Position numbers and translations under genes: made by a program | Source of the DNA: Phycisphaeraceae bacterium D3-23 | GTDB lineage: Bacteria > Planctomycetota > Phycisphaerae > Phycisphaerales > Phycisphaeraceae | Length of the DNA: 64,000 bases | Reading direction: 5' to 3' | Assembly: GCA_039555135.1 (NCBI GenBank) | Contig: CP114179.1 | Location: 434,001-498,000, forward strand | In this document: in pieces, positions 1 through 64,000 of the stretch | Position numbering within the stretch: the first letter of the stretch is position 1 | Layout of the letters: each line of letters starts with the position of its first letter | The notes under the pieces: model-generated | Databases searched by the model: none | Told to the model about the DNA's origin: nothing | What the model saw: only the letters and a program-made list of their open reading frames with translations

Positions 1-1160
1 AGATGGCTGACGAGGTTGTTGTCGTGGACCCGCCAGGTCGAGACCTCGACGCCCGACACGTTCACCGCCTTGAGGTCCAGCAGCAGGTTCCCGCCCGGCA
101 TCAGGTACCCACGCGACACGGGGAGCGACAGCGACGACCGGCGGTCGGGGATATCGGCGGTGAGCTTCAATGGCTCACCCAACGCGTCGCCGTTGGCGGC
201 ACGCAGCCCCGCGCCGAGTTCGAGCGTGTACCGCCGGCCCGGCTCAAACGCGCCGGTGACATACAGGTCCTTCCCGCTGTAGCCCGTGCGAAGCTGCGCG
301 ACCGGCGGCGATACCTTGACATCCGCGGGCCCCTGCGCGCGGTCGAGCGAGCGCGAAAACTGCACCCGCAAACTCGTCGTCGCCGCCAGCCCCGGCGTCG
401 GTACACGCAGACGGGTGAACGCGAACACCGGGTCCAGCGCGACATGCTTCTCCCACGCGACCGCCAGCCCACGCTGTGCGCCGTCCCCCGCCAGCCCCGG
501 CTTGATCACCAGGTGCAAGACCTCCTCGCGCTGAGTCGAACGACCGCGCAGCCGAGCCACGCGCAGCACCAACTCGGCGTCGGGCTCGACGATGAGCGAC
601 TCGACATCCAGCGGCGTACCGCCGTCGCCCCCCAGCACCTGCAGGTGGCCAAGCAGCTCGCCGGGCGCGACGGGCTGATTGAACATCACCTTGAACGTCG
701 CGTGTGTGTTGTCCTGCGATAAGAGTTCGCAGTCCTCGACCACCAGCCGTCGCGTCGCGAACGCAAACTCCGTCTCACCAACCAGGTTACGTCCCAGCGC
801 CGACACATGGTTTGTCGCAGGGACAACGCGGTACTCCCGCCCGGGTGCGAGCGGCTCGTCGAGCAGGTACGAAAGCTCTTTGACGCTGGTCCATTCCCAG
901 TGGCCCTGCGCGCTCGGCTCGATCTCGAACGGCTTGGTCGACGGGCGCGAGCCGATGTCTTCGGGGGTCACGACGGGCTCGTCAAACAACACGGTCAGCC
1001 GGTCGGCGTCGTCCGCCGCGCCGTCGGGGGCGAACGCGACGACGCGTAAGTTCGCAACAACATCGCGCCCCGCGATCGGGGCGCTTCGGTGGGCGATATA
1101 GAGGAGCCCGGCCGTGTTGAGGGCGACCAAGGCCAACGCGAGGAAAAGGAAACGCCGCAT
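1..1160 (-). CDS. Alpha-2-macroglobulin family protein, N-terminal part (runs off left edge)
   Basis: An open frame enters from the left edge and starts at the ATG complementary to 1158-1160, preceded by a good Shine-Dalgarno (GGAGGTGCGC then ATG). About 386 residues are visible. Residues 1-25 form a hydrophobic signal or anchor segment without a lipobox Cys. What follows resembles the N-terminal macroglobulin-like (MG/Big) domains of bacterial alpha-2-macroglobulins: repeated patterns of the type LTVLFDEPV, then W-x-W...LSYLLDEPL, then R-x-Y-x-V. Family members are large periplasmic proteins that trap proteases, some through a CxEQ thioester; that region would lie to the left of the window and cannot be checked. 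The gene is divergent from the AGCS symporter. Family call is fairly secure, thioester status unknown. Confidence 0.72.
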   Translation of the reverse strand, partial: MRRFLFLALALVALNTAGLLYIAHRSAPIAGRDVVANLRVVAFAPDGAADDADRLTVLFDEPVVTPEDIGSRPSTKPFEIEPSAQGHWEWTSVKELSYLLDEPLAPGREYRVVPATNHVSALGRNLVGETEFAFATRRLVVEDCELLSQDNTHATFKVMFNQPVAPGELLGHLQVLGGDGGTPLDVESLIVEPDAELVLRVARLRGRSTQREEVLHLVIKPGLAGDGAQRGLAVAWEKHVALDPVFAFTRLRVPTPGLAATTSLRVQFSRSLDRAQGPADVKVSPPVAQLRTGYSGKDLYVTGAFEPGRRYTLELGAGLRAANGDALGEPLKLTADIPDRRSSLSLPVSRGYLMPGGNLLLDLKAVNVSGVEVSTWRVHDNNLVSH

Positions 1161-1449
1161 GCGCACCTCCATGTGCTGCTGGGCCGACCGCTGCACGCTC
1201 CGCGTGACTTTGCCTCCGGTCGGCGTGGGCTGATTTTACACGACAGGGCCCGGCCTTCCTGCGGCCGAATCCCGATCGATGAAGTGTTCTCCCCACCCTT
1301 CCTATATCCCACGCAACGCCCGCCCGGCATCGAAACTTCTGGGCCGTGGCCACGACACGTATAACTGACCCGCCGGATCGGTCCCGCCCATCGGTATCCG
1401 CCGCTAGACTGAGTGCCACCCATCGCCCGTTCCCTTCAGGAATCCCACC
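1161..1449. other. Divergent intergenic region
   Basis: This 289-base stretch separates two divergent genes and must hold both promoters. I see a TATAAC hexamer at about 1360 that could be a -10 box for the rightward gene, but its -35 match is poor, so no promoter is claimed. The rightward start has a plausible CAGGAA ribosome-binding site 8-13 bases upstream. No convincing reading frame is present. Confidence 0.5.
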
Positions 1450-3261
1450 ATGCCTACCGCTCTGCCGCTCGCGGACCTCAACGGCGTCATCAATGCCGCC
1501 AACGACCTGATGTTCAGCAACGTCGTCATCTACATCCTCCTCGCGACGGGTGTGCTGTTCACGGTCTGGTCCGGCTTCGGGCAGTTCCGCGCACTGACGC
1601 ACGGCGTCGGCGTGATCCGCGGCAAGTACGACAAAAAGGGCGACCCCGGCGCGATCAACCACTTCCAGGCGCTCTCGGCCGCGCTGTCGGCGACGGTCGG
1701 GCTGGGCAACATCGCCGGCGTCGCCGTGGCCGTGGCGCTCGGCGGGCCCGGCGCGGTGTTCTGGATGTGGGTCATCGGCGTGCTGGGCATGTCGCTCAAG
1801 ATGGTCGAGGTCACGCAGACCATGCTCTACCGCAACACCGACGACCCCGACAACCCGCACGGCGGGCCGATGTTCGTGCTGCGCGACCGTCTGCGACGCT
1901 CCGGGCTCGGGCCGCTGGGCTGGGTGCTGGGCTCGGTCTTCTGCATCACGCTGCTGACCTCGGCGATCACGGGCGGCAACATGTTCCAGGCCTGGAACGT
2001 CGCGGACACGACGAACAACTACTTCGGTGTGCCCAAGGTCGCGGTCGGGATTATCCTCGCCGTCGCGGTCGGGTCGGTGATCATCGGCGGGATCAAGCGG
2101 ATCGGGTCGGTGGCGGGCAAGCTCGTCCCCGTGATGTGCGCGATGTACCTGCTCGCCGCAGGTTACGTGCTGCTGCTGCATGTCGGCGACCTGCCCGGGC
2201 TGCTCGTCATGATCGTCCGCCACGGCGTCGGGCTCGAATCACAGGCCAGCGCCTCGGGCGCGTTCATCGGCGGGACGTTCGGCTATGCACTGATGTTCGG
2301 CGTCAAGCGTGCGCTCTTCAGCTCCGAGGCCGGCCAGGGCTCGGCTCCGATCGCGCACGCCGCCGCCAAATGCGACGAGCCCGTGCGCGAGGGCGTCGTC
2401 GCCGGGCTCGAACCGTTCATCGATACGATCGTGGTCTGCACCCTGACCGCGCTGGTGATCCTCGCCAGCGGCGCGTGGAACCGCGGCCCCGAGGCGGCCT
2501 TTGCCGACGAGGTGCCGCTCGTGTTCACCAAGGTCGGCCCGACCGATGCCGAAGGTCTCTCGAAGTGGACGATCCACAACGCCCCGCTGCCCGAGCGCTC
2601 CGCCGAGGCGCAGCGCATCACGGGGACGGACGGCTGGAGCGCGGGCGAATCGGTCTTCGTCCTGATCGCGGCCGACAAGAACAGCGACACGGACCAGACG
2701 CTGCACCGCCTGACAGGCGAGGTGAAGCTGCCCGATGGCGGAACGCCGACGATCGAATTCGATCCCTACGAAGGCGAGACCCGGCCCGAACTTGCCGAGC
2801 GCGGGCTCTACGCGGGGTACGCCGGCTCAACGCTCACGGCCCATGCCTTCGACCGCGTCACGCCCGGGCTGGGTAAGTGGTTGGTCACGATCGCGATCTG
2901 GCTCTTCGCGATCTCGACCATGATCTCGTGGAGCTACTACGGCGAACAGGGCGTGTACTTCATGCTCGGAAACGCGGGACACGCAACCACCGAGGCCGTC
3001 ATCCTGATGTACAAGGTCGTCTACTGTCTGCTGATTATCGTATCGACGATGCCGTTCATCACGACCGATGCCGAGCTTGATATGTGGACGACGCTGGGGC
3101 TGGGCGTCATGCTCGTCGCGAACATCCCGATCATGCTCGTGTTTGGGCACGAGGCGATGAAGCATTACCACGCGTACATCGGCAAGCTCAAACGCGGCGC
3201 GTTCCCGACGCACGATGCGCCGCCGATCGAGGATGTGATGTCGGGTAAGGATGGGGAGTAG
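1450..3261 (+). CDS. Sodium:alanine/glycine symporter family protein (AGCS) with large extra loop
   Basis: A 603-residue membrane protein of the AGCS (sodium:amino-acid symporter) family, importing a small neutral amino acid with Na+. Family signatures are clear: residues ~70-100 include HFQALSAALSATVGLGNIAG, followed by GGPGAVFWMW, later EPFIDT and SWSYYGEQ. AGCS proteins are normally 450-500 residues. The excess is one hydrophilic insert of about 130 residues (roughly 342-470) between two membrane segments, after ASGAWN and before GLGKWLV. Counting segments suggests it is an extracytoplasmic loop. The gene stands alone and ends at a double hairpin before the convergent amidohydrolase gene. 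Start ATG at 1450 has CAGGAA upstream. Substrate is not predictable. Confidence 0.9.
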   Translation: MPTALPLADLNGVINAANDLMFSNVVIYILLATGVLFTVWSGFGQFRALTHGVGVIRGKYDKKGDPGAINHFQALSAALSATVGLGNIAGVAVAVALGGPGAVFWMWVIGVLGMSLKMVEVTQTMLYRNTDDPDNPHGGPMFVLRDRLRRSGLGPLGWVLGSVFCITLLTSAITGGNMFQAWNVADTTNNYFGVPKVAVGIILAVAVGSVIIGGIKRIGSVAGKLVPVMCAMYLLAAGYVLLLHVGDLPGLLVMIVRHGVGLESQASASGAFIGGTFGYALMFGVKRALFSSEAGQGSAPIAHAAAKCDEPVREGVVAGLEPFIDTIVVCTLTALVILASGAWNRGPEAAFADEVPLVFTKVGPTDAEGLSKWTIHNAPLPERSAEAQRITGTDGWSAGESVFVLIAADKNSDTDQTLHRLTGEVKLPDGGTPTIEFDPYEGETRPELAERGLYAGYAGSTLTAHAFDRVTPGLGKWLVTIAIWLFAISTMISWSYYGEQGVYFMLGNAGHATTEAVILMYKVVYCLLIIVSTMPFITTDAELDMWTTLGLGVMLVANIPIMLVFGHEAMKHYHAYIGKLKRGAFPTHDAPPIEDVMSGKDGE

Positions 3262-3268
3262 CGCAGTC

Positions 3269-3321
3269 GAAGCCCAGCCATTGCATGGCTGGGTGTCCCA
3301 CGGATGAAATCCGTGGGCTTC
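3269..3321. terminator. Double-hairpin palindrome between convergent genes (REP-like)
   Basis: Two perfect stem-loops lie side by side: CCCAGCCA/TGGCTGGG (3273-3293, loop TTGCA) and CCCACGGAT/ATCCGTGGG (3297-3317, loop GAA). The outermost arms GAAGCCCA (3269-3276) and TGGGCTTC (3314-3321) are also complementary, so a three-way cruciform is possible. It sits between two converging coding ends (3261 and 3332) and probably acts as a bidirectional terminator. Its modular palindromes resemble dispersed REP-type elements; no other copy of this type is in the window. Confidence 0.65.
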
Positions 3322-3331
3322 ACGAATCAAT

Positions 3332-4699
3332 TCAATCTTCGAGTTCTTCCGGGATCAGCCCGAGCTGGCGGTAGCGTTCGCGGTAGAGCTCGTAGAGCTT
3401 GGTCTGCTTGTTGGTGAGGTCGATGTTGCGCCCGTCGACAAAGGCGGCGAGGATCGCGGAGCGGATGTCCAAGGGGTTTCCTTCGGTGATGAGGAGCGTC
3501 GCGCGCTTGCCGATTTCGAGCGAGCCCAGCTCGTCGCCGACGCCCAGCGTGCGGGCCATGTCGATCGTGATTGCTTCGAGCGCGGTTTCGACGTCGAGCC
3601 CGTGCGCGACGGCCATCGCCGCAGAGAACGGGAGGTTGCGCAGGTTGCTTGGGTCGGTGCTGTGCGACAGGCACCAGTCCAGCCCCGCCTCCTCGCAGCG
3701 CAGCGGGAGCGTGAACGCATCGTCGTAGGGCGAGTCGGCCCGCTTGGGGAAGCGGAACGTGCCCGCAAGGATGACGGGGATGTCGTGCTCGTTGAGGAGT
3801 CCCGCCGCGAGTGGCGCGTCGCGCCCGCCGACAACGATCGGCTTCAAGCCGCGCTCGACCGCCCAACTCACCGCGCCGACGATCTGGTCGTAGTCGTGTG
3901 CGTTGAGATAGACCGGCAGCTGGTCGTCCCCGGCCGAGGGCAGTACGCCAAGCATTGCCTCCAGCCGCAGGTCGATCGCCTGGCCTGCGTCGCCCGCAGC
4001 CCGCGCCGCCTGGTAGGCCGTCGCCAGCTCGAAGAGCTCATCGATCGCGGCGATTGCCTCGTCGCGGTCCTTCATCTGCTCGGCATCGCTCTGGTCCATC
4101 CACCACGCCTGCACGGGCCGCATGTTGGGCCAGCGCAGCACCAGCCCCGCGTCGCGCGCGATCGTCATGTCCTCCCACGTCCAGCCCTCCGCACTCATCA
4201 CCGACATCCGGCCCGGCACACGCCCGCCGGCAGGCGATGACGCGAACGTCAGGATGCCGCCGGTCCGCGCGACAGGGATCAGCGTCGAGTCCGGGTTGAC
4301 GGCGACGGCCGCGTAGACCTCGGGCGTCACCGAGCCGACCTCGTTGTAGTCGTCCGTCGCGCGGACGGACTCGATCTCCTGGATGCCCAGCGTCGAGGGC
4401 CCGGCGATAAACCCGGGGTAGACCTCGAGCCCCTCGGCATCAATCAGCCAGGCCTCTTCGCCCACCTCGAAACCCGCGCCCGCGCCGACCGCGGTGATGA
4501 CGCCGTCGTCGAACACGATGTAACCCGGCGAGAAGGTGTCGCCCGCCATCGTGTGGACCGTGCCGCCGTGGACAACGATGGTGCGGTCCTGCGCGGGGGC
4601 GGTAGGGGTCAGGTCTTGCGCCTGGATCGGGCCAACGCAGCATACGGACGCCGTAATGATCGCCGCGCTATGGATGGTGTGTTTGAGTGAGAATCGCAT
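3332..4699 (-). CDS. Amidohydrolase-family protein, probably catalytically degenerate, secreted
   Basis: A 455-residue protein (start taken at the ATG complementary to 4697-4699; an upstream in-frame ATG at 4717 is possible). Residues 1-30 form a Sec signal peptide. The fold is the imidazolonepropionase-like amidohydrolase type: an N-terminal beta-sandwich start (VVHGGTVHTMAGD), a strand that normally reads PGLIDxHxH but here reads YPGFIAGPSTLG, and a typical C-terminus (LGSLEIGKRATLLI). The first His-x-His metal ligands are missing, so hydrolase activity is doubtful. It follows the 1120-residue amidohydrolase gene by a short gap and is probably cotranscribed with it. The two may form a complex, since such large/small amidohydrolase pairs recur in other bacteria. 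Confidence 0.8.
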   Translation of the reverse strand: MRFSLKHTIHSAAIITASVCCVGPIQAQDLTPTAPAQDRTIVVHGGTVHTMAGDTFSPGYIVFDDGVITAVGAGAGFEVGEEAWLIDAEGLEVYPGFIAGPSTLGIQEIESVRATDDYNEVGSVTPEVYAAVAVNPDSTLIPVARTGGILTFASSPAGGRVPGRMSVMSAEGWTWEDMTIARDAGLVLRWPNMRPVQAWWMDQSDAEQMKDRDEAIAAIDELFELATAYQAARAAGDAGQAIDLRLEAMLGVLPSAGDDQLPVYLNAHDYDQIVGAVSWAVERGLKPIVVGGRDAPLAAGLLNEHDIPVILAGTFRFPKRADSPYDDAFTLPLRCEEAGLDWCLSHSTDPSNLRNLPFSAAMAVAHGLDVETALEAITIDMARTLGVGDELGSLEIGKRATLLITEGNPLDIRSAILAAFVDGRNIDLTNKQTKLYELYRERYRQLGLIPEELED

Positions 4700-4728
4700 A
4701 AGCAAGTGGCCTTGCATGGGGTGATGGG

Positions 4729-7700
4729 TTAGTCGTGGCTGTGGCCGTGGTGGTGGTGATGACCCGACGAGAGTTCACGGAAGGTCTCGCCGCAGTCGCC
4801 GCAGTGCCAGGTCGAGAGGTCTTCGCCCGACTCGAGCATGAGCAGGTAATGCCGGCGGATATTCGCGAGGCGGGCTCGCTCGGCCGGGTCCTCTTCGGCC
4901 TCCTCGGGTTCGCCGGCCTCGTCGCCGGGGCGGTCCTCGGCCTCGGGCCGAGCGTTATCGACTGGGCCGCGTTTGGGGTGCGTTTCGTCGAGGATGCGGT
5001 GGATGAGGCGCGAACGCTCCTGCGCGATGAGCGCCCGGTGCTCGACGTCGCGCTCGAGCGAGAACTGCTCGGCCGCGAGGATGTAGGTCGCCTCGCAACG
5101 CGTGAACGACGACAGCGGATCGCCCGACCAGACGGCGAAGTCCGCGTCTTTGCCCGCTTCGAGTGAGCCGACCCGGTCGGCGATGCCGAGCTGGATCGCG
5201 GGGTTGAGCGTGACAAACTTGAGCGCCTCGTGCGGGTCGAGCCCGCCGTAGCGCACGGCCTTCGCGGCTTCGAGATTCAGCCGCCGCGCGAGTTCGTCCG
5301 AGTCCGAGTTGAAGCTGACAACCACGCCGACCTCGTGCATCAGCGCGCCGTTGAAGGGGATCGCGTCCTGCACCTCGACCTTGTACGCCCACCAGTCGCT
5401 GAACGCGCTCGCGCCCAGCGCGTGCTGTGCGATCTCGTCGGCGACCTTGTAGCCTTCCAACACGTGCTGGAACGTGCCGATCGTGAAGCCGAACTCCTCG
5501 GCTACGCGGCAGAGCATCAGGATCTCGTCCTGCCGATAGCTGTGGCTATGCACGAGCCGTTCGCCGGCGAGGATCTCGGCAAGCGCTTCCAGTTCGAGGT
5601 CACGACGCGGGGCGGGCTGCTGCGCATCGGCATCACGGTTCGCCTCGAACACCTCCCACTGCTCGGCATACGCCCGCGCAGCGATAAACCGATCGCGCAT
5701 CAGCGTCTCGACCCCCATGCGTGTCTGCGGGTAGCGGGTCGTATTGCGGTCGCCCCAGTTGGATTGCTTGACGTTTTCGCCGAGTGCGAACTTGATGCCC
5801 GCTGGTGCGCCGTCGAACCACGCGTCATGCGGGTGGACCACGCCCCAGCGTAATCGGTGGACAAGGTTCTGCCCGCCGATCGGGTTGGCCGAGCCATGCA
5901 AGGAGTTGACCGTCGTGACGCCGCCCGCGAGTTGGCGGTAGAAGTTCACCGAGCCGGTGTTGAGCGAGTCGCTGATCCGCACCTCCGCGCTCACGGCCTG
6001 GCCCGACTCGTTGATGCCGAAGCTCGAGAGGCCCGTGTGGCTGTGGCAATCGATGATCCCCGGCGTGATGTGCTTGCCCGTCGCGTCGATCTCGACGAGA
6101 TTGTCGGGCAGCGGGATGCCGCTGTCGCGCACACCGTCGATCGGACCGACGTAGACGATCGTGCCATCCGCGGCGGTGAGAAGCGCGCCGTTCTCGATGA
6201 TGCCCGCCTCGCCGCTGGTCCAGATCGTCGCCCCGGTGATGAGCATCGCCCGCGACTGCGGCAGCACCTCTACCGCGTACGGACCGAACGGGTAGTGGAT
6301 TGCTTCGGGCACCTCGATCGGGCCGGTGTCGTCATCTACGTCGGCAGTATCTACGGCGTCGCCTTCTTCACCATCGTCCTCGGCGGCTTCATCTGCTGCG
6401 GCATCCGCACCGCCTGGCGCGTCTTCATCGCCGTGCTCGTCTTCCGCCTCGTCATCTCCCGCATCACCACTTTCGCCATCTTCCACCGCCCCGGTGCGCA
6501 CCGCGGTCCACTGGAACGCCTCTCCCGCAGCGCTCATGCCCACGCCGGTCATCGCGTCGCCTTCGAGCACGCCCTGCATCAGGTAGCTGCCTGTACCGTC
6601 GTCCTCATCATCGAGGATAAAGTGCAGCCGGTCATGGTCGATCGACACCGCGCGGGCCGCGCCCTCCGCGTCGCCTTCGCGGGCGGTGATCTTGGTGCCC
6701 ACGATCGTCAAGTGGATCTCGAGGTCGCCGACGGCGAGCTTCCACTCGCCGTCGAAGTCGCCGTCCGTCTCCGCCTCTATCTCGTAGCGTCGGCCATCAA
6801 CCCAGACGTCCTGGATCGTGGTTTCTTCCTCGAACAACAGCCCGTCGCAGACCAGCAAGCTCGCGGCCTTGCCGGCCTCGATCGTGCCCAGGTGCTGCTC
6901 GACACCGAGCAACTGGGCCGGCGTCGTGGTCAGCATCGCGAGCGCGCGGTCGGCGTCGAGCCCATGCCGCATCGCGTAGCGCAGGCGTTCATGAAACAGC
7001 CCGGCGTGCTTGAGCCCGTGCGTCGTGAGCGAGACGCTGAGCCCGGCGGCATCGAACCGACGCGGGTTGGTCGGTGCCTGCTCCCAGGTCATCAGTGTCT
7101 TGAGATCGACCGAGTCCGCCTGCCCGACGGTCGCGACCCGCGGCGCTTCGGGGAACGCGACCGGCAGAATCATCGGCAGCCCGTCCGCCACCACCGCGTC
7201 GAGCCGGCGAAACTCCAGGCCCGACCCCAGCACCACCACCGGCCGTTCAAGCTCGCGCGACAAGCCCCCCGCCGCGAGCGTTTCCATCTCGTCCTCCGCG
7301 CGGATCAGCAGCGGCACCTCGGCATCCGCCAGCGTATCCAGGCAGTTCGCCGGATCGTCCAGCCGACCCGCTTCGCGCTCGCCGCGCTGCCAGTTGGCAT
7401 CGAAGATCGTCTGCCGAATCAGTGCCAGCGTGCCCATACCCGAGGAAGGGTAGCTGTCGCCCCGTGCCGTCTCGAACGCGACCGCGTGGAACACACCTTC
7501 GCGGAACACGGGCGGGCCGTCTTCACTCGCATCGTTGGCGTGTTCGCCCAGCGACACGACCGCGGTCTGCCCGCGGAAGATCCCGCCGTCGGGCACGACC
7601 CCCGCCGCGACGAATCCAATCGCACGCAGCGAAGACGCCTTGCCTTCGCTCACCCCATCGCCCGTCAGCACCGACCGCTCCGGCGTCACGTACCCGCTCC

Positions 7701-8091
7701 AGTGTCGGCCCGGGCCGTCCACCAGCGCCGGCACATCAATCTCCACGTACGCATCGATCAGGCCCGCATAGATATGCCGGCCCGACATGTCCCACACCCG
7801 CGCACCCGCCGGCGGCTCGAGCCCCACGCCGACATGTACGATCCGCCCGTCGCGCATCTCGACGCTCGCGTCTTCCAGCACCTCGCCGGGCCGGACATGC
7901 ACCGTCGCGCCGGTCAAGACATGCCAAGTCGGGTCCGCGTGGCGCACCCCATTGGGCGGCTGCGCGAGCGGGCCCTCCGACGTCGGCTGCGCGATCATCA
8001 GCCCCGCCCAAACCACGCAAGCAAAAAACACAGTAACACTGATCGCGTTGCGCATCGGGAACCAACAAGAGACAGCAGAACGATTCGACAT
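4729..8091 (-). CDS. Tandem two-domain amidohydrolase, secreted, with His-rich C-terminus
   Basis: An 1120-residue exported protein with two amidohydrolase domains. After a signal peptide within residues 13-36, domain 1 (~50-440) has the family fold but reads YAGLIDAYVEID where His-x-His should be, so it lacks the metal ligands. A very acidic, low-complexity linker (about 530-590) follows. Domain 2 (~610-1055) keeps CHSHTG near residue 682, LVHSHS, FQHV and NSDSD, matching the expected metal-binding and catalytic set of an imidazolonepropionase-like hydrolase. The tail has one CxxC and ends in five consecutive His plus HSHD, a likely metal-binding patch. Substrate is unknown. Start at 8091 is supported only by a weak AGG upstream. 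Confidence 0.85.
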   Translation of the reverse strand: MSNRSAVSCWFPMRNAISVTVFFACVVWAGLMIAQPTSEGPLAQPPNGVRHADPTWHVLTGATVHVRPGEVLEDASVEMRDGRIVHVGVGLEPPAGARVWDMSGRHIYAGLIDAYVEIDVPALVDGPGRHWSGYVTPERSVLTGDGVSEGKASSLRAIGFVAAGVVPDGGIFRGQTAVVSLGEHANDASEDGPPVFREGVFHAVAFETARGDSYPSSGMGTLALIRQTIFDANWQRGEREAGRLDDPANCLDTLADAEVPLLIRAEDEMETLAAGGLSRELERPVVVLGSGLEFRRLDAVVADGLPMILPVAFPEAPRVATVGQADSVDLKTLMTWEQAPTNPRRFDAAGLSVSLTTHGLKHAGLFHERLRYAMRHGLDADRALAMLTTTPAQLLGVEQHLGTIEAGKAASLLVCDGLLFEEETTIQDVWVDGRRYEIEAETDGDFDGEWKLAVGDLEIHLTIVGTKITAREGDAEGAARAVSIDHDRLHFILDDEDDGTGSYLMQGVLEGDAMTGVGMSAAGEAFQWTAVRTGAVEDGESGDAGDDEAEDEHGDEDAPGGADAAADEAAEDDGEEGDAVDTADVDDDTGPIEVPEAIHYPFGPYAVEVLPQSRAMLITGATIWTSGEAGIIENGALLTAADGTIVYVGPIDGVRDSGIPLPDNLVEIDATGKHITPGIIDCHSHTGLSSFGINESGQAVSAEVRISDSLNTGSVNFYRQLAGGVTTVNSLHGSANPIGGQNLVHRLRWGVVHPHDAWFDGAPAGIKFALGENVKQSNWGDRNTTRYPQTRMGVETLMRDRFIAARAYAEQWEVFEANRDADAQQPAPRRDLELEALAEILAGERLVHSHSYRQDEILMLCRVAEEFGFTIGTFQHVLEGYKVADEIAQHALGASAFSDWWAYKVEVQDAIPFNGALMHEVGVVVSFNSDSDELARRLNLEAAKAVRYGGLDPHEALKFVTLNPAIQLGIADRVGSLEAGKDADFAVWSGDPLSSFTRCEATYILAAEQFSLERDVEHRALIAQERSRLIHRILDETHPKRGPVDNARPEAEDRPGDEAGEPEEAEEDPAERARLANIRRHYLLMLESGEDLSTWHCGDCGETFRELSSGHHHHHGHSHD

Positions 8092-8427
8092 GACGGCAAC
8101 CTGTCAAGAGGGATAGGAAAACGATGGCCTCACGACCTCCGGTGAAACGAAAGACCTTTTCGAGCGTCACACTCTCCTCGGCCCGACGCCACCGACCCGG
8201 CCCATGATAGACGCATCCCGAGCATACAGGTACGCCTCCGCAGTCTGATGTTTCCATGCGGTGCGTCGTTCAGCCCAAACAGACCGGACGATGCCCCACC
8301 TTCCCCAGCCGTCATAAGTCTGCGTCAAGGTAGGCCTAAGCCCTCAAAAAGCCGCCCACACAAGGTTGATGGTGTAAAATATCACGTCGCGCACTACGCG
8401 CGATTCGTACCGAAAAACCGATCCGAA
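8092..8427. other. Divergent intergenic region upstream of polysaccharide locus
   Basis: About 336 bases between the amidohydrolase start and the first glycosyltransferase. The part at 8340-8420 is less GC-rich than its surroundings and contains TAAAAT (8375-8380), a possible -10 box without a clear -35. An in-frame ATG at 8248 would extend the glycosyltransferase by 60 residues, but that extension has no homology-like character and crosses the promoter-like stretch, so I treat it as non-coding. Confidence 0.4.
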
Positions 8428-9708
8428 TTGCTGTTTTTGCCAGCCCACCCCCCCACGATCGTCGTGATTTCGCAGGTCTATGTGCCCGACCCCACCGCCG
8501 TGGGGCAGCATATGCACGACGCCTGCGCCGAACTCGCCCGCCGCGGCTACCGTGTCATCGTCTACACCTCCCGCCGCGGCTACGACAACCCCCGGACAGC
8601 CTACAAGCGCCGCGAGACACTCGACGGCGTCCACATCCGCCGGCTCCACCTCTCGTCCTTCGGCAAACGCTCCATCAAGGTCCGCCTCGCCGCCCAGCTC
8701 ATCTTCCTCTTCCAGGCCGTGCTCCGAGCCAGCTTGACGCGAAACTTCAAGACCGTCCTCGTCACCACCTCGCCCCCGATGGGCGGCGTCGCCGGGCTCC
8801 TGCTCAAGCGCCTCCGTGGCGCGAAGATCCGCTTCTGGGCCATGGACATCAACCCAGACCAGGCCATCCTGATGGGCAAAACCACCGAGGACGCACTCGT
8901 CGCCCGCGCCTTCAACCGCATGAACCGCATGCTCCTGCGCGAGAGCGAACACGTCATCGCCCTGGACCACTTCATGGCAGGCCGCCTCCAAACCAAATAC
9001 CCCGGCGCCTACGCCCAGGGACATATGTCTATCATCCCGCCCTGGCCCTTGGGCGACCACCTCGAACCCATCGCACACGAAGACAACCCCTTCCGTAAAG
9101 AATTCGGCCTCGTCGATCAATTCGTCATCATGTACAGCGGCAACATCTCACCCGCCCACCGCATCGACACCGTCCTCGACGCCGCCAAACAATTCAAAGA
9201 CCACCCCCGCCTCACCCTCCTCTTCATCGGCGGCGACGAAGCCCGACAACGCATCGACGCCTACGCCCAGGAGCACGGCCTTACCGCCATCCTCCGCACC
9301 CTCCCCTACCAGCCGCTCGACCAGATCAAGTACTCCCTCTCCGCCGCAGATGTCCACCTCGTCTCCATGGGCGAGCAGATGGCCGGCATCGTCCACCCCT
9401 GCAAGATCTACGGCGCGATGGCGGTCGCACGCCCCGTCCTGTTCTGCGGCATCCCCGAGTGCCACATCGGCGAGATCGTCGACCGCTTCGACTTCGGCCG
9501 AACCATCCCCCACGGCGACACCGACGCCGCCGCCCGCGCGATCCAGTACGTCCTCGACCAAGACCCCGCCGACCTGCAAGAAATCGGCCAGCGCGCACGC
9601 GACGCGATGCTGAAACACTACGACAAAAATACGCTGTGCAACCAGCTCTGCGATTTGGTCGAGCCCACCCCGCCCCCCGGGGCCATGCAAACCGGATTGG
9701 ACGGCTAA
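8428..9708 (+). CDS. WcaI-like GT4 family glycosyltransferase
   Basis: Roughly 426 residues, GT-B fold, family 4, most like colanic-acid WcaI-type transferases. The N-terminal strand TIVVISQVYVPDP followed by GQHMHDACAELARRGYRV is the family hallmark of the acceptor-binding domain. The C-terminal nucleotide-sugar domain contains MYSGNISPAHRID and a KIYGAMAVARPVLF stretch in the usual EX7E neighbourhood. It would transfer a sugar to a lipid-linked polysaccharide precursor on the cytoplasmic face. Start is uncertain: homology-like sequence begins at about residue HPP, with only TTG codons at 8428 and 8437 close by; the alternative is ATG 8248. It opens the polysaccharide locus and is followed by a terminator-like hairpin. 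Confidence 0.8.
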   Translation: MLFLPAHPPTIVVISQVYVPDPTAVGQHMHDACAELARRGYRVIVYTSRRGYDNPRTAYKRRETLDGVHIRRLHLSSFGKRSIKVRLAAQLIFLFQAVLRASLTRNFKTVLVTTSPPMGGVAGLLLKRLRGAKIRFWAMDINPDQAILMGKTTEDALVARAFNRMNRMLLRESEHVIALDHFMAGRLQTKYPGAYAQGHMSIIPPWPLGDHLEPIAHEDNPFRKEFGLVDQFVIMYSGNISPAHRIDTVLDAAKQFKDHPRLTLLFIGGDEARQRIDAYAQEHGLTAILRTLPYQPLDQIKYSLSAADVHLVSMGEQMAGIVHPCKIYGAMAVARPVLFCGIPECHIGEIVDRFDFGRTIPHGDTDAAARAIQYVLDQDPADLQEIGQRARDAMLKHYDKNTLCNQLCDLVEPTPPPGAMQTGLDG

Positions 9709-9744
9709 GAGAGGGGCGGGTCGTGCAGCCACAACATATGGTTT

Positions 9745-9771
9745 CGCCGTCGCCCAACGGGCGGCGATTTT
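9745..9771 (+). terminator. Stem-loop with T-run; shares a 16-base core with the palindrome at 57.5 kb
   Basis: CGTCGCCC and GGGCGGCG pair (one G-U) around an AAC loop (9748-9766), followed by ATTTT. This is a plausible rho-independent terminator or attenuator between the first glycosyltransferase and the flippase gene. The core CGCCCAACGGGCGGCG (9751-9766) occurs identically at 57517-57532, so the two belong to one dispersed palindrome family. Confidence 0.55.
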
Positions 9772-9805
9772 AGCTCAACACCCCCAACGCGGCGCCCTTT
9801 GTGGA

Positions 9806-11314
9806 TTGACTAAGCACTGTTGCCCCTCGTACAACGCTGGACGGAAGCACCGCTTGCTCAACAAGCTCACATCACGGCCCACCCAGATCCTCAAGCTGCT
9901 GCGCGACCGGGAGATCGACCTATCGACCCCCGAAGGCCGCAGCAAGGACCGCTACCGCCGCGCGGCGCTCACCTCCGCGATGCTGATCCTCGCGCGCGGA
10001 ATGAACATCGTCACGGGCCTGGCCACCATCCCCATCACGCTCAGTTATCTGGGCGACGACCTCTTCGGCATCTGGATGGCGCTCACCAGCTTCGTCGTTT
10101 TCCTCGGCTTCACCGACCTCGGGCTCGGCGTCGGCATCCAGAACGCACTCATCCAATGCCACGGCGACGACGACCGCGACACCCCCGGCCGTGTCGTCGG
10201 CATGGGGCTGCTGGCGCTGTGTACGATCGCGGCCATCCTGTGTGCCGTCGCGCTCTACGCCCTGCCCAATCTACCCCTGACCGACTGGGTCAAATTCGAA
10301 GACCCCGGCAGCGCCCGCTGGCTCCTGCCCACCGCGCAGGTCATGCTCGTCTGCTTCGCGCTCGGCCTCCCCATCGGTATCGCCCAACGCCTCTGCGACG
10401 CCTACCAGCGCGGCTACTGGGGCTACGGCATGCTCATGGTCGGACGCACCCTCGGCTTCGTCGGCGTCTGCATCGCCGCGCTGGGCCAGTGGTCCCTGCC
10501 CGTCCTCGCAGGTGTCTACCTCGCCGCCCCCTTCGCCGTCATGCTGCTGGGCACGCTCTTCCTCGTCCTCCCGCGCATGCCCTGGCTCATCCCGCGCTGG
10601 CCCGGGCTCAACGGCAAGCTCGCGCACACCCTTTTCGGCACCGGCACGCTCGTCCTGCTCAGCCACATCGGACGGGCCGTCTTCAACAGTGCGCCCGCCC
10701 TCCTCATCGCCAGCCAGATCAGCGCCGCCGCGGTCGCGCCTTACGCCGTCACCCAGAAACTCATCGGCGTCGCGACCCTCGCGATCGCGCCGATCGTGCT
10801 CTCCCTCTGGAGCCCGATCGGCGAGGCCGCCGTCCGCGGCGACGTCCCGTGGATCAAACGCGCGCTGCGACGTACCCTCCGCTACATCACCCTTGCCTAC
10901 GCGCCCGTCGCGCTCGTGCTCGTACTCCTGGGCCGGCCGATCATCGCGCTCTGGACCGGGCAGTCCGAAGCTGTCCCCGGCTGGTCGCTCCTGCTCGCGG
11001 TCGTGTGCTACGCCTCGCTCACGATCTACGGCCAGCTCACCGTCACCATCCTCGGCGCGCTCAACCGCTTCGCACTCCGCGCCGCCGCGACACTCTCGCT
11101 CGCCGCGCTGGCGACCACACTGTGCATCGTCTACCGCGACCAGCTCGGAACGGCCGGGATCATCTGGGTTTTCGCCCTCGCCGGCTACCTACCGCTGTTG
11201 CTGGTCCTCTCCCTACACGCCCGGCATCTCATCCTCGCCCTGCCCGCCGCGCCCGCCAACGACACACCGACGCCAACCCCGCCACCGCCCGCGCTCCCCG
11301 TGATCCAGCCCTAA
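9806..11314 (+). CDS. Wzx-like polysaccharide flippase (MATE/MOP superfamily)
   Basis: A polytopic membrane protein of about 500 residues, with some 12-14 hydrophobic segments and the N-terminal pattern LTSAMLILARGMNIVTGLATIPITLSYLG cut by short loops, typical of oligosaccharide flippases. It would move undecaprenyl-linked repeat units across the inner membrane. The start is uncertain: TTG 9806 gives 502 residues, TTG 9854 gives 486, and the first hydrophobic helix begins near residue 58 of the longer form. Position inside a run of glycosyltransferases and sulfotransferases supports the Wzx role. It ends 8 bases before the ligase-like gene. The C-terminus is Pro/Thr rich and probably unstructured. 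Confidence 0.8.
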   Translation: MTKHCCPSYNAGRKHRLLNKLTSRPTQILKLLRDREIDLSTPEGRSKDRYRRAALTSAMLILARGMNIVTGLATIPITLSYLGDDLFGIWMALTSFVVFLGFTDLGLGVGIQNALIQCHGDDDRDTPGRVVGMGLLALCTIAAILCAVALYALPNLPLTDWVKFEDPGSARWLLPTAQVMLVCFALGLPIGIAQRLCDAYQRGYWGYGMLMVGRTLGFVGVCIAALGQWSLPVLAGVYLAAPFAVMLLGTLFLVLPRMPWLIPRWPGLNGKLAHTLFGTGTLVLLSHIGRAVFNSAPALLIASQISAAAVAPYAVTQKLIGVATLAIAPIVLSLWSPIGEAAVRGDVPWIKRALRRTLRYITLAYAPVALVLVLLGRPIIALWTGQSEAVPGWSLLLAVVCYASLTIYGQLTVTILGALNRFALRAAATLSLAALATTLCIVYRDQLGTAGIIWVFALAGYLPLLLVLSLHARHLILALPAAPANDTPTPTPPPPALPVIQP

Positions 11315-11322
11315 ACCGACCA

Positions 11323-12726
11323 ATGACGAACCCGTACAACACACCGGAGCAGCTGCACGACTTCTACGTCTGCACGCGGACGCGCCTCAAAGACAAGAGG
11401 GCCCACCCCCACCTTGCGCGCTACTGGCCCGACGCCGTTCGTGCAGACGCGATGTCACGCGACGAGCTGCTCGCGCTCAAACAGCAACGCATCGATCGGC
11501 TCGTCCGGCACGTCACGCAGCACGTCCCGTTCTATCAGCGCTGGGCCAAACAAGCGGGCTATGAGTCCGGAGACCCCGTCGAAATGACCGACCTGCCGAT
11601 CGTCACCAAAAACGACTACCGCCAATCGCTGGATGACTTCCAGTCCGACGCCTACCCGCTCAGCGAGATGGGCCTGGGCAAGACCAGCGGCAGCAGCGGC
11701 GAGCCCTTCCGTTTCCGGGGCCACCGCTCTGTCAGCGACCACACCTACGCCGTGCTCTGGCGCAACCTCGCGCGCTTCGGGCTCCGGCCCGGCCAAAAAC
11801 GTGCCTACGTCTGGGGCAGAAGCTGGTCATTCACCGCGACGGGCCTGCGCGCGATCCCCATCAAGGCCAAGCTGCGTTTCCGAAACTGGCTCAACAATAC
11901 CCGGCAGTTCGACGCCTACACGCTCTGCGTCGATAACGTCGCCCACGCGGTCGACCGCCTCGTACGATTCAAACCCCAATACATGCACGGCTTTGGATCC
12001 GCGATGTACGCCATGGCCCGGCATGTCCTCGACCAGGGCGACAAGCTGCCGCCCCTACGACTCAAGGCCGTCGTCACCGAGAGCGAAAAAATCTATCCCT
12101 TCCAACGCGAAGCGATGGCCACAGCGTTCCACTGCCCCGTCGTCGAGGTCTACGGCTCGGTCGAGTTCGGGAGCATGGCCTGCGAGGACCCCGAGGGCCA
12201 CCTCCGCATCAACGAAGACATGTACCACATGGAAGCCGACGCCCACGGCACCGCCATCATCACCAACATGCTCGGCCCCGCATTCCCGTTCATCCGATAT
12301 AAGCTCGGCGACATGATCGAGTTTGAACCCACCATCCCGACGGGTCTGCCCTACCGTGTGCTCAAGCGCATCATCGGTCGGACCGTCGATATGGTCCCAC
12401 TTACCCAAGGCGGCTACGTTCACGGCGCATCCATCTCCGACTCGTTCCACCCCCACGTTGACTACATCCTCAAGTACCAGGTCCACCAGCACGCCCTGGG
12501 CAGTTTCCGGGTGCTGCTCGTCCCTAAAGAGACGATCCCCCAGCACATCCAGGACACCATCGCCCACAACCTCCGCGAACTGGTTGGCCAGACCGCGAAC
12601 ATACAGATCGAGATCGTCGACGACATCCCCCCCGCCGCAAGCGGGAAGTTTAGGCTCGTCACCTCGGATGTCTCCCAGGTTGCACAGCAGGTCACACAAT
12701 CGGACGAACACCTGCAATCCACTTGA
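11323..12726 (+). CDS. CapK/PaaK-like adenylate-forming protein of polysaccharide locus
   Basis: A 467-residue member of the phenylacetate-CoA ligase (PaaK/CapK) branch of the ANL superfamily. Visible motifs: the P-loop-like KTSGSSGEPF (about residue 125), VEVYGSVEFG (aromatic/A5 region), PFIRYKLGDM (A7) and, near the end, ASGKFRLV carrying the likely catalytic Lys. CapK-type proteins are common in capsule and exopolysaccharide clusters, where their exact reaction is not well established; activating an acyl group for polysaccharide decoration is an inference. ATG at 11323 follows the flippase stop by 8 bases. The frame remains open upstream to 9820, but that is a GC-driven shadow over the flippase gene. 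Confidence 0.85.
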   Translation: MTNPYNTPEQLHDFYVCTRTRLKDKRAHPHLARYWPDAVRADAMSRDELLALKQQRIDRLVRHVTQHVPFYQRWAKQAGYESGDPVEMTDLPIVTKNDYRQSLDDFQSDAYPLSEMGLGKTSGSSGEPFRFRGHRSVSDHTYAVLWRNLARFGLRPGQKRAYVWGRSWSFTATGLRAIPIKAKLRFRNWLNNTRQFDAYTLCVDNVAHAVDRLVRFKPQYMHGFGSAMYAMARHVLDQGDKLPPLRLKAVVTESEKIYPFQREAMATAFHCPVVEVYGSVEFGSMACEDPEGHLRINEDMYHMEADAHGTAIITNMLGPAFPFIRYKLGDMIEFEPTIPTGLPYRVLKRIIGRTVDMVPLTQGGYVHGASISDSFHPHVDYILKYQVHQHALGSFRVLLVPKETIPQHIQDTIAHNLRELVGQTANIQIEIVDDIPPAASGKFRLVTSDVSQVAQQVTQSDEHLQST

Positions 12727-12744
12727 ACGCATCAGCAGTCACTC

Positions 12745-13602
12745 ATGCCCAATAAACTCGAACACTTTTCCCTCACCGGCCGGTTCCAACGCTACGGCCC
12801 GATGATCCGTGTCTCGCACCACGCCACGCGTGTGCTCGCCGGCTGGTTCCCCAAGGCGATCCCGATCGTGCATGTGCTGGGCTATCCCAAGAGCGGCACG
12901 ACCTGGGTCTGCCACCTTGTCGCCGACTACTTGCAACTCCCCCACCCCCAGCTATCGATCCTCCCCATCGGGTTCCCCGCGATCATGCACGGCCACCAGA
13001 CCGTCTCGAAGAAACGGCCGCACAGTGTCTATGTCGTCCGCGACGGCCGCGATGTCATGGTCAGCTACTACTTCTTCATGACCCGCGACCTCGGCCAGCC
13101 CGCGAACAAACGTGCAGAACAAAAACGCGCTCGCTTCTTCCCCCCCGATGCGGACCGCAGCGACATCTGCGCGAATCTTCCGTACTTCATCAAAGCCCAC
13201 ATGACCAGCCCGATCGCGTCGAAAGCGAACTGGGCCGACCACGTGCAGTCCTACCTGCGGTCGGGGCTGGAAGGCGTCCCGCTCCTGCGGTACGAGTCGC
13301 TGCTGACCGATGGGCAGGCCGCACTGTCGGACGCTATGGCCGACCTCACCGGCGAGGCCGCCGACGCAGACAGCGTAACGGAGGCACTCCGCCGAAACGC
13401 CTTCGATAAACAGAAAAGCAAGCCCAAATTTGGCGCAGATGGGAAAGAAGGCAAGTCCGTGATGCGCAAAGGTGTCCACGGCGACTGGAAGAATCATTTT
13501 ACGAAGGAAGCCGCACAGGTCTTCCAGTCATACGCCGGCGATACCTTAACCGAGCTGGGTTATGAGACGGATGACGGCTGGATCGACTCACTCCCCGACT
13601 AA
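12745..13602 (+). CDS. Sulfotransferase
   Basis: 285 residues. The 5'-phosphosulfate-binding loop is GYPKSGTTWV (about residues 50-60) and the 3'-phosphate-binding region is VVRDGRDVMVSYY, both diagnostic of PAPS-dependent sulfotransferases (Sulfotransfer_1). A C-terminal GVHGDWKNHF resembles the RKGxxGDWKxxF motif that binds PAPS, although here it reads MRKGVHGDWK. It should transfer sulfate from PAPS to a hydroxyl, most likely on the surface polysaccharide made by its neighbours. It lies 18 bases after the CapK-like gene and 20 before a second, distant sulfotransferase. Confidence 0.9.
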   Translation: MPNKLEHFSLTGRFQRYGPMIRVSHHATRVLAGWFPKAIPIVHVLGYPKSGTTWVCHLVADYLQLPHPQLSILPIGFPAIMHGHQTVSKKRPHSVYVVRDGRDVMVSYYFFMTRDLGQPANKRAEQKRARFFPPDADRSDICANLPYFIKAHMTSPIASKANWADHVQSYLRSGLEGVPLLRYESLLTDGQAALSDAMADLTGEAADADSVTEALRRNAFDKQKSKPKFGADGKEGKSVMRKGVHGDWKNHFTKEAAQVFQSYAGDTLTELGYETDDGWIDSLPD

Positions 13603-13622
13603 CACAACACGTTTATAAGTAT

Positions 13623-14651
13623 ATGGCCACGCGCATCGCAGACGGCATCATGAGCAATATCACTCCTACCGCGATTGATAAAAACAATCCTCCGCGATTT
13701 ATCGTTGGCATGTCGCGCGGGGGGACGACATGGATGTCGCGCGTCTTGAACACTCACCCCGACGTCGCCAGCTTCGGTGAAACACTGTTCTGGGGCCGCC
13801 GGTACCGCCCCACCGATACGCAGGGGTGCTGGTCGCGCGATGACCTAGACACACTCGCCGACGAGTTGGCGGACTCACTGATGGGCCCCTCGGGGGACAA
13901 GCCCGGTTCACTCACGACCGAGCCCGCCGTGCTGAACAAGTCGGTTGCCCAGACGATCCGCAGTTTCGAGGCCCCTGCTAAGCCGGCCGACGTCTTCGAG
14001 GCGATGTGCCGGGCAGTGCTCGACGCCGAGGGTAAAGCGATTGCGATCGAGAAGACGCCACACCACCTCAACTGGACCACACGCATCGAAGACGCCATGC
14101 CCGGCGCGCGCTTCCTCATCATGCGACGCGACCCGTACGGCTTCATGCTCTCGTACAAGCACCAGGGTGACCGACTGTCCAACAATACGAGGCGGACCTT
14201 CCACGCCCTGTACCATCCGATTGGCTGCGCGCTGGTCTGGCGCGGGTACGTGCGCAGCATCCGCGCGGCGTGCGAGCGCTACCCCGGCCAGACGATGGTT
14301 GTCGACCTGCACCAGGAGCCGGATGAACGCGAGCTGCTGGCGCGTGTCGTCGAGTTCTTCGGGCTCGCGCCCGCCGACTTGGCGGGCAATGTGCCACGCG
14401 ACAACACCAGCTTCCCCGACGCGAAACGCCCCGAACTCTCGGGCGCTGACCGGTTCTGGCTCAACCGGATCGCACGACAGGAAATCGCCCAAAGCGGCGT
14501 CGAAAAACAGCCCGTTGGGCTGCGCGATTCTTTCGCGGTGCTCGGATCCGTGTTGTATACTCCATTTTGGGCATTCAGGGTGTGGTTCCACATGCGACGC
14601 AACACGCAGGGCTCCACTTTCGCCTACCTCTGGCGATGGGTCTGGCGCTAG
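13623..14651 (+). CDS. Second sulfotransferase, diverged
   Basis: 342 residues. The phosphosulfate loop reads GMSRGGTTWMSRVL (about residue 28), followed by HPDVASFGET, a pattern common in the Sulfotransfer_3-type group. LIMRRDPYGFMLSYKHQ is the 3'-phosphate-binding element. It is not a close copy of the preceding sulfotransferase, so the two likely modify different positions or substrates. A start at ATG 13650 is an alternative that still keeps the whole domain. The C-terminus ends in Arg/Trp-rich sequence. Same operon as its neighbours. Confidence 0.82.
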   Translation: MATRIADGIMSNITPTAIDKNNPPRFIVGMSRGGTTWMSRVLNTHPDVASFGETLFWGRRYRPTDTQGCWSRDDLDTLADELADSLMGPSGDKPGSLTTEPAVLNKSVAQTIRSFEAPAKPADVFEAMCRAVLDAEGKAIAIEKTPHHLNWTTRIEDAMPGARFLIMRRDPYGFMLSYKHQGDRLSNNTRRTFHALYHPIGCALVWRGYVRSIRAACERYPGQTMVVDLHQEPDERELLARVVEFFGLAPADLAGNVPRDNTSFPDAKRPELSGADRFWLNRIARQEIAQSGVEKQPVGLRDSFAVLGSVLYTPFWAFRVWFHMRRNTQGSTFAYLWRWVWR

Positions 14652-14673
14652 AACGCGAAGGTGTTGAATCGCG

Positions 14674-15843
14674 ATGAACGTCCTCCATATCATCCCCAGC
14701 ATCGATCCCCTGGACGGTGGCCCGAGCAGCGCGGTGGTCGGCCTCGCGCAGGCGCAGCACCGCGCGGGGCTCGGCGTCACGGTCATCACCGGCGCGCGGC
14801 CCGGGACAGACCTCCGCCTCATTGACCGGCTGCGCGCCGGCGGGGTCGGTGTCACCACGCTAAAGGACCCCGGCGGGCTCTTCAACTGCCCAACGCCGAT
14901 GCGGGAGGCGCTGCGGACACGGATCGCCGAGGCCGACATCGCCCATATCCACGCGCTGTGGGAGCCGCTCCTGCACTACGCGGCGCGGGAGGCGCGTCGG
15001 CAGGACCGGCCGTACCTCGTTCGTCCTTGCGGCATGCTGACGGATTGGTCGATGTCTCAAAAAAAGTGGAAGAAGCGTCTCTACTATCGAGCGCGGCTAG
15101 CGCGAATCCTAAGCGGTGCCGCCGCGCTCCACTACACCGCCGAGCGCGAGCGCGAGCTCTCTCAGGCCCGAGCGCTGGGGTGCCGTGGCGTGGTCGCGCC
15201 AAACGGGATCGACACCGCATCGTTTGCGGACCTTCCTTCCAGGGGCGGCTTCCGCGGCCGACACCCCCAGCTCGACGGCGCCCGCATCCTTCTTTTTGTC
15301 GGCCGCATGCACCCCGTCAAGGGGCTGGACCTGTTGATCACTGCGTTTGCCCGGGCCAGGCCAGCCAACACGGCCTTGGTGCTGGTCGGCTCGGGGGAAG
15401 CCGCCTACGTCGATCGGCTCAAGCGACTGGCGACAAAGAGCGGCATGTCGAGCCACATCCTGTTCACCGGGATGCTCCACAGCGAGGAGAAACTACAGGC
15501 TTACATCGATGCGGACCTTTTTGTACTACCCAGCCACCACGAAAATTTCGGCCTGGTTGTGGTCGAGTCACTGGCCTGCGGGACACCCGTCTTGCTAAGC
15601 GATCAGGTAGCGATCTGCCGAGAGATTGAAAGCGCGGGGGTCGGACACGTGGTCTCGCTCGGCGACCCTAAAGATCTACGCGATGCCATCGTGCACAGCG
15701 CCAACGCAGCCCCGGCAGATGATGGGCTACGCTCGCGATGCAGGGGCTTTGTCGCGGGCCGATTTAGCTGGGACACGATCGCGAACGACTGGTGTCAGAC
15801 GTATCAGGAGATCACGGGATCGGCCGTCACCATAATGCGCTAG
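14674..15843 (+). CDS. GT4 family glycosyltransferase
   Basis: 389 residues, GT-B fold. N-terminal MNVLHIIPSIDPLDGGPSSAV is a characteristic GT4 opening with a Gly-rich loop. The donor-binding domain shows FVGRMHPVKGLDLLI (about residue 210) and SHHENFGLVVVESLACGTPVL (split here by the EX7E motif, E290/E298). Probable role: adding one sugar to the polysaccharide repeat unit. It is followed after a single base by the polymerase/ligase gene. Codon use is slightly less GC-biased than in flanking genes (more AAA/TTT codons), which could indicate a different history but is not strong. Confidence 0.87.
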   Translation: MNVLHIIPSIDPLDGGPSSAVVGLAQAQHRAGLGVTVITGARPGTDLRLIDRLRAGGVGVTTLKDPGGLFNCPTPMREALRTRIAEADIAHIHALWEPLLHYAAREARRQDRPYLVRPCGMLTDWSMSQKKWKKRLYYRARLARILSGAAALHYTAERERELSQARALGCRGVVAPNGIDTASFADLPSRGGFRGRHPQLDGARILLFVGRMHPVKGLDLLITAFARARPANTALVLVGSGEAAYVDRLKRLATKSGMSSHILFTGMLHSEEKLQAYIDADLFVLPSHHENFGLVVVESLACGTPVLLSDQVAICREIESAGVGHVVSLGDPKDLRDAIVHSANAAPADDGLRSRCRGFVAGRFSWDTIANDWCQTYQEITGSAVTIMR

Positions 15844-15844
15844 T

Positions 15845-17170
15845 ATGGAAAACCAAGGCATCGACCAGATCGTGCAGTACGTCAAGCTCGCGGCCAGCCC
15901 GGTGGGCCTGCTGGCGATCGGGCTATTCCTGTTCGTGCTGTACTTCGTCGTCAAGACGAGCTGGGCCAAGTGGGCCGTACTCATCCTGTTCGCCAACGTC
16001 GCCGCACTATCTTTTACACCCGAAGAGTTAGAAACCGGCAAGTTACGCGCTTTTATGTTCCCCGTTTCCATCCTCCGCAACTACGGCAGGGCCATCACTG
16101 TGAGCATGCTTCTGTTGCTCTTGCCCTCCGCGTTGATGGCGACGCGGGGGCGTCGGCAGTCGGCGTTCCTGCCTGCGGCTTTCGCGTTTATGTGCTTTCA
16201 GTTGATCGTCGCGGCACGCCTCTTTCTGACCGAAGGTGAATCGGGCAAGGCGCTCCTGGAAGCACTAATCAGCATCGCCCAGTTCGCGTTGCTTGGTTAT
16301 GGGCTAAACTTGTGGATGCAGAACCTCAAGGATGTCAAGACCTGTGTTCGGGCAATCGCGCTGATGAACACCACGTTTCTGGTCATGAGCGCGCAGCAGC
16401 TGCTGGTCTCACCTGACCTGGTCCTGGCGGGCTCACGATTCATGGGGGTGACTTCAAACCCACAGGCGGCATCGATCCTGCTGTCTTCGACGATCCCGGC
16501 GTACTACTATCTGCTGCTGGATAAGACCGAAAGCAAGAAGCTGCGCATCTTCTGGGGCCTTGCGGCGGGGCTGGCGGTCGTCTTCCTGCTGGGGACCGGG
16601 TCCCGGACCGGAGCGCTGATGTTGGCGGTGGGCACCCTGCTTTTCTTCCGGCTGCGGGTCGTCAAGCTGCTGATCGTCGCGCCAATCATCGGCGTGTTCG
16701 TGGCGGTCGCATGGCGTTACACCACCGATGTGACCGGCGCAAGCAGCCGGCTGTTGGACGGGACCAATACGCGCGAGCACAAATGGCAGGTCATGTGGGC
16801 CGACTTCATAAGCCATCCGATCATCGGGACAGGGTCAAGCAAGACCCCCGAGAATTCTTATCTCGCGACCGCCGCAAACACAGGGATGCTCGGGCTGCTC
16901 GCCCTGGCCGTCTTCGTCGGTCTGTTGCTGCATGCCGTGGTCGCCCTCACTCAGGTCCGGAACAACCTGGGGGCGCTGCGTGAGGTCCCGAACCTGGTGA
17001 TCGCTGGGATCGGGGCGCTACTGATCGGCGCGATCTTCGAGGCGTTCTTGCTCGGCACGCTCAGCTTTGTCCTTGTCGTGTTGTTTGCGTATATGGCGTT
17101 GCTCGCCGTCGCGCTCGACGCCGCCCAGCATCGGCCCGAGGAGGTCGGCCATCAACCATACGCGGTCTAG
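15845..17170 (+). CDS. O-antigen ligase/polymerase-like membrane protein (Wzy/WaaL type)
   Basis: 441 residues with around 10-12 hydrophobic helices. The Wzy_C-type region is recognisable: GTGSRTGALMLAVG (about residue 258) followed by a periplasmic loop ending in HPIIGTGSSKTPENSYL and then TGMLGLLALAVF. Proteins of this family either polymerise polysaccharide repeat units or attach O-antigen to lipid A; in a locus with a Wzx-like flippase, polymerase is the more likely role. It starts one base after the preceding stop and is followed by a GT2 gene 19 bases downstream. Confidence 0.8.
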   Translation: MENQGIDQIVQYVKLAASPVGLLAIGLFLFVLYFVVKTSWAKWAVLILFANVAALSFTPEELETGKLRAFMFPVSILRNYGRAITVSMLLLLLPSALMATRGRRQSAFLPAAFAFMCFQLIVAARLFLTEGESGKALLEALISIAQFALLGYGLNLWMQNLKDVKTCVRAIALMNTTFLVMSAQQLLVSPDLVLAGSRFMGVTSNPQAASILLSSTIPAYYYLLLDKTESKKLRIFWGLAAGLAVVFLLGTGSRTGALMLAVGTLLFFRLRVVKLLIVAPIIGVFVAVAWRYTTDVTGASSRLLDGTNTREHKWQVMWADFISHPIIGTGSSKTPENSYLATAANTGMLGLLALAVFVGLLLHAVVALTQVRNNLGALREVPNLVIAGIGALLIGAIFEAFLLGTLSFVLVVLFAYMALLAVALDAAQHRPEEVGHQPYAV

Positions 17171-17189
17171 CACCGCCCCCGGACACTCA

Positions 17190-18131
17190 ATGCCCGACGT
17201 CACTGTCATCATCCTGACCTACAACGAGCAGCTGCACCTGCGGCGGGCGATCGAGAGTGTGCGCGCGTTTGCGGCGCATGTCCTCGTGGTCGACAGCTTC
17301 TCGACCGACGACACGGCGGCGATCGCGGCAGCGTGCGGAGCGACGTTGGTGGCGCACCCGTTCGTAAACCAGGCAGCGCAGTTCAACTGGGCGCTGGACC
17401 ATTGCGGGGTCGAGACGGCGTGGGTGCTGCGGCTGGATGCGGACGAGTGGGTGACGCCCGAGTTGGCAGACGAAATCGCTGACCGGCTCGATGATCTTCC
17501 GGGGGATGTTTCGGCGGTACGGTGCCCGAGGCGGATGCATTTCATGGGCCGGTGGATGCGTTTTGGCGGGGTCGGGCAGCGGCGCATGCTCCGGCTGTTC
17601 CGCACGGGGCGTGGCCGATGTGAGCCCAGATGGATGGACGAGCATATCGTGATGGACGGCGGCCGGTGCGTCGATTTCTCGGGCGCGTTTGTAGATGAAA
17701 ATCTGAACTCGCTGACTTGGTGGACTGACAAGCACAACCGCTACGCATCGCGCGAGGCGCTCGAGCGCCTGCTCGCGCAGCGCCCTGGCGGTGGGGATAC
17801 GGAAACGAATCGTTCCCTGGCCGGGCAGGCCCGGCGGGTGCGCTGGGTCAAGAAGCATCTGTACTATCGCTCGCCGCCGATCCTACGGGCGCTGGTGCTT
17901 TATGTTGTGCGGTATGTGTTTTTGTTTGGTTTTCTAGACGGTAAGCCGGGGCTGATTTTCCATTTTCTGCAGGGTTGTTGGTACCGTGCGTTGGTGGATG
18001 CGAAGGTGTTTTCGGTACAACGGTCGATTAATCGCGGGGGCTTGTCCTTCGAGGAGGCGGTACAGTCTCATTTGCAGATCGATTTAGCGGCTGTAGAGGA
18101 TACGGGCGGCTCTGATGAAATGGATGGGTAG
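17190..18131 (+). CDS. GT2 family glycosyltransferase
   Basis: 313 residues from ATG 17190. The GT-A signatures are present: VTVIILTYNEQ at the N-terminus, DSFSTDDT near residue 33, and the metal-binding RLDADEW near residue 80. The C-terminal third holds a hydrophobic segment (LRALVLYVVRYVFLFGFLDG) typical of WaaE/KdtX-like members, which are lipopolysaccharide core or capsule transferases. An upstream extension into the preceding gene is open but not coding-like. It ends 5 bases before the acetyltransferase-glycosyltransferase fusion. Confidence 0.88.
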   Translation: MPDVTVIILTYNEQLHLRRAIESVRAFAAHVLVVDSFSTDDTAAIAAACGATLVAHPFVNQAAQFNWALDHCGVETAWVLRLDADEWVTPELADEIADRLDDLPGDVSAVRCPRRMHFMGRWMRFGGVGQRRMLRLFRTGRGRCEPRWMDEHIVMDGGRCVDFSGAFVDENLNSLTWWTDKHNRYASREALERLLAQRPGGGDTETNRSLAGQARRVRWVKKHLYYRSPPILRALVLYVVRYVFLFGFLDGKPGLIFHFLQGCWYRALVDAKVFSVQRSINRGGLSFEEAVQSHLQIDLAAVEDTGGSDEMDG

Positions 18132-18136
18132 GAAGC

Positions 18137-19942
18137 ATGGAGAAACGTCTATTCCAGAAGCTGAACACGACGAGCCGGTACCCGTACCTGCTCAGCGAGT
18201 ATGTGTCGCGGGTTCTGTGGGTGGTCGTGTCCAAGACGGTCTACCGGCTGGCGCTGCCGCGGTCGACGCGTTGGCGGCGTTTCTGGCTCGTGCTGTTCGG
18301 CGCAGAGATCCACCCGACTTGCAATATCCGTCCCGGCGTCAAGATCGTGCATCCGTGGCTGCTTACGATGGGCGAATACAGCTGCCTGGGTGACAACGTC
18401 AATGTCTACAACCTCGGCACGGTAACGATCGGGGCACACACGGTCGTGTCGCAGGACACGCACCTGTGCGCGGGGACGCACGACTATACCCGGCCGAGCC
18501 TGCCGCTCAAACGCTTGCCGATCATGGTAGGGAGCGGGGTGTGGGTGTGTGCCGAGGCGTTCATCGGGCCCGGCGTCAAGGTCGGGGATAACGCGTTGGT
18601 CGCGGCGCGTGCGGTCGTATTTGAGGATGTGCCCGAGGGGATGATTGTTGCGGGCAACCCGGCCCAGGCGCTAAAACCAAGGCCCGAGCCCGTGGCGGCC
18701 GAGCAGCAGGGCATCCCGACGCATCGGGCGACGCGTGTGCTGCACACGACCGCGTCGATCTCGAGACGGGCGGGCGGGGTGTCGTGGTACCTGTGGGAGC
18801 TTGCGTCGCAGCACGCGGCCAACGGTATCGACATCGCGGTGTCGGGGATGACCGACCAATACACGGTCGAGGACGCCAAGGCCTACTCGGACAGGCTGCA
18901 TATCATCACGCGCAAGCCGACGCTCCCGATCCAGGCGGGCTACAGCCACGGCCTGAACATGCGTCTCAGCGCGCTGGCTCACAACTACGACCTCATCCAC
19001 GTCCACGGGCTGCGGACACTGCTCAACATGCACGCCCGCCGACTCAGCAAGCACTACGACCGGCCGCTCATCATCTCGCCTCATGGCCAGCTCTACCCGC
19101 AGGTGCTTGCGCAGAATCAGATGCGAAAGGCCGCGATGGCGAAGCTGTTTGTGGATGCGAACCTGGACGCGGCGAGTTGTATCCACACGACGTCGATGGC
19201 CGAGGCCGAGCACGTCAGGGCCTACGGCTTGACGGTGCCGATCGCGGTGGTGCCGATCGGCGTGAACCTCGACACGTTCGACTGTGACGCCGAAGCGGCC
19301 AGGCCACGGGTGCAGGCAAAGTACCCCTGCCCTGGCAAACAACATCGCGTGCTCTTCCTGAGCTTGCTACACGCGAAGAAAGGCTTGTCCCGGCTCGCGC
19401 AGGTGTGGAGTGTGCTCGCTGAGCAGCACCCGGACTGGCAGCTGATGATCGCCGGGCCCGATGCGGGGTACGAGGCACAGGCCCGCGCGGACTTTGAAAG
19501 ATCGGGTCGGTCCGACTCGGTGACCTGGACCGGCCCGGTTTACGGGCAGGAGAAGGCCGACTTGCTGACGGGCTGTGATTTGCTCGTGCTGCCTTCGGAC
19601 TGGGAGAATTTTGGGATCGTTGTGATCGAGGCGCTCGCTGCGGGGACGCCTGTGATCGCGACGAAGGGCGCGCCGTGGGAGCAGCTCCCCGAACGTCACT
19701 GTGGGTGGTGGGTGGATGCGGAGGTCGAGCCGATCCGGCGGGCGATGGCGGAGGCGATGTCGCTGGGCGACGAGGATCGCCGCGCGATGGGACAGCGCGG
19801 CCGAGCGCTGGTGGAAGAGCAATACACCTGGGACCGCTGCGCCGATCAGATGCTCGAGCTCTACAAGGCCGCGATCACGAAAGGCCCCTGGCCCGACTTT
19901 GTGCAGACAGACCAAGCATCGTGTAGCGGTCGCGACGCCTGA
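18137..19942 (+). CDS. WcaF-like acetyltransferase fused to GT4 glycosyltransferase
   Basis: A 601-residue fusion. Residues 1-180 are a left-handed beta-helix acyltransferase of the WcaF/putative colanic acid acetyltransferase type: hexapeptide-like repeats, HLCAGTHDY (catalytic His region) and a closing VAGNPAQALK. Residues ~195-590 are a complete GT4 glycosyltransferase: ASISRRAGGVSWYLWELA at its start, LFLSLLHAKKGLSRL, and DWENFGIVVIEALAAGTPV with EX7E near residue 488. The two activities are usually encoded separately, so here O-acetylation and glycosylation may act on one intermediate. No frameshift or internal stop is seen. The linker (180-195) is short and contains Pro/Glu. It is the last gene of the polysaccharide locus. 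Confidence 0.87.
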   Translation: MEKRLFQKLNTTSRYPYLLSEYVSRVLWVVVSKTVYRLALPRSTRWRRFWLVLFGAEIHPTCNIRPGVKIVHPWLLTMGEYSCLGDNVNVYNLGTVTIGAHTVVSQDTHLCAGTHDYTRPSLPLKRLPIMVGSGVWVCAEAFIGPGVKVGDNALVAARAVVFEDVPEGMIVAGNPAQALKPRPEPVAAEQQGIPTHRATRVLHTTASISRRAGGVSWYLWELASQHAANGIDIAVSGMTDQYTVEDAKAYSDRLHIITRKPTLPIQAGYSHGLNMRLSALAHNYDLIHVHGLRTLLNMHARRLSKHYDRPLIISPHGQLYPQVLAQNQMRKAAMAKLFVDANLDAASCIHTTSMAEAEHVRAYGLTVPIAVVPIGVNLDTFDCDAEAARPRVQAKYPCPGKQHRVLFLSLLHAKKGLSRLAQVWSVLAEQHPDWQLMIAGPDAGYEAQARADFERSGRSDSVTWTGPVYGQEKADLLTGCDLLVLPSDWENFGIVVIEALAAGTPVIATKGAPWEQLPERHCGWWVDAEVEPIRRAMAEAMSLGDEDRRAMGQRGRALVEEQYTWDRCADQMLELYKAAITKGPWPDFVQTDQASCSGRDA

Positions 19943-20244
19943 TCCACACCTGCCCGGGGCTCAGGTACGGTGTTGGAGTGGACATGGATGCGGGGGTGCG
20001 CCGGACCGGAGTTCTGGTTGCTGACTGCTGAACTCTGACGGCTGGTGCAATACGTGCAAGGGTTGCAGGACTGTAAAACGGTTGGAGTTGAGGTGTAATC
20101 GTTGGGGCCGGACGGGGTCCGTGTGAGAGATGCCTTAGGGATGTCCGTAAGTGGCAATATGGGATACTCTGACGGCGTTAAGGTTGGGGGAAGCGCGGGT
20201 GTTAGCGGGCCGACGTATTGTGTTTGTTAAAAGTGATGGTACTC
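19943..20244. other. Intergenic region with small inverted repeats
   Basis: About 300 bases without a credible gene. ACCTG/CAGGT (19948-19966) with inner G/C pairing just after the fusion stop could be a terminator lacking a T-run, and CGGAC/GTCCG (about 20112-20124) is a second small hairpin. The stretch is less GC-rich than the genes beside it. It must contain the promoter of the efflux operon, but no convincing -35/-10 pair was found. Confidence 0.4.
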
Positions 20245-21524
20245 ATGCGGATCTTGCGGCGTGCGTTGATGGTCGGGGTCGGGTTGTTGCTGGCGCTCGC
20301 GCTGGTGTCGGGGGTGTTGTGGCGGGTCTGGGGGGAGTTGACGGCGGAATCGAGTGGGCCGGACCGTTCGGCGCAGCGTGCGGTGCCGGTAGAGACCGCA
20401 GCGGTTGAGCGGGGGTCGATCGATCTGGAGCGCGTTTTCAGCGGGACGCTGGTGTCCGCGTCGGAAGTTGTTGTGGCACCGAAGGTCGGTGGCCGGGTGT
20501 TATCCGTCGCGGCAGATCTGGCGGACGCGGTTTCGCCGGGCGCGCGGTGTTGGTGGTGCTGGATAGTGACGAGTTTGAGCAGGCGGTGACGCAAGCGGAG
20601 GCAGAGCTTGCCGTAGCCCAGGCGAACGAGTCGGCTGCGCGGTACGCACTGGAGATCGCGGACCGTGAGATGCAGCGGCAGACGACGCTGCTGGAGCAGG
20701 GGGTGGCGTCGGACACGCAGTTTGATCAGGTGAAGGCGGACCAGCTCGCGGCGACGGCGGCGGTGGCGGTGGCTCAAGCGCAGGTCCGACGTGCGGACGC
20801 GGCGGTGCAGAACGCGCTGACCCGGCGGGACTACACACAAGTGCGGGCATACTGGGAGCAAACGGTCGCGGCGACGGCAGACGACGCGGCGGAAGTCCCG
20901 GATGTTCCCAGGGGCAGAAGGTTTGTGTCGCGGCGGATGGTGGAGGAAGGCGACACGGTGACGGCCAATACACCGCTGCTAACGATTGTGCAGCTCGATC
21001 CGATCAAGGCGGTGCTGTACGTGAGTGAGCGGGATTACGCGCAGCTGCATGCGGGGCAGGAAGTGTCGATGCGAGCCGATGCGTACCCGGGTCGGGAGTT
21101 TGTGGGCGCCGTGACGCGGGTGTCGCCGGTGTTTGAGAGCAACTCGCGTCAGGCTCGGGTGGAGCTTTCGGTGCCCAATCAAGACCTGCTGCTCAAGCCG
21201 GGGATGTTCATCCGTGCGACGGCGGTTTTGGGTCGTGCGGAGGATGCGTTGATCGTGCCTGAGATCGCAGTGGTGATGCGTGATGACCGGCCGGTGGTGT
21301 TTGTGGTCGATGCGGCTGGGGGGTCGGTCCGGCTGGTGCCGGTCGAGCTGGGGATCGCGAATGGCGGCCGGGTGCAGGTCTCGGGCAAGGGGCTTGGCGG
21401 GCGCGTCGTGACGCTGGGACAGCAACTGCTGGATGAGGGCACGGCGGTGATCGTGAAGGATGACGAGTCGGGTGCGGATGACAGTGACGAAGTTTCGGGG
21501 GCGGGGCCGGGGGCAGGCCGATGA
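20245..21524 (+). pseudogene. RND efflux periplasmic adaptor (HlyD/MFP family), frameshifted
   Basis: Two overlapping frames encode the two halves of one membrane-fusion adaptor. The first (ATG 20245) has a membrane anchor and the start of the lipoyl-like domain (VVAPKVGGRVLSV...DAVSPGA) and then runs out of frame, stopping at 20589. The second frame carries LVVLDSDEFEQAVTQAEAEL, the alpha-hairpin, the beta-barrel and C-terminal domain to 21524. The switch lies in GGGCGCGCGGTG at about 20540-20550: removing two bases (one GC unit) or adding one restores a single frame of about 425 residues. Either the gene is broken, or this is a sequencing or slippage error. Its stop overlaps the permease start (ATGA), so the operon architecture is intact. 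Confidence 0.82.
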
Positions 21525-24500
21525 ACCTCCCCGGTTTTAGTGTGCAGCGGCCGGTGCTGACGCTGATGGTGACACTGATCGTGGTGTTGCTTGGCGCGGT
21601 GGCGCTGGGTCGTTTGCCGATTAACTTGTTGCCGGATGTGGAGGTGCCTCGGCTGACGATCCGCACCGGGTACGAGGGCGCAAGCCCGGAGGTGATGGAG
21701 ACGCTGGTCACGCAGATCGTCGAGGAGATTGTTGCGACGGTGCCTGGCGTGGAGGAGATGACCTCGACCAGTTCCGAGGGCAACAGCAACGTGCGCGTGA
21801 CGTTCGGGCCGGGCACGGATATTGACACCGCGGCGATCGATGTGCAGGCGCGACTTGAGGACGAGCTCAACGAATTCCCGGATGACATCCAGCGGCCGCG
21901 CGTCAGTAAATTCGACATCGCGAGCTACCCGGTCGTGATCCTGGGGATCTCGAGCGAGCTTGACCCGGTGGAGCTGACGGAGCTGATCGAGGACCAGATC
22001 CGGCACCGGTTCAGCCGGATCCCCGGTGTGGCGCAGGTCGACCCTTGGGGCGGGTACAACCGTGAGGTACGCATCGAGCTGGACCCGCAGCGGGTGACGG
22101 CGTTGGGGCTCCCGCTCAATGAGCTGCTCGACACGATCCGCGACTCGAACCTGGATGTGCCGACAGGGACGATCGAGCAGGGCGACTACGAGGTGACGTT
22201 GCGTGCCCCGGCCGAGTACGAGGACCTGGACACCCTGCGGAGCCAGGTGGTGGCGACGCGCGACGGCGTGCCGGTCACACTCGGGCAGGTCGCGACCGTG
22301 AGCGATACCTACGAGGAGCTGACACGCATCATCCGGGTCAACGGCGAGCGGGGTCTGCGCATGGCGATCCGCAAGGAGTCCGAAGCGAACACCGTCGAGG
22401 TCTCTTCGGCAGTCATGGCGGAGATCGAGGCGATCAACAAGGACTTCCCCCAGCTCACCGTTGTCGCGGTCAGCAACCAGGGCAACTTCATCGAGCGGTC
22501 GATCGCCAACGTCGCGCGGTCGGTGCTGTACGGCGGGGCGCTGGCGGTCATCGTGCTGCTGGTTTTCCTACGCAACCTGAGGAGCACGCTGGTCATCGCG
22601 ATCGCGATCCCGATCTCGATCCTCGCGACGCTGGGCGTGGCGTATGTCGCGGGGCTGAGCATCAATCTCATGACGCTGGGCGGGCTGGCGCTGGGCGTGG
22701 GGATGATGGTCGACAGCTCGATCGTCGTGCTGGAGAACATCTACCGGCGGCGCAACGAGGAAGGCGAACAGCCCGCAATCGCGTCGGTGCGCGGCGCGGT
22801 CGAGGTCGGCGGCGCAATCATCGCGAGTACGGTGACGACGCTGGTGATCTTCCTGCCGCTGATCTTCGTGCGTGGCGTGACGGGGATGCTGTTCAAGGAG
22901 TTTGCCTACGTCGTGGCGATCGCGCTGGTGTGTTCGCTGGTGGTCGCGCTCACGATGGTGCCGATGCTGTCGTCGCGGCTGCTCAAGCCCGACACGGCCG
23001 CGGCGCCAAAGCCCCGGCGCGGGGGCCCGCTTCGCTTGGCGGGTGGGCTGGCGGAGTCGTTCTTTACCGGGCTTGAAAACACGTACCACGGCATGCTGGC
23101 GTTCGCGCTGCGCTTCCGCGTCCTCACGCTCGCCGCGGCCGTGCTGATCCTCGGCGCGTCGCTGCTGCTCACCCCGCTCATCGGCTCGGAGTTCCTCCCC
23201 GCGAGCGATGAGGGCGAACTCACCGTCACCGGCGAGATGGAGATCGGCACCCGGCTTGGCCTGGTCGACCGCCAGACCCGGAAGATCGAATCGGCCGTCG
23301 ACGCCTCCGTCCCCGAAGCCCTGGGCGTCGTCGTCAGCGTCGGGTCCTCGGGCTGGCGGCCCGACTCGGGGGCACGCGGCTCGGTCAACCTCACGCTATC
23401 GCCCGCGAATGAACGCGACCGGTCCAACAAGGAGGTCGCCGAAGACCTTCGGGCGCAACTCGAAGGCACGATCCCAGGCATGACGATCCGTGCCCGCGCG
23501 GCCGAGGGGCAGAACGTGCTCGAGCGCATCCTGCCGGACGGCGGCGGGCTGACGGTGGAAATCCGTGGCTACGAGATGGAGGTCCTCGACGCGCTGACCG
23601 AGGAGGTGGTTGTGCGGCTGGAGGGCACCCCGGGTATCGCGGACATCGACCCGGGCCGGCGCAGCGGCGTGCCCCAGGAGCAGATCCGCATCGACCGTGC
23701 CAAAGCCGCCGACCTCGGGCTGACGGTCCGGCAGGTGGCCGAGGCGCTGGAGATCGCGGTGTCCGGCCGGCTGGCGGGCGAGTACCGCGCTCAGGGCCAC
23801 AGCTACCCGATCCGTGTCCAGCTCGCCGGTGCCAAGCAACTCCCCATCGACGACATCCTCAACCTCACCCTCCGTACGCCCGACGGCGAAGACGTCGCGC
23901 TGCGCAACGTACTGACCACCGAGCGCGGCACAGGCCCCGTCCTGATCGATCGTAAGGAACGCCAGCGCACCCTGACCATCGCGCTCGAGGTTGACGGCCG
24001 AGACCTCGGCTCCGTCGCGCAGGAGATCGAGCAGCGCCTTGACGAGGTCCCCCGCCCCGTCGGGTACGACCTCACCGTCGCGGGCAGCTACAAGGAACAG
24101 AAAGACGCGTTCAACGAGCTGCTCCTGAGCATCACGCTCGCGCTCGTACTGGTCTATATGGTCCTCGCCAGCCAGTATGAGTCGCTGCGCGACCCGCTGG
24201 TCGTCATGCTCTCGGTGCCCATGGCGGCGATCGGCGTCCTGGTCACACTCTTCCTGACCCACACTACGCTGAACGTGCAGAGCTACATCGGCTGCATCAT
24301 GCTCGGCGGGATCGTCGTCAACAACGCTATCCTTCTCGTCGATCAGGCCGGACACCTGCGCACCATCGACGGTATGGCCCCGCGCGACGCCGTCACCGAG
24401 GCCGGGCGACGACGCCTGCGACCGATCCTGATGACCTCGGCCACGACGATGCTCGGACTGCTCCCGCTCGCGCTGGGCATCGGCGAAGGCGCAGACGCTC

Positions 24501-24619
24501 AGGCCCCGCTCGCCCGCGCCGTCATCGGCGGGCTCCTCGCCTCCACACTCATCACCCTCATCGTCGTCCCCATCGCCTACACCCTCGTCCACCCCCACCG
24601 CCCCACCGCGACAACATGA
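21521..24619 (+). CDS. RND efflux permease (AcrB/HAE1-like)
   Basis: 1032 residues, the usual length of a hydrophobe/amphiphile efflux RND pump. Features: [16 protein letters not shown] at the N-terminal helix; two large periplasmic loops; [18 protein letters not shown] in TM4, where the second Asp of the classical proton-relay pair is Ser; and a C-terminal helix block with [18 protein letters not shown]. It would form a trimer driving proton-coupled export together with the adaptor upstream and the TolC-like protein downstream; both junctions are ATGA overlaps. Drug or lipid substrates cannot be predicted. If the adaptor is truly broken, the pump may be non-functional. Confidence 0.93.
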
Positions 24620-26235
24620 GCCCGACCCGTTACGCCTCCTACCTCACCGTGCCCGGCCTTGTCGCGTGCGCCGCCCTGCTTGCCGGCTGCCTGTCGCCCG
24701 AAGCGCACTCGGTGTTCCAGCCCGACTGGGAACGCCAGCTCCGCGCTGCGCACGACGCGCGCCCCGACCTGCCCCCGGCCCCCACACCACGCACCGCAGA
24801 CCCCGCCGACTGGATCGCGGTCAAGCTCGACGCCCAAGGCCCGCTGGAGCTATCCATCGAAGAGGCCGTCGTCATGGCGATGCGTCACAACCGCGACCTC
24901 CAAGTGCAGCAGCTCACCCCCGTCATCACCGGGACGTTTGAGCAGATCGAACGCGGCGTGTTCGACCCCGAGCTCTTCGCCGAGCTGACATACGGCGAAT
25001 CGACCGCCAGCGAGATCGACCGCGGCACCGGGCAGCAGTTCTCAGTCGACGACAGCGAGTCGCAGGCGATCGTCGGCGTACGCCAGCAGCTTCCCTCGGG
25101 CACCGATGTCGAGCTTTCCATCGGCCAAAACCGCGACACTTCAAACCGCGCGCCCGAGCAGCAGGACGCCCGGCTCGGCCTGACAGTGACCCAGCAACTC
25201 CTCCGCGGCGCGGGCCCGGCCGTGAACCTCGCACGCCTTGAGCAGGCGAAACTCGATACCGCCGCATCGATGTACGTCCTCCGCGGCTTCGCCGAGGCGC
25301 TGCTGGCCCAGGTCGAGACGACCTACTGGCAGCACGTGCTCGCCGCCGAACGCATCACGATCTTCGAACGCTCGCGCGACATCGCGCTGACACAGCTCGA
25401 TGTCGTCGAGAAGCGTGTCGCTGTCGGCGCATTAGCCCGGACCGAGCTCGCCGCACCCCGCGCCGAAGTCGCCCGCCGGGAGCAGGCACTCATCGACGCA
25501 CGCAGCGACCTCGAGGCCCAGCGCCTCCGACTCCTCCGGCTGATCGACGCGACACCCGACGATGGACTCCCGCGTGAAGTCCGCGTCAGCACCCGGCCTC
25601 AAATCGAGCCCGAGCCACTCAACGACCTACGCGAACACCTCCGGCTGGCGCGGGGCTCGCGCAACGACCTGGCCGAGGCACGCCTCCGACTCGAACAGGA
25701 CCGCCTCGAAACCATCGTCACCCGCAACGGCGTCCTGCCCCGGCTCGAGGTCTTCGCCGCGCTGGGCAAGACCGGCTATGCCGACACGTTTGGCAACTCG
25801 TTCAGCGAGCTCGACGGCGAGACCTACGACCTCGCCGCCGGCGTCCGACTCAGCCACCTCCTGGGCAACGACGCCGCCGAGGCCCGTAACCAGGCCGCCT
25901 ACGCCTCACGCCGACAATCCGCCGCCGCGATCGAAAACCTCGAACAGCTCGTCGACCTCGACGTCCGCCTCGCCGCCAACGAGCTCGAGCGCGCCCGCCA
26001 GCAGATCACCGCCTCCGCAACGACCCGCTCGCTTCAGGAAGAGACCGTCCGGGCCGAGCAGGAACGCTTCGAGGTCGGCGCGAGCACGACGCTGCTCGTC
26101 GCCCAGGCCCAGCGCGACCTGCTCGAAGCCCAGATCGCCGAGGTCGAGGCCATCGTCGCCTACCGATTGGCGCTCATCGACCTCTATCTCGCCGAGGGCT
26201 CGCTGCTGGATCGCCGCGGATTCGTCATCGATTAG
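24616..26235 (+). CDS. TolC-family outer membrane efflux lipoprotein
   Basis: 539 residues. The signal peptide ends in the lipobox LLAGC (Cys about residue 27), so the mature protein is probably lipidated, as in OprM-type channels. Two OEP repeats follow, rich in long amphipathic helices: one around residues 190-290 ([21 protein letters not shown]) and one around 440-520 ([25 protein letters not shown]), the second being the typical TolC-type motif region. It provides the outer-membrane duct of the RND system. Start ATG overlaps the permease stop. Confidence 0.9.
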
Positions 26236-26782
26236 TCCCGCTGTGTCGAACATTTCACGCTTTGAAAACCCACCCCGAGTCGGGCCACACCGCTTCCCCT
26301 AGTACCACGTCGCGGCCTGCCGCTTGTCCTGTGTGGTCTGCATCGCCCGGGCCGTGGACACGTCCTACAAGAAGTGGTCAACGAGGTCACTGTCGTCATG
26401 GCTGTTCACCACCCGCCGCTTTTGCTCGGTAAGCACAGAGGTCTCGGCGACCGTCAGTAGTACTCGTGAATGTACGGTTGGTGCCGCGGTGGTCGAGCGC
26501 CGCGATGAGTGACGTGGTTTCCAGTGACCGTGGGGCATGTGCTTGACCAGACTTTGGCCGATGGGCACACAGCGCCGGCATCGCCTCAGTAGAGTGCAAT
26601 GGCAAATGCCAGACATGTTCGCGCCGCCATGAACTTTCTGAGCCAACTCTGGTCCCAAGACAGGTTCCAAGTCAGGGCAACACCACAGGCGACGACATCC
26701 TATCCGTCTAGTGAATAGCTATGTAAACCAGCGGCTCGGCGATTCCCTCACTCTTCGCATCGATGGCGACATCCTGGCGTCG
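26236..26782. other. Low-coding interval with decayed insertion sequence
   Basis: About 550 bases of lower GC content and no intact gene between the convergent TolC-like and beta-propeller genes. It holds the IS630-like remnant described separately (26365-26670). The remaining flanks contain no terminal inverted repeat or target duplication that I could identify. Confidence 0.6.
26365..26670 (-). pseudogene. IS630-family transposase remnant, frameshifted
   Basis: On the minus strand one frame reads PIGQSLVKHMPHGHWK and, after loss of one A, the next frame continues TTSLIAALDHRG. Read together this matches the well-conserved segment of IS630-type DDE transposases of the form RGERLV..PHGHWKTTTFIAALRHDG. 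The upstream NMSGICHC...RRCRRCVPIG is also compatible with the ETxxxTNMxRxRGRxPxG segment, but decayed. Both ends of the transposase are missing, so this is an old fragment at the left side of the beta-propeller/MarR block. It is short and relies on motif memory rather than alignment. Confidence 0.6.
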
Positions 26783-28060
26783 CTACTCCGCGATGCAGAT
26801 CATCCGATCACCCGTACGGATATAGAGCGCGTTGCCCGCAGCGGCGACGGAGGCGCGGGCGGGGTAGCCGCCGAGGTCGACGTGTGACTTCTGCTCGAAC
26901 TCGTCTCCAGCGGAGAGGATGAACAACTCGCCGTCGGCGGTGATGACGTGGACGTTTCCGCCCGCGACCGTAGGTGTGCAGCGGAAGTAGCCGGAGGTAT
27001 CCAGCCGCTGTTCCCAGACCAATTCGCCGGTGTCGGCATTGAGTTTGTAGATACGTTTCTTGGCGCCGCTGAAGACGAAGAGCCCCCCGTCGTAGTAGAC
27101 CGGGCAGGGCACGTCGGCGTCAACGTCTTCTCTCATCCACATCAGACTTGGTGTGTTGTCCGTGACCTCGATCGCAAACAGATCGTGGCCGCGCGGCGTG
27201 GTGAGGTAGATCAGCCCGTTGAGCCCTTGGGTCGGCCCGGAGATACACCGGTACATGCCGTGGTTTTCGGGGTTAAGCCCCTCGGTGAACCGCCACAGCT
27301 CATCGCCGGTGGCCGGGTCGTGGCCGGTGAGCGCGTCACCGCCGTACACCACGACCTGCGTTTGTCCATCGATGTTGCATGCGATGGGCGTGGTGTACGC
27401 CTCGAGGGATTCGTCACGCGCGTTACTGGGGCGTTCATGGGTGAAGAGTATCTCGCCGCTGTCGGCATCCACACAGATCAGCAACGACGCGGGGTCTCGC
27501 CGCAGAACCTGGATATACAGCTTGCCATCGAGCAGCAGCGGGCTGGAGCCATAGCCCCAGAGGATCTCGATGCTGCCGTAGGCCTCAACGATGTTGACAT
27601 GCCACTGACGCTCGCCGTCATGGTCGTAGGCGATCAAGTCGCCGGTGCCAAAGAGGAAGTACACGTGCTCTTCGTCGGCGACCGGGGAGACCTCGGCGTG
27701 GTTGTTCTCTCGGCTGCGTTGGCGCGACTGCCTGCCCTCGGCGACATCATCAGACCACAGGACTTCGCCGGTCGTCGCGTCCAGGCCCATGGCGAGGATA
27801 CGGTTATTGTCGTTCACTGCGGGGGTAAACACGCGGTCGGCGACGACGATGGGCGTGGCGGCGGAGTCGCCGGGCAGATCCGTGGTCCAGCGGATGTTTT
27901 CCCCGGTGTCGGGATTAAGCGTGCTGGGAGGGGTCGCCTGGGCGGCGGTGCCGGTGCCGTCGGGGCCACGCCACTGCGGCCAGTCGGCGCGGGCGTTGCC
28001 AGCGGTCATACAGCCGAGAACAAGGACGGCAAAAACAAAGGTCCAGGCGGATTGACGCAT
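26783..28060 (-). CDS. Secreted PQQ-like beta-propeller protein (propeller 1)
   Basis: 425 residues from the ATG complementary to 28058-28060, which has AAGGAG six bases upstream; an in-frame ATG at 28087 lacks such a site. A signal peptide (residues 1-27, ending NARA) precedes DWPQWRGPDGTG, the classic opening of planctomycete PQQ-like/BamB-like propellers. Repeats carry the consensus ALDAxTGEVLW, e.g. GLDATTGEVLWSD, DADSGEILF, DPATGDELWRF and LNADTGELVWEQ. The family name does not mean it binds PQQ; no quinoprotein catalytic residues were identified. Likely exported scaffold or ligand-binding protein. Last gene of the leftward set that begins near the MarR regulator. Confidence 0.85.
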   Translation of the reverse strand: MRQSAWTFVFAVLVLGCMTAGNARADWPQWRGPDGTGTAAQATPPSTLNPDTGENIRWTTDLPGDSAATPIVVADRVFTPAVNDNNRILAMGLDATTGEVLWSDDVAEGRQSRQRSRENNHAEVSPVADEEHVYFLFGTGDLIAYDHDGERQWHVNIVEAYGSIEILWGYGSSPLLLDGKLYIQVLRRDPASLLICVDADSGEILFTHERPSNARDESLEAYTTPIACNIDGQTQVVVYGGDALTGHDPATGDELWRFTEGLNPENHGMYRCISGPTQGLNGLIYLTTPRGHDLFAIEVTDNTPSLMWMREDVDADVPCPVYYDGGLFVFSGAKKRIYKLNADTGELVWEQRLDTSGYFRCTPTVAGGNVHVITADGELFILSAGDEFEQKSHVDLGGYPARASVAAAGNALYIRTGDRMICIAE

Positions 28061-28123
28061 CGGGAAACTCCTTGAGAAGGGAGGCATACTAGTACAACAG
28101 ACGCGACCCGGCAGGCCGCATTC

Positions 28124-28141
28124 GCCCCGACTTGCCGGGGC
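28124..28141. terminator. Stem-loop between propeller genes 1 and 2
   Basis: GCCCCG and CGGGGC pair around a six-base loop (ACTTGC) in the 141-base gap between the two leftward beta-propeller genes. There is no T-run in either direction. It may attenuate transcription or stabilise mRNA; the sequence alone does not decide. Confidence 0.4.
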
Positions 28142-28201
28142 TTGGAGAGGTCCTTGCGGGCCAGGCGAACGTGCGGCAGGTCCGCCGCTTCGCCGGGCCG
28201 G

Positions 28202-29407
28202 TCAGTCTCGGGCGTCGATGCAGACGAGTCGGCCCCGGCTGCCGCGGATGTAGAGCAAGCCGTTGGCCAGGGTCGGCGCGGTCCAGATCGTGTCGTCGCC
28301 CTCGATAACCCGGGCCCGGCCGATCGGGTTGAAGCCCTCCGGGGACGCGGGCGCGATGATCACCTCGCCGTTATCCGCCAAGACGATGAGGTTCTCGCCG
28401 GCGAGGATGCACGTGCCCCGGCCCATCCCCGCCTGTTCCCAGACATCGTCGCCGGTCTCGGTATCGATGCAGGTCAGCTTGCTTGAGTTAAAGCCGAAGA
28501 GGTAGCCTTCGTGGAAGATGCTGGTACACATCTGGTTCTTGAGTTTCCTGTTCTCCCAGAGCAGCTCGAGCGCGCCGTCGTTGAACCGCAGCATAGCGCA
28601 GCCGGTGTTGTAGTCCGAGGAGATGAAGATCTTGTCCCCGTCGACGATCACGGGCGTCGCGGCATTGATCCCGTGTTCGGTCTCCCATGCGTGGTGGGCG
28701 ACGACCCGGCCCGAGCGTCGCTCAACGATGTGCAGCCCGGTGCGCGGGAAGACGGCGAGGTATTCCTCGCCATCGACGGTAAAAGGGGCGGGCGTAGAGT
28801 AGGCCGGCCCGAGATCACGCGTGGACCAGACCTCCCGGCCGTCCACTTTGTTCAAGGCGATGACCTTGCCGATGTCCAGGTACAAGACATCACCGATGAT
28901 GACCGGCGAGCCGGAGAAGCCCCAGGTCGGGACATCGACGTCGTACAACCCGGCCAGGTCCTTTTGCCACACGATGTCCCCATCGTCGACGTCGTAGCAA
29001 ACCAGCCGGCCATCGCGCGCCTTGTGGTAGACCCGGCCGTCAGAAACTGCGGCGGTGCCCGAGGGGCCGCCGACATTGAGGTTGTCGTACTTGTCGGTCG
29101 TGAACGACCGGGACCAGTTTAGTTCGCCCGTTTCGGTATCGAAACAGAAGAACGTTGTCTCGCCGTCGTCCCAGCCGGCGGTGAAGGCCCGGCCGTCGGC
29201 GATGGTGATGCCTGTGAACCCGACGCCCAACTCCGCGGACCAGGCCACTTCATGCCCGCCCTGCGTAAATGCCGGGTCGAAGCCCTCGCCCGAGGTCGTG
29301 CCGTCGCGTTCCGGGCCAAGCCAGTTGGGCCAGTCGGCGGCATGGGCCGTAGCTACACAGCCCAAAAAGATTGCCAGTGAGAGTGTCAGGACCTGATCAA
29401 GTTTCAT
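28202..29407 (-). CDS. Secreted PQQ-like beta-propeller protein (propeller 2)
   Basis: 401 residues from the ATG complementary to 29405-29407. A signal peptide (MKLDQVLTLSLAIFLGCVATAHA) is followed by ADWPNWLGPERDGTTS, the same type of opening as its neighbour. Propeller blades show FDTETGELNWSRS, YDVDDGDIVWQKD, LNKVDGREVW and IDTETGDDVWEQA. Cys occurs in several blades but without a recognisable haem or PQQ-binding motif. It probably acts in the periplasm. It follows the prepilin-like gene by 64 bases and is in the same direction, so cotranscription is likely. The frame is open further upstream to 29716, but that part overlaps the prepilin gene in another frame and is discounted. Confidence 0.85.
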   Translation of the reverse strand: MKLDQVLTLSLAIFLGCVATAHAADWPNWLGPERDGTTSGEGFDPAFTQGGHEVAWSAELGVGFTGITIADGRAFTAGWDDGETTFFCFDTETGELNWSRSFTTDKYDNLNVGGPSGTAAVSDGRVYHKARDGRLVCYDVDDGDIVWQKDLAGLYDVDVPTWGFSGSPVIIGDVLYLDIGKVIALNKVDGREVWSTRDLGPAYSTPAPFTVDGEEYLAVFPRTGLHIVERRSGRVVAHHAWETEHGINAATPVIVDGDKIFISSDYNTGCAMLRFNDGALELLWENRKLKNQMCTSIFHEGYLFGFNSSKLTCIDTETGDDVWEQAGMGRGTCILAGENLIVLADNGEVIIAPASPEGFNPIGRARVIEGDDTIWTAPTLANGLLYIRGSRGRLVCIDARD

Positions 29408-29459
29408 GGTTTGAACCCCTATCGAGTCAGGCGAAGGAGTGCCCGGGGAGGGCATCGAT

Positions 29460-29475
29460 GTGATTTCGAAATCAC
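29460..29475. repeat. 16-base perfect palindrome at a stop codon
   Basis: GTGATTTCGAAATCAC is a perfect inverted repeat without a spacer. It overlaps the stop codon (complement of 29472-29474) of the prepilin-like gene and lies 53 bases upstream of the propeller 2 start. It could be a dimeric regulator site for propeller 2 or an RNA hairpin end. No second copy was noticed in the window. Confidence 0.35.
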
Positions 29476-30257
29476 TCAGGCCGATCGGCCGCGTTGAAGA
29501 CCCCCAGCATCTTATCGATGGCGGTGTAGATGTCGGTGCCGATGATGTTCGCTTCGTAGCGCCCGTCGTTGTTGTCGCGCGACTCGGCGTGGCCGTCGGC
29601 GAAGGCAATGTTGACGAAACTCCGCTTGTGGTTGCTGCGGTGGAAAAACGTGTAAAAGGAGGAGCCCGGCGTGAGGATAAAATTGTTGTCGGCAAAGAGC
29701 GCCGTGATCGGGTCACCGTTGACGTTGGTGCCCAACTGCGACAGCTTGGGGGGGCCGTTCATCGGTACACCATTGAAGTTCTGATTGACCAGGCTGCCGA
29801 GGGTGTTGCCGGCGTGCCGATAGATGTAGCCGCTGATTGCCGACCCTGTGCCCACCGCGTCGAGTTCTTCCTGGATCAGCACGTCCTGGTCGCTGCCGGG
29901 ACAGAAGAGCACTTCGGGCACCTCGCTGAGGTAGTCCTCGAGCATCAGCCCGGCACCGACGGGATAGCCGTTCTTGTCCGAGATCAGGCTGGTGGTCATG
30001 CCGTTGACGACGTAGAAGTCGTCGCCGCCGTTGAGTTGGCCACCGCCCGGCTCCTCGGGGCCGTAGGGGATCCGGTCGTCGTGATCGCCGGCATACTGGT
30101 GGACGCCGGTCAAGAGCTGCCGCTGGTTGCTCAGGCACACCGACCCACGGGCCGACGCCCTCGCGGACACCAGCACCGGCAGGAGCAGACCGATCAGTAC
30201 GGCGATGATCGAGATCACCACCAGTAACTCGATCAGCGTGAAGGCCAGATGCTTCAT
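29472..30257 (-). CDS. Prepilin-type N-terminal cleavage/methylation domain protein
   Basis: 261 residues. [27 protein letters not shown] (cut: the key part is the [10 protein letters not shown] motif) is a type IV pilin/pseudopilin signal processed by prepilin peptidase before Phe. The globular part has CLSNQRQLL and [10 protein letters not shown], typical of the planctomycete prepilin-like families, and a C-terminal FADGHAES box equivalent to the H-X9-DG motif. Such proteins are abundant in planctomycetes and are presumed pseudopilins or surface fibres of unknown job. It sits 39 bases after the PEP-CTERM gene in the same direction. Confidence 0.88.
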
Positions 30258-30296
30258 CTCAATAGCGCTCTATCGCGGTCTGATCTCACAGGAAAC

Positions 30297-31196
30297 TCAG
30301 GCACGTGCTCGGCGCCGTCGAACAAACAAGGCACCCGCCGCGAGCAGCAGCGTCGCGGTGGCCGGCTCGGGTACGGCCTGCGATGACAGCCGGGCGTTAT
30401 CGACATTGTAGGTCCCGTCCTCCCCGCCGACCTGCATCACGCGCACCGACACCCGCCTGCCCAGCACATCAGCGGTGACGTCGTCGGCCAAGAGTTCAAC
30501 CGTGTAGTCGCTGAGCAGCGGGAATGTCGAGAGGACGTCTGCCTGCAGGACCTCTGTTTCGGCGAGGCCGACGAACTGGTGGATGCCGGGATCGAACGTG
30601 TCCAGGTCAAAGCCCTCATCGGTGAAGTAGCCGATCTCCAGCACCACCGTGGAGCCCTCGCCGGCGGCGAACAGCGCGCCCGAACCGACCGAGAGTGTAA
30701 AGCTGTAGTCCGTCTGCGTCTCAAAGTCTGCGCCGGACATCTGTGCGATCGATGCGACATCCGTGGCCAGCGTACCGTTGGCGTTTGGGTTGACGACCAG
30801 GAACCCGATATGTTCACCGTCGACCATTTCGGCCGGCAATGCGGGGATCACGATCGGGTCCCCGCCTCCGGGGTTTGGGAACACGGTCTCACGGTTCAGG
30901 AATCGGCCGGTATCGTTCTGGCCCTCCACGCCGAACCGGTTGTAAACCGGCCCGGTCGTGACCCAGCCCTCCTCGAACTCGTTCGTAGTCGTCGCGAACG
31001 GGTCGCCGAAGTTCGGGTCGCCCGGCTGGGGCTCTACGATCGGCGGGTCCTCAAACGAATGGTTGGCCAGGAAAATGTCACCCGCCATCACAGGTGTCGT
31101 GATGAGGAAAGTCACCGCCAGCACGGACAGCCCACGCATCATGTCGCCGGCACGGCCAGGGGCGAGGGGGAACATCGTTTTCTTCACCGGGATCAT
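30297..31196 (-). CDS. PEP-CTERM sorting domain protein, secreted
   Basis: About 299 residues from the ATG complementary to 31194-31196, which has GGAG seven bases before it (an ATG at 31208 is an alternative). The N-terminus has a hydrophobic export segment (GLSVLAVTFLITTPVMA). The C-terminus VPEPATATLLLAAGALFVRRRRARA has the full PEP-CTERM plan: VPEP, a transmembrane helix, then a basic tail, which directs exosortase-dependent sorting to the envelope. The middle is an acidic beta-rich domain (NHSFEDPPI...DGTYNVDNARL) resembling carbohydrate-binding-like jelly rolls in this protein class. Exact ligand is unknown. It follows the MarR gene by about 112 bases. Confidence 0.87.
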   Translation of the reverse strand: MIPVKKTMFPLAPGRAGDMMRGLSVLAVTFLITTPVMAGDIFLANHSFEDPPIVEPQPGDPNFGDPFATTTNEFEEGWVTTGPVYNRFGVEGQNDTGRFLNRETVFPNPGGGDPIVIPALPAEMVDGEHIGFLVVNPNANGTLATDVASIAQMSGADFETQTDYSFTLSVGSGALFAAGEGSTVVLEIGYFTDEGFDLDTFDPGIHQFVGLAETEVLQADVLSTFPLLSDYTVELLADDVTADVLGRRVSVRVMQVGGEDGTYNVDNARLSSQAVPEPATATLLLAAGALFVRRRRARA

Positions 31197-31308
31197 CTCT
31201 TTCTCCATACCGAATACTGAATGCGATCACCAATACAGACCGGCAATGCCTCGGCATGTTACACCTTCAGTAACTCAAAGCAATAACAAGCCGCTGTTCG
31301 CCACCGGC

Positions 31309-31803
31309 CTACCTGCTCTTGCCAGTCGGCTCCGATTCGTCCTCCAATGCCGCCTGACAAGCACCCGCAAGGCATTCGAGTTGCTTCAGAAACCGTTCAC
31401 GCTCGCCCGATGGGATGGCGGAGAGGACCTGTTGCTGCAGCTCCATGGCAACAGGCCGACTCCTGGCATAGGCCCTTCGGCCCTTGGGGGTGACCGAAAC
31501 AAGCCGGGCCCGGCGGTCGCGCGGGTCGGTCTTGCGGCGGAGCAGCCCGTCCGAGCGCATCCGCTCAACAAGGGCGGCGATCGTGTTGGGGTCGCTCGCC
31601 ATCAGCGAACAGATCTCCGACTGCCTCATGCCTCCGCGGCCGGCTTCCTCCAGCCACCGCAGTACTGTGAACTGGTTGGGGGTGAGCCCGTGGGTGGCCA
31701 GCCTCTTGCGGAATGCCTGGTTCAGTCCATACCAGCATCGCCGAAGCAGCGGCGGCAAGCGGCGTCGGCCTGGGTCATCAATCGGGGGTTGGGGGTTGTC
31801 CAT
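31309..31803 (-). CDS. MarR-family transcriptional regulator
   Basis: 164 residues, winged helix-turn-helix. The recognition region is LTPNQFTVLRWLEEAG...MASDPNTIAALVERMRSDGLL and the wing is DPRDRRARLVSVTPKG with the conserved D-x-R. MarR proteins are usually dimeric repressors released by small, often phenolic, ligands such as hydroxybenzoates or salicylate. It is transcribed divergently from the large operon at 31916 with a 112-base shared control region. That arrangement strongly suggests it controls both itself and the operon, which encodes a chorismate-lyase-like and other aromatic-acid enzymes. Ligand is inferred, not shown. Confidence 0.92.
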   Translation of the reverse strand: MDNPQPPIDDPGRRRLPPLLRRCWYGLNQAFRKRLATHGLTPNQFTVLRWLEEAGRGGMRQSEICSLMASDPNTIAALVERMRSDGLLRRKTDPRDRRARLVSVTPKGRRAYARSRPVAMELQQQVLSAIPSGERERFLKQLECLAGACQAALEDESEPTGKSR

Positions 31804-31841
31804 CGAACGAGCATATAGTCTACCACTCGCCGGCTTTGGGC

Positions 31842-31869
31842 TTGACTAAAAAGTACGTGTACGTTTATT
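31842..31869 (+). promoter_or_regulatory. Predicted promoter and MarR operator of the large operon
   Basis: TTGACT (31842-31847), 16-base spacer, TTTATT (31864-31869) gives a fair sigma-70-type promoter 47 bases upstream of the lipoprotein propeller start. The spacer contains a direct repeat GTACGTGTACGT (31852-31863). Sitting between -35 and -10 in the divergent region next to a marR gene, it is the best candidate operator for repression. The region 31804-31870 is clearly more AT-rich than surrounding DNA. Confidence 0.5.
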
Positions 31870-31915
31870 CTTTAGGTCGCTCCCCCGGTCCTCACACATC
31901 CAGCAGGGGTCGATC

Positions 31916-34342
31916 ATGCCCAAATGTCTGCTCTCACGCCTGCCCTACGTTCTGCTGCTCGCCGCCGCGTGCCTCGCCATCGGGGCGTGCGCACACACCG
32001 CCAACCCTCCAGCACCGTCGCCGGTCACCGGGACGCTCAACTGGCGCGGCGTTCAACAGGACGGCACCAGCCCGCAGACAGGCCTGCCCGCCAGGGCCGT
32101 CCGCGTGGGTGAGGGTGCCAACCTGCGGTGGACACTGGACACACCCGGACGCGGTACCGCAACCGTCGCCGAGTACCCCGATGGGCCGCGCCTATACGCC
32201 ATCGGCTACCCCGGAGACGGCGCAGAACTGCTCGAAACCCTCTACTGCCTGGACCCCGAGACCGGCGAAGTCATCTGGCAGCGCGGCTACGCGGACTTCA
32301 TCTCGGATATCGTCTACAACCGGTACTCGATCGGTGCCCCCACCATCGACCCGGACACCGGCAACGTCTTCTTCCAGACCTCGCCGGGCCTGGTCATGGC
32401 CCTCGACCGCGACGGGAACCAGCTCTGGCAGGTCTCACTCATGGAGACCTACGGCAAACTGACTTTCCCCAACGGCCGTACCGGCGTCATCACGATTGAT
32501 GGCGACCTGGCCATCGTCAACTGCATCTCAACCAACTGGGGCCTTGAGGGCCCGGCCCGCAACCGCTTCTACGCCTTCAATAAGAACTCCGGAGAGCTGG
32601 TCTGGTCCTCCACGCCCGGCGTCGGCCCGCCGTTTCTGAAGGACTCGTCGTTCTCGACACCCTGTATCGAAAACCGCCAGGGCTACCGCGTGTTCTACGC
32701 CGGGACCGGCTGCGGGAACCTCGTCTGCGTGAATATCCGCACCGGCCAGCCGATGTGGCGGTATCAGATGTCCTTCGGCGGGGTCAACGCTTCGCCCGTG
32801 ATCTACGACAACGGCACGCCGGACGACCCGGCCGACGACCTGGTCATCCAGGTCCACGGCAAGGAGAACGTCGGCGACACCGGCCGGGGCTATATGATCG
32901 CAATCAAGGCCGATCAGGCCTTGGCCGCTGCGGTCGCGTCCGACGAGGAACCGCTGCAACTCGGGGCCGAGTCGGTCGCCTGGCGCAACGACGATGTGAG
33001 CATGTTCACCAGCTCGCCGACCCTGGCCGATGGCGTGGTGTACCAGTGCACACTCGAGGGCCTGCTGGTCGCCATCGACGCAAAAACCGGCGACACGCTC
33101 TGGGAGCAGAAGTTCGGCACCGACCAGCTCCACGCCTCGCCGTTGTACGCCGACGGGAAAATGTACCTGGCGATGTGGCACGACGGGCTCTACATCTTCG
33201 AGCCGACCCGTGAGGGGCCCGGACCGATCGAGCATATGGAGTTGGACGAGGAAGACCTGTGCATCGGCACCCCTTCGGCCTGGAACGGCAAGGTCTACCT
33301 GCACACGACCCGGCGGCTGTACTGTTTTGGCAACGCAAGCGGTGGCATTGAAGAAACCCGATCGCTCGCACCGTATGCCCAAGCTGGCCCGAGCTTTACC
33401 GATTCGGTGGATCGCGTAGCCTTGGTGATTCAGCCCGCCGAGTTCCTGATCAAACCGAGCGAGACTGTCCGCTTGGGCATACGGGGGGTCGATCAATACG
33501 GAAACCCGTTTCCGATACTGTCACGCAACACACCCGAAATCGCGCCTTGGATCCCGCCCACCGCGCGTGTCAGGGTCGAACTCGATGCCACCGTTTCGGG
33601 TGACGATGCGTCGGCATTACGCCACAGCATTACAGCTTCAGAGAACAACGCTCCTTCTGCAGGGGCGTTTAGAGCGACATCGAATGGGCTTTCCGGCACG
33701 ACGCGCGGCCGCATCCTACCGCTGCCGCCCTACCGCTTCGATTTCGAGGAGTCTGAACTCGGTGAGACCGACGCGACCGACAACGTCGCGTACGCCTACC
33801 CGCCGCTGCCCTGGCTCGGTGCGCGGCTCAAGTGGCAGGTCCGCGACGACCCGACCGACCCGGGCAACAACCAGGTGCTGGCCAAGACGCTGGACCGCGT
33901 GCTGTTCCAGCGGTCGATGATCTTCATGGGCCACGCCGACGACAGCGATTACACCGTCCAGGCCGACGTGATGACCGATGGCAACCGGCGTGGCGGCAGC
34001 GTGGTCGGCGTGATCAACCAGCGTTACATCATCGCCATCGACGCCAACAAGGACGTCGTCGAAGTCAGCTCCAACCCCAACCGCCTCGCGGTGACCGAGC
34101 CGTTCGAGGTGGAGCAGATGACCTGGTACACGATCAAGTCGATGGTCGTGCCCGGCGATGACGGCGACGGCACGGTCTACGTTAAGGTCTGGCCCCGCGG
34201 CGAGGACGAGCCCGAGCAGTGGACCATGACCGTCGAGGTGCCCAACATCCACACGCAGGGTGCCCCCGGCATCTACGGCTTCTCACCCCAGTCCCGCTTC
34301 CGAGTGTACGTTGATAATGTGACGGTGACACCTAACCCGTAA
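31916..34342 (+). CDS. PQQ-like beta-propeller lipoprotein with C-terminal jelly-roll-like domain (propeller 3)
   Basis: 808 residues. The signal peptide ends in a lipobox (AIGAC, Cys about residue 24), so it is probably membrane-anchored. Residues ~40-490 are a propeller with LDPETGEVIWQR, LDRDGNQLWQV, NKNSGELVW and IDAKTGDTLWEQ blades. Residues ~515-560 look like an Ig-like linker (IRGVDQYGNPFP). Residues ~610-805 form a beta-rich domain with DSDYTVQADVMTD, AIDANKDVVEV and a C-terminal VYVDNVTVTP, typical of LamG-like or concanavalin folds that bind carbohydrate. First gene of the rightward operon, just after the proposed promoter. Could be a surface receptor for a glycan or glycoconjugate; substrate unknown. 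Confidence 0.85.
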   Translation: MPKCLLSRLPYVLLLAAACLAIGACAHTANPPAPSPVTGTLNWRGVQQDGTSPQTGLPARAVRVGEGANLRWTLDTPGRGTATVAEYPDGPRLYAIGYPGDGAELLETLYCLDPETGEVIWQRGYADFISDIVYNRYSIGAPTIDPDTGNVFFQTSPGLVMALDRDGNQLWQVSLMETYGKLTFPNGRTGVITIDGDLAIVNCISTNWGLEGPARNRFYAFNKNSGELVWSSTPGVGPPFLKDSSFSTPCIENRQGYRVFYAGTGCGNLVCVNIRTGQPMWRYQMSFGGVNASPVIYDNGTPDDPADDLVIQVHGKENVGDTGRGYMIAIKADQALAAAVASDEEPLQLGAESVAWRNDDVSMFTSSPTLADGVVYQCTLEGLLVAIDAKTGDTLWEQKFGTDQLHASPLYADGKMYLAMWHDGLYIFEPTREGPGPIEHMELDEEDLCIGTPSAWNGKVYLHTTRRLYCFGNASGGIEETRSLAPYAQAGPSFTDSVDRVALVIQPAEFLIKPSETVRLGIRGVDQYGNPFPILSRNTPEIAPWIPPTARVRVELDATVSGDDASALRHSITASENNAPSAGAFRATSNGLSGTTRGRILPLPPYRFDFEESELGETDATDNVAYAYPPLPWLGARLKWQVRDDPTDPGNNQVLAKTLDRVLFQRSMIFMGHADDSDYTVQADVMTDGNRRGGSVVGVINQRYIIAIDANKDVVEVSSNPNRLAVTEPFEVEQMTWYTIKSMVVPGDDGDGTVYVKVWPRGEDEPEQWTMTVEVPNIHTQGAPGIYGFSPQSRFRVYVDNVTVTPNP

Positions 34343-34406
34343 GACCCCAGGTAGCCACGGCTGAACCCGGATGCACGCCGGTGGTACGCTGAAGACGGAG
34401 TTCAAC

Positions 34407-35969
34407 ATGACCAAGGCATCGACCTCGCTGATCGCATCGTTCTGTATTTATCTGTGTGCATCTGTGGTTGCAAACCATGCCTGGGCCGAGGACTGGCCGG
34501 TCTGGGGGCGCGACGCAAGCCGCAACATGGCCAGCGACGAACCGGGCACGATCCCCGTGGACTTCGCCCCGGGCGAGGAGATCGGCCGCAGCGGGCAGAT
34601 CGACCCGGAGTCGACCCGTCATGTCCGGTGGATCGCCAAGCTGGGCAGCCAGGCCTTCGGCAACCCCGTGGTCGCCGACGGGCGCATCCTGGTCGGCACA
34701 AACAACGAGTCGCCCCGCGACGACAAGTACCGGGGCGACCGCTCGGTGTTCTACTGCCTGGATGAAGCCACCGGCGAGATGATCTGGCAGCTGAACCTGC
34801 CCAAGCTCGGGGCCGGTAAGGTCAGCGACTGGGAGTTCCTGGGCATGTGTTCCAGCCCGGCGGTCGCAGGCGACAAGGTCTACGTCGTGACCAACCTCTG
34901 TGAGGTCGTCTGCCTCGATCTTAACGGGATGGCCAACGGCAACCAGGGCTTCCAGGATGAGGGTGCCTACTACGCAGGCGAGGGCAACCCGGCCCTCGAG
35001 ATCGGCCCGACGGACGCCGACGTGCTGTGGGTCTACGACATGCGTTCGGAGCTCAATGTCTTCCCACACAACATCACGTCCAACTCCTGCCTGGTGGTCG
35101 CCGGCGCGGTCTATGTCGCCACATCCAACGGCGTCGACTGGTCGCACATCAATGTCCCCACCCCCAACGCCCCGAGCCTGATCGCCCTCGACGCGGAAAC
35201 CGGCGAACTGGTCGGCGAGGACGGCGCGGGCATCGGCCCCAACATCCTGCACTGCAACTGGTCCAGCCCGTCCTACGGCGAGTTCGGCGGGCAGGAGACA
35301 ATCGTCTTCGGCGCGGGCGACGGCTTCCTCTATGGCTTCAGCCCCGACGCCGTGGAAGACGATGAGGGCTTTGCCATCCTCCCGACCCTCTGGAAGGTGG
35401 ATGGCAATCTACGGTCGTACCGCTTTGATGACAGCGGCGAACCGATCCCCTATGCCACGCCGCCCGGGCCGAGCGAGTTCATCGCCACGCCCGTGATCTA
35501 CGAGGGGCTGGTCTACGCCGCGATCGGCCAAGACCCCGAGCACGGCGAAGGCGTAGGCGCGCTCACCTGCGTCGATCCGACACAGGTCGATGGGGATGGC
35601 ACCGCGAAGATCGTCTGGCAGTTCACCGGCATCGGCCGGTCGATCTCGACCTGCTCGATCGTCGATGGGCTGGTCTTTGTCGCGGACTACGCAGGGCAGG
35701 TCTACTGCCTGGATGCTAAGACCGGCGCGTTGAATTGGACGCACGACACGCTGGGCCACATCTGGAGTTCGACGCTCGTAGCCGACGGCAAGGTGTTCCT
35801 GGGCAACGAGGACGGCATCCTGTACATCTTCGAGGCCAGCCCCGAGAAGAACCTGCTGATGGAGACCGAGTTTCCCGCGCCGATCTACTCCAGCGCGGTC
35901 TATGCGAATGGCACGTTCTACCTCGCGACTCAGTCGCACCTGTTCGCCATCTCGGCGGACGCGGAGTAA
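34407..35969 (+). CDS. Secreted PQQ-like beta-propeller protein (propeller 4)
   Basis: 520 residues from ATG 34407 (GGAG six bases upstream). Signal peptide ends near residue 27 (NHAWA), followed by EDWPVWGRDASRNM. Blades include LDEATGEMIWQLN, LDAETGELVGED, and LDAKTGALNWTHD; several sequences such as HCNWSSPSYGEFGG lie in loops. The N-terminal region (GTIPVDFAPGEEI) is larger than in propellers 1 and 2. Second gene of the operon, 64 bases after propeller 3 and 4 bases before the small DUF3311 gene, so it is probably cotranscribed with the transporter pair. No catalytic motif identified. Confidence 0.85.
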   Translation: MTKASTSLIASFCIYLCASVVANHAWAEDWPVWGRDASRNMASDEPGTIPVDFAPGEEIGRSGQIDPESTRHVRWIAKLGSQAFGNPVVADGRILVGTNNESPRDDKYRGDRSVFYCLDEATGEMIWQLNLPKLGAGKVSDWEFLGMCSSPAVAGDKVYVVTNLCEVVCLDLNGMANGNQGFQDEGAYYAGEGNPALEIGPTDADVLWVYDMRSELNVFPHNITSNSCLVVAGAVYVATSNGVDWSHINVPTPNAPSLIALDAETGELVGEDGAGIGPNILHCNWSSPSYGEFGGQETIVFGAGDGFLYGFSPDAVEDDEGFAILPTLWKVDGNLRSYRFDDSGEPIPYATPPGPSEFIATPVIYEGLVYAAIGQDPEHGEGVGALTCVDPTQVDGDGTAKIVWQFTGIGRSISTCSIVDGLVFVADYAGQVYCLDAKTGALNWTHDTLGHIWSSTLVADGKVFLGNEDGILYIFEASPEKNLLMETEFPAPIYSSAVYANGTFYLATQSHLFAISADAE

Positions 35970-35973
35970 CCCC

Positions 35974-36222
35974 GTGGGCCGATACACGATCTGGATCGCC
36001 GCCCTGCTGCTGTTTGTCCTGCACCAGGACTTCTGGAACTGGGGCAACCGCTCGCTGGTCTTCGGGTTCATGCCTGTCGGGCTTGCTTACCACGCGGGCT
36101 ACTCGGTCGCCGCGGCGCTGCTGTGGGCCGCGGCGGTGAGGTTTGCCTGGCCCAGCGATGTCGAGGCCTGGGCGGAGGACGCGCCGGCGGACACCGATGA
36201 CGGGGGCGAGCACACGGCATGA
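35974..36222 (+). CDS. DUF3311-type small membrane protein, symporter partner
   Basis: 82 residues starting at GTG 35974, 4 bases after the previous stop. Two hydrophobic helices (IWIAALLLFVLHQDFW and HAGYSVAAALLWAAAVRFAW) with the FxW..NR.LVFGFMPVGLAYHAGYS pattern of the DUF3311 family. DUF3311 genes are typically found directly before a sodium:solute symporter, as here, where the stop overlaps the next ATG (ATGA). Probably a small subunit of that transporter. The C-terminus is acidic. Confidence 0.82.
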   Translation: MGRYTIWIAALLLFVLHQDFWNWGNRSLVFGFMPVGLAYHAGYSVAAALLWAAAVRFAWPSDVEAWAEDAPADTDDGGEHTA

Positions 36223-37775
36223 CCCCAATCATCGTCATCCTGATCTACCTCGGCCTGCTGCTGGGGCTGGGCATCTTGAGTTCCCGATTCTTCCGAGGCA
36301 CCAGCGCCGACTTCTTCGTCGCCTCGCGGTCCATCGGCCCGTTCCTGCTACTGATGTCCGTGTTCGGCACGACCATGACCGGCTTCGCGCTCGTCGGTTC
36401 GTCGGCAAAAACCTATGAAACAGGCATCGGCGTTTACGGGCTCATGGCGTCCTACTCCGGGCTTATCCACTCGGCCTGCTTCTTCCTGATCGGCATCAAG
36501 CTCTGGGCCTTCGGCAAGCGGTACGGCTACGTCACGCAGTGTCAGTTCTTCCGCGACCGGTTCGAGTCGTCCGCGCTGGGCTACGTGCTGTTCCCCATCC
36601 TCATCGTGCTGATCATCCCCTACCTGTTGGTCGGGCTCATCTCGGCAGGCGCGGCGATCCGGGGGCTGACCAGCCCGGTGGTCAAGCCCGACGGCACGGT
36701 CCTCCGCCCGGGGATGTTCCCCGAACTGTTCGAGGCGACCGGCGGTGCGGTGCCGCCCTGGCTGACGGGTCTGGTGATCGCGAGCATCGTGCTAATCTAT
36801 GTGTTCCTGGGGGGGGTCCGCTCCACCGCCTGGGCCAACACCTTCCAGACGATCGTGTTCATGGTCACGGGCATCATCGCGTTCACGCTGATCGCCAAGG
36901 CGTTGGGCGGGCCGGCCGCCGCGTCAGAGACGGTACTCGAGCGCGACCCCGAGGCCATGGCCCGCACCGGAAAACTGAGCAAGCTCCAGTTCTTCTCCTA
37001 CGCATTCATCCCGCTGTCCGTGGGCATGTTCCCGCACCTGTTCCAGCACTGGCTGACCGCGAAGTCGGCCAAGGCATTCCGGCTGACCGTGATCGCGCAC
37101 CCCATCTTCATCATGCTGGTCTGGGTGCCCTGCGTGCTCATCGGTGCCTGGGCGCTCGGCGTGCCTAAGATGGACGGCACCGCCGCCAACGCGGTGCTGG
37201 CCAAAATGGTCGCGGTGATGGTCGACCAGCCCGTCATCACCGGCGTCCTCTTTGCGGGCATCCTCGCAGCGATTATGTCTTCGCTCGATTCACAGTTCAT
37301 GTGCATGTCGACAATGTTCACCAATGACGTTGTCGTACACCGCAAGGGCAAAGACCACTTCACCGACAAGCAGTTGCTGTGGCTCGGCCGGGGCTTTGTG
37401 ATCGGAATCGTCACGGTGACGTATCTCATCTCGCTGTTCAAGTTGCCCATCAACGTGTTCGACCTGGGCGTGTGGTGCTTCAGCGGGTTCGGTGCCATGT
37501 TCCCCATCGCGTTCGCGGCGGTGTACTGGAAGCGGGCGACGGGTGCGGGCGTCTATGCCGCTCTGCTCGCGACCGCTGCGCTGTGGCTGGGCCTGATCGG
37601 CTACGACCTGTCTGTCTTCAAGAAGGCCCACCCACATGAAGAGTTCCTTCTCTTCGGGATGATGCCCGCTGCCATGTTGTTTGCCACCTGTCTTTGTTCG
37701 CTGGTCGTGGTGTCGCTCGCGACGAAAGTGCCCGGCGAGGCGACGATCGCCAAGTTTTTCCCGGAGAAACGATGA
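36219..37775 (+). CDS. Sodium:solute symporter family protein (SSS)
   Basis: 518 residues with about 13 transmembrane segments. Family signatures: LLGLGILSSRFFRGTSADFFVASRSIGP at the N-terminus (cut across two helices), GVRSTAWANTFQTIVFM, AAIMSSLDSQFMCMSTMFTNDVV in TM8 (the sodium-site helix) and GFGAMFPIAFAAVYWKRAT. SSS proteins import sugars, amino acids, organic acids or vitamins with Na+. Clustering with DUF3311 favours an organic-acid or pantothenate-like substrate, but an aromatic acid handled by the neighbouring enzymes is an equally good guess. Stop overlaps the next start. Confidence 0.92.
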   Translation: MTPIIVILIYLGLLLGLGILSSRFFRGTSADFFVASRSIGPFLLLMSVFGTTMTGFALVGSSAKTYETGIGVYGLMASYSGLIHSACFFLIGIKLWAFGKRYGYVTQCQFFRDRFESSALGYVLFPILIVLIIPYLLVGLISAGAAIRGLTSPVVKPDGTVLRPGMFPELFEATGGAVPPWLTGLVIASIVLIYVFLGGVRSTAWANTFQTIVFMVTGIIAFTLIAKALGGPAAASETVLERDPEAMARTGKLSKLQFFSYAFIPLSVGMFPHLFQHWLTAKSAKAFRLTVIAHPIFIMLVWVPCVLIGAWALGVPKMDGTAANAVLAKMVAVMVDQPVITGVLFAGILAAIMSSLDSQFMCMSTMFTNDVVVHRKGKDHFTDKQLLWLGRGFVIGIVTVTYLISLFKLPINVFDLGVWCFSGFGAMFPIAFAAVYWKRATGAGVYAALLATAALWLGLIGYDLSVFKKAHPHEEFLLFGMMPAAMLFATCLCSLVVVSLATKVPGEATIAKFFPEKR

Positions 37776-38887
37776 CCTCGCACGTGATGAACGACGCGGC
37801 AGCCCAGGCCCGCGACGCGCTTGACGCCCATGTCCGCGCGACCGTTGCGTGGCACTTCTCGCCTGAGACAGGCACGCCCTACTGGATCGAGTACGCCAAA
37901 CAGCACGGTATTGATCCCGCAGCGATCCAGACCTTCGACGACATCGTCGGCACGTTCGACCACTTCGACGCCGACCATATCCTGCGCTTTGTGCCGCACG
38001 ACCAACTCATCCCCCGCGCCTACGCCGGCCGGCCCTATAACGTCTTCGAAACCGGCGGCACCACGGGCATGCCCAAGCAACGCATCAACTGGGAAGACTT
38101 CCAGTACGACTACACCCAGTTCTGCAGGACCCTCCGCGACGTGCACTTCCCAAGGGGCGGTAACTGGCTGATGATCGGCCCGACCGGCCCGCGGCGGCTC
38201 CGCCTGGCGATCGAGCACCTGGCACACTGTCGCAACTCCTCGGTCTACTTCATCGACCTCGACCCCAGGTGGGTCAAACGCGTCCTCCGCGATGGGCAGC
38301 CCGCTCAGGCCAAGGCCTACATGGCCCACGCCATCGACCAGGCGATGACGATCCTCCGACACCGCGAGGTCACCGCCCTGTTTACCACGCCCAAGCTGCT
38401 CGAAGCCCTTGCCGAGCGCATGTCACTCGTGAAGATGGGCATCCGGGGCGCGTTCGTCGGCGGTACGACCATGGACCCTCAGTACACGCGCTTCCTTATC
38501 GAGGAGGTCTGCGAGCAGACCGAAGGTGACTGCATGGGGACGGCGGGGGTCGGCTTCTACCCGACCTACGGGAACACGCTCATGGGCGTCGCGCCCCACC
38601 GCCCCAACATCAAGGAAAACGGCTGGGCAACGACTTACTACTGCCCCCAGCCCCGCGCGGTGCTGCGCGTCGTCGATCCCGACAACACCGCCCGGGCCGT
38701 GCCGTACGGCGCGTTCGGCCGGGTCGAGCTAACCACACTCACCAAAGAGCTGTTCATGCCGCGTTTCCTCGAACGCGACGAGGCCCGACGCGTTGAGCCC
38801 TGGTCAGAGAAGTACCCGTGGGACGGCGTCTGTGAAGTCCGCCCGTTCGGCGCGAGCACGGCTAAGATCGTGGAAGGCGTGTATTGA
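37772..38887 (+). CDS. Short adenylate-forming enzyme, EhpF-like
   Basis: 371 residues, an ANL-superfamily protein that lacks the normal C-terminal domain. The ATP loop is ETGGTTGMPKQ (about residue 91). FVGGTTMDPQYTRFL and GTAGVGFYPTYGNTLMG resemble the acyl/aromatic pocket region. This length and domain content match the phenazine/griseoluteic-acid enzyme EhpF, an atypical adenylating enzyme thought to activate an aryl carboxylate for reduction by the partner dehydrogenase EhpG. Here the next gene is an aldehyde-dehydrogenase-type protein, so the pair probably reduces an aryl carboxylic acid to an aldehyde. Start ATG overlaps the symporter stop (ATGA). Substrate unproven. Confidence 0.75.
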   Translation: MTSHVMNDAAAQARDALDAHVRATVAWHFSPETGTPYWIEYAKQHGIDPAAIQTFDDIVGTFDHFDADHILRFVPHDQLIPRAYAGRPYNVFETGGTTGMPKQRINWEDFQYDYTQFCRTLRDVHFPRGGNWLMIGPTGPRRLRLAIEHLAHCRNSSVYFIDLDPRWVKRVLRDGQPAQAKAYMAHAIDQAMTILRHREVTALFTTPKLLEALAERMSLVKMGIRGAFVGGTTMDPQYTRFLIEEVCEQTEGDCMGTAGVGFYPTYGNTLMGVAPHRPNIKENGWATTYYCPQPRAVLRVVDPDNTARAVPYGAFGRVELTTLTKELFMPRFLERDEARRVEPWSEKYPWDGVCEVRPFGASTAKIVEGVY

Positions 38888-38900
38888 GCGCTTGCAGCCG

Positions 38901-38923
38901 CAGATCTCGCGGATGGAGATCTG
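38901..38923. repeat. Inverted repeat in the only wide internal gap of the operon's first half
   Basis: CAGATCTC and GAGATCTG are complementary across a seven-base spacer (GCGGATG). The repeat lies 13 bases after the EhpF-like stop and in the 146-base gap before the aldehyde-dehydrogenase gene. It could be a weak terminator, an mRNA-processing hairpin or a regulator site that separates transport from biosynthesis genes. No T-run follows. Confidence 0.4.
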
Positions 38924-39033
38924 GCAGGGCTATTTCCGGCGTACTGAAACAGTCCTATGATTGCTGCGTCCGTCTAACAACCAGGCTTGTTTTGAATCTG
39001 TGTCACCTGTGAAACTGCGGCCAAACCCGATCC

Positions 39034-40497
39034 ATGACCACCGTCCCCCACATCCCGATCCTACGCCTGGGCCGGAGCTATCGCAGCGTCAATACCCGGC
39101 CAATCGTGGATTTGGGCACGGGCGAGACGGTCGCGGAGATGTCGGTCGGCAACGCGGGCCTGATCCGGCGTGATGCCGCACGGTTCGAAGAAGCAAGCAC
39201 GGCGCTCTCGGCGATCCCCTGCCGGGACCTGATCGCGATGTCGGCCAAGGCCGGCGAACTGTTCATGAACGCTGAGTTGCCCTTGGGCGATGGCACGCAG
39301 ACCTCCGACGACTATGTCCGTCAGCTCTCGCGCACCAGCGGCCTACCACATACGCTGGTCCGGGCCAACATGGCCAAGGTACATGACGCGCTGACGCACC
39401 TGGAAGAGATCGTGCACGGCCTGACGCGCGGCGTCCCGCTGGAGGTGATCGATACCGGGTTCGGTGAGGTCAACGGCACACCGGTGAGTTTCTACCCGAC
39501 CTCACATGCGCTAGGCATGGTGATGCCGAGCAACTCGCCGGGCGTCAACGCGCTCTGGCTGCCTTCGATCGCGTTTAAGACCCCGGTCATCCTGAAGCCC
39601 GGGAGCGACGAGCCGTGGACCCCCTGGCGTGTCATTCAGGCCATGATTGCGGCCGGCGTCCCCAAAGAAGCGTTCGGGTTCTACCCGACGGATCACGAGG
39701 GCTCGGCCGCGGTGATGGACCTCTGCGACCGCTCGATCATCTTCGGCGGCGAGGCCACCATGAAGCGCTACGGCGGCGACCCCCGCGTCGAGGTGCACGG
39801 CCCGGGCTGGTCGAAGGTCATCATCGGCGAGGACTGCATTGATGAATGGCCAGAGTATCTCGACATCATCGTTCAGTCGATCGCGGCGAACTCCGGCCGA
39901 TCCTGCATCAACGCTTCGACGGTGATCGTGCCAAGGGAGGGCCGCGACCTCGCTTTGCGTTTGGCCGAGCGTTTATCAAAGATTACGCCTCGGCCTGCCG
40001 ACGATCCGGAGGCGCAGCTCAGCGCCATCGCCAATCCCAAGATTGCAGATTGGGTCAACGCGCAACTCGTTGCGGGTCGGGGAACACCGGGTGCCGTTGA
40101 TTACACCGCGCACCTCCGTGACAATCCCGACTGTGTCGTCCAGTTCCAGGGCCGGACTTACATCTTGCCAACTGTCATCTATTGCCTCGATAAGTGGGAC
40201 CACCCTCTTTGCAATACCGAGTTCATGTTCCCCTTCGCCTCGGTCGTCGAGGTAGACCAGGACAAGGTGCTCGATAAGATCGGCCCGACCCTCGTCGTCA
40301 GCGCGATCACGAAGGACCCCGCGTTTACGAGTCAACTGCTCCAGTGCAAGAACATCCAGCGGCTGAACCTCGGCCCGGCACCGACCTCCAGTGCGCAGTG
40401 GGACCAGCCCCACGAGGGCAACCTGTTCGAGTTTCTGTATCAGCGGCGCGCGATCTATCACGCCCAGCCGCTAGCCACGACCGGAGCCGGGGCATGA
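39034..40497 (+). CDS. Aldehyde-dehydrogenase-superfamily reductase, EhpG-like
   Basis: 487 residues, ALDH superfamily. The catalytic Cys lies in NSGRSCINASTVIVP (about residue 291). The NAD-binding fold has PSNSPGVNALWLP and VILKPGSDEPWTP. The classical glutamate motif (ELGGK) is absent; it reads VEVHGPGWSKVII instead. Loss of that Glu is typical of enzymes that make, rather than oxidise, aldehydes through a thioester (acyl-CoA or acyl-AMP reductases). Together with the EhpF-like gene before it and the alcohol dehydrogenase after it, a carboxylate to aldehyde to alcohol route is likely. The direction and the substrate are inference. Stop overlaps the next ATG. Confidence 0.8.
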   Translation: MTTVPHIPILRLGRSYRSVNTRPIVDLGTGETVAEMSVGNAGLIRRDAARFEEASTALSAIPCRDLIAMSAKAGELFMNAELPLGDGTQTSDDYVRQLSRTSGLPHTLVRANMAKVHDALTHLEEIVHGLTRGVPLEVIDTGFGEVNGTPVSFYPTSHALGMVMPSNSPGVNALWLPSIAFKTPVILKPGSDEPWTPWRVIQAMIAAGVPKEAFGFYPTDHEGSAAVMDLCDRSIIFGGEATMKRYGGDPRVEVHGPGWSKVIIGEDCIDEWPEYLDIIVQSIAANSGRSCINASTVIVPREGRDLALRLAERLSKITPRPADDPEAQLSAIANPKIADWVNAQLVAGRGTPGAVDYTAHLRDNPDCVVQFQGRTYILPTVIYCLDKWDHPLCNTEFMFPFASVVEVDQDKVLDKIGPTLVVSAITKDPAFTSQLLQCKNIQRLNLGPAPTSSAQWDQPHEGNLFEFLYQRRAIYHAQPLATTGAGA

Positions 40498-41669
40498 CCT
40501 CGATCACCACCCCCAGCCCGACCGACCTGGAGCACACGCCCGGCACGCGGCTGGTGTTCGGCGTCGATGCGTTGGAACAGGTCGGCGAACTGGCCGGTGA
40601 GTTAGGGGCCAGGCGGGTGATGATGATCAGCGACCCCGGCGTGACCGACGCCGGCCATACCGCACGCGCGCATGCCATCGTCGAGGCCGCGGGGCTTGCC
40701 GCACAGTCGTACACCGGCGTACACGAGAACCCTTCGACCGCAGATGTGAACAGCGCCGTCGCGTGTGCCAAGCGGTTTGAGCCGGACCTGCTCGTCGGCC
40801 TGGGGGGCGGCTCGGCGCTGGACACCACCAAGGGCTGCAACTTCATCTACACCAACGGCGGGGTCATGGCCGACTACCACCATACCGACCGCGAGGTCCG
40901 GCCCATGCTGCCGATGATCGCCGTACCCACGACCCACGGTACCGGCAGCGAGGCGCAGTCCTACGCCCTGATCGCGGACGAGTACACCCACATGAAGATG
41001 GCGTGCGGCTCACCCCACGCCCTGCCAAGGATCGCGCTGCTCGATCCCAGGCTGACGCTCACCCAGCCCCACTCGGTGGCGACCTGCACCGGCATCGACG
41101 CGATCACCCACGCCATCGAGTCTTACGTCTGCACGAGGCGTAACCCGGTCTCCGCCCGCTATGCGATTGAGTCATTCACGCTGACCATCAACGCCCTGCC
41201 ACGTGTCATCGAAGACCCGGCCGACCTTAAGGCCCGCGGCGACATGCTGCTGGGCGCGGCTTACGCCGGGCTCGCCATCGAGAACAGCATGCTCGGCTCG
41301 GCCCACGCATCGGCGAACCCGCTCACCGCGCGTTTCGGCACGGTCCACGGCCAGGCCGTCGGCGTAATGCTACCGCACGTCATCCGCTTCAACGCCATCG
41401 ATCCTGCGGCCAACCGGCACTACGCCGAACTCGCCAAACGCGCTGGCCTGGCTTGCAGCGACGAGCTGGCCGACCGCATCACCGCGTTGCTTTTACAGGC
41501 CGGGCTACAGCCGGGCCTGGCGACCCTCGGTGTCGACCCGTCGTCCTTCGGTGCTCTGTCCGTGCAGGCGGCTGGGCAATGGACGGCGCGATTCAACCCG
41601 CGGGCGATCACCGCCGACGACTTCGCGGGGCTGTACCAACAGGCCTACAACGTGGAGCAGCAAGCATGA
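40494..41669 (+). CDS. Iron-containing alcohol dehydrogenase
   Basis: 391 residues, group III (Fe-ADH) family. Cofactor site GLGGGSALDTTKG (about residue 100); metal ligands fit GIDAITHAIESY (Asp, His) and, further on, SAHASANPLTARFGTVHGQAVGV (two His; shown in part). The family reduces aldehydes with NAD(P)H or oxidises alcohols. Its position directly after an aldehyde-forming dehydrogenase suggests it reduces the aldehyde to a benzyl-type alcohol. It overlaps genes on both sides (ATGA before, ATGATG after), so expression is probably coupled. Confidence 0.9.
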   Translation: MTSITTPSPTDLEHTPGTRLVFGVDALEQVGELAGELGARRVMMISDPGVTDAGHTARAHAIVEAAGLAAQSYTGVHENPSTADVNSAVACAKRFEPDLLVGLGGGSALDTTKGCNFIYTNGGVMADYHHTDREVRPMLPMIAVPTTHGTGSEAQSYALIADEYTHMKMACGSPHALPRIALLDPRLTLTQPHSVATCTGIDAITHAIESYVCTRRNPVSARYAIESFTLTINALPRVIEDPADLKARGDMLLGAAYAGLAIENSMLGSAHASANPLTARFGTVHGQAVGVMLPHVIRFNAIDPAANRHYAELAKRAGLACSDELADRITALLLQAGLQPGLATLGVDPSSFGALSVQAAGQWTARFNPRAITADDFAGLYQQAYNVEQQA

Positions 41670-42829
41670 TGCAACGATTCAGACGGATCGCGATGATGTT
41701 GCTTGCCGCCGCGCTCTCGTACACCGCGCCGGCCGCCCTGGCCGAGGACGAGCCCGAGCGACGCGACTGGCCTCACCCGCGCGGCGGCCTAATGGGTGCC
41801 GGGGTCGCGGAGGGCGTCGAGCTGGCAGACGGTTACGCTCCCGCCTGGGTCTACGAGACCGGCGGCGCGGTCCTCTCCTCACCCGCGATTGTCGATAGCG
41901 TGGTTTTTGTCGGATCGGAAGACAAGCACCTGTACGCGATCCACGGCGCCAGCGGGGAGCTGAAGTGGCGGTTCGAGGCGCAGTCCCTGATCGATGCCTC
42001 GCCCGTCGTTGTGGAGGGTGTGGTCTACGTCGGGACGGACGGCGGCGTGCTCCACGCGATCGATGCCGAGACCGGCGAAGCGCTCTGGGCGTTCGAGGCC
42101 GGCGGTCGCATCTCCGGCGAGGCGGGGGTGACGACGGTCACCAACGGCGCCGGCGAGAACACGAAGGTCGTCTTGGCGGGCAGCCACGACGGATCGCTGT
42201 ACTGCATCGACGCCGACACCGGTGAGGAACGATGGGCCTACGAGACCGGCGACTACATTAACTGCGGCATCACCCTGTACCGCAACACGATCGTGCTCGG
42301 CGGCTGCGACACGTACCTCCACCTGATCGACCTGCGCACCGGCGAGGGCAAGGGAGAGGTCGCACTGGGCGGCGAGGTCTCGGGGACTCCGGCGCTGGCC
42401 GACGGGTTTGCCTACCTGGGCCACATGCAGAATGAGGTGGTCGCGGTCAACCTCAGGACCAAGGAAGTCGCCTGGCGCTTTGCGGACCGCAACTTTCCCT
42501 ACGTCGGAGCGCCCGCCATTGCCGGCGACCGGCTGGTCATCGGCTCGCGCGGCCGGCGGCTATATTGCCTGGACCGCCGTACCGGCGAGGAGCTCTGGGG
42601 CGTCCGCACCCACGGCGGGGTCGAGGGGGCGCCCGTCGTCGCCGGCGGGCGAGCCATCTTCGGGTCGGCCGGTGGCCGACTGTCCATCGTCACCCTCAGC
42701 AACGGCGAGCCCGTCTGGCAACACGACCTGGGCGCCGCGATCAACGTCAGCCCCGCCGTCGTCCCCGGGCTGGTCGTCGTGGGCAGCGAGGACGGCAGTG
42801 TCTACGCCTTCAAACCCGCTGATCAATAA
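41666..42829 (+). CDS. Secreted PQQ-like beta-propeller protein (propeller 5)
   Basis: 387 residues starting at ATG 41666, overlapping the alcohol dehydrogenase stop; ATG 41669 is an alternative. Signal peptide ends near residue 27 (PAALA). Blades repeat at about 40-residue spacing: FVGSEDKHLYAIHGASGELKW, DAETGEALWAFE, IDADTGEERWAYE, LDRRTGEELWGV and SEDGSVYAFKP. This is the most regular propeller of the six and the most BamB-like. Its placement between soluble redox enzymes and the radical SAM gene suggests it interacts with the pathway product or with an exporter in the periplasm; this is a guess. Confidence 0.87.
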   Translation: MMQRFRRIAMMLLAAALSYTAPAALAEDEPERRDWPHPRGGLMGAGVAEGVELADGYAPAWVYETGGAVLSSPAIVDSVVFVGSEDKHLYAIHGASGELKWRFEAQSLIDASPVVVEGVVYVGTDGGVLHAIDAETGEALWAFEAGGRISGEAGVTTVTNGAGENTKVVLAGSHDGSLYCIDADTGEERWAYETGDYINCGITLYRNTIVLGGCDTYLHLIDLRTGEGKGEVALGGEVSGTPALADGFAYLGHMQNEVVAVNLRTKEVAWRFADRNFPYVGAPAIAGDRLVIGSRGRRLYCLDRRTGEELWGVRTHGGVEGAPVVAGGRAIFGSAGGRLSIVTLSNGEPVWQHDLGAAINVSPAVVPGLVVVGSEDGSVYAFKPADQ

Positions 42830-42857
42830 CCCACCCACGCCAAACGATCGAATACCC

Positions 42858-44216
42858 ATGAGCGATCCTGAAAACACCCCGCTGCCCGTACTCGAGGCGG
42901 ATGACAAGAAGACGACCGTCGGCAACTACTTCGTCTCCAACTATCCACCGTTCTCGACCTGGTCCACCGACCACCGCGACGCGGCGCTCCGCGCCTTCGA
43001 TTCACCCGCCGCGCCCGACACGCCGCTGGGGCTTTACATCCACATCCCGTTCTGCAGGAAGCGCTGCCATTTCTGCTACTTCCGTGTGTACACGGATAAG
43101 ACCCGCGACGAGGTGAGTAGCTACCTCGATGCCGTGCTCGAAGAAGTGAAGCGTTACGCCCAGACCCCGCGCATCAAGGGCCGGCCGCTCAAGTTCGTCT
43201 ACTTCGGCGGCGGCACCCCCAGCTACCTCTCGGAGAAGCAGCTGACCTACCTGTTCGACGGGCTCAAAGAGGCGCTGGATTGGGGCCGGGTCGAGGAGGT
43301 CGCCTTCGAGTGTGAGCCGGGCACGCTGAGCACTCGGAAGCTCGAATGCCTCAGGTCGCTGGGCGTGACTCGGCTTTCGCTGGGGATCGAAAACTTCAAT
43401 GATGAGATCCTCGAACTGAACAACCGCGCCCACCGCAGCCAGCAGGTCGGCAACGCCTACGACTGGGCCAAGGACGCCGGGTTTCAGCAGATCAATATCG
43501 ACCTGATCGCCGGGATGCTCGGCGAGACCGATGAGAATTGGCGGCGGAACATCGATACGCTCGTGGAGATGAAGCCCGAGGCGGTCACGATCTACCAGAT
43601 GGAGGTGCCCTACAACACCACGATCTACAAAGACATGAAAGAGAGCGGCAAGGACGAGGCCCCCGTCGCCGGCTGGGGCACCAAACGGCGGTGGGTCACG
43701 GACGCATACGCCGCGCTCGAAGACGCCGGCTACACGGTCACGAGCGCCTACACCGCCGTGCGCGACCCCGGGGCGGTCAAGTTTGTCTACCGCGATGCAC
43801 TGTGGTCTGGCGCAGACATGCTCGCGGTCGGCGTCTCGTCGTTCGGCTACCTCAGCGACCCATCCGGGGGCGGGCTTCACTACCAAAACCAACACGACAT
43901 CGTGCCCTACGTATCTTCGGTCACCGGCGGTGAGCAGCCGGTCTACCGCGCCCTACCGATCGATGCGGAGGAGAGCCTGATCCGCGAGTGGGTCCTGCAG
44001 ATGAAGCTCGGGCGGATCAGCCGCAGGCCGTTTATCGAGAAGTTCGGCATCGACCCGTTCGAGAAGTGGGCCGATGTCCTTAAGGGGTACGTCGACGAGA
44101 AGCTGATCCGGATCGAGGGCGACGAGCTCATCGTCCCGCGCCAGACGTTGCTGCGGATCGACCGCCTGCTGTACGCCTTCTTCAAGCCCGAGCACCGAGA
44201 CGTCCGTTACGCATGA
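42858..44216 (+). CDS. HemN/HemW-like radical SAM protein
   Basis: 452 residues. The 4Fe-4S/SAM motif is CRKRCHFC (Cys 66, 70, 73; CX3CX2C) preceded by YIHIPFC, as in the coproporphyrinogen III oxidase-like family. A GGGTPSYL stretch follows (about residue 118), and the C-terminal HemN-type domain is present (EWVLQMKLGRISRRPF...). Members include true oxygen-independent coproporphyrinogen oxidases, haem chaperones and radical SAM methylases or cyclopropanases. Nothing nearby makes haem, so a tailoring reaction on the pathway product is more likely here. The stop overlaps the chorismate-lyase-like ATG. Confidence 0.85.
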   Translation: MSDPENTPLPVLEADDKKTTVGNYFVSNYPPFSTWSTDHRDAALRAFDSPAAPDTPLGLYIHIPFCRKRCHFCYFRVYTDKTRDEVSSYLDAVLEEVKRYAQTPRIKGRPLKFVYFGGGTPSYLSEKQLTYLFDGLKEALDWGRVEEVAFECEPGTLSTRKLECLRSLGVTRLSLGIENFNDEILELNNRAHRSQQVGNAYDWAKDAGFQQINIDLIAGMLGETDENWRRNIDTLVEMKPEAVTIYQMEVPYNTTIYKDMKESGKDEAPVAGWGTKRRWVTDAYAALEDAGYTVTSAYTAVRDPGAVKFVYRDALWSGADMLAVGVSSFGYLSDPSGGGLHYQNQHDIVPYVSSVTGGEQPVYRALPIDAEESLIREWVLQMKLGRISRRPFIEKFGIDPFEKWADVLKGYVDEKLIRIEGDELIVPRQTLLRIDRLLYAFFKPEHRDVRYA

Positions 44217-44791
44217 ACCCCGCCGACCCGATGATCCCTGACGTGCTCTACCCGCTGTCGGCCTTCGAGGCCACCGGCGGTGGCGGTGCCGCGAGCGTGG
44301 CCTTCATCGAGGCGGAAGAACTCACGCCCCCCTACCGGTCCCTGCTTGCTCACGACCGTGACATGACCGGGACGCTGGAGGCCTTTTTTGGCCAGCCGAT
44401 GAACCTGCGGGTCCGCGTCCGGAAGTTAGAGGGCGACGCCCTGTTGCGACAGGTGACGCTGGTGGGCGCGGACGACGGTCGACTGGCGGAGTTCGGCGCG
44501 ATCCGCATCGACCTGTCCTGCTTCGATGGTGTGGCCCGGGGCCTTGTTATCGACGGCCGAATCCCGCTGGGACGTATCCTCCGGGAGCACGGCGTGGCCT
44601 ACATCTCGAATCCCTCGGCCTACCTGAAGGTGACCCCGGGCCCCATATTGAACGAGGCCCTTCAGGTCAGCGGCGGGCCGCTGTACGGCCGGAAGAACCA
44701 GCTGACCACGCCCACCGGCCAAACCATCGCCCACATCATTGAGATCCTCCCGCCGCTGTCGGCCGACGGGCCGATGCACCCCCATCATTGA
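44213..44791 (+). CDS. Chorismate-lyase-like protein (hydroxybenzoate synthase family)
   Basis: 192 residues. The sequence LLAHDRDMTGTLEAFFGQPMNLRV (about residues 40-63, cut) and LAEFGAIRIDLSCFD, then PLGRILREHGVAYISNPSAYL, match the chorismate pyruvate-lyase/DUF98 family, which forms 4-hydroxybenzoate (UbiC) or, in some relatives, 3-hydroxybenzoate from chorismate. The residues expected to bind chorismate (an early Arg in VRVRKLEG, a Glu in AEFGAI) are plausible but not aligned. It would supply the aromatic acid for the adjacent halogenase-like, ligase and reductase genes. The ATG overlaps the radical SAM stop; its own stop overlaps a TTG at 44788. Confidence 0.72.
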   Translation: MNPADPMIPDVLYPLSAFEATGGGGAASVAFIEAEELTPPYRSLLAHDRDMTGTLEAFFGQPMNLRVRVRKLEGDALLRQVTLVGADDGRLAEFGAIRIDLSCFDGVARGLVIDGRIPLGRILREHGVAYISNPSAYLKVTPGPILNEALQVSGGPLYGRKNQLTTPTGQTIAHIIEILPPLSADGPMHPHH

Positions 44792-44793
44792 CC

Positions 44794-46080
44794 ATGCGTT
44801 CACAACACAACCAATACGACGCGATCGTGGTCGGTGCCGGGCCGGCCGGGGCCACCGCCGCCGCCGTGCTCGCGATGCTCGGCCGTCACGTCGTGCTGCT
44901 GGAGCGCGACGCCTTTCCGCGCTACCACGTCGGCGAGTCGCTGCTTCCGTTCTGCTACCCCACGCTCAAACGCCTTGGGCTGGTGGAGAAGCTCAACACC
45001 ACCGACTTCGTAAAGAAGTACTCGGTCCAGTTCGCGACGACCGACGGCCGGATGTCCCAGCCGTTCTACTTCTTCGACCACCTCGACGGGCACCCGGCCG
45101 GTCAGACCTGGCAGGTCGAGCGGAGCGTCTTCGACCGGATGATGACGGACAACGCGGCGGAGCACGGCGCGGAGGTGCGCTTCGGTGTCTCGGCCCGCAA
45201 GGTGCTCAAGAACGGGGCCGGCGCGGTTGTCGGCGTCGAGGCGACCGACGAGCACGGCCGGGCCATCCAGTTCCACGCCGCGATCACGATCGACGCGTCG
45301 GGGCGCAACGGCTTTGCCGCCAACGCCATGGGATGGAAACGCAAACGCGACCCGGCGCTGGACAAGATCGCGCTGTGGACCTACTACCAAGGAGGCAAAC
45401 GCGGCAAGGGACGCGACGAGGGCGCGACCACTGTCGCCTACATCCCCGAGAAGGGCTGGTTCTGGCATATCCCCATGCACGACGACCGGATCAGCCTCGG
45501 CGTCGTCGGAGAGAAGGGCTACCTCTACCGCGACGGGGTGAAAGACCCGCGAGCCATCATACAGCGCGAGATCGGATGCAACGCATGGGTGGCCGACGTC
45601 ATGAAGGAAGCCGAGCAGTACGGCGAAACCTGGGTCACCGGCGACTACTCCTACCGCTCCGAGCACAGCGCCACCGATGGGCTGGTTCTCACCGGTGATG
45701 CGTTCGGCTTCCTGGACCCGGTGTTCTCGTCCGGCGTTTTCCTGGCGCTGATCAGCGGCGAGTTGGCCGCCGATACAGCCCACCAAGCGCTGACCGATGG
45801 CGACGTGTCTGCGACACGTTTCGAGACATACACCGACGAGTTCCAGCACGCGATCGAGGCCATGCGTAGGCTGGTCTATGCCTTCTACACCGAGGGGTTC
45901 TCCTTTGGCAAGCTGCTCAAGAAGCACCCGCACCTGCGCAGCGCCCTGACCGACTGCCTGATCGGCAAGGTCTCGACTGACTTCGGCCCGTTGTTCGAGG
46001 CCATCGCCGAGTTTGTCGAAGTCCCGCAGGCGCTGAGTTACGGCCGGCCGCTCGTGCTTGATTCACAACCCATGGGCTAA
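44794..46080 (+). CDS. FAD-dependent halogenase-like monooxygenase
   Basis: 428 residues from ATG 44794 (TTG 44788 overlaps the previous stop and is possible). The FAD motif is GAGPAGATAAA (about residue 14), followed by RYHVGESLLPFCYPTLKRLGL and DFVKKYSVQF. GWFWHIPM (about residue 220) fits the W-x-W-x-I-P signature of flavin-dependent halogenases, and FLDPVFSSGVFLAL is the second conserved block. Related proteins also include geranylgeranyl-reductase-like oxidoreductases, so halogenation is likely but not proven. In this setting it would modify a phenolic ring. No flavin reductase gene is seen in the window. Confidence 0.78.
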   Translation: MRSQHNQYDAIVVGAGPAGATAAAVLAMLGRHVVLLERDAFPRYHVGESLLPFCYPTLKRLGLVEKLNTTDFVKKYSVQFATTDGRMSQPFYFFDHLDGHPAGQTWQVERSVFDRMMTDNAAEHGAEVRFGVSARKVLKNGAGAVVGVEATDEHGRAIQFHAAITIDASGRNGFAANAMGWKRKRDPALDKIALWTYYQGGKRGKGRDEGATTVAYIPEKGWFWHIPMHDDRISLGVVGEKGYLYRDGVKDPRAIIQREIGCNAWVADVMKEAEQYGETWVTGDYSYRSEHSATDGLVLTGDAFGFLDPVFSSGVFLALISGELAADTAHQALTDGDVSATRFETYTDEFQHAIEAMRRLVYAFYTEGFSFGKLLKKHPHLRSALTDCLIGKVSTDFGPLFEAIAEFVEVPQALSYGRPLVLDSQPMG

Positions 46081-46102
46081 CGCCGACTCGCTACGCTCAC
46101 GC

Positions 46103-47401
46103 ATGAAGATCCTCCTGCTCACACCCGGCACCGGCAACTTTCATTGTGGCTCCTGTCTGCATGACGAGGCACTGCTGCGCGGGCTTCGCAGTCTGGGACA
46201 TGATGCGGCCATCAACGCCCTGTACCTGCCGCTGGTCTTGGACAGCACGCAGGGCATCGACGGCGATGACGTCCACATGGGCGGCATCAACCTCTACCTG
46301 CAGGCGAGGTCGCACGGGTATCGCCTTGTCCCCGGGTTTGCCCGGCGGCTTCTCGACCGACCGGGCCTGCTGCGCCGGGCGGCCACTCGCGCCGACATGA
46401 CCAGCCCCACCGAGCTGGGCCGGATCACCGAGCAGATGCTGCTGGGCCAGCACGGCCGAACCCGGCTGGAGATCAGCCGCATGCTCGGCCACCTGCGCGA
46501 GGAGGGGCACCCGGACGTAGTTCTGCTCAACAACGCGCTGCTGCTCGGCCTTGCCGAGCCGATCAAGGAGGCCCTGGGCTGCCCGGTCGCCTGCACCCTG
46601 CAGGGCGAAGACACGTTTGTGGATGGGCTGCCCGAACCCTACCGCGCGCGCGTCTGGGAACTCTTGGCTGAGAAATCGCGGGACGTCTCTGTTTTCCTCC
46701 CCGTCAGCCAGTACCATGCCAACCTGATGGCCCGGCGTCTGGACCTTCCAGCGGCGAATACCCGTGTGGTGTACAACGGGATCGAGGCCGATCGCTACCC
46801 CCCCCAATGCACTTCACCCGATCCGCCGGTGATCGGTTTCTTGGCTCGGCTGTGTGAGTACAAGGGGCTGGGCATTCTTGTTGATGCCTATGTGATCATG
46901 CACAAACGCGGGACACTCGGCGAAACGCGGCTGCTCCTTGCCGGGGCCGCGACACCCGGCGACATGGCATACGTCGAGGCCCAGCGGCGGAAACTGGAGG
47001 CGGCGGGGCTTCGCCAGAGCGTGCGTATCGAAACGAATGTGAGCTTCGAGCAGAAGGTACAACTCCTGCACGGGATGGCACTGCTGAGCGTGCCTGCGGC
47101 GTACGGCGAGTCGTTCGGGTTGTATGTGCTTGAGGCGAATGCCGTCGGGGTGCCCGTGGTCGTCCCGAACCACGCGGGGTTGGCGGAGGTGATCGGCTTG
47201 ACCGGCGGGGGTATCTTGTGCAGGCCCAACGACCCCGAATCGTTGGCCGACACACTGGCCGGGCTTCTGGCCGATGACGCGCGTCGTAGGTCCCTGGGCG
47301 AGGCCGGACGCAGGGCCGTACTCGAGTCTTTCACCGCTGCGCACATGTCCGCACGCGCCGCCGCCGCATTGGAGAGCGTATGCCAAGCCCCTACACCCTG
47401 A
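46103..47401 (+). CDS. GT4 family glycosyltransferase of aromatic cluster
   Basis: 432 residues from ATG 46103. Opens with KILLLTPGTGNFHCGSCLHDEAL, then the GT4 donor domain with GFLARLCEYKGLGILVDAY (about residue 258) and AYGESFGLYVLEANAVGVPVVVP (EX7E-type motif near residue 337). It could glycosylate the pathway product. It lies inside the operon: 22 bases after the halogenase-like gene, and its last 22 bases overlap the thioesterase start. It is not closely similar to the polysaccharide-locus transferases. Confidence 0.82.
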   Translation: MKILLLTPGTGNFHCGSCLHDEALLRGLRSLGHDAAINALYLPLVLDSTQGIDGDDVHMGGINLYLQARSHGYRLVPGFARRLLDRPGLLRRAATRADMTSPTELGRITEQMLLGQHGRTRLEISRMLGHLREEGHPDVVLLNNALLLGLAEPIKEALGCPVACTLQGEDTFVDGLPEPYRARVWELLAEKSRDVSVFLPVSQYHANLMARRLDLPAANTRVVYNGIEADRYPPQCTSPDPPVIGFLARLCEYKGLGILVDAYVIMHKRGTLGETRLLLAGAATPGDMAYVEAQRRKLEAAGLRQSVRIETNVSFEQKVQLLHGMALLSVPAAYGESFGLYVLEANAVGVPVVVPNHAGLAEVIGLTGGGILCRPNDPESLADTLAGLLADDARRRSLGEAGRRAVLESFTAAHMSARAAAALESVCQAPTP

Positions 47402-47811
47402 AGCGAACCGTCGCGTTCAGCGAGACCGACAGCGCCGGGATCGTGCACTTTTCCAACTTCTTCCGCTACATGGAAGACGCCGAGCACGCCTACCTTCGGA
47501 GTCTTGGCCTGAGCGTGCACCGCGAGGTCGGCGACGGCGTGGCCGGGTTCCCCCGTGTCGGCGCACACTGCGACTACCGCAGGCCGCTACGGTTCGAGGA
47601 CGCGTTCACGGTCACTGTCCGCGTCGCGGCGCGGACCGACAAGTCCGTCACTTACGGGTTTACCTTCGAGACGGCTGGCGAAGATGCGCCGATCGCCAGC
47701 GGCACGCTCAAGGCCGTTTATGCGGTCAAGCCCACCGGTGCCGGCAAGTTCAGCGCTGCCTCAATTCCACCAGAGATCGATGCGCTGTTGACCGTCGAGG
47801 GCCGCGATTGA
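47380..47811 (+). CDS. Hotdog-fold acyl-CoA thioesterase (4-hydroxybenzoyl-CoA thioesterase-like)
   Basis: 143 residues. The N-terminal FSETDSAGIVHFSNFFRYMEDAEHAYL (cut; Asp about residue 17 is the catalytic Asp of the 4HBT/YbgC type) is diagnostic. The enzyme would hydrolyse an aryl- or acyl-CoA, releasing the free acid, consistent with the PaaK-type CoA ligase in the same operon. The start ATG lies inside the end of the glycosyltransferase gene (22-base overlap). It may edit stalled CoA thioesters or release the final product. Confidence 0.88.
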   Translation: MPSPYTLKRTVAFSETDSAGIVHFSNFFRYMEDAEHAYLRSLGLSVHREVGDGVAGFPRVGAHCDYRRPLRFEDAFTVTVRVAARTDKSVTYGFTFETAGEDAPIASGTLKAVYAVKPTGAGKFSAASIPPEIDALLTVEGRD

Positions 47812-47873
47812 ATCCGTTTGCCCCCTCGTTGGGTCGGTACAAACACGATTGCACCCACCGATAGAGACCCCTC

Positions 47874-48425
47874 ATGCTCGCACAATCCTCTTCGTCCACC
47901 TCGTCCTATCTGGTGTTTGTCCTGCTCACGATCGCGACGTGGGGGTTGTACGGCATCTTCTTGCACAAAGGTCAGGTCGAGATCGCCGACCCGGTCAACG
48001 GACGATACAAGGCCTTCCTGTTTGTCGGGATCGCATACTTCCTGGTCGCGGTGCTCGCGCCGCTGGTGATGCTCCTGATCACCGGGTCGGACTGGAAGTT
48101 GACCGGCAGCGGGATGGCCTGGTCGCTGATCGCGGGGATCGTCGGCGCGGCGGGCGCGTTCGGTGTGTTGCTGGCGTTCGGCGCGGGAGGCAAGCCGGCG
48201 GTGGTGATGTCGCTGATCTTCGCGGGCGCGCCGCTGGTCAACGCCGCCGTGGCGATCACGGTGGCCGGCCAATGGGGCCAGGTGAAACCGCTCTTCCTGC
48301 TGGGCATAGTCCTCGCCGCGGCGGGTGCCTACCTGATCGTCACACAGAAGCCCAAGCCCATACCCCATGCCAAACCGCAGCAGACCGACCACGCCGCGAA
48401 CGAATCATCATCAGGCCAAGCGTAG
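47874..48425 (+). CDS. Small multi-helix membrane protein of unknown function
   Basis: 183 residues with five or so hydrophobic helices: TSSYLVFVLLTIATWGLYGIFLH, AFLFVGIAYFLVAVLAPLVML, GMAWSLIAGIVGAAGAFGVLLAFG, PLVNAAVAITVAGQW and LFLLGIVLAAAGAYLIV. It looks like one half of an EamA/DMT-type transporter (EamA proteins have two such repeats), but no clear signature. A transport role in the operon is plausible. It lies 62 bases after the thioesterase and 14 bases before the ligase. The C-terminus is hydrophilic with Pro/His/Lys. Confidence 0.65.
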   Translation: MLAQSSSSTSSYLVFVLLTIATWGLYGIFLHKGQVEIADPVNGRYKAFLFVGIAYFLVAVLAPLVMLLITGSDWKLTGSGMAWSLIAGIVGAAGAFGVLLAFGAGGKPAVVMSLIFAGAPLVNAAVAITVAGQWGQVKPLFLLGIVLAAAGAYLIVTQKPKPIPHAKPQQTDHAANESSSGQA

Positions 48426-48439
48426 CCCGGAGCCAGCCT

Positions 48440-49693
48440 TTGTCCACGTTGCCACCGACCAGCCAGGACGAGCCCCTACGCTCGCTGTTGCGAGTGGTCG
48501 TGGCGGGTAATGCGTACTACCGGCCGATCCTCCGTGCGGCCGGCCTGGACCCGGCGGACGGGGTCACGGTCGAGCGTTTCCAACGCAACATGCCATTGAC
48601 CACCAAAGACCAACTCGCCGAGGACCAGCTCACGCACCCGCCCTATGGCACGAACCTGAGCTTCCCCATCGAGTCTTACACACGCTTTTGCCAGACCAGC
48701 GGCACGACCGGCCGACCGATGCGCGTGATCGACACCCCCGACTCCTGGCGGGCCATGCTGGAGGTCTGGCAGGTCGTGTTCGAGCAGGCGGGCTGTCGGC
48801 CGGGCGACCGCGTGCTGTTCGCGTTTTCATTCGGGCCGTTCCTCGGCTTCTGGACGGCCTTTGAAGCGGCCGCGCAGATGGGGATGCTCTGCCTGCCCGC
48901 CGGGGGGATGAGCAGCAGCGCCCGGCTTGCCATGCTCCGCGATAACCGGGCCACGACGGTCTGCTGCACGCCGACCTACGCCCTGCACCTCGCAGAATCC
49001 GCGGCACGCGAGGGCATCGATATAGCTGGATCGAGCGTGAAGCGGCTGATTGTTGCCGGCGAGCCGGGCGGGTCGATCCCCGCTGTCCGCCAGCGCATCG
49101 AGTCCGCGTGGGGGGCCCGGCTCTTCGACCACCACGGCATGACCGAGATCGGGCCGGTGACATATCAGGAAAACGAGGCGACCGGATCATTGCGTGTTGC
49201 CCCGGGGTGTTTCCTCACCGAGGTCGTCGATCCAAAGTCCGGCGCGCCGGTCCCCGTCGGAACACAGGGCGAACTGGTGCTCACTACGCTCAAGCGGACC
49301 GCCTGGCCGCTGCTGCGTTACCGTACCGGAGATCTCGTTCAGCAGGACCCGCAATGCCCCGAGCGATTGGTCGGCGGCATCCTCGGTCGCATCGACGACA
49401 TGCGCCTGGTCCGCGGGGTCAATGTTTATCCTTCGGCGGTGGACGCGATCGTTCGCCACTTCGAAGCCGTCGTGGAATACGAGGTGCAGGTTGAACAGGC
49501 AGGATCGATGTGCGAGTTATCGCTGACCATCGAGCCCACGCCAGCGTGCTCGGACACCGGCTCGCTGTGCCGGCGTGTCGGTGTCGCGTTGCGAGATGCG
49601 CTCGGCCTGCGGGTGCCGGTGCAGGCGGTGGATCCCGGCACCTTGCCACGATACGAGCTGAAGGCCAATCGCTGGCGGGAGGCCACCTGTTGA
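48440..49693 (+). CDS. Phenylacetate-CoA ligase-like enzyme (PaaK family)
   Basis: 417 residues starting at TTG 48440, supported by CGGAG seven bases upstream. ATP loop FCQTSGTTGRPM (about residue 88), aromatic site HHGMTEIGPVTYQ, YRTGDLV (A7) and the PaaK-specific DDMRLVRGVNVYPSAVD stretch; the terminal YELKANRW holds the catalytic Lys. The complete C-terminal domain distinguishes it from the EhpF-like enzyme of the same operon. It should activate an aromatic acid, such as a hydroxybenzoate or phenylacetate, to a CoA thioester that the adjacent thioesterase can reverse. Stop overlaps the ABC gene start (TTGA). Confidence 0.88.
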   Translation: MSTLPPTSQDEPLRSLLRVVVAGNAYYRPILRAAGLDPADGVTVERFQRNMPLTTKDQLAEDQLTHPPYGTNLSFPIESYTRFCQTSGTTGRPMRVIDTPDSWRAMLEVWQVVFEQAGCRPGDRVLFAFSFGPFLGFWTAFEAAAQMGMLCLPAGGMSSSARLAMLRDNRATTVCCTPTYALHLAESAAREGIDIAGSSVKRLIVAGEPGGSIPAVRQRIESAWGARLFDHHGMTEIGPVTYQENEATGSLRVAPGCFLTEVVDPKSGAPVPVGTQGELVLTTLKRTAWPLLRYRTGDLVQQDPQCPERLVGGILGRIDDMRLVRGVNVYPSAVDAIVRHFEAVVEYEVQVEQAGSMCELSLTIEPTPACSDTGSLCRRVGVALRDALGLRVPVQAVDPGTLPRYELKANRWREATC

Positions 49694-50397
49694 CCCACGC
49701 CGAAGTCAACCCGCTGCTGGTCGTGGAGGGCTTGAGCAAGTCGTTTCCCGGCATCACCGACGGCCGGGCCGTCAACGTGCTCTCAGGCGTCACCCTGTCG
49801 CTGGAGCGTGGCGACTCGATCGCCATCGTCGGGCCCAGCGGCTGCGGCAAGTCCACGCTGCTGAACATCCTCGGCACACTCGACACACCGACCGCCGGCA
49901 CGATCCGATTCATGGGCGAAGACCTCGCGGCTATCTCTGAGTCCAAACGGGTACGGCTGCGCGCACAATCCATCGGCTTCGTCTTCCAGGAGCACCACCT
50001 GCTGCCCCAGTGCACGGCGATAGAGAACACGCTCATCCCCACCTTGGCGAAGGGTGTCGGCAAGCAAGGCCGGGCCAGCCGCGCCGCCGAACTGCTCGAC
50101 CGCGTTGGGCTCAGCAACCGCATGGGGTACCGCCCCGACCAGCTCTCCGGCGGGCAGCGCCAGCGCGTCGCACTCGTCCGTGCTTTGATTAACCAACCCG
50201 CCCTGCTCCTAGTCGACGAGCCGACGGGCGCATTGGACGGCAAGAACGCCGACCAGATCATCGACTTGTTGATCGAGCTGAATCAGGCCGAGAACACGGC
50301 GATGCTGATGGTCACCCATGCCACCCATCTTGCACAGCGGCTGGACCGAACGCTCCGGCTTGAGGCGGGCACGCTCGTAGACGGGGGCGCGGCATGA
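49690..50397 (+). CDS. ABC transporter ATP-binding protein (LolD/MacB type)
   Basis: 235 residues starting at TTG 49690, which overlaps the ligase stop and has GGGAGG seven bases upstream. Walker A GPSGCGKST, Q-loop VFQEHHLLPQ, signature LSGGQRQRVALVRAL, Walker B LLLVDEPTGALD and switch VTHATHLA are all intact. This branch works with FtsX-fold permeases in lipoprotein release (LolCDE), macrolide export (MacAB) or peptide efflux. The permease gene follows immediately (ATGA overlap), so the pair exports a product across the inner membrane, probably the compound made by this operon. Confidence 0.93.
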   Translation: MTHAEVNPLLVVEGLSKSFPGITDGRAVNVLSGVTLSLERGDSIAIVGPSGCGKSTLLNILGTLDTPTAGTIRFMGEDLAAISESKRVRLRAQSIGFVFQEHHLLPQCTAIENTLIPTLAKGVGKQGRASRAAELLDRVGLSNRMGYRPDQLSGGQRQRVALVRALINQPALLLVDEPTGALDGKNADQIIDLLIELNQAENTAMLMVTHATHLAQRLDRTLRLEAGTLVDGGAA

Positions 50398-53300
50398 CCC
50401 TGTTCGGTCTGCTGCTGCGTTCGCTCTGGCACTTCCGCCGCACCAACCTCGGCGTCGTCCTGGGCGTCGCGGTCGCGACGACGGTCATCACCGGAGCGCT
50501 CATCGTCGGCGACTCGCTGCGATATACCCTCGGCAGGACGGCCGACCAACGTCTCGGCAGTAGCAGCTACGCGCTCATCGGTGGCGACCGCTTCTTCACC
50601 ACCGACCTCGCGAACCGACTTGCGCCCGGCAGTAGCGGTGTGATCGTTATCGAAGGCGTCGCCTCGACCCCCGACGGCGAACGACGCGCCAACCACATCG
50701 CGCTCATCGGTATCGACCCCGCCTTCGCAGAGATGATGGGTCTGCCCCGCGTCCCGGCCCCCGGCGCAGCATTCCCCAGCCGGGCGGTCTCGGAGCAACT
50801 CGGCGTCACGCCGGGCGACGAGATCATCATCCGTGTCTCCAGGCCTTCAGCCCTGCCGACGGACGCAGCGCTGGTCGACGCGAGCCAGCCCCCGCTCGCG
50901 CTGCGCGTGGAGGTGGTCGACGGCGGCGTCACCGATGTAAATGGCGGCCGCTTCAGTCTCCGCGCAGAGCAGCGTCCCCCTCTGAATCTCTTCGTCCATC
51001 GCGACTGGCTGGCGACGCAACTCGAACAGCCCGGGCGGGCCAATCTAGCGCTTTCCCGGACGCCGATCGAGGCCTTCGAACCCACCCTTTCCGACCTGTC
51101 GCTTGAACTGATCCCACGCCCGTCAGGACAAGAACTCGTGACGCCGCGGGTGTTCATCGACGCCTCGATCGAGGAGGGCCTGGCCGAGCTGCCCGGGACG
51201 CGGATACTGACCTACATGGTCAACACCGTCTCGCTCGGCGACAAGCAGTCGCCCTACGCGATGGTAGCCGCGTCGAACAAGCTCGGCGGCCTCGAACTCG
51301 CCGACGATGAGATCGCCATCAACGCCTGGCTGGCCGAAGACATCGGCGCTGCCGTCGGCGACACGCTGACGCTGACCTACTACCTGCCGGACGAGGGCGA
51401 TCGGTTGGTCGAGGGGTCGACGACCCTGACTGTCGCACGGATCGTGGAGATCGAGGGTGGCTTCGCGGACCCGGCGCTCACACCGGACTTCCCCGGCCTG
51501 GCGGAAGCCGAGGCACTCCGCGGCTGGGACGCGGGCCCGGCGATCGACCGCGGGCGCATCCGTGACAAAGACGAGGAGTACTGGGACGACCACCGGGCGA
51601 CCCCGAAGGCCTTTGTCAATCTTGAAACGGGACAACGCCTCTGGTCCAACCGCTTCGGCACCCTCACCGCGATCCGTTTTGCGGGCGATGTCTCCGAGGC
51701 CGACCTCACCGAGCACATCGATGCGGGCAAGCTCGGGCTGTCGCCGATCAACGTCCGCGAACAGGCTCTGGCCGCGGCGGCGGGGACGGTGGACTTCGGC
51801 CAGCTGTTCCTGTCGTTGTCGGGCTTCATCATCATCGCCGGGATGGTGCTGACGGCGACGCTGTTCGCCATGTCGGTCGAGCAGCGTGCAAGGCAACTCG
51901 GTGTTGTGATGGCGATGGGATTGTCCCGTGGGCAGGTCGCACGGCTGGTCATCGGCGAGGGGGCAGTGCTTGCGCTGGCCGGCGCGTGCCTGGGGCTCGG
52001 CGGTGCCTTCGCCTACGCACACGGCGTGGTTGCCGCACTCACGGGCGAGTGGTCGGGGGCCGTGGCCGACTCGGCGGTGTCCGTCCACCTGCGCCCGGGC
52101 ACGCTGGTGATCGGCCCGGTCGGCGCGGCCGCGGTCAGCTTAGTCACGATGGCGCTGGGACTGATGTCGCTGCTGCGCCGCCCTGCACAGGAACTGCTCC
52201 GCGGAGCGGTCGGCCGCGTCTCGGGCAGACCGAAAGCACCCATCTGGCTTGTCATCGCCACCGCTGTCATGCTAATCATCGTCGGGCTGATATGCCTGAG
52301 CTCCGCCCGGCAAGCGACGGGGATGCGGGCTGCCTTGCTCGGCTTCGGCTGCGGCGCGGCATGTCTGGCTCTACTCCTCCTTGCGTTCTACTTCGTGATG
52401 ATCCTACGCATTCATCGCGACCAGCCGCCGCCGGCTCGCATCACCATGACGCGCCTCGCCGCATTCAACCTGATCCGTCGGCGGGGGAGGTCGCTCGCTG
52501 CGGTCGTCACCCTGAGTTGTGGCGTCTTCCTTGTCGTCGCCGTCTCGGGGTTTCGCCTCAGCAGCGAGATCGACACCCACAACCGCCAGGCGGGCACCGG
52601 CGGGTTCGCGACCATCGTCGAATCCACCCAGCCCATTCGATACGACCTGAATACCCAACTCGGGCGAGACCACTACTTCCTCGATGCCTCCGACCTGCCC
52701 CCGGGTTCGGTCGTCGCCTTCCGGGTCAACAACGGCGACGACGCGAGCTGTCTGAACCTCAACAAGACCTCCCGGCCACGCCTGCTCGGCGTCGACCCGA
52801 TGCAACTTTCGGATCGCCGGGCGTTCCCGTTCACGTCCCACCAGGACCCGCGCGAGGCTTGGCGGCTGCTGCAACCCGCCACGCGCGGCAGCGGTCGGCC
52901 GGTCCCCGTGATCGCCGACGCCAACACCGCGCAGTGGGCTCTCAAGCTGCCGGTCGGCGGCACGATGGCACTCACCGACGAGGCCGGCCGGCCCTTCGAC
53001 GTGCAACTGGTCGCGACGCTGGACAACACGATCCTCCAAGGCAGTCTCGTCATGGACGAGGAGACGTTCGAGCGACTCTTCCCCACAACCTCCGGCCACC
53101 GGCTACTGCTCATCGACGCGGAAGGCGATGAGCAGCGCACCCGACGCGCCGACCTGCTTCAGGAAGCCATGGTCGATGAGGGCCTCACGATCACGCCTAC
53201 GACCGATCGACTGGCCCAGTACAACCAGGTCCAGAACACGTACCTGACGATCTTCCAGGCGCTGGGCGGCCTGGGCGTCGTGCTCGGGTCGCTGGGGCTG

Positions 53301-53612
53301 GGCGTGATCGCCGCTCGCAACCTGATCGAGCGACGCAGCGAACTCGCACTGCTCTCGGCCGTGGGCGTGTCGCGCAGACGCATCTTTATCATCCAATTGA
53401 TCGAGCACGGCCAGCTCCTGTGCCTCGGCCTCGCATTCGGCGTGCTGGCCGCAGCGATCCCGGCGAGCCAGCAGGGCCCGCTGCTCGGCACGGCATGGCG
53501 GTCGTCACTCGCCGCGATCGGGGCCACGCTGGCCGCGGGCCTGATGGCGATCGTGCTCGGCCTCCGGTCGGCAGGCAAGGGCAGGCTGACCGAAGCGCTC
53601 CGCAGAGACTGA
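50394..53612 (+). CDS. ABC transporter permease with two FtsX domains
   Basis: 1072 residues, larger than LolC/E (about 400), because two FtsX-type units and big extracytoplasmic domains are joined in one chain. An N-terminal helix (LGVVLGVAVATTVITGALIVGDSL) precedes a ~430-residue periplasmic domain. Three helices around residues 470-590 (FIIIAGMVLTATLFAM...VLALAGACLGLGGAFAY) form the first FtsX domain. A central helix pair (650-690) leads to a second periplasmic domain and a final FtsX domain (YLTIFQALGGLGVVLGSLGLGV...NLIERRSELALLSAVGVSRRR). Such long permeases are common in Planctomycetota. It pairs with the ATPase upstream and ends the 17-gene run. Confidence 0.9.
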   Translation: MTLFGLLLRSLWHFRRTNLGVVLGVAVATTVITGALIVGDSLRYTLGRTADQRLGSSSYALIGGDRFFTTDLANRLAPGSSGVIVIEGVASTPDGERRANHIALIGIDPAFAEMMGLPRVPAPGAAFPSRAVSEQLGVTPGDEIIIRVSRPSALPTDAALVDASQPPLALRVEVVDGGVTDVNGGRFSLRAEQRPPLNLFVHRDWLATQLEQPGRANLALSRTPIEAFEPTLSDLSLELIPRPSGQELVTPRVFIDASIEEGLAELPGTRILTYMVNTVSLGDKQSPYAMVAASNKLGGLELADDEIAINAWLAEDIGAAVGDTLTLTYYLPDEGDRLVEGSTTLTVARIVEIEGGFADPALTPDFPGLAEAEALRGWDAGPAIDRGRIRDKDEEYWDDHRATPKAFVNLETGQRLWSNRFGTLTAIRFAGDVSEADLTEHIDAGKLGLSPINVREQALAAAAGTVDFGQLFLSLSGFIIIAGMVLTATLFAMSVEQRARQLGVVMAMGLSRGQVARLVIGEGAVLALAGACLGLGGAFAYAHGVVAALTGEWSGAVADSAVSVHLRPGTLVIGPVGAAAVSLVTMALGLMSLLRRPAQELLRGAVGRVSGRPKAPIWLVIATAVMLIIVGLICLSSARQATGMRAALLGFGCGAACLALLLLAFYFVMILRIHRDQPPPARITMTRLAAFNLIRRRGRSLAAVVTLSCGVFLVVAVSGFRLSSEIDTHNRQAGTGGFATIVESTQPIRYDLNTQLGRDHYFLDASDLPPGSVVAFRVNNGDDASCLNLNKTSRPRLLGVDPMQLSDRRAFPFTSHQDPREAWRLLQPATRGSGRPVPVIADANTAQWALKLPVGGTMALTDEAGRPFDVQLVATLDNTILQGSLVMDEETFERLFPTTSGHRLLLIDAEGDEQRTRRADLLQEAMVDEGLTITPTTDRLAQYNQVQNTYLTIFQALGGLGVVLGSLGLGVIAARNLIERRSELALLSAVGVSRRRIFIIQLIEHGQLLCLGLAFGVLAAAIPASQQGPLLGTAWRSSLAAIGATLAAGLMAIVLGLRSAGKGRLTEALRRD

Positions 53613-53642
53613 GCGAAGCCGCCAAAGGCCGGAGATGTACTC

Positions 53643-53658
53643 CTCGCGGAAACGCGAG
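53643..53658. terminator. GAAA-tetraloop hairpin after the operon
   Basis: CTCGCG and CGCGAG pair perfectly around a GAAA tetraloop, 31 bases after the ABC permease stop. GNRA tetraloops are very stable in RNA. There is only a weak T stretch (GTTTG) behind it, so it may be an imperfect rho-independent terminator or an mRNA end stabiliser that sets the following propeller gene apart. Confidence 0.5.
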
Positions 53659-53788
53659 AAGTTTGTACTGACAGCGTAGAATCCCTACGGGTCCGACAGT
53701 ACCATGCAATAGAATTCACGGCATAACGTTTTACAAACATCCTTGCCGCCCTCCCAAACACCTCTCATCCCGAGTCGAGGAAAACAGC

Positions 53789-55174
53789 ATGCCATCACGC
53801 AAGACCTCCTTTCATCACCGTCGTGCGAGCATGTGCTGCCTGATGCTGCTTCCGGCACTGCTGTTAGCCGCTGCCCAGGCCGCCGCGCAGTGGCCGCAGT
53901 ACCTCGGCCCGACCGGTGATGCCGTGTCACCCGAAACGGGGTTGCTTGAGGCGTGGCCCGAAGCCGGCCCGCCCGAGGCGTGGCAGATCGAGCTTGGGCC
54001 CGGGTTCGGCGGCGCGGCGGTCCACAACGGGCAGGTCTTCCTGCTGGACCGCGAGCACGGCGAGTCGGATGTGCTGCGCGTCCTCGATCTGGCAACCGGC
54101 GAAGAACTCTGGCGGCACAGCTACGAAGCCATGGGACGCGTGGGCTACGAGGGCTCCCGCAGCACCCCGGCGGTGACCGAGCAGCACGTCTTCACAACCG
54201 GGGAGTTCGGGCATCTCCACGCCTTCAACCGAGCGACCCGCGATGTCGCCTGGTCGGTCAACCTGATGGAGGCCTACCCCGGCGAACGTGAACCCGAGGA
54301 AGAAGGCGGCGGACGTCGCCGTGGCCGAGGCGGCGGACGCGGGGGCGACAACGGGCAGAACTGGGGGTACGGCACGAATCCGCTCCTGGTCGACGACTTG
54401 GTCGTCGTGGTCAGCCCGCCCGCCAACACGCCCGGGCTGGTCGCCTACGATCAACTGACAGGTGAAGTGGCGTGGGAGTCTGAGCCCTTTGGTTGCGGCA
54501 ACTGGTATGTTTCACCGCTTCTTAAGACGATCGCCGACACGCGAGGCATCGCGATCCGTACCGATGTCGAGCTGTTCTTCATCGACCCAGACAACGGCGA
54601 AACGCTTTTCCGAACCCCTGTATTCGAGCGGGGGATGATCCCGATCCCGCCGGTCACGGTGCTGCCCGACGGCGAGCGCGTGTTCGTCACCAGCGGGTAC
54701 GAGGCCGGCTCGGTCATGCTGAATGTCACGCGTGACGCGGACGGCGGCTTCCAGGTCGAGGAGGTGTACCGCACCGTCGAAGGCAGCCAGATCCATCCGG
54801 GCATCGCCATCGACGGCCACCTGTATATCAACCACACGGAGAACTCGAACTCTCGCGGGGCTCGGCAACGGTACGCCGGGCTCGCCTGCGTCGATCTGGC
54901 GACGGGTGAAGTAAAGTGGAACACCGGCGACGACCCGTTCGTGGGACGCGGCGCCATCCTGTACGTGGACGGCAAGCTCATCCTGCAGGACGCCGAGGGT
55001 GGCAAGCTGTTCCTGATCGAGCCGAGCCCCGAGGGCTTCAGACCGATCAGCAGTTTCCAGGCCGTCGACGCGCAGCAGCGTCAGGCCTGGGCCCCACTCG
55101 CTATTGCTGACGGGCGTCTTCTTGTCCGGGACCAGAGCGGGATGAAGTGCTTTAGTCTGCGTGAGGACCGCTAG
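53789..55174 (+). CDS. Secreted PQQ-like beta-propeller protein with Arg-Gly-rich insert (propeller 6)
   Basis: 461 residues. Signal peptide (MCCLMLLPALLLAAAQAAA from about residue 15) is followed by QWPQYLGPTGDAVSPETGLLEAWPE, cut here, typical of this class. Blades include LDLATGEELWRHS, YDQLTGEVAWES, IDPDNGETLFR and VDLATGEVKWNTG. A disordered acidic-to-basic patch (EPEEEGGGRRRGRGGGRGG) at about residues 170-188 interrupts blade 3 and could bind nucleic acid or polyanions. It is 176 bases after the ABC permease, behind a hairpin, so may have its own promoter. Its stop lies at an insertion-sequence-end-like sequence. Confidence 0.85.
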   Translation: MPSRKTSFHHRRASMCCLMLLPALLLAAAQAAAQWPQYLGPTGDAVSPETGLLEAWPEAGPPEAWQIELGPGFGGAAVHNGQVFLLDREHGESDVLRVLDLATGEELWRHSYEAMGRVGYEGSRSTPAVTEQHVFTTGEFGHLHAFNRATRDVAWSVNLMEAYPGEREPEEEGGGRRRGRGGGRGGDNGQNWGYGTNPLLVDDLVVVVSPPANTPGLVAYDQLTGEVAWESEPFGCGNWYVSPLLKTIADTRGIAIRTDVELFFIDPDNGETLFRTPVFERGMIPIPPVTVLPDGERVFVTSGYEAGSVMLNVTRDADGGFQVEEVYRTVEGSQIHPGIAIDGHLYINHTENSNSRGARQRYAGLACVDLATGEVKWNTGDDPFVGRGAILYVDGKLILQDAEGGKLFLIEPSPEGFRPISSFQAVDAQQRQAWAPLAIADGRLLVRDQSGMKCFSLREDR

Positions 55175-56186
55175 CAGGCTGCTGCAAAAAAACCTGTCTT
55201 CCCTGGGGCCCCTACCCGCCGTCTGAGCCCATTGGTCATGGGCCGATGCGTTTTGTTCTGTCTGAATTGGCGTGGATCGTTTGTTCAGTACCAGCAGCTT
55301 CCTCATCCGCACGAGGTGGTAGGCCGGGGCCGCTACCGCAAGGCGCTCCTCCTCGGTCAAAATCTTCGAGACGTCCAGCTTCAGTGCCTGGTCGTAACCA
55401 GCAGGCGATTGCCAAACCCAGGCGCTGGAGCGGCTCAGCCACCTCACGAACCGCGACGCTGTCTTGAGCCGGCCCCGTACAGTGTGGACCGAGGTCTTGT
55501 CCCCCTTCGCGCCGTGCCGACGTGACGGGGGCCGACGGCCGGCTACGCCAGTAATCGCCGATACGCTGGATGTCGTCGTACTTGAAGTCCGTGAGGTGCA
55601 TGTCCTGCGCGGCCCGCTTCAGCGACTCGACATCACGCGGCTCGTTTGCGCCGCCGTGGCCGCTCTTCTTTGCGTGTGCCCCGTCGGCCTTGATCGCCGC
55701 GTACAACGCCTGCCATGCCTTAGTCCGACCGCTGCATCAGTGAGCCGCTAGGTTCTTTGGGCCTGCACCTCGGCTTGGCGCAGGCCCGACGCGACCACCA
55801 CTCATTGCACGCAACCGCTCCGCGTACAGAGCCGGGTCGGACGGGACAACCAAGATCATCGAGCACCAGTCCCGCAGGTTCATGATGCGCGCGATACGGC
55901 CGAGTGATTCGGAGTTGATAGCTGTGTCAGGGCGCGGCGAACACCGACAGCACGTGGATCTCGTTGCCGATCATGCGCTCCCGGGGATGAAGACAAATCA
56001 TCAACGAGCGACAGGACAGTACGTCTAAAAACAAAGAGAAAGCATCAATATCTCGTGACCAAGCCATCAATCAAAGCGTCAAATGGCGACTTTGATGTGT
56101 TTTCTGTCTCACCTACTCCCGCCCAGATCGGCCTAAATCACTTATACAAAAAAGTGTTTTTGCCGATCCGGGCGAGGGGTGAGAAA
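55175..56186. other. Decayed interval between last propeller and tmRNA
   Basis: About one kilobase without an intact gene. It starts with GCAGGCTGCTGCAAAAAAA (55174-55192), which resembles the outer ends of some insertion sequences. On the minus strand it holds a degraded integrase-like sequence (55225-55740) and a second coding-like fragment near 55800-55915 reading IMNLRDWCSMILVVPSDPAL, of unknown family. The part from about 55980 to 56170 is AT-richer and contains nothing recognised. Confidence 0.55.
55225..55740 (-). pseudogene. Tyrosine-recombinase (integrase) core-binding-domain remnant
   Basis: Two minus-strand frames join into one coding-like sequence. The first reads ...KAWQALYAAIKADG...LKRAAQDMHLTDFKYDDIQRIGDYWRSRPSAPVTS; the second continues DKTSVHTVRGRLKTASRFVRWLSRSSAWVW and ends near VRMRKLLVLN. 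The pattern IxxxxxYWRxRP, then S-x-x-T-V-x-x-x-L..FVRWLHxS..W, is that of the SAM-like core-binding domain of planctomycete site-specific integrases. The catalytic domain with its R-H-R-Y residues is absent and the frame is broken at about 55510. Its location within 0.5 kb of the tmRNA 3' end supports an integrase origin, since ssrA is a favoured island target. The family assignment is by motif only. Confidence 0.5.
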
Positions 56187-56572
56187 TGGAGCCGGGGGGA
56201 TTTGAACCCCCGTCCCGAGACAGTCGGTCAATGGCTTCTACGCGTATAGTCGTTCGTTTGATCTTACTCAGTCGGCGAGGAGCGACACCCTACGCCTGAG
56301 CCAGCCGGAGTATTGTTTAGCTCGCGGACGCTACGGCGTCATCGTTGAGCGATCTGGCATTGCTTTTCACCCCCGAGCAGCCGCCAGCGGGCGGCCCGAG
56401 GGTGTTGCTGTCTAATAAATTAGGCAGCGAGGCGGGCCGGCGCGAAGCCGATCCGACCAGCGATTGGGTTATCGTTGGCATTTATAGATTTGTACGTGGT
56501 TTTACGAGGCCTACGTACACCTCGACGCGCCACACAGAGACGTTCCCTGTCCGGTCGATTCCAGTCGGCCCC
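56187..56572 (-). ncRNA. ssrA: Transfer-messenger RNA (tmRNA)
   Basis: Read on the minus strand, the RNA begins GGGGCCGACTGG at 56572 and ends GGGTTCAAATCCCCCCGGCTCCA at 56187 (shown in part). The 5' GGGGCCG and 3' CGGCTCC form a seven-pair acceptor stem with one G-U; the T-arm is GGGGGTTCAAATCCCCC. CCA is not encoded. The tag reading frame (56420-56479) starts at a GCC resume codon and encodes ANDNPIAGRIGFAPARLAA, ending in the ClpXP-type LAA degron and a stop. At 386 bases it is a normal one-piece tmRNA. With SmpB it rescues stalled ribosomes and tags the nascent chain. Confidence 0.95.
56420..56479 (-). other. tmRNA tag-peptide reading frame
   Basis: Nineteen codons plus TAA encode ANDNPIAGRIGFAPARLAA. 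The start AND resembles the E. coli tag (ANDENYALAA) and the terminal LAA is the conserved protease signal. The tag is longer than the roughly ten residues in Proteobacteria and contains two Arg residues. A second in-frame-independent stop (TAG) follows shortly. Confidence 0.9.
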
Positions 56573-56817
56573 GTTGTCAAAGAGCGGCCGGCGGTAGGTC
56601 GTCGGCAACGCACCATTATAGCACGCATCACGTCCATCGGCCGTATCGGGTGCAGGGTTTCGGGTCTGGGGTCTGGGTTGAGTAAACCACCGACACGAGG
56701 CCCCGCCCGAACGGGCACCCCCATTGGACCCGAGCCCCGGAACCCCGGACTCGGCGCCCTAAAAACACTGGCCCGACGCGATTCCTGGGATACGCTTGAG
56801 CCAGAAGGAGGCCCGCT
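56573..56817. other. Divergent region between tmRNA and unknown gene
   Basis: About 245 bases. It carries the tmRNA promoter (56615-56623) and the ribosome-binding site AAGGAGG (56805-56811) of the rightward gene. A GC-rich palindromic-looking stretch at 56700-56750 (GGCACCCCCATTGG...) has no clear stem. No reading frame is convincing. Confidence 0.45.
56615..56623 (-). promoter_or_regulatory. Extended -10 promoter of tmRNA
   Basis: The minus strand reads TGCTATAAT: a perfect TATAAT with the TGN extension that makes a -35 box less necessary (no good -35 is present at the expected distance). It is about 43 bases upstream of the mature 5' end, giving a precursor leader of roughly 35 bases to be removed by RNase P. 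Confidence 0.65.
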
Positions 56818-57474
56818 TTGGTCGGATGGCTCTACATCGATGGCGAAGTCGCGGCACCGATCCACGTGCTCGATGTCGACCTTGCGACCGGCGTCATGGG
56901 GATCGAGATCGCGGGCAAGTTCGTGCCCGACCGCGCAGACCTGCGGCGCGAAGTTGTGATCGAGTACTACGCCTGGCAATCGCGTCGGCTGGTGCGCTGC
57001 CTCGGGGCCGAGCGCATCGGGACGCTGCTGATGATCGAGGCCGTGGATGTCGGCCAACCGCTTGAGCCGTCACACACCGACACCGAGCGCGGCGACGCGG
57101 AGGACTGGCTCGTCGTGCAGGGCGAGGCGTCTTGCCGGGTCAGCGCGTTTTCTTCGGGCGCGGCCGCGGGCTCGGGGAAGGGCCACTGCATCATGCACAT
57201 CCCGCGTGACGTCTGGCGCGACCTCCGCGTCGGCGAACAGGCCCCCTTGGCGGCGGTCGGCGCGGCCGTGGGCCAGAAGGTCCACGCCGGGATCGAAGCG
57301 ATCACCCCCAAGCTCCAGCCGACGCCGATGAGCGCATCCCCGATGCCCGTCGAGGTCAAGGTCGTCCGGCTGCGCGAACGCATGATCTACCACCTCACCC
57401 CGCTGGCCAGCGACTGGGCGGAAGACAGCACGGTGGTGGTCGCGAAGGTGGAGGGGGTCGAGCGGATCGGGTGA
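56818..57474 (+). CDS. Uncharacterised protein
   Basis: 218 residues starting at TTG 56818, supported by AAGGAGG six bases upstream. No signal peptide or membrane helix. The sequence is beta-rich with segments such as VGWLYIDGEVAAPIHVLDVDLATGV, IEYYAWQSRRLVRCLGAE and HIPRDVWRDLRVGEQAP, which suggests a globular cytoplasmic domain. I do not recognise the family. It is flanked by the tmRNA (divergent) and a convergent peptidase gene, ends at a large palindrome, and has no operon partner. Confidence 0.7.
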   Translation: MVGWLYIDGEVAAPIHVLDVDLATGVMGIEIAGKFVPDRADLRREVVIEYYAWQSRRLVRCLGAERIGTLLMIEAVDVGQPLEPSHTDTERGDAEDWLVVQGEASCRVSAFSSGAAAGSGKGHCIMHIPRDVWRDLRVGEQAPLAAVGAAVGQKVHAGIEAITPKLQPTPMSASPMPVEVKVVRLRERMIYHLTPLASDWAEDSTVVVAKVEGVERIG

Positions 57475-57506
57475 TTCCGGGCGTGTGATGGACAACCCCC
57501 ACACGC

Positions 57507-57582
57507 GTTTAGCCGCCGCCCAACGGGCGGCGCGTGATACACGCGATAACCCGACGCGCCGCCCGCTAGGCGGCGGCTAAAC
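57507..57582. repeat. Large GC palindrome (REP-like) between convergent genes
   Basis: Outer arms GTTTAGCCGCCGCC (57507-57520) and GGCGGCGGCTAAAC (57569-57582) are perfectly complementary, and inner arms CGGGCGGCGCG (57524-57534) and CGCGCCGCCCG (57555-57565) extend the structure to a near-continuous hairpin of about 25 pairs. The left half alone folds as a smaller hairpin with AAC loop and shares the 16-base core CGCCCAACGGGCGGCG with 9751-9766. It lies between a rightward stop (57474) and a leftward stop (57613), and probably works as a two-way terminator as well as being a dispersed repeat. Confidence 0.75.
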
Positions 57583-57612
57583 ATCGTGCAATCAAGAAAT
57601 GAATCCAAGGCA

Positions 57613-59154
57613 CTACCTCAGGCCATACAACGGCCTTAGCTTCCCCTCCAAATGCCGCATCAGCGGGTCCGCGCTCAGCGGCTTGCCCGTCACCTTTTCG
57701 CACAGCGCCGCCGACTTGTAGCGTTTGCCGTGGGCGTGGATGTTCTCGTTGAGCCAGGTGCGTAGCGGCGTGAACTCGCCCTTGGCGAACATCGCGTCGA
57801 GGTCGCCGAGTTCTTCTTTCGCCTGCTCGTAGAGCTGCGCGGAGTAGAGGTTGCCCATGGTGTAGGTCGGGAAGTAGCCCATCGCGCCCATCGCCCAGTG
57901 GATGTCCTGCATGCAGCCGCGCGCATCGTCGGGCACCGCGACGCCGAGGTACTCCTCGTACTTCGCGTTCCACGCCTCGGGCAGGTCCGCCACCGCGAGG
58001 TCGCCCTTCAGGAGCGCCCGTTCGATCTCGAAGCGGATCATGATGTGCATGTTGTAAGTCGCCTCGTCCGCCTCGACGCGGATGAGCCCGGGCGTCACGA
58101 TGTTTGCGCCGCCGTAGATGTCGTCTTCGCTGATGCCCTGAATCGCGTCGCCAAAGTACTCCGCGAGTTTAGGGTAGCACCACACCCAAAACGCCCGGCT
58201 GCGTCCGACCTGGTTCTCCCACATCCGGCTCTGGCTCTCGTGGATCGACAGCCCGACCGCCTCGCCCATCGGCGTGCCGATGTGTTCCTCAAGCAGGCCC
58301 TGCTCGTAGATGCCGTGGCCGCACTCGTGCATCGTCGAGCCCAGCGCATCGTTGACGTTGTCTTCGTGGAACCGCGTCGTCAGCCGGATATCGTTGCAGT
58401 GGGTCCCGCTGCAGAATGGGTGGGTCGAGGTATCGAGTCGGCCGCGGTCGAAGTCGAAGCCGATCGCTTTGGCGATGTCGGTCACAAACGCCTTTTGCTG
58501 CTCGATCGGCAGCTTGAGTTCGTTGAACGCGTTGCTCGGGCCGGAAGCACTCCCGCGGATGTCGTCGAGCAGCGCGACCAGGCGCTCGCGCAGCGGCACA
58601 AAGACACCCGACACCTGCGCGGCCGTCATCCCCGACTCGAAGTTGTCCGCCAGCGCGTCCCACGGCTCGCCGCCGCCCGCCTCGTCCCAGCCGTAGCACT
58701 CGGCCTTGCGCAGGTTCAGCCCGACGATTTTTTCGAGCCAGGGCTTGAACGCGGCAAAGTCGTTTTGCTTCCGTGCGTCCGCCCAGATGTGCTTGGCCTG
58801 GCTCGTCGTCTGCGAGATCTCGACGACCAGCGCCTCGGGCAGCTTCGTCGCCTTGTCGTACGCCTCGCGCACCTCGCGCACGTTCACCGCTGCGATGGAC
58901 GTCGGCTCGCCCATCACCGACTTGTCCGCTTCGCAGTCGCTCAGCCAGCCCTCGATCCGCGGGTCGGTGCCCATCTGGTGCGTTATCCGCGCGAGCTGCG
59001 CGAGCTGGCGGGCCCGGTGCTCGACCCCGCCCTTGGGCATCAACGCCTCCTGGTCCCAGCCCAGCAGCGAGCCCGTGCTGGAGAGCAGCATGGCGTCCTT
59101 GACATGGCTGATAAGCTGGTCGTACGGCTTCGAAGCAGTCGCAGTCGTCATCAT
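57613..59154 (-). CDS. M32 family carboxypeptidase (thermostable carboxypeptidase 1-like)
   Basis: 513 residues (512 if the second ATG at 59151, better spaced from GAGGAG, is used). The zinc-binding HEXXH is in STMHECGHGIYEQGL (about residue 277). Other M32 blocks are visible: GVEHRARQLAQLARITH near the N-terminus, HPFCSGTHCNDIRLTTRF (DxRxT-type substrate motif) and GLSIHESQSRMWEN, with ExxxRxW. M32 enzymes remove C-terminal residues from peptides in the cytoplasm with broad specificity. Length is normal (about 500). No signal peptide. Stands alone. Confidence 0.93.
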   Translation of the reverse strand: MMTTATASKPYDQLISHVKDAMLLSSTGSLLGWDQEALMPKGGVEHRARQLAQLARITHQMGTDPRIEGWLSDCEADKSVMGEPTSIAAVNVREVREAYDKATKLPEALVVEISQTTSQAKHIWADARKQNDFAAFKPWLEKIVGLNLRKAECYGWDEAGGGEPWDALADNFESGMTAAQVSGVFVPLRERLVALLDDIRGSASGPSNAFNELKLPIEQQKAFVTDIAKAIGFDFDRGRLDTSTHPFCSGTHCNDIRLTTRFHEDNVNDALGSTMHECGHGIYEQGLLEEHIGTPMGEAVGLSIHESQSRMWENQVGRSRAFWVWCYPKLAEYFGDAIQGISEDDIYGGANIVTPGLIRVEADEATYNMHIMIRFEIERALLKGDLAVADLPEAWNAKYEEYLGVAVPDDARGCMQDIHWAMGAMGYFPTYTMGNLYSAQLYEQAKEELGDLDAMFAKGEFTPLRTWLNENIHAHGKRYKSAALCEKVTGKPLSADPLMRHLEGKLRPLYGLR

Positions 59155-59253
59155 GGGCTCCTCGTTGGCGTTCTCACTTTCTCAACAGGTCGGCTAAACC
59201 CATCGCCCCGTCAACGCACATACTAGCGACCGCCACCCGGCACAGGCAACGCC

Positions 59254-59892
59254 ATGACACACGACCTCTCTATTCTCGACGCCCTCGTCCTCCACGTACT
59301 GGGGCAAGGCACGCGCACGCGGTCTCAGCCTCGCCTGACGCCCCCCACCCCTGCCGCCTGTGAAGATCGGGAGGCGATCTCGCTGGCCCAAGGCGGACGG
59401 GCCGACGCCCGCGCGGCGCTGGTCCGCGAGTTGCAAGACGTTTGGTACCGCTACGCCTTGTCGATGCTGCGCAGCCCAGACCAGGCCAGGGACGCGACGC
59501 AGGAGACCGCGTTGCGTTTCCTCAAAGGCCTCAACCAGTTCCGCGGCGACAGCAAGCTCAAGACCTGGTCGCTCGGCATCGCCACGAACGTCTGCCGTGA
59601 ACGCCGACGCCAGCGCCCGACCCTCGCGCTCTCCGAGACGCATGCCGAGAACACAGACCAAGCGCCCGGCCCGCGCCAGAAGGCCGAACTCAAAGAACAG
59701 CGCGACCGTCTGCTCGCGGTGCTGGGCGACCTGCCCGACCGCCAGCGCGAAGCCGTCGCATTGCGTTACTTCGAGCAGCTTTCGGTGCGAGACACCGCCG
59801 CCGCGATGGGCTGTGCCGAGGGCACCGTCAAGGCCACGCTCAGCCAGGCGATCCGGTCGCTGCGACGACGCATGGAGGCGGACAATGGCTAA
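59254..59892 (+). CDS. RNA polymerase sigma-70 family (ECF-type) sigma factor
   Basis: 212 residues. Sigma region 2 includes WYRYALSMLRSPDQARDATQETALRFLKGLNQFRGDSKLKTWSLGIATNVCRERRR, cut here, with the typical DATQETALR and KLKTWL-like core. Region 4 is LGDLPDRQREAVALRYFEQLSVRDTAAAMGCAEGTVKATLSQAIRSLRRR, also cut. About 45 N-terminal residues precede region 2. The stop overlaps the start of the next gene by eight bases, and that next gene looks like its anti-sigma factor, so this is a self-contained regulatory unit. Confidence 0.92.
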   Translation: MTHDLSILDALVLHVLGQGTRTRSQPRLTPPTPAACEDREAISLAQGGRADARAALVRELQDVWYRYALSMLRSPDQARDATQETALRFLKGLNQFRGDSKLKTWSLGIATNVCRERRRQRPTLALSETHAENTDQAPGPRQKAELKEQRDRLLAVLGDLPDRQREAVALRYFEQLSVRDTAAAMGCAEGTVKATLSQAIRSLRRRMEADNG

Positions 59893-60484
59893 CTCGCAAC
59901 CGCCGACACTCGAACAGATCGTCCGTGCGGCGCAGCGCGAACACGCGGCCGTGCAATACCCCGGCGACCTCGCGGCCGACCTCGGGCTGACCGACGACGC
60001 GCCGCGCGGCTGGCTGCGACGCTGGCGGCCCGCACTTGCGCTCTGTGCGGTGCTCGCCCTCGCGGCGGGCGGGGTCGGGCTTTGGGCTTTGTTGAGCCCC
60101 TCGCCAACGACACCGCCACAGCCGATCGCCGATGCCGTGCCCGAGTCGCCAGGGCCCGTCGCACCCAACCCGATGATTGAACAACAAAACACCGGCTCGG
60201 GCACCGCGGCCAACCCGATCACTGAGGTCACAATCACCCGCGAGCAGTTCGCCGCTGTGAAACAACAGGTCGCCGACATGCGGGCCGACGCCAAACGCAC
60301 CGCCCAGGTCCGCCTCTCCCAGCTGCGTGCGACGGATCGGACGATGAAAACTTCGGTCTCGATGCAGCCGATCACCGGCTCCGCCGTCGGCCTCGCCGCC
60401 GTGCCCCGCATCTCTCTCTCACGCCCGAGCGGGCTCTCGCTGCCCGCCTATTCACCCTCCTCCTTTACAAAGGACTTGTCATGA
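59885..60484 (+). CDS. Probable membrane-anchored anti-sigma factor
   Basis: 199 residues starting at ATG 59885, overlapping the sigma gene. A short N-terminal cytoplasmic region (about 1-45), one membrane helix (PALALCAVLALAAGGVGLWALL, about 47-68), then a Pro/Thr-rich periplasmic part with a helix containing ITREQFAAVKQQVADMRADAKR. No zinc-binding HxxxCxxC motif of ZAS-type anti-sigmas is present. Assignment rests on topology and on position next to a sigma factor; alternatives include an unrelated membrane protein. The end overlaps the next start (ATGA). Confidence 0.65.
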   Translation: MANSQPPTLEQIVRAAQREHAAVQYPGDLAADLGLTDDAPRGWLRRWRPALALCAVLALAAGGVGLWALLSPSPTTPPQPIADAVPESPGPVAPNPMIEQQNTGSGTAANPITEVTITREQFAAVKQQVADMRADAKRTAQVRLSQLRATDRTMKTSVSMQPITGSAVGLAAVPRISLSRPSGLSLPAYSPSSFTKDLS

Positions 60485-60954
60485 CCGCACTCACCCGCCG
60501 CCTCTACCCGACCCTGCTCGTCGCCCTCGCCTGCACGATCGTCGCCGTGCTCGTCACCAACGCGACCGCGAAGTCGGCCCCCGCCCCCAAGGCCCCCGAC
60601 AACAGCGTCTTCGCCAAATTCCAGGACGACGAGGACTGGGACGAATGGAAAGGCCAGTTCGCCGAGGTCGAGATGATGAACATGCACCTCGAGCTGATGG
60701 GCCGTTTCACCGGGCTCATCGGCGACATGCACGAGATCGCCGACAGCGAGTCCGCCAGCGGTGTGCTCGCCGTGATGTCGGTCGAAGACAACATGGACGC
60801 CGACGACGCGATCGACTTCCTCGAAGACATGCTCAAGGAAGCCGACAACGAAACCGTCCAACGCTCGATACGCATCAAGCTGATCGACTTCTACAAGAAC
60901 AGCGGCCAGCACGACGAAGCCGTCGAACACCTCGAAGCCCTCATCGCCGGCTAA
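60481..60954 (+). CDS. Uncharacterised secreted or membrane-anchored protein of the sigma operon
   Basis: 157 residues. A hydrophobic N-terminus (LYPTLLVALACTIVAVLVTNATA) is a signal peptide or anchor. The rest is strongly acidic and helical: KFQDDEDWDEWKGQFAEVEMMNMHLELM, and a C-terminal helix-turn-helix pair (IRIKLIDFYKNSGQHDEAVEHLEALIAG) that resembles a single TPR-like repeat. No recognised family. Coupled by ATGA overlap to the anti-sigma-like gene, so it may sense or titrate an envelope signal. Confidence 0.7.
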   Translation: MTALTRRLYPTLLVALACTIVAVLVTNATAKSAPAPKAPDNSVFAKFQDDEDWDEWKGQFAEVEMMNMHLELMGRFTGLIGDMHEIADSESASGVLAVMSVEDNMDADDAIDFLEDMLKEADNETVQRSIRIKLIDFYKNSGQHDEAVEHLEALIAG

Positions 60955-61066
60955 GCTCGCAACGCGTCGACATGTACCCGCCACACACCGTCGTTCGGGA
61001 ACGCCCCGATCGGCGGTTTTTCGTGATTACGGCCGGGTATACTTGCCGCTCCCGCAAGAGACGCCT

Positions 61067-64000
61067 ATGCACAAGCACCCCGACCTCACCGAATCGCGCA
61101 TCAAGCTGGCGATCGACCGCCGGCTCAAGACGCGCGTCCACCCCGCCGCGGTGCCCGTGACGATCGCCAAGTGGGACGTCGGCGGCGAGCCCGAACCCTT
61201 CGCCCACGCCCTCGCCGCAGCCTACACCCCCTTCAAGGTCGGCGACCGCTGGGGCGCTTCGTGGGACACGACCTGGTTCCGCATCACCGGCAAGCTGCCC
61301 GCCGACTGGGCCGGCCAGACTGAAGCGGTTTTGCGTGTTGACCTCGGCCCCAACCCGACCTGGGCCGAGGGGTTCAGCTGCGAGGGGCTGGTCTACAAAG
61401 ACGGCGAGCCGGCCGGCGCGGTCAACCTCTACCGCGACGATGCCATGCGCTTCACCGATATCCAGGGCGGCGAGGCCTTCGAGGTCTATATCGAAGCGGC
61501 CGCGAACGTCCGGCCCGAGAACGTCGCGACCGGCGACTGGACCGTCCCCACCGAGTTTGGCGGTGAGCCGCGCTTCACCCTCAAACGGTGCGAGCTCGCG
61601 CTCTTCGATCGCGACGCGTGGAAGCTGCAATGTGCCTACGAGTTGCTGGCTGGCACGCTGGAGGTGCTCCCCAAGGACGCACCGCGTCGCGGGCAGGTGC
61701 TCGCCGCACTCAACAAATCGCTCAACGTGCTCGAAGACGACGACCCCGCGACGACCGCCGACGCGATGGCGGTGCTCCAGCCCGCCCTCGAGAAGCGCAA
61801 CGGCGACACCGCCCACCACGTCTCCGCCATCGGCCACGCGCACATCGACACCGCCTGGCTCTGGCCCCTGCGCGAGACGATCCGCAAGTGCGCCCGCACC
61901 TTCTCGACCGCGCTCAACTACATGGACGAGTACCCGGCGTACATCTTCGGCTGCTCGCAACCGATCCAGTACGCCTGGATGAAGCACCACTACCCGGGCA
62001 TCTATGAACGCATCAAAGCGGCCGTGAAACGCGGGCAGTGGCAGGTCATGGGGTCGATGTGGGTCGAGCCCGACTGCAACCTCGCGTCCGGCGAATCGCT
62101 CGTCCGCCAACTCCTGCACGGCAAACGGTTCTTCATGGACGAGTTCGGCGTCGAGACCGACGACGTCTGGATCCCCGATGTCTTCGGCTACAGCGCCGCG
62201 ATGCCGCAGCTCATGAAGCAGGCGGGCGTGACATCGTTCCTCACCCAAAAAATCTCGTGGAACCAATTCAACCGCTTCCCGCACCACACCTTCAACTGGC
62301 GCGGCATTGACGGCACGGAAATCTTCACGCACTTCCCCCCCGCCGATACGTACAACGGCTGCTTTAGCGCGCAAGAAGTCGCTAAGGGCCAATCGCGCTT
62401 CCTCGAACACGACCGCGCGACCCGCTCGCTGTACCCCTTTGGCCACGGCGACGGCGGCGGCGGGCCCAGCCGACAGATGCTCGAAAACGCGAAGCTGCTC
62501 GAAGACCTCGAAGGCATGCCGCGCGTCACCATCGAGCCGACGACCGCGTTCTTCGAGAAGGCGAAACAGGACGCGGCCGACCTGCCGACCTGGGTGGGCG
62601 AGCTATACCTGGAGTATCACCGCGGGACGTACACGACGCAGGGCCGAACCAAGCGCGGCAACCGCAAGGGCGAGTTCGCGCTACGCGATGCCGAGTTCTT
62701 CGACGCGATCGACACGGCGGTCAACGGGCCGGCCCAACCGCTGCCGCCCGACGCCGTGGCCGACATGGCGTTGCCGGACCGTGCGTTCTACGACGTGTTC
62801 GACCACCCGCAGGGCGACCAGCGCGGCGGCAAGGTCGGCCTGCTCGACCGCGCGTGGAAACTGCTCCTCACCAACCAGTTCCACGACATCCTCCCCGGCT
62901 CGTCGATCGGGTGGGTGTACGAAGACGCGGCACGCGACTACGAGACGATCCAGCTACTCGCGGCACAAGTCCGTGACGACGCAACCTCCAGAATAGCCGC
63001 GTCGCTAGGTGACGCTGGTGCCTTGCGCGAGTCGCAATCTCAACAACCCACGCAAACCCCGGCACCGCGTAGCGGTGCGGCTATTGCGGATGGCGCAGAC
63101 GCAACCCAAGGCCAGCCCTTCGTCTTTAACACGCTTAGCCATACGCGGCGCGAAGTCATCGACCACTCCGCCGGGCCGACGCTTGTTGTAGCACCGAGCT
63201 GCGGCTACACATCGACCGACAACACAGCCCCTGACGTTGAGCCGGTGTGTGTCGAGCACGCCGACGGCGGCGTCACCCTCGACAACGGCCTGCTCCGCGT
63301 CACGATCGATACCCGAACGGGACACCTCACCGGCGTCACCGACTACCGCGCCGCAGGCCGTGAGACGCTCGCCCCGCCAACCGGCAGCGACGCTATCGCA
63401 GCCAACGTCCTGCAGCTTCACCATGACCTGCCCAACCAGTGGGACGCGTGGGATGTCGATGCTTTCTATAAGGAACAATGCGAGACGATCGACCAGCTCG
63501 ATTCGATCGAGGTCGCCGAGCAGCACGCCCTGCGCGCGAAGGTTCACATCAGGCGCGCCTTCCGCAAGTCGATGATTGAGCAGACCATCGTCCTCCGCGC
63601 TGGGTCGGCGCGGATCGACTTCGAGACACGAGTCGACTGGCAGGAACGCCACCGCTTCCTCAAGGCCGCGTTCCCCGTCAATGTCCGCAGCGAGTACGCG
63701 ACCTACGACATCCAGTTCGGCCACGTCCAGCGGCCGACGCACGACAACACGAGCTGGGACCTCGCGCGGTTCGAGGTCTGCGCCCACAAGTGGGCCGACC
63801 TGTCCGAGGGCGGGCCCCCGGAAGCCGGCGGGTACGGCGTCGCGCTCTTGAACGACTGTAAGTACGGCCACGACATCCGCGACAACGTCATGCGTCTGTC
63901 GCTCCTGCGCGGCCCGGTCGAGCCCGACCCCGAGGCCGACCTGGGCGAGCATACGTTTACCTATTCGCTCTTTCCCCACCCGGGCGACTTCCGCGCGGGG
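61067..64000 (+). CDS. Alpha-mannosidase, glycoside hydrolase family 38 (runs off right edge)
   Basis: 978 residues are visible without a stop. An N-terminal beta-sandwich (residues ~1-240) with WDTTWFRITGKLP precedes the GH38 catalytic region: IGHAHIDTAWLWP (metal-binding His/Asp near residue 257), MGSMWVEPDCNL, VWIPDVFGYSAAMPQ (nucleophile Asp in WxPDxFG) and a central helical domain ending in NQFHDILPGSSI. The last residues HTFTYSLFPHPGDF are typical of the end of this family, so only a modest C-terminal part is missing. No signal peptide: cytoplasmic removal of alpha-mannose from oligosaccharides is likely. Start ATG 61067 follows a 112-base gap after the sigma operon. Confidence 0.93.
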   Translation, partial: MHKHPDLTESRIKLAIDRRLKTRVHPAAVPVTIAKWDVGGEPEPFAHALAAAYTPFKVGDRWGASWDTTWFRITGKLPADWAGQTEAVLRVDLGPNPTWAEGFSCEGLVYKDGEPAGAVNLYRDDAMRFTDIQGGEAFEVYIEAAANVRPENVATGDWTVPTEFGGEPRFTLKRCELALFDRDAWKLQCAYELLAGTLEVLPKDAPRRGQVLAALNKSLNVLEDDDPATTADAMAVLQPALEKRNGDTAHHVSAIGHAHIDTAWLWPLRETIRKCARTFSTALNYMDEYPAYIFGCSQPIQYAWMKHHYPGIYERIKAAVKRGQWQVMGSMWVEPDCNLASGESLVRQLLHGKRFFMDEFGVETDDVWIPDVFGYSAAMPQLMKQAGVTSFLTQKISWNQFNRFPHHTFNWRGIDGTEIFTHFPPADTYNGCFSAQEVAKGQSRFLEHDRATRSLYPFGHGDGGGGPSRQMLENAKLLEDLEGMPRVTIEPTTAFFEKAKQDAADLPTWVGELYLEYHRGTYTTQGRTKRGNRKGEFALRDAEFFDAIDTAVNGPAQPLPPDAVADMALPDRAFYDVFDHPQGDQRGGKVGLLDRAWKLLLTNQFHDILPGSSIGWVYEDAARDYETIQLLAAQVRDDATSRIAASLGDAGALRESQSQQPTQTPAPRSGAAIADGADATQGQPFVFNTLSHTRREVIDHSAGPTLVVAPSCGYTSTDNTAPDVEPVCVEHADGGVTLDNGLLRVTIDTRTGHLTGVTDYRAAGRETLAPPTGSDAIAANVLQLHHDLPNQWDAWDVDAFYKEQCETIDQLDSIEVAEQHALRAKVHIRRAFRKSMIEQTIVLRAGSARIDFETRVDWQERHRFLKAAFPVNVRSEYATYDIQFGHVQRPTHDNTSWDLARFEVCAHKWADLSEGGPPEAGGYGVALLNDCKYGHDIRDNVMRLSLLRGPVEPDPEADLGEHTFTYSLFPHPGDFRAG

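Follow-up and report, generated by a model that had tools for sequence, protein, structure and literature searches.

The sequence directly behind the tmRNA gene (ssrA) of this planctomycete genome contains a decayed tyrosine integrase. Very probably, a mobile element once occupied the 3' end of ssrA and left this scar, and the neighbouring operon is native and not cargo of that element. The window, i.e., the whole stretch of DNA analysed here, comprises 64,000 nucleotides (G000:C1:434001-498000) of a single-contig genome of 4.62 Mb, and all positions below are window positions unless stated otherwise. ARAGORN located ssrA at 56187-56572 on the minus strand, and the Rfam model RF00023 matched 56184-56572 of the same strand over its full length (E 1.4e-65). 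The gene is intact and carries the tag ANDNPIAGRIGFAPARLAA. Directly 3' of the tmRNA is a long hairpin (56107-56184, minus strand) with arms of about 33 bp and a folding energy of -47.8 kcal/mol (z -9.3; 0 of 200 shuffled sequences were equally low). It is unusually long, much stronger than the usual terminator, and probably represents the terminator or processing hairpin of ssrA. By eye, a shorter hairpin-like sequence is found at the same place after ssrA in two other genomes, G020 and G072.

The initial annotation had placed a decayed core-binding-domain sequence on the minus strand within about 0.5 kb of the tmRNA 3' end, and this was confirmed. The core-binding domain occupies 55331-55712 (minus strand, the strand of ssrA) just beyond the 3' end of ssrA, with a gap of 475 bp between 55712 and the tmRNA 3' end at 56187. 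Among 301 genomes of the order, a protein search revealed two intact relatives, in G020 and G072, with 50-52% identity (E 4e-37 and 5e-37). In a frameshift-aware alignment, the sequence from 55712 to 55331 corresponds to residues 238-362 of the G020 integrase (125 residues); two frames read in order as one protein domain, interrupted by a single frameshift near 55520-55535. A family profile was then built from four intact relatives. When searched against the source genome, it matched the window at 55527-55892 (contig positions 489527-489892, E 1.2e-17) and again at 55337-55570 (E 5e-15). N-terminal traces of the same integrase are thus present at 55713-55892 (minus strand), as is also seen in an alignment to the G122 integrase. 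One TGA stop, near 55738, falls inside the family-profile match. The catalytic domain is absent after 55331: the rest of the scar, which extends from the last gene to the remnant (55175-55330) and is where this domain would be expected to start, showed no similarity in our searches. Roughly 1 kb of scar is what remains.

Other searches yielded no additional copies. Genome contigs gave no match to the fragment and, when searched with the family alignment, matches in four genomes, none beyond those already known; a scan of viral contigs gave no match, and tblastn of the fragment against ssrA neighbourhoods other than those of G020 and G072 produced low-complexity matches only. Four congeners, none of them a close strain, possess ssrA and lack the remnant. 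As their flanks downstream of ssrA all differ, there is no clean empty site among them.

The placement of the remnant is that of its relatives. In G020 and G072, which belong to two other genera of the family, the intact integrase gene is situated directly behind ssrA on the same strand. Order-wide (400 genomes) and phylum-wide (392 genomes) searches with the family profile, followed by construction of a tree, grouped the remnant with exactly these two proteins (SH-aLRT 100) inside a clade of 25 divergent tyrosine recombinases. Among the 24 other members, 17 are encoded directly downstream of ssrA (12 according to ARAGORN and five more according to Rfam), five lie downstream of a tRNA gene, and two are additional copies located behind one that is itself ssrA-linked. 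The orientation of all 24 agrees with that seen in the window. Both the search and the tree bear out the proposal of an ssrA-linked integrase scar. The remnant is a decayed integrase from an ssrA-targeting lineage; it is a dead member of the clade and an ordinary scar without identifiable cargo. In two genera, represented by G751 (L164/L180) and G728 (L166/L179), two different integrase-like genes of the clade are arranged in tandem directly behind ssrA.

According to the initial annotation, failure of profile searches to find an integrase domain would have spoken against this assignment. Pfam indeed detected nothing in the remnant fragment, even at E≤10, yet the intact relatives and the family profile do identify the domain. 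The Pfam result is misleading here because the intact members that were scanned also score below the PF00589 gathering cut-off of 27.1 bits: the G072 protein scored 25.8 bits and the G122 protein 13.8 bits, while the G020 protein and the window fragment gave no match. A PDB sequence search with the family profile also yielded no significant match. In contrast to these sequence comparisons, the fold is that of the superfamily. An AlphaFold model of the G072 protein, of middling confidence (mean pLDDT 62.6), was matched by Foldseek to XerH, XerA and the Tn1549 Int with a probability of 1.00, and its catalytic domain was superimposed on that of Tn1549 Int by VIA-align with a Z score of 13.3 and an rmsd of 2.7 over 159 residues. 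The top rows of both comparisons for this intact relative were all tyrosine recombinases. In addition, hhalign of the family against eight integrases of the source genome gave a probability of 99.1% (E 7e-18). The intact relative thus has both the core-binding and the catalytic domain, whereas the window copy keeps the core-binding part only.

The canonical catalytic set of Arg-Lys-His-Arg-His plus Tyr is not complete in the clade, and in the window copy the catalytic domain is missing altogether. Of 24 aligned members, 23 have another residue in place of the first arginine (Arg I), and the first histidine of the HxxR motif is mostly replaced, often by lysine. The second arginine and the tyrosine are invariant (23/23 each); the late histidine is kept in 21 of 23 members and the lysine in 22 of 24. 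As the clade lacks Arg I, recombinase activity is not certain, and its members are assigned to the tyrosine recombinases by fold and clade, not as active enzymes. A precedent for a displaced Arg I is known from the IntDOT (CTnDOT) subgroup, in which the first catalytic arginine does not occupy its usual position but is reported to come from one located more downstream (PMC8138268); the likeness concerns this feature and not a sequence link. By analogy, we conjecture that the invariant Arg 373 of the clade may replace Arg I. Another integrase of the source genome (L008, G000:C1:289725-290213) also lacks Arg I and has the motif LNCGYGPED; the loss is therefore not confined to the ssrA clade.

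If an element had been inserted at ssrA, a second copy of the tmRNA 3' end might be expected at its far end, as the initial annotation had anticipated. None was found in the source genome: no repeat of the ssrA 3' end of at least 14 nt is present within 216 kb on the downstream side. A genome-wide blastn search with the ssrA 3' end returned a sole match of 34 bp at 2785982, which was rejected as a tRNA-Ile gene within a tRNA cluster. We therefore refer to a scar and not to an island, and the loss of the far repeat leaves nothing that would delimit the element or demonstrate what it carried. The relatives were more informative. We examined the 60 kb downstream of ssrA in six genomes that carry a clade integrase there, and three of them contain short direct repeats of the ssrA 3' end: G736 has one of 23 bp at 43.8 kb, G751 one of 17 bp at 36.2 kb, and G515 (L204-L206, C10:1776000-1835999) three of 16-17 bp, located at 23.0, 32.0 and 55.5 kb. 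The inverted control gave zero matches. These repeats support the presence of integrated, sometimes tandem, islands at the loci of the clade. The triple repeat in G515 resembles a tandem array of islands.

Alternatively, the integrase might have been a solo gene resident behind ssrA, belonging to no island, that has simply decayed here. This would agree with the lack of a far repeat in G546, G745 and G466 (within 60 kb each) and in the 70 kb behind ssrA of G072; the contig of G020 ends 2.7 kb past ssrA. However, the family is patchily distributed, with any match at all in 20 of the 392 genomes of the phylum sample, its members also occur behind several different tRNA genes, and attachment-like repeats accompany half of the ssrA-linked loci tested. 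We therefore consider a solo gene improbable.

The scar of a mobile element at ssrA being favoured, the question arises whether the element also carried the adjacent genes. The initial annotation had suggested that the whole 26.8-55.2 kb block, including an aromatic operon, could have been brought in by an island inserted at ssrA, and that the block is bracketed by the integrase scar on one side and, at 26.4 kb, by an IS630 remnant on the other. The end of the block does adjoin the scar. At 26.4 kb, however, neither Pfam nor NCBIfam profiles matched an IS630 transposase and the DNA has no second copy in the genome, leaving the IS630 remnant, and with it the left bracket, without support; nor is there an attachment repeat on the left. 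Within the block, a conserved gene cluster at 31916-53612 (plus strand) encodes, as judged by Pfam, PQQ-type beta-propellers, a sodium symporter, aldehyde and Fe-alcohol dehydrogenases, a radical SAM protein, a flavin halogenase-like protein, a glycosyltransferase, an AMP ligase and ABC/FtsX proteins. The core of this operon is collinear in nine relatives (G001, G003, G018, G029, G041, G045, G049, G057 and G060, in the last only up to the contig end), and a tenth genome, G004, has part of it on a short contig. These genomes range from members of the same genus, through the same family, to other families of the order. For most genes the identity is 53-86% within the genus and 36-65% outside it, elsewhere in the order; for the radical SAM protein it declines from 83-86% (genus) through 62-64% (family) to 53-58% (order). 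The G+C content is flat.

Comparison of relatives at ssrA had been suggested, with conservation of the block at the same place counting against transfer. Conservation was found, across the order; linkage to ssrA mostly was not. The operon and ssrA are on different contigs in G001, G003, G004, G029, G041, G045, G049 and G060, and 0.9 Mb apart in G057; in G018, ssrA is about 14 kb from the operon, at its other end. A few observations are more compatible with transfer: G002, of the same genus, gave no match to the Fe-alcohol dehydrogenase at E 1e-30, and the flanks of the operon differ between genera, the flanking genes outside it not being conserved between most of them. For the beta-propeller gene between the cluster and the scar (53789-55174), which may be part either of the operon or of the lost element, only paralogues at 25-27% identity were found. 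Single-gene transfers within the operon may have occurred. Arrival of the whole block with an ssrA-inserted island is nevertheless even less probable than a solo integrase gene. Since the operon is collinear across the order, its identity tracks taxonomy, and it mostly lies away from ssrA, we regard it as native to the lineage, and the scar would adjoin it by coincidence of position. A plausible story of transfer is hereby settled as wrong. Finally, the blank Pfam result might be cited in favour of a spurious or low-complexity resemblance within G+C-rich non-coding sequence. This idea can be dismissed: relatives match at E 4e-37 from the same position beside ssrA, and the two frames follow a single protein in its order, with one frameshift between them.

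For the favoured scar of an ssrA-inserted element, we propose the following history: a divergent tyrosine recombinase would have recombined the attachment site of an element with the tmRNA 3' end; as the intact relatives suggest, ssrA would have survived integration undamaged, and the integrase gene would have come to lie immediately after it; the element, of whatever size and cargo, would afterwards have disappeared or decayed; its integrase would have lost the catalytic half by deletion and picked up a frameshift and a stop codon in the remainder; the far attachment site would have vanished; and the native operon may have reached the neighbourhood of ssrA through ordinary rearrangement.

The clade resembles the tRNA/tmRNA-targeting tyrosine integrases of genomic islands catalogued by Islander (PMC4383910) in its fold, in its strand and position behind an intact RNA gene, and in the attachment-like repeats of the RNA 3' end near some of its members. 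It differs from them in that the window copy is dead and without a catalytic domain, and in that the intact members lack Arg I and, where scanned, fall below the PF00589 cut-off. In Dehalococcoides, islands have repeatedly integrated at ssrA, with downstream direct repeats and tandem islands (PMC3146451). Tandem insertion at ssrA is the point of likeness, comparable to the three repeats of G515; however, DsiB of Dehalococcoides is a serine recombinase, whereas the present clade consists of tyrosine recombinases.

The clade itself, missed by the standard profile and without Arg I, is the part that deserves a second look. Scars of ssrA islands in Planctomycetota can escape the standard integrase profile, and the clade raises two questions: by what mechanism tyrosine recombinases act when the usual first arginine is missing, and whether DNA is moved by them at ssrA. 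It is possible, at somewhat under an even chance, that the remnant belongs to a planctomycete-wide, ssrA-specialised lineage without Arg I and with a resolvase-like helix-turn-helix end (seen in the two best members), which went unnoticed as the standard profile misses it, and which may be a main route of ssrA islands in the phylum and use a relocated arginine.

A second, unrelated family of ssrA integrases exists in the same order (L055:203-1183 in the same-genus G004, L048:2444-3400, L047:14827-15948 and L049:3794-4391). It could not be aligned with the clade by tblastn and, unlike the clade, has the opposite orientation, with its C-terminus reading into the ssrA 3' end. In G004, the ssrA 3' end itself codes for this C-terminus (WSRGESNPRPE...). 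At three of these loci, repeats of 31-55 bp of the ssrA 3' end are located 9.7-18 kb away, bounding islands.
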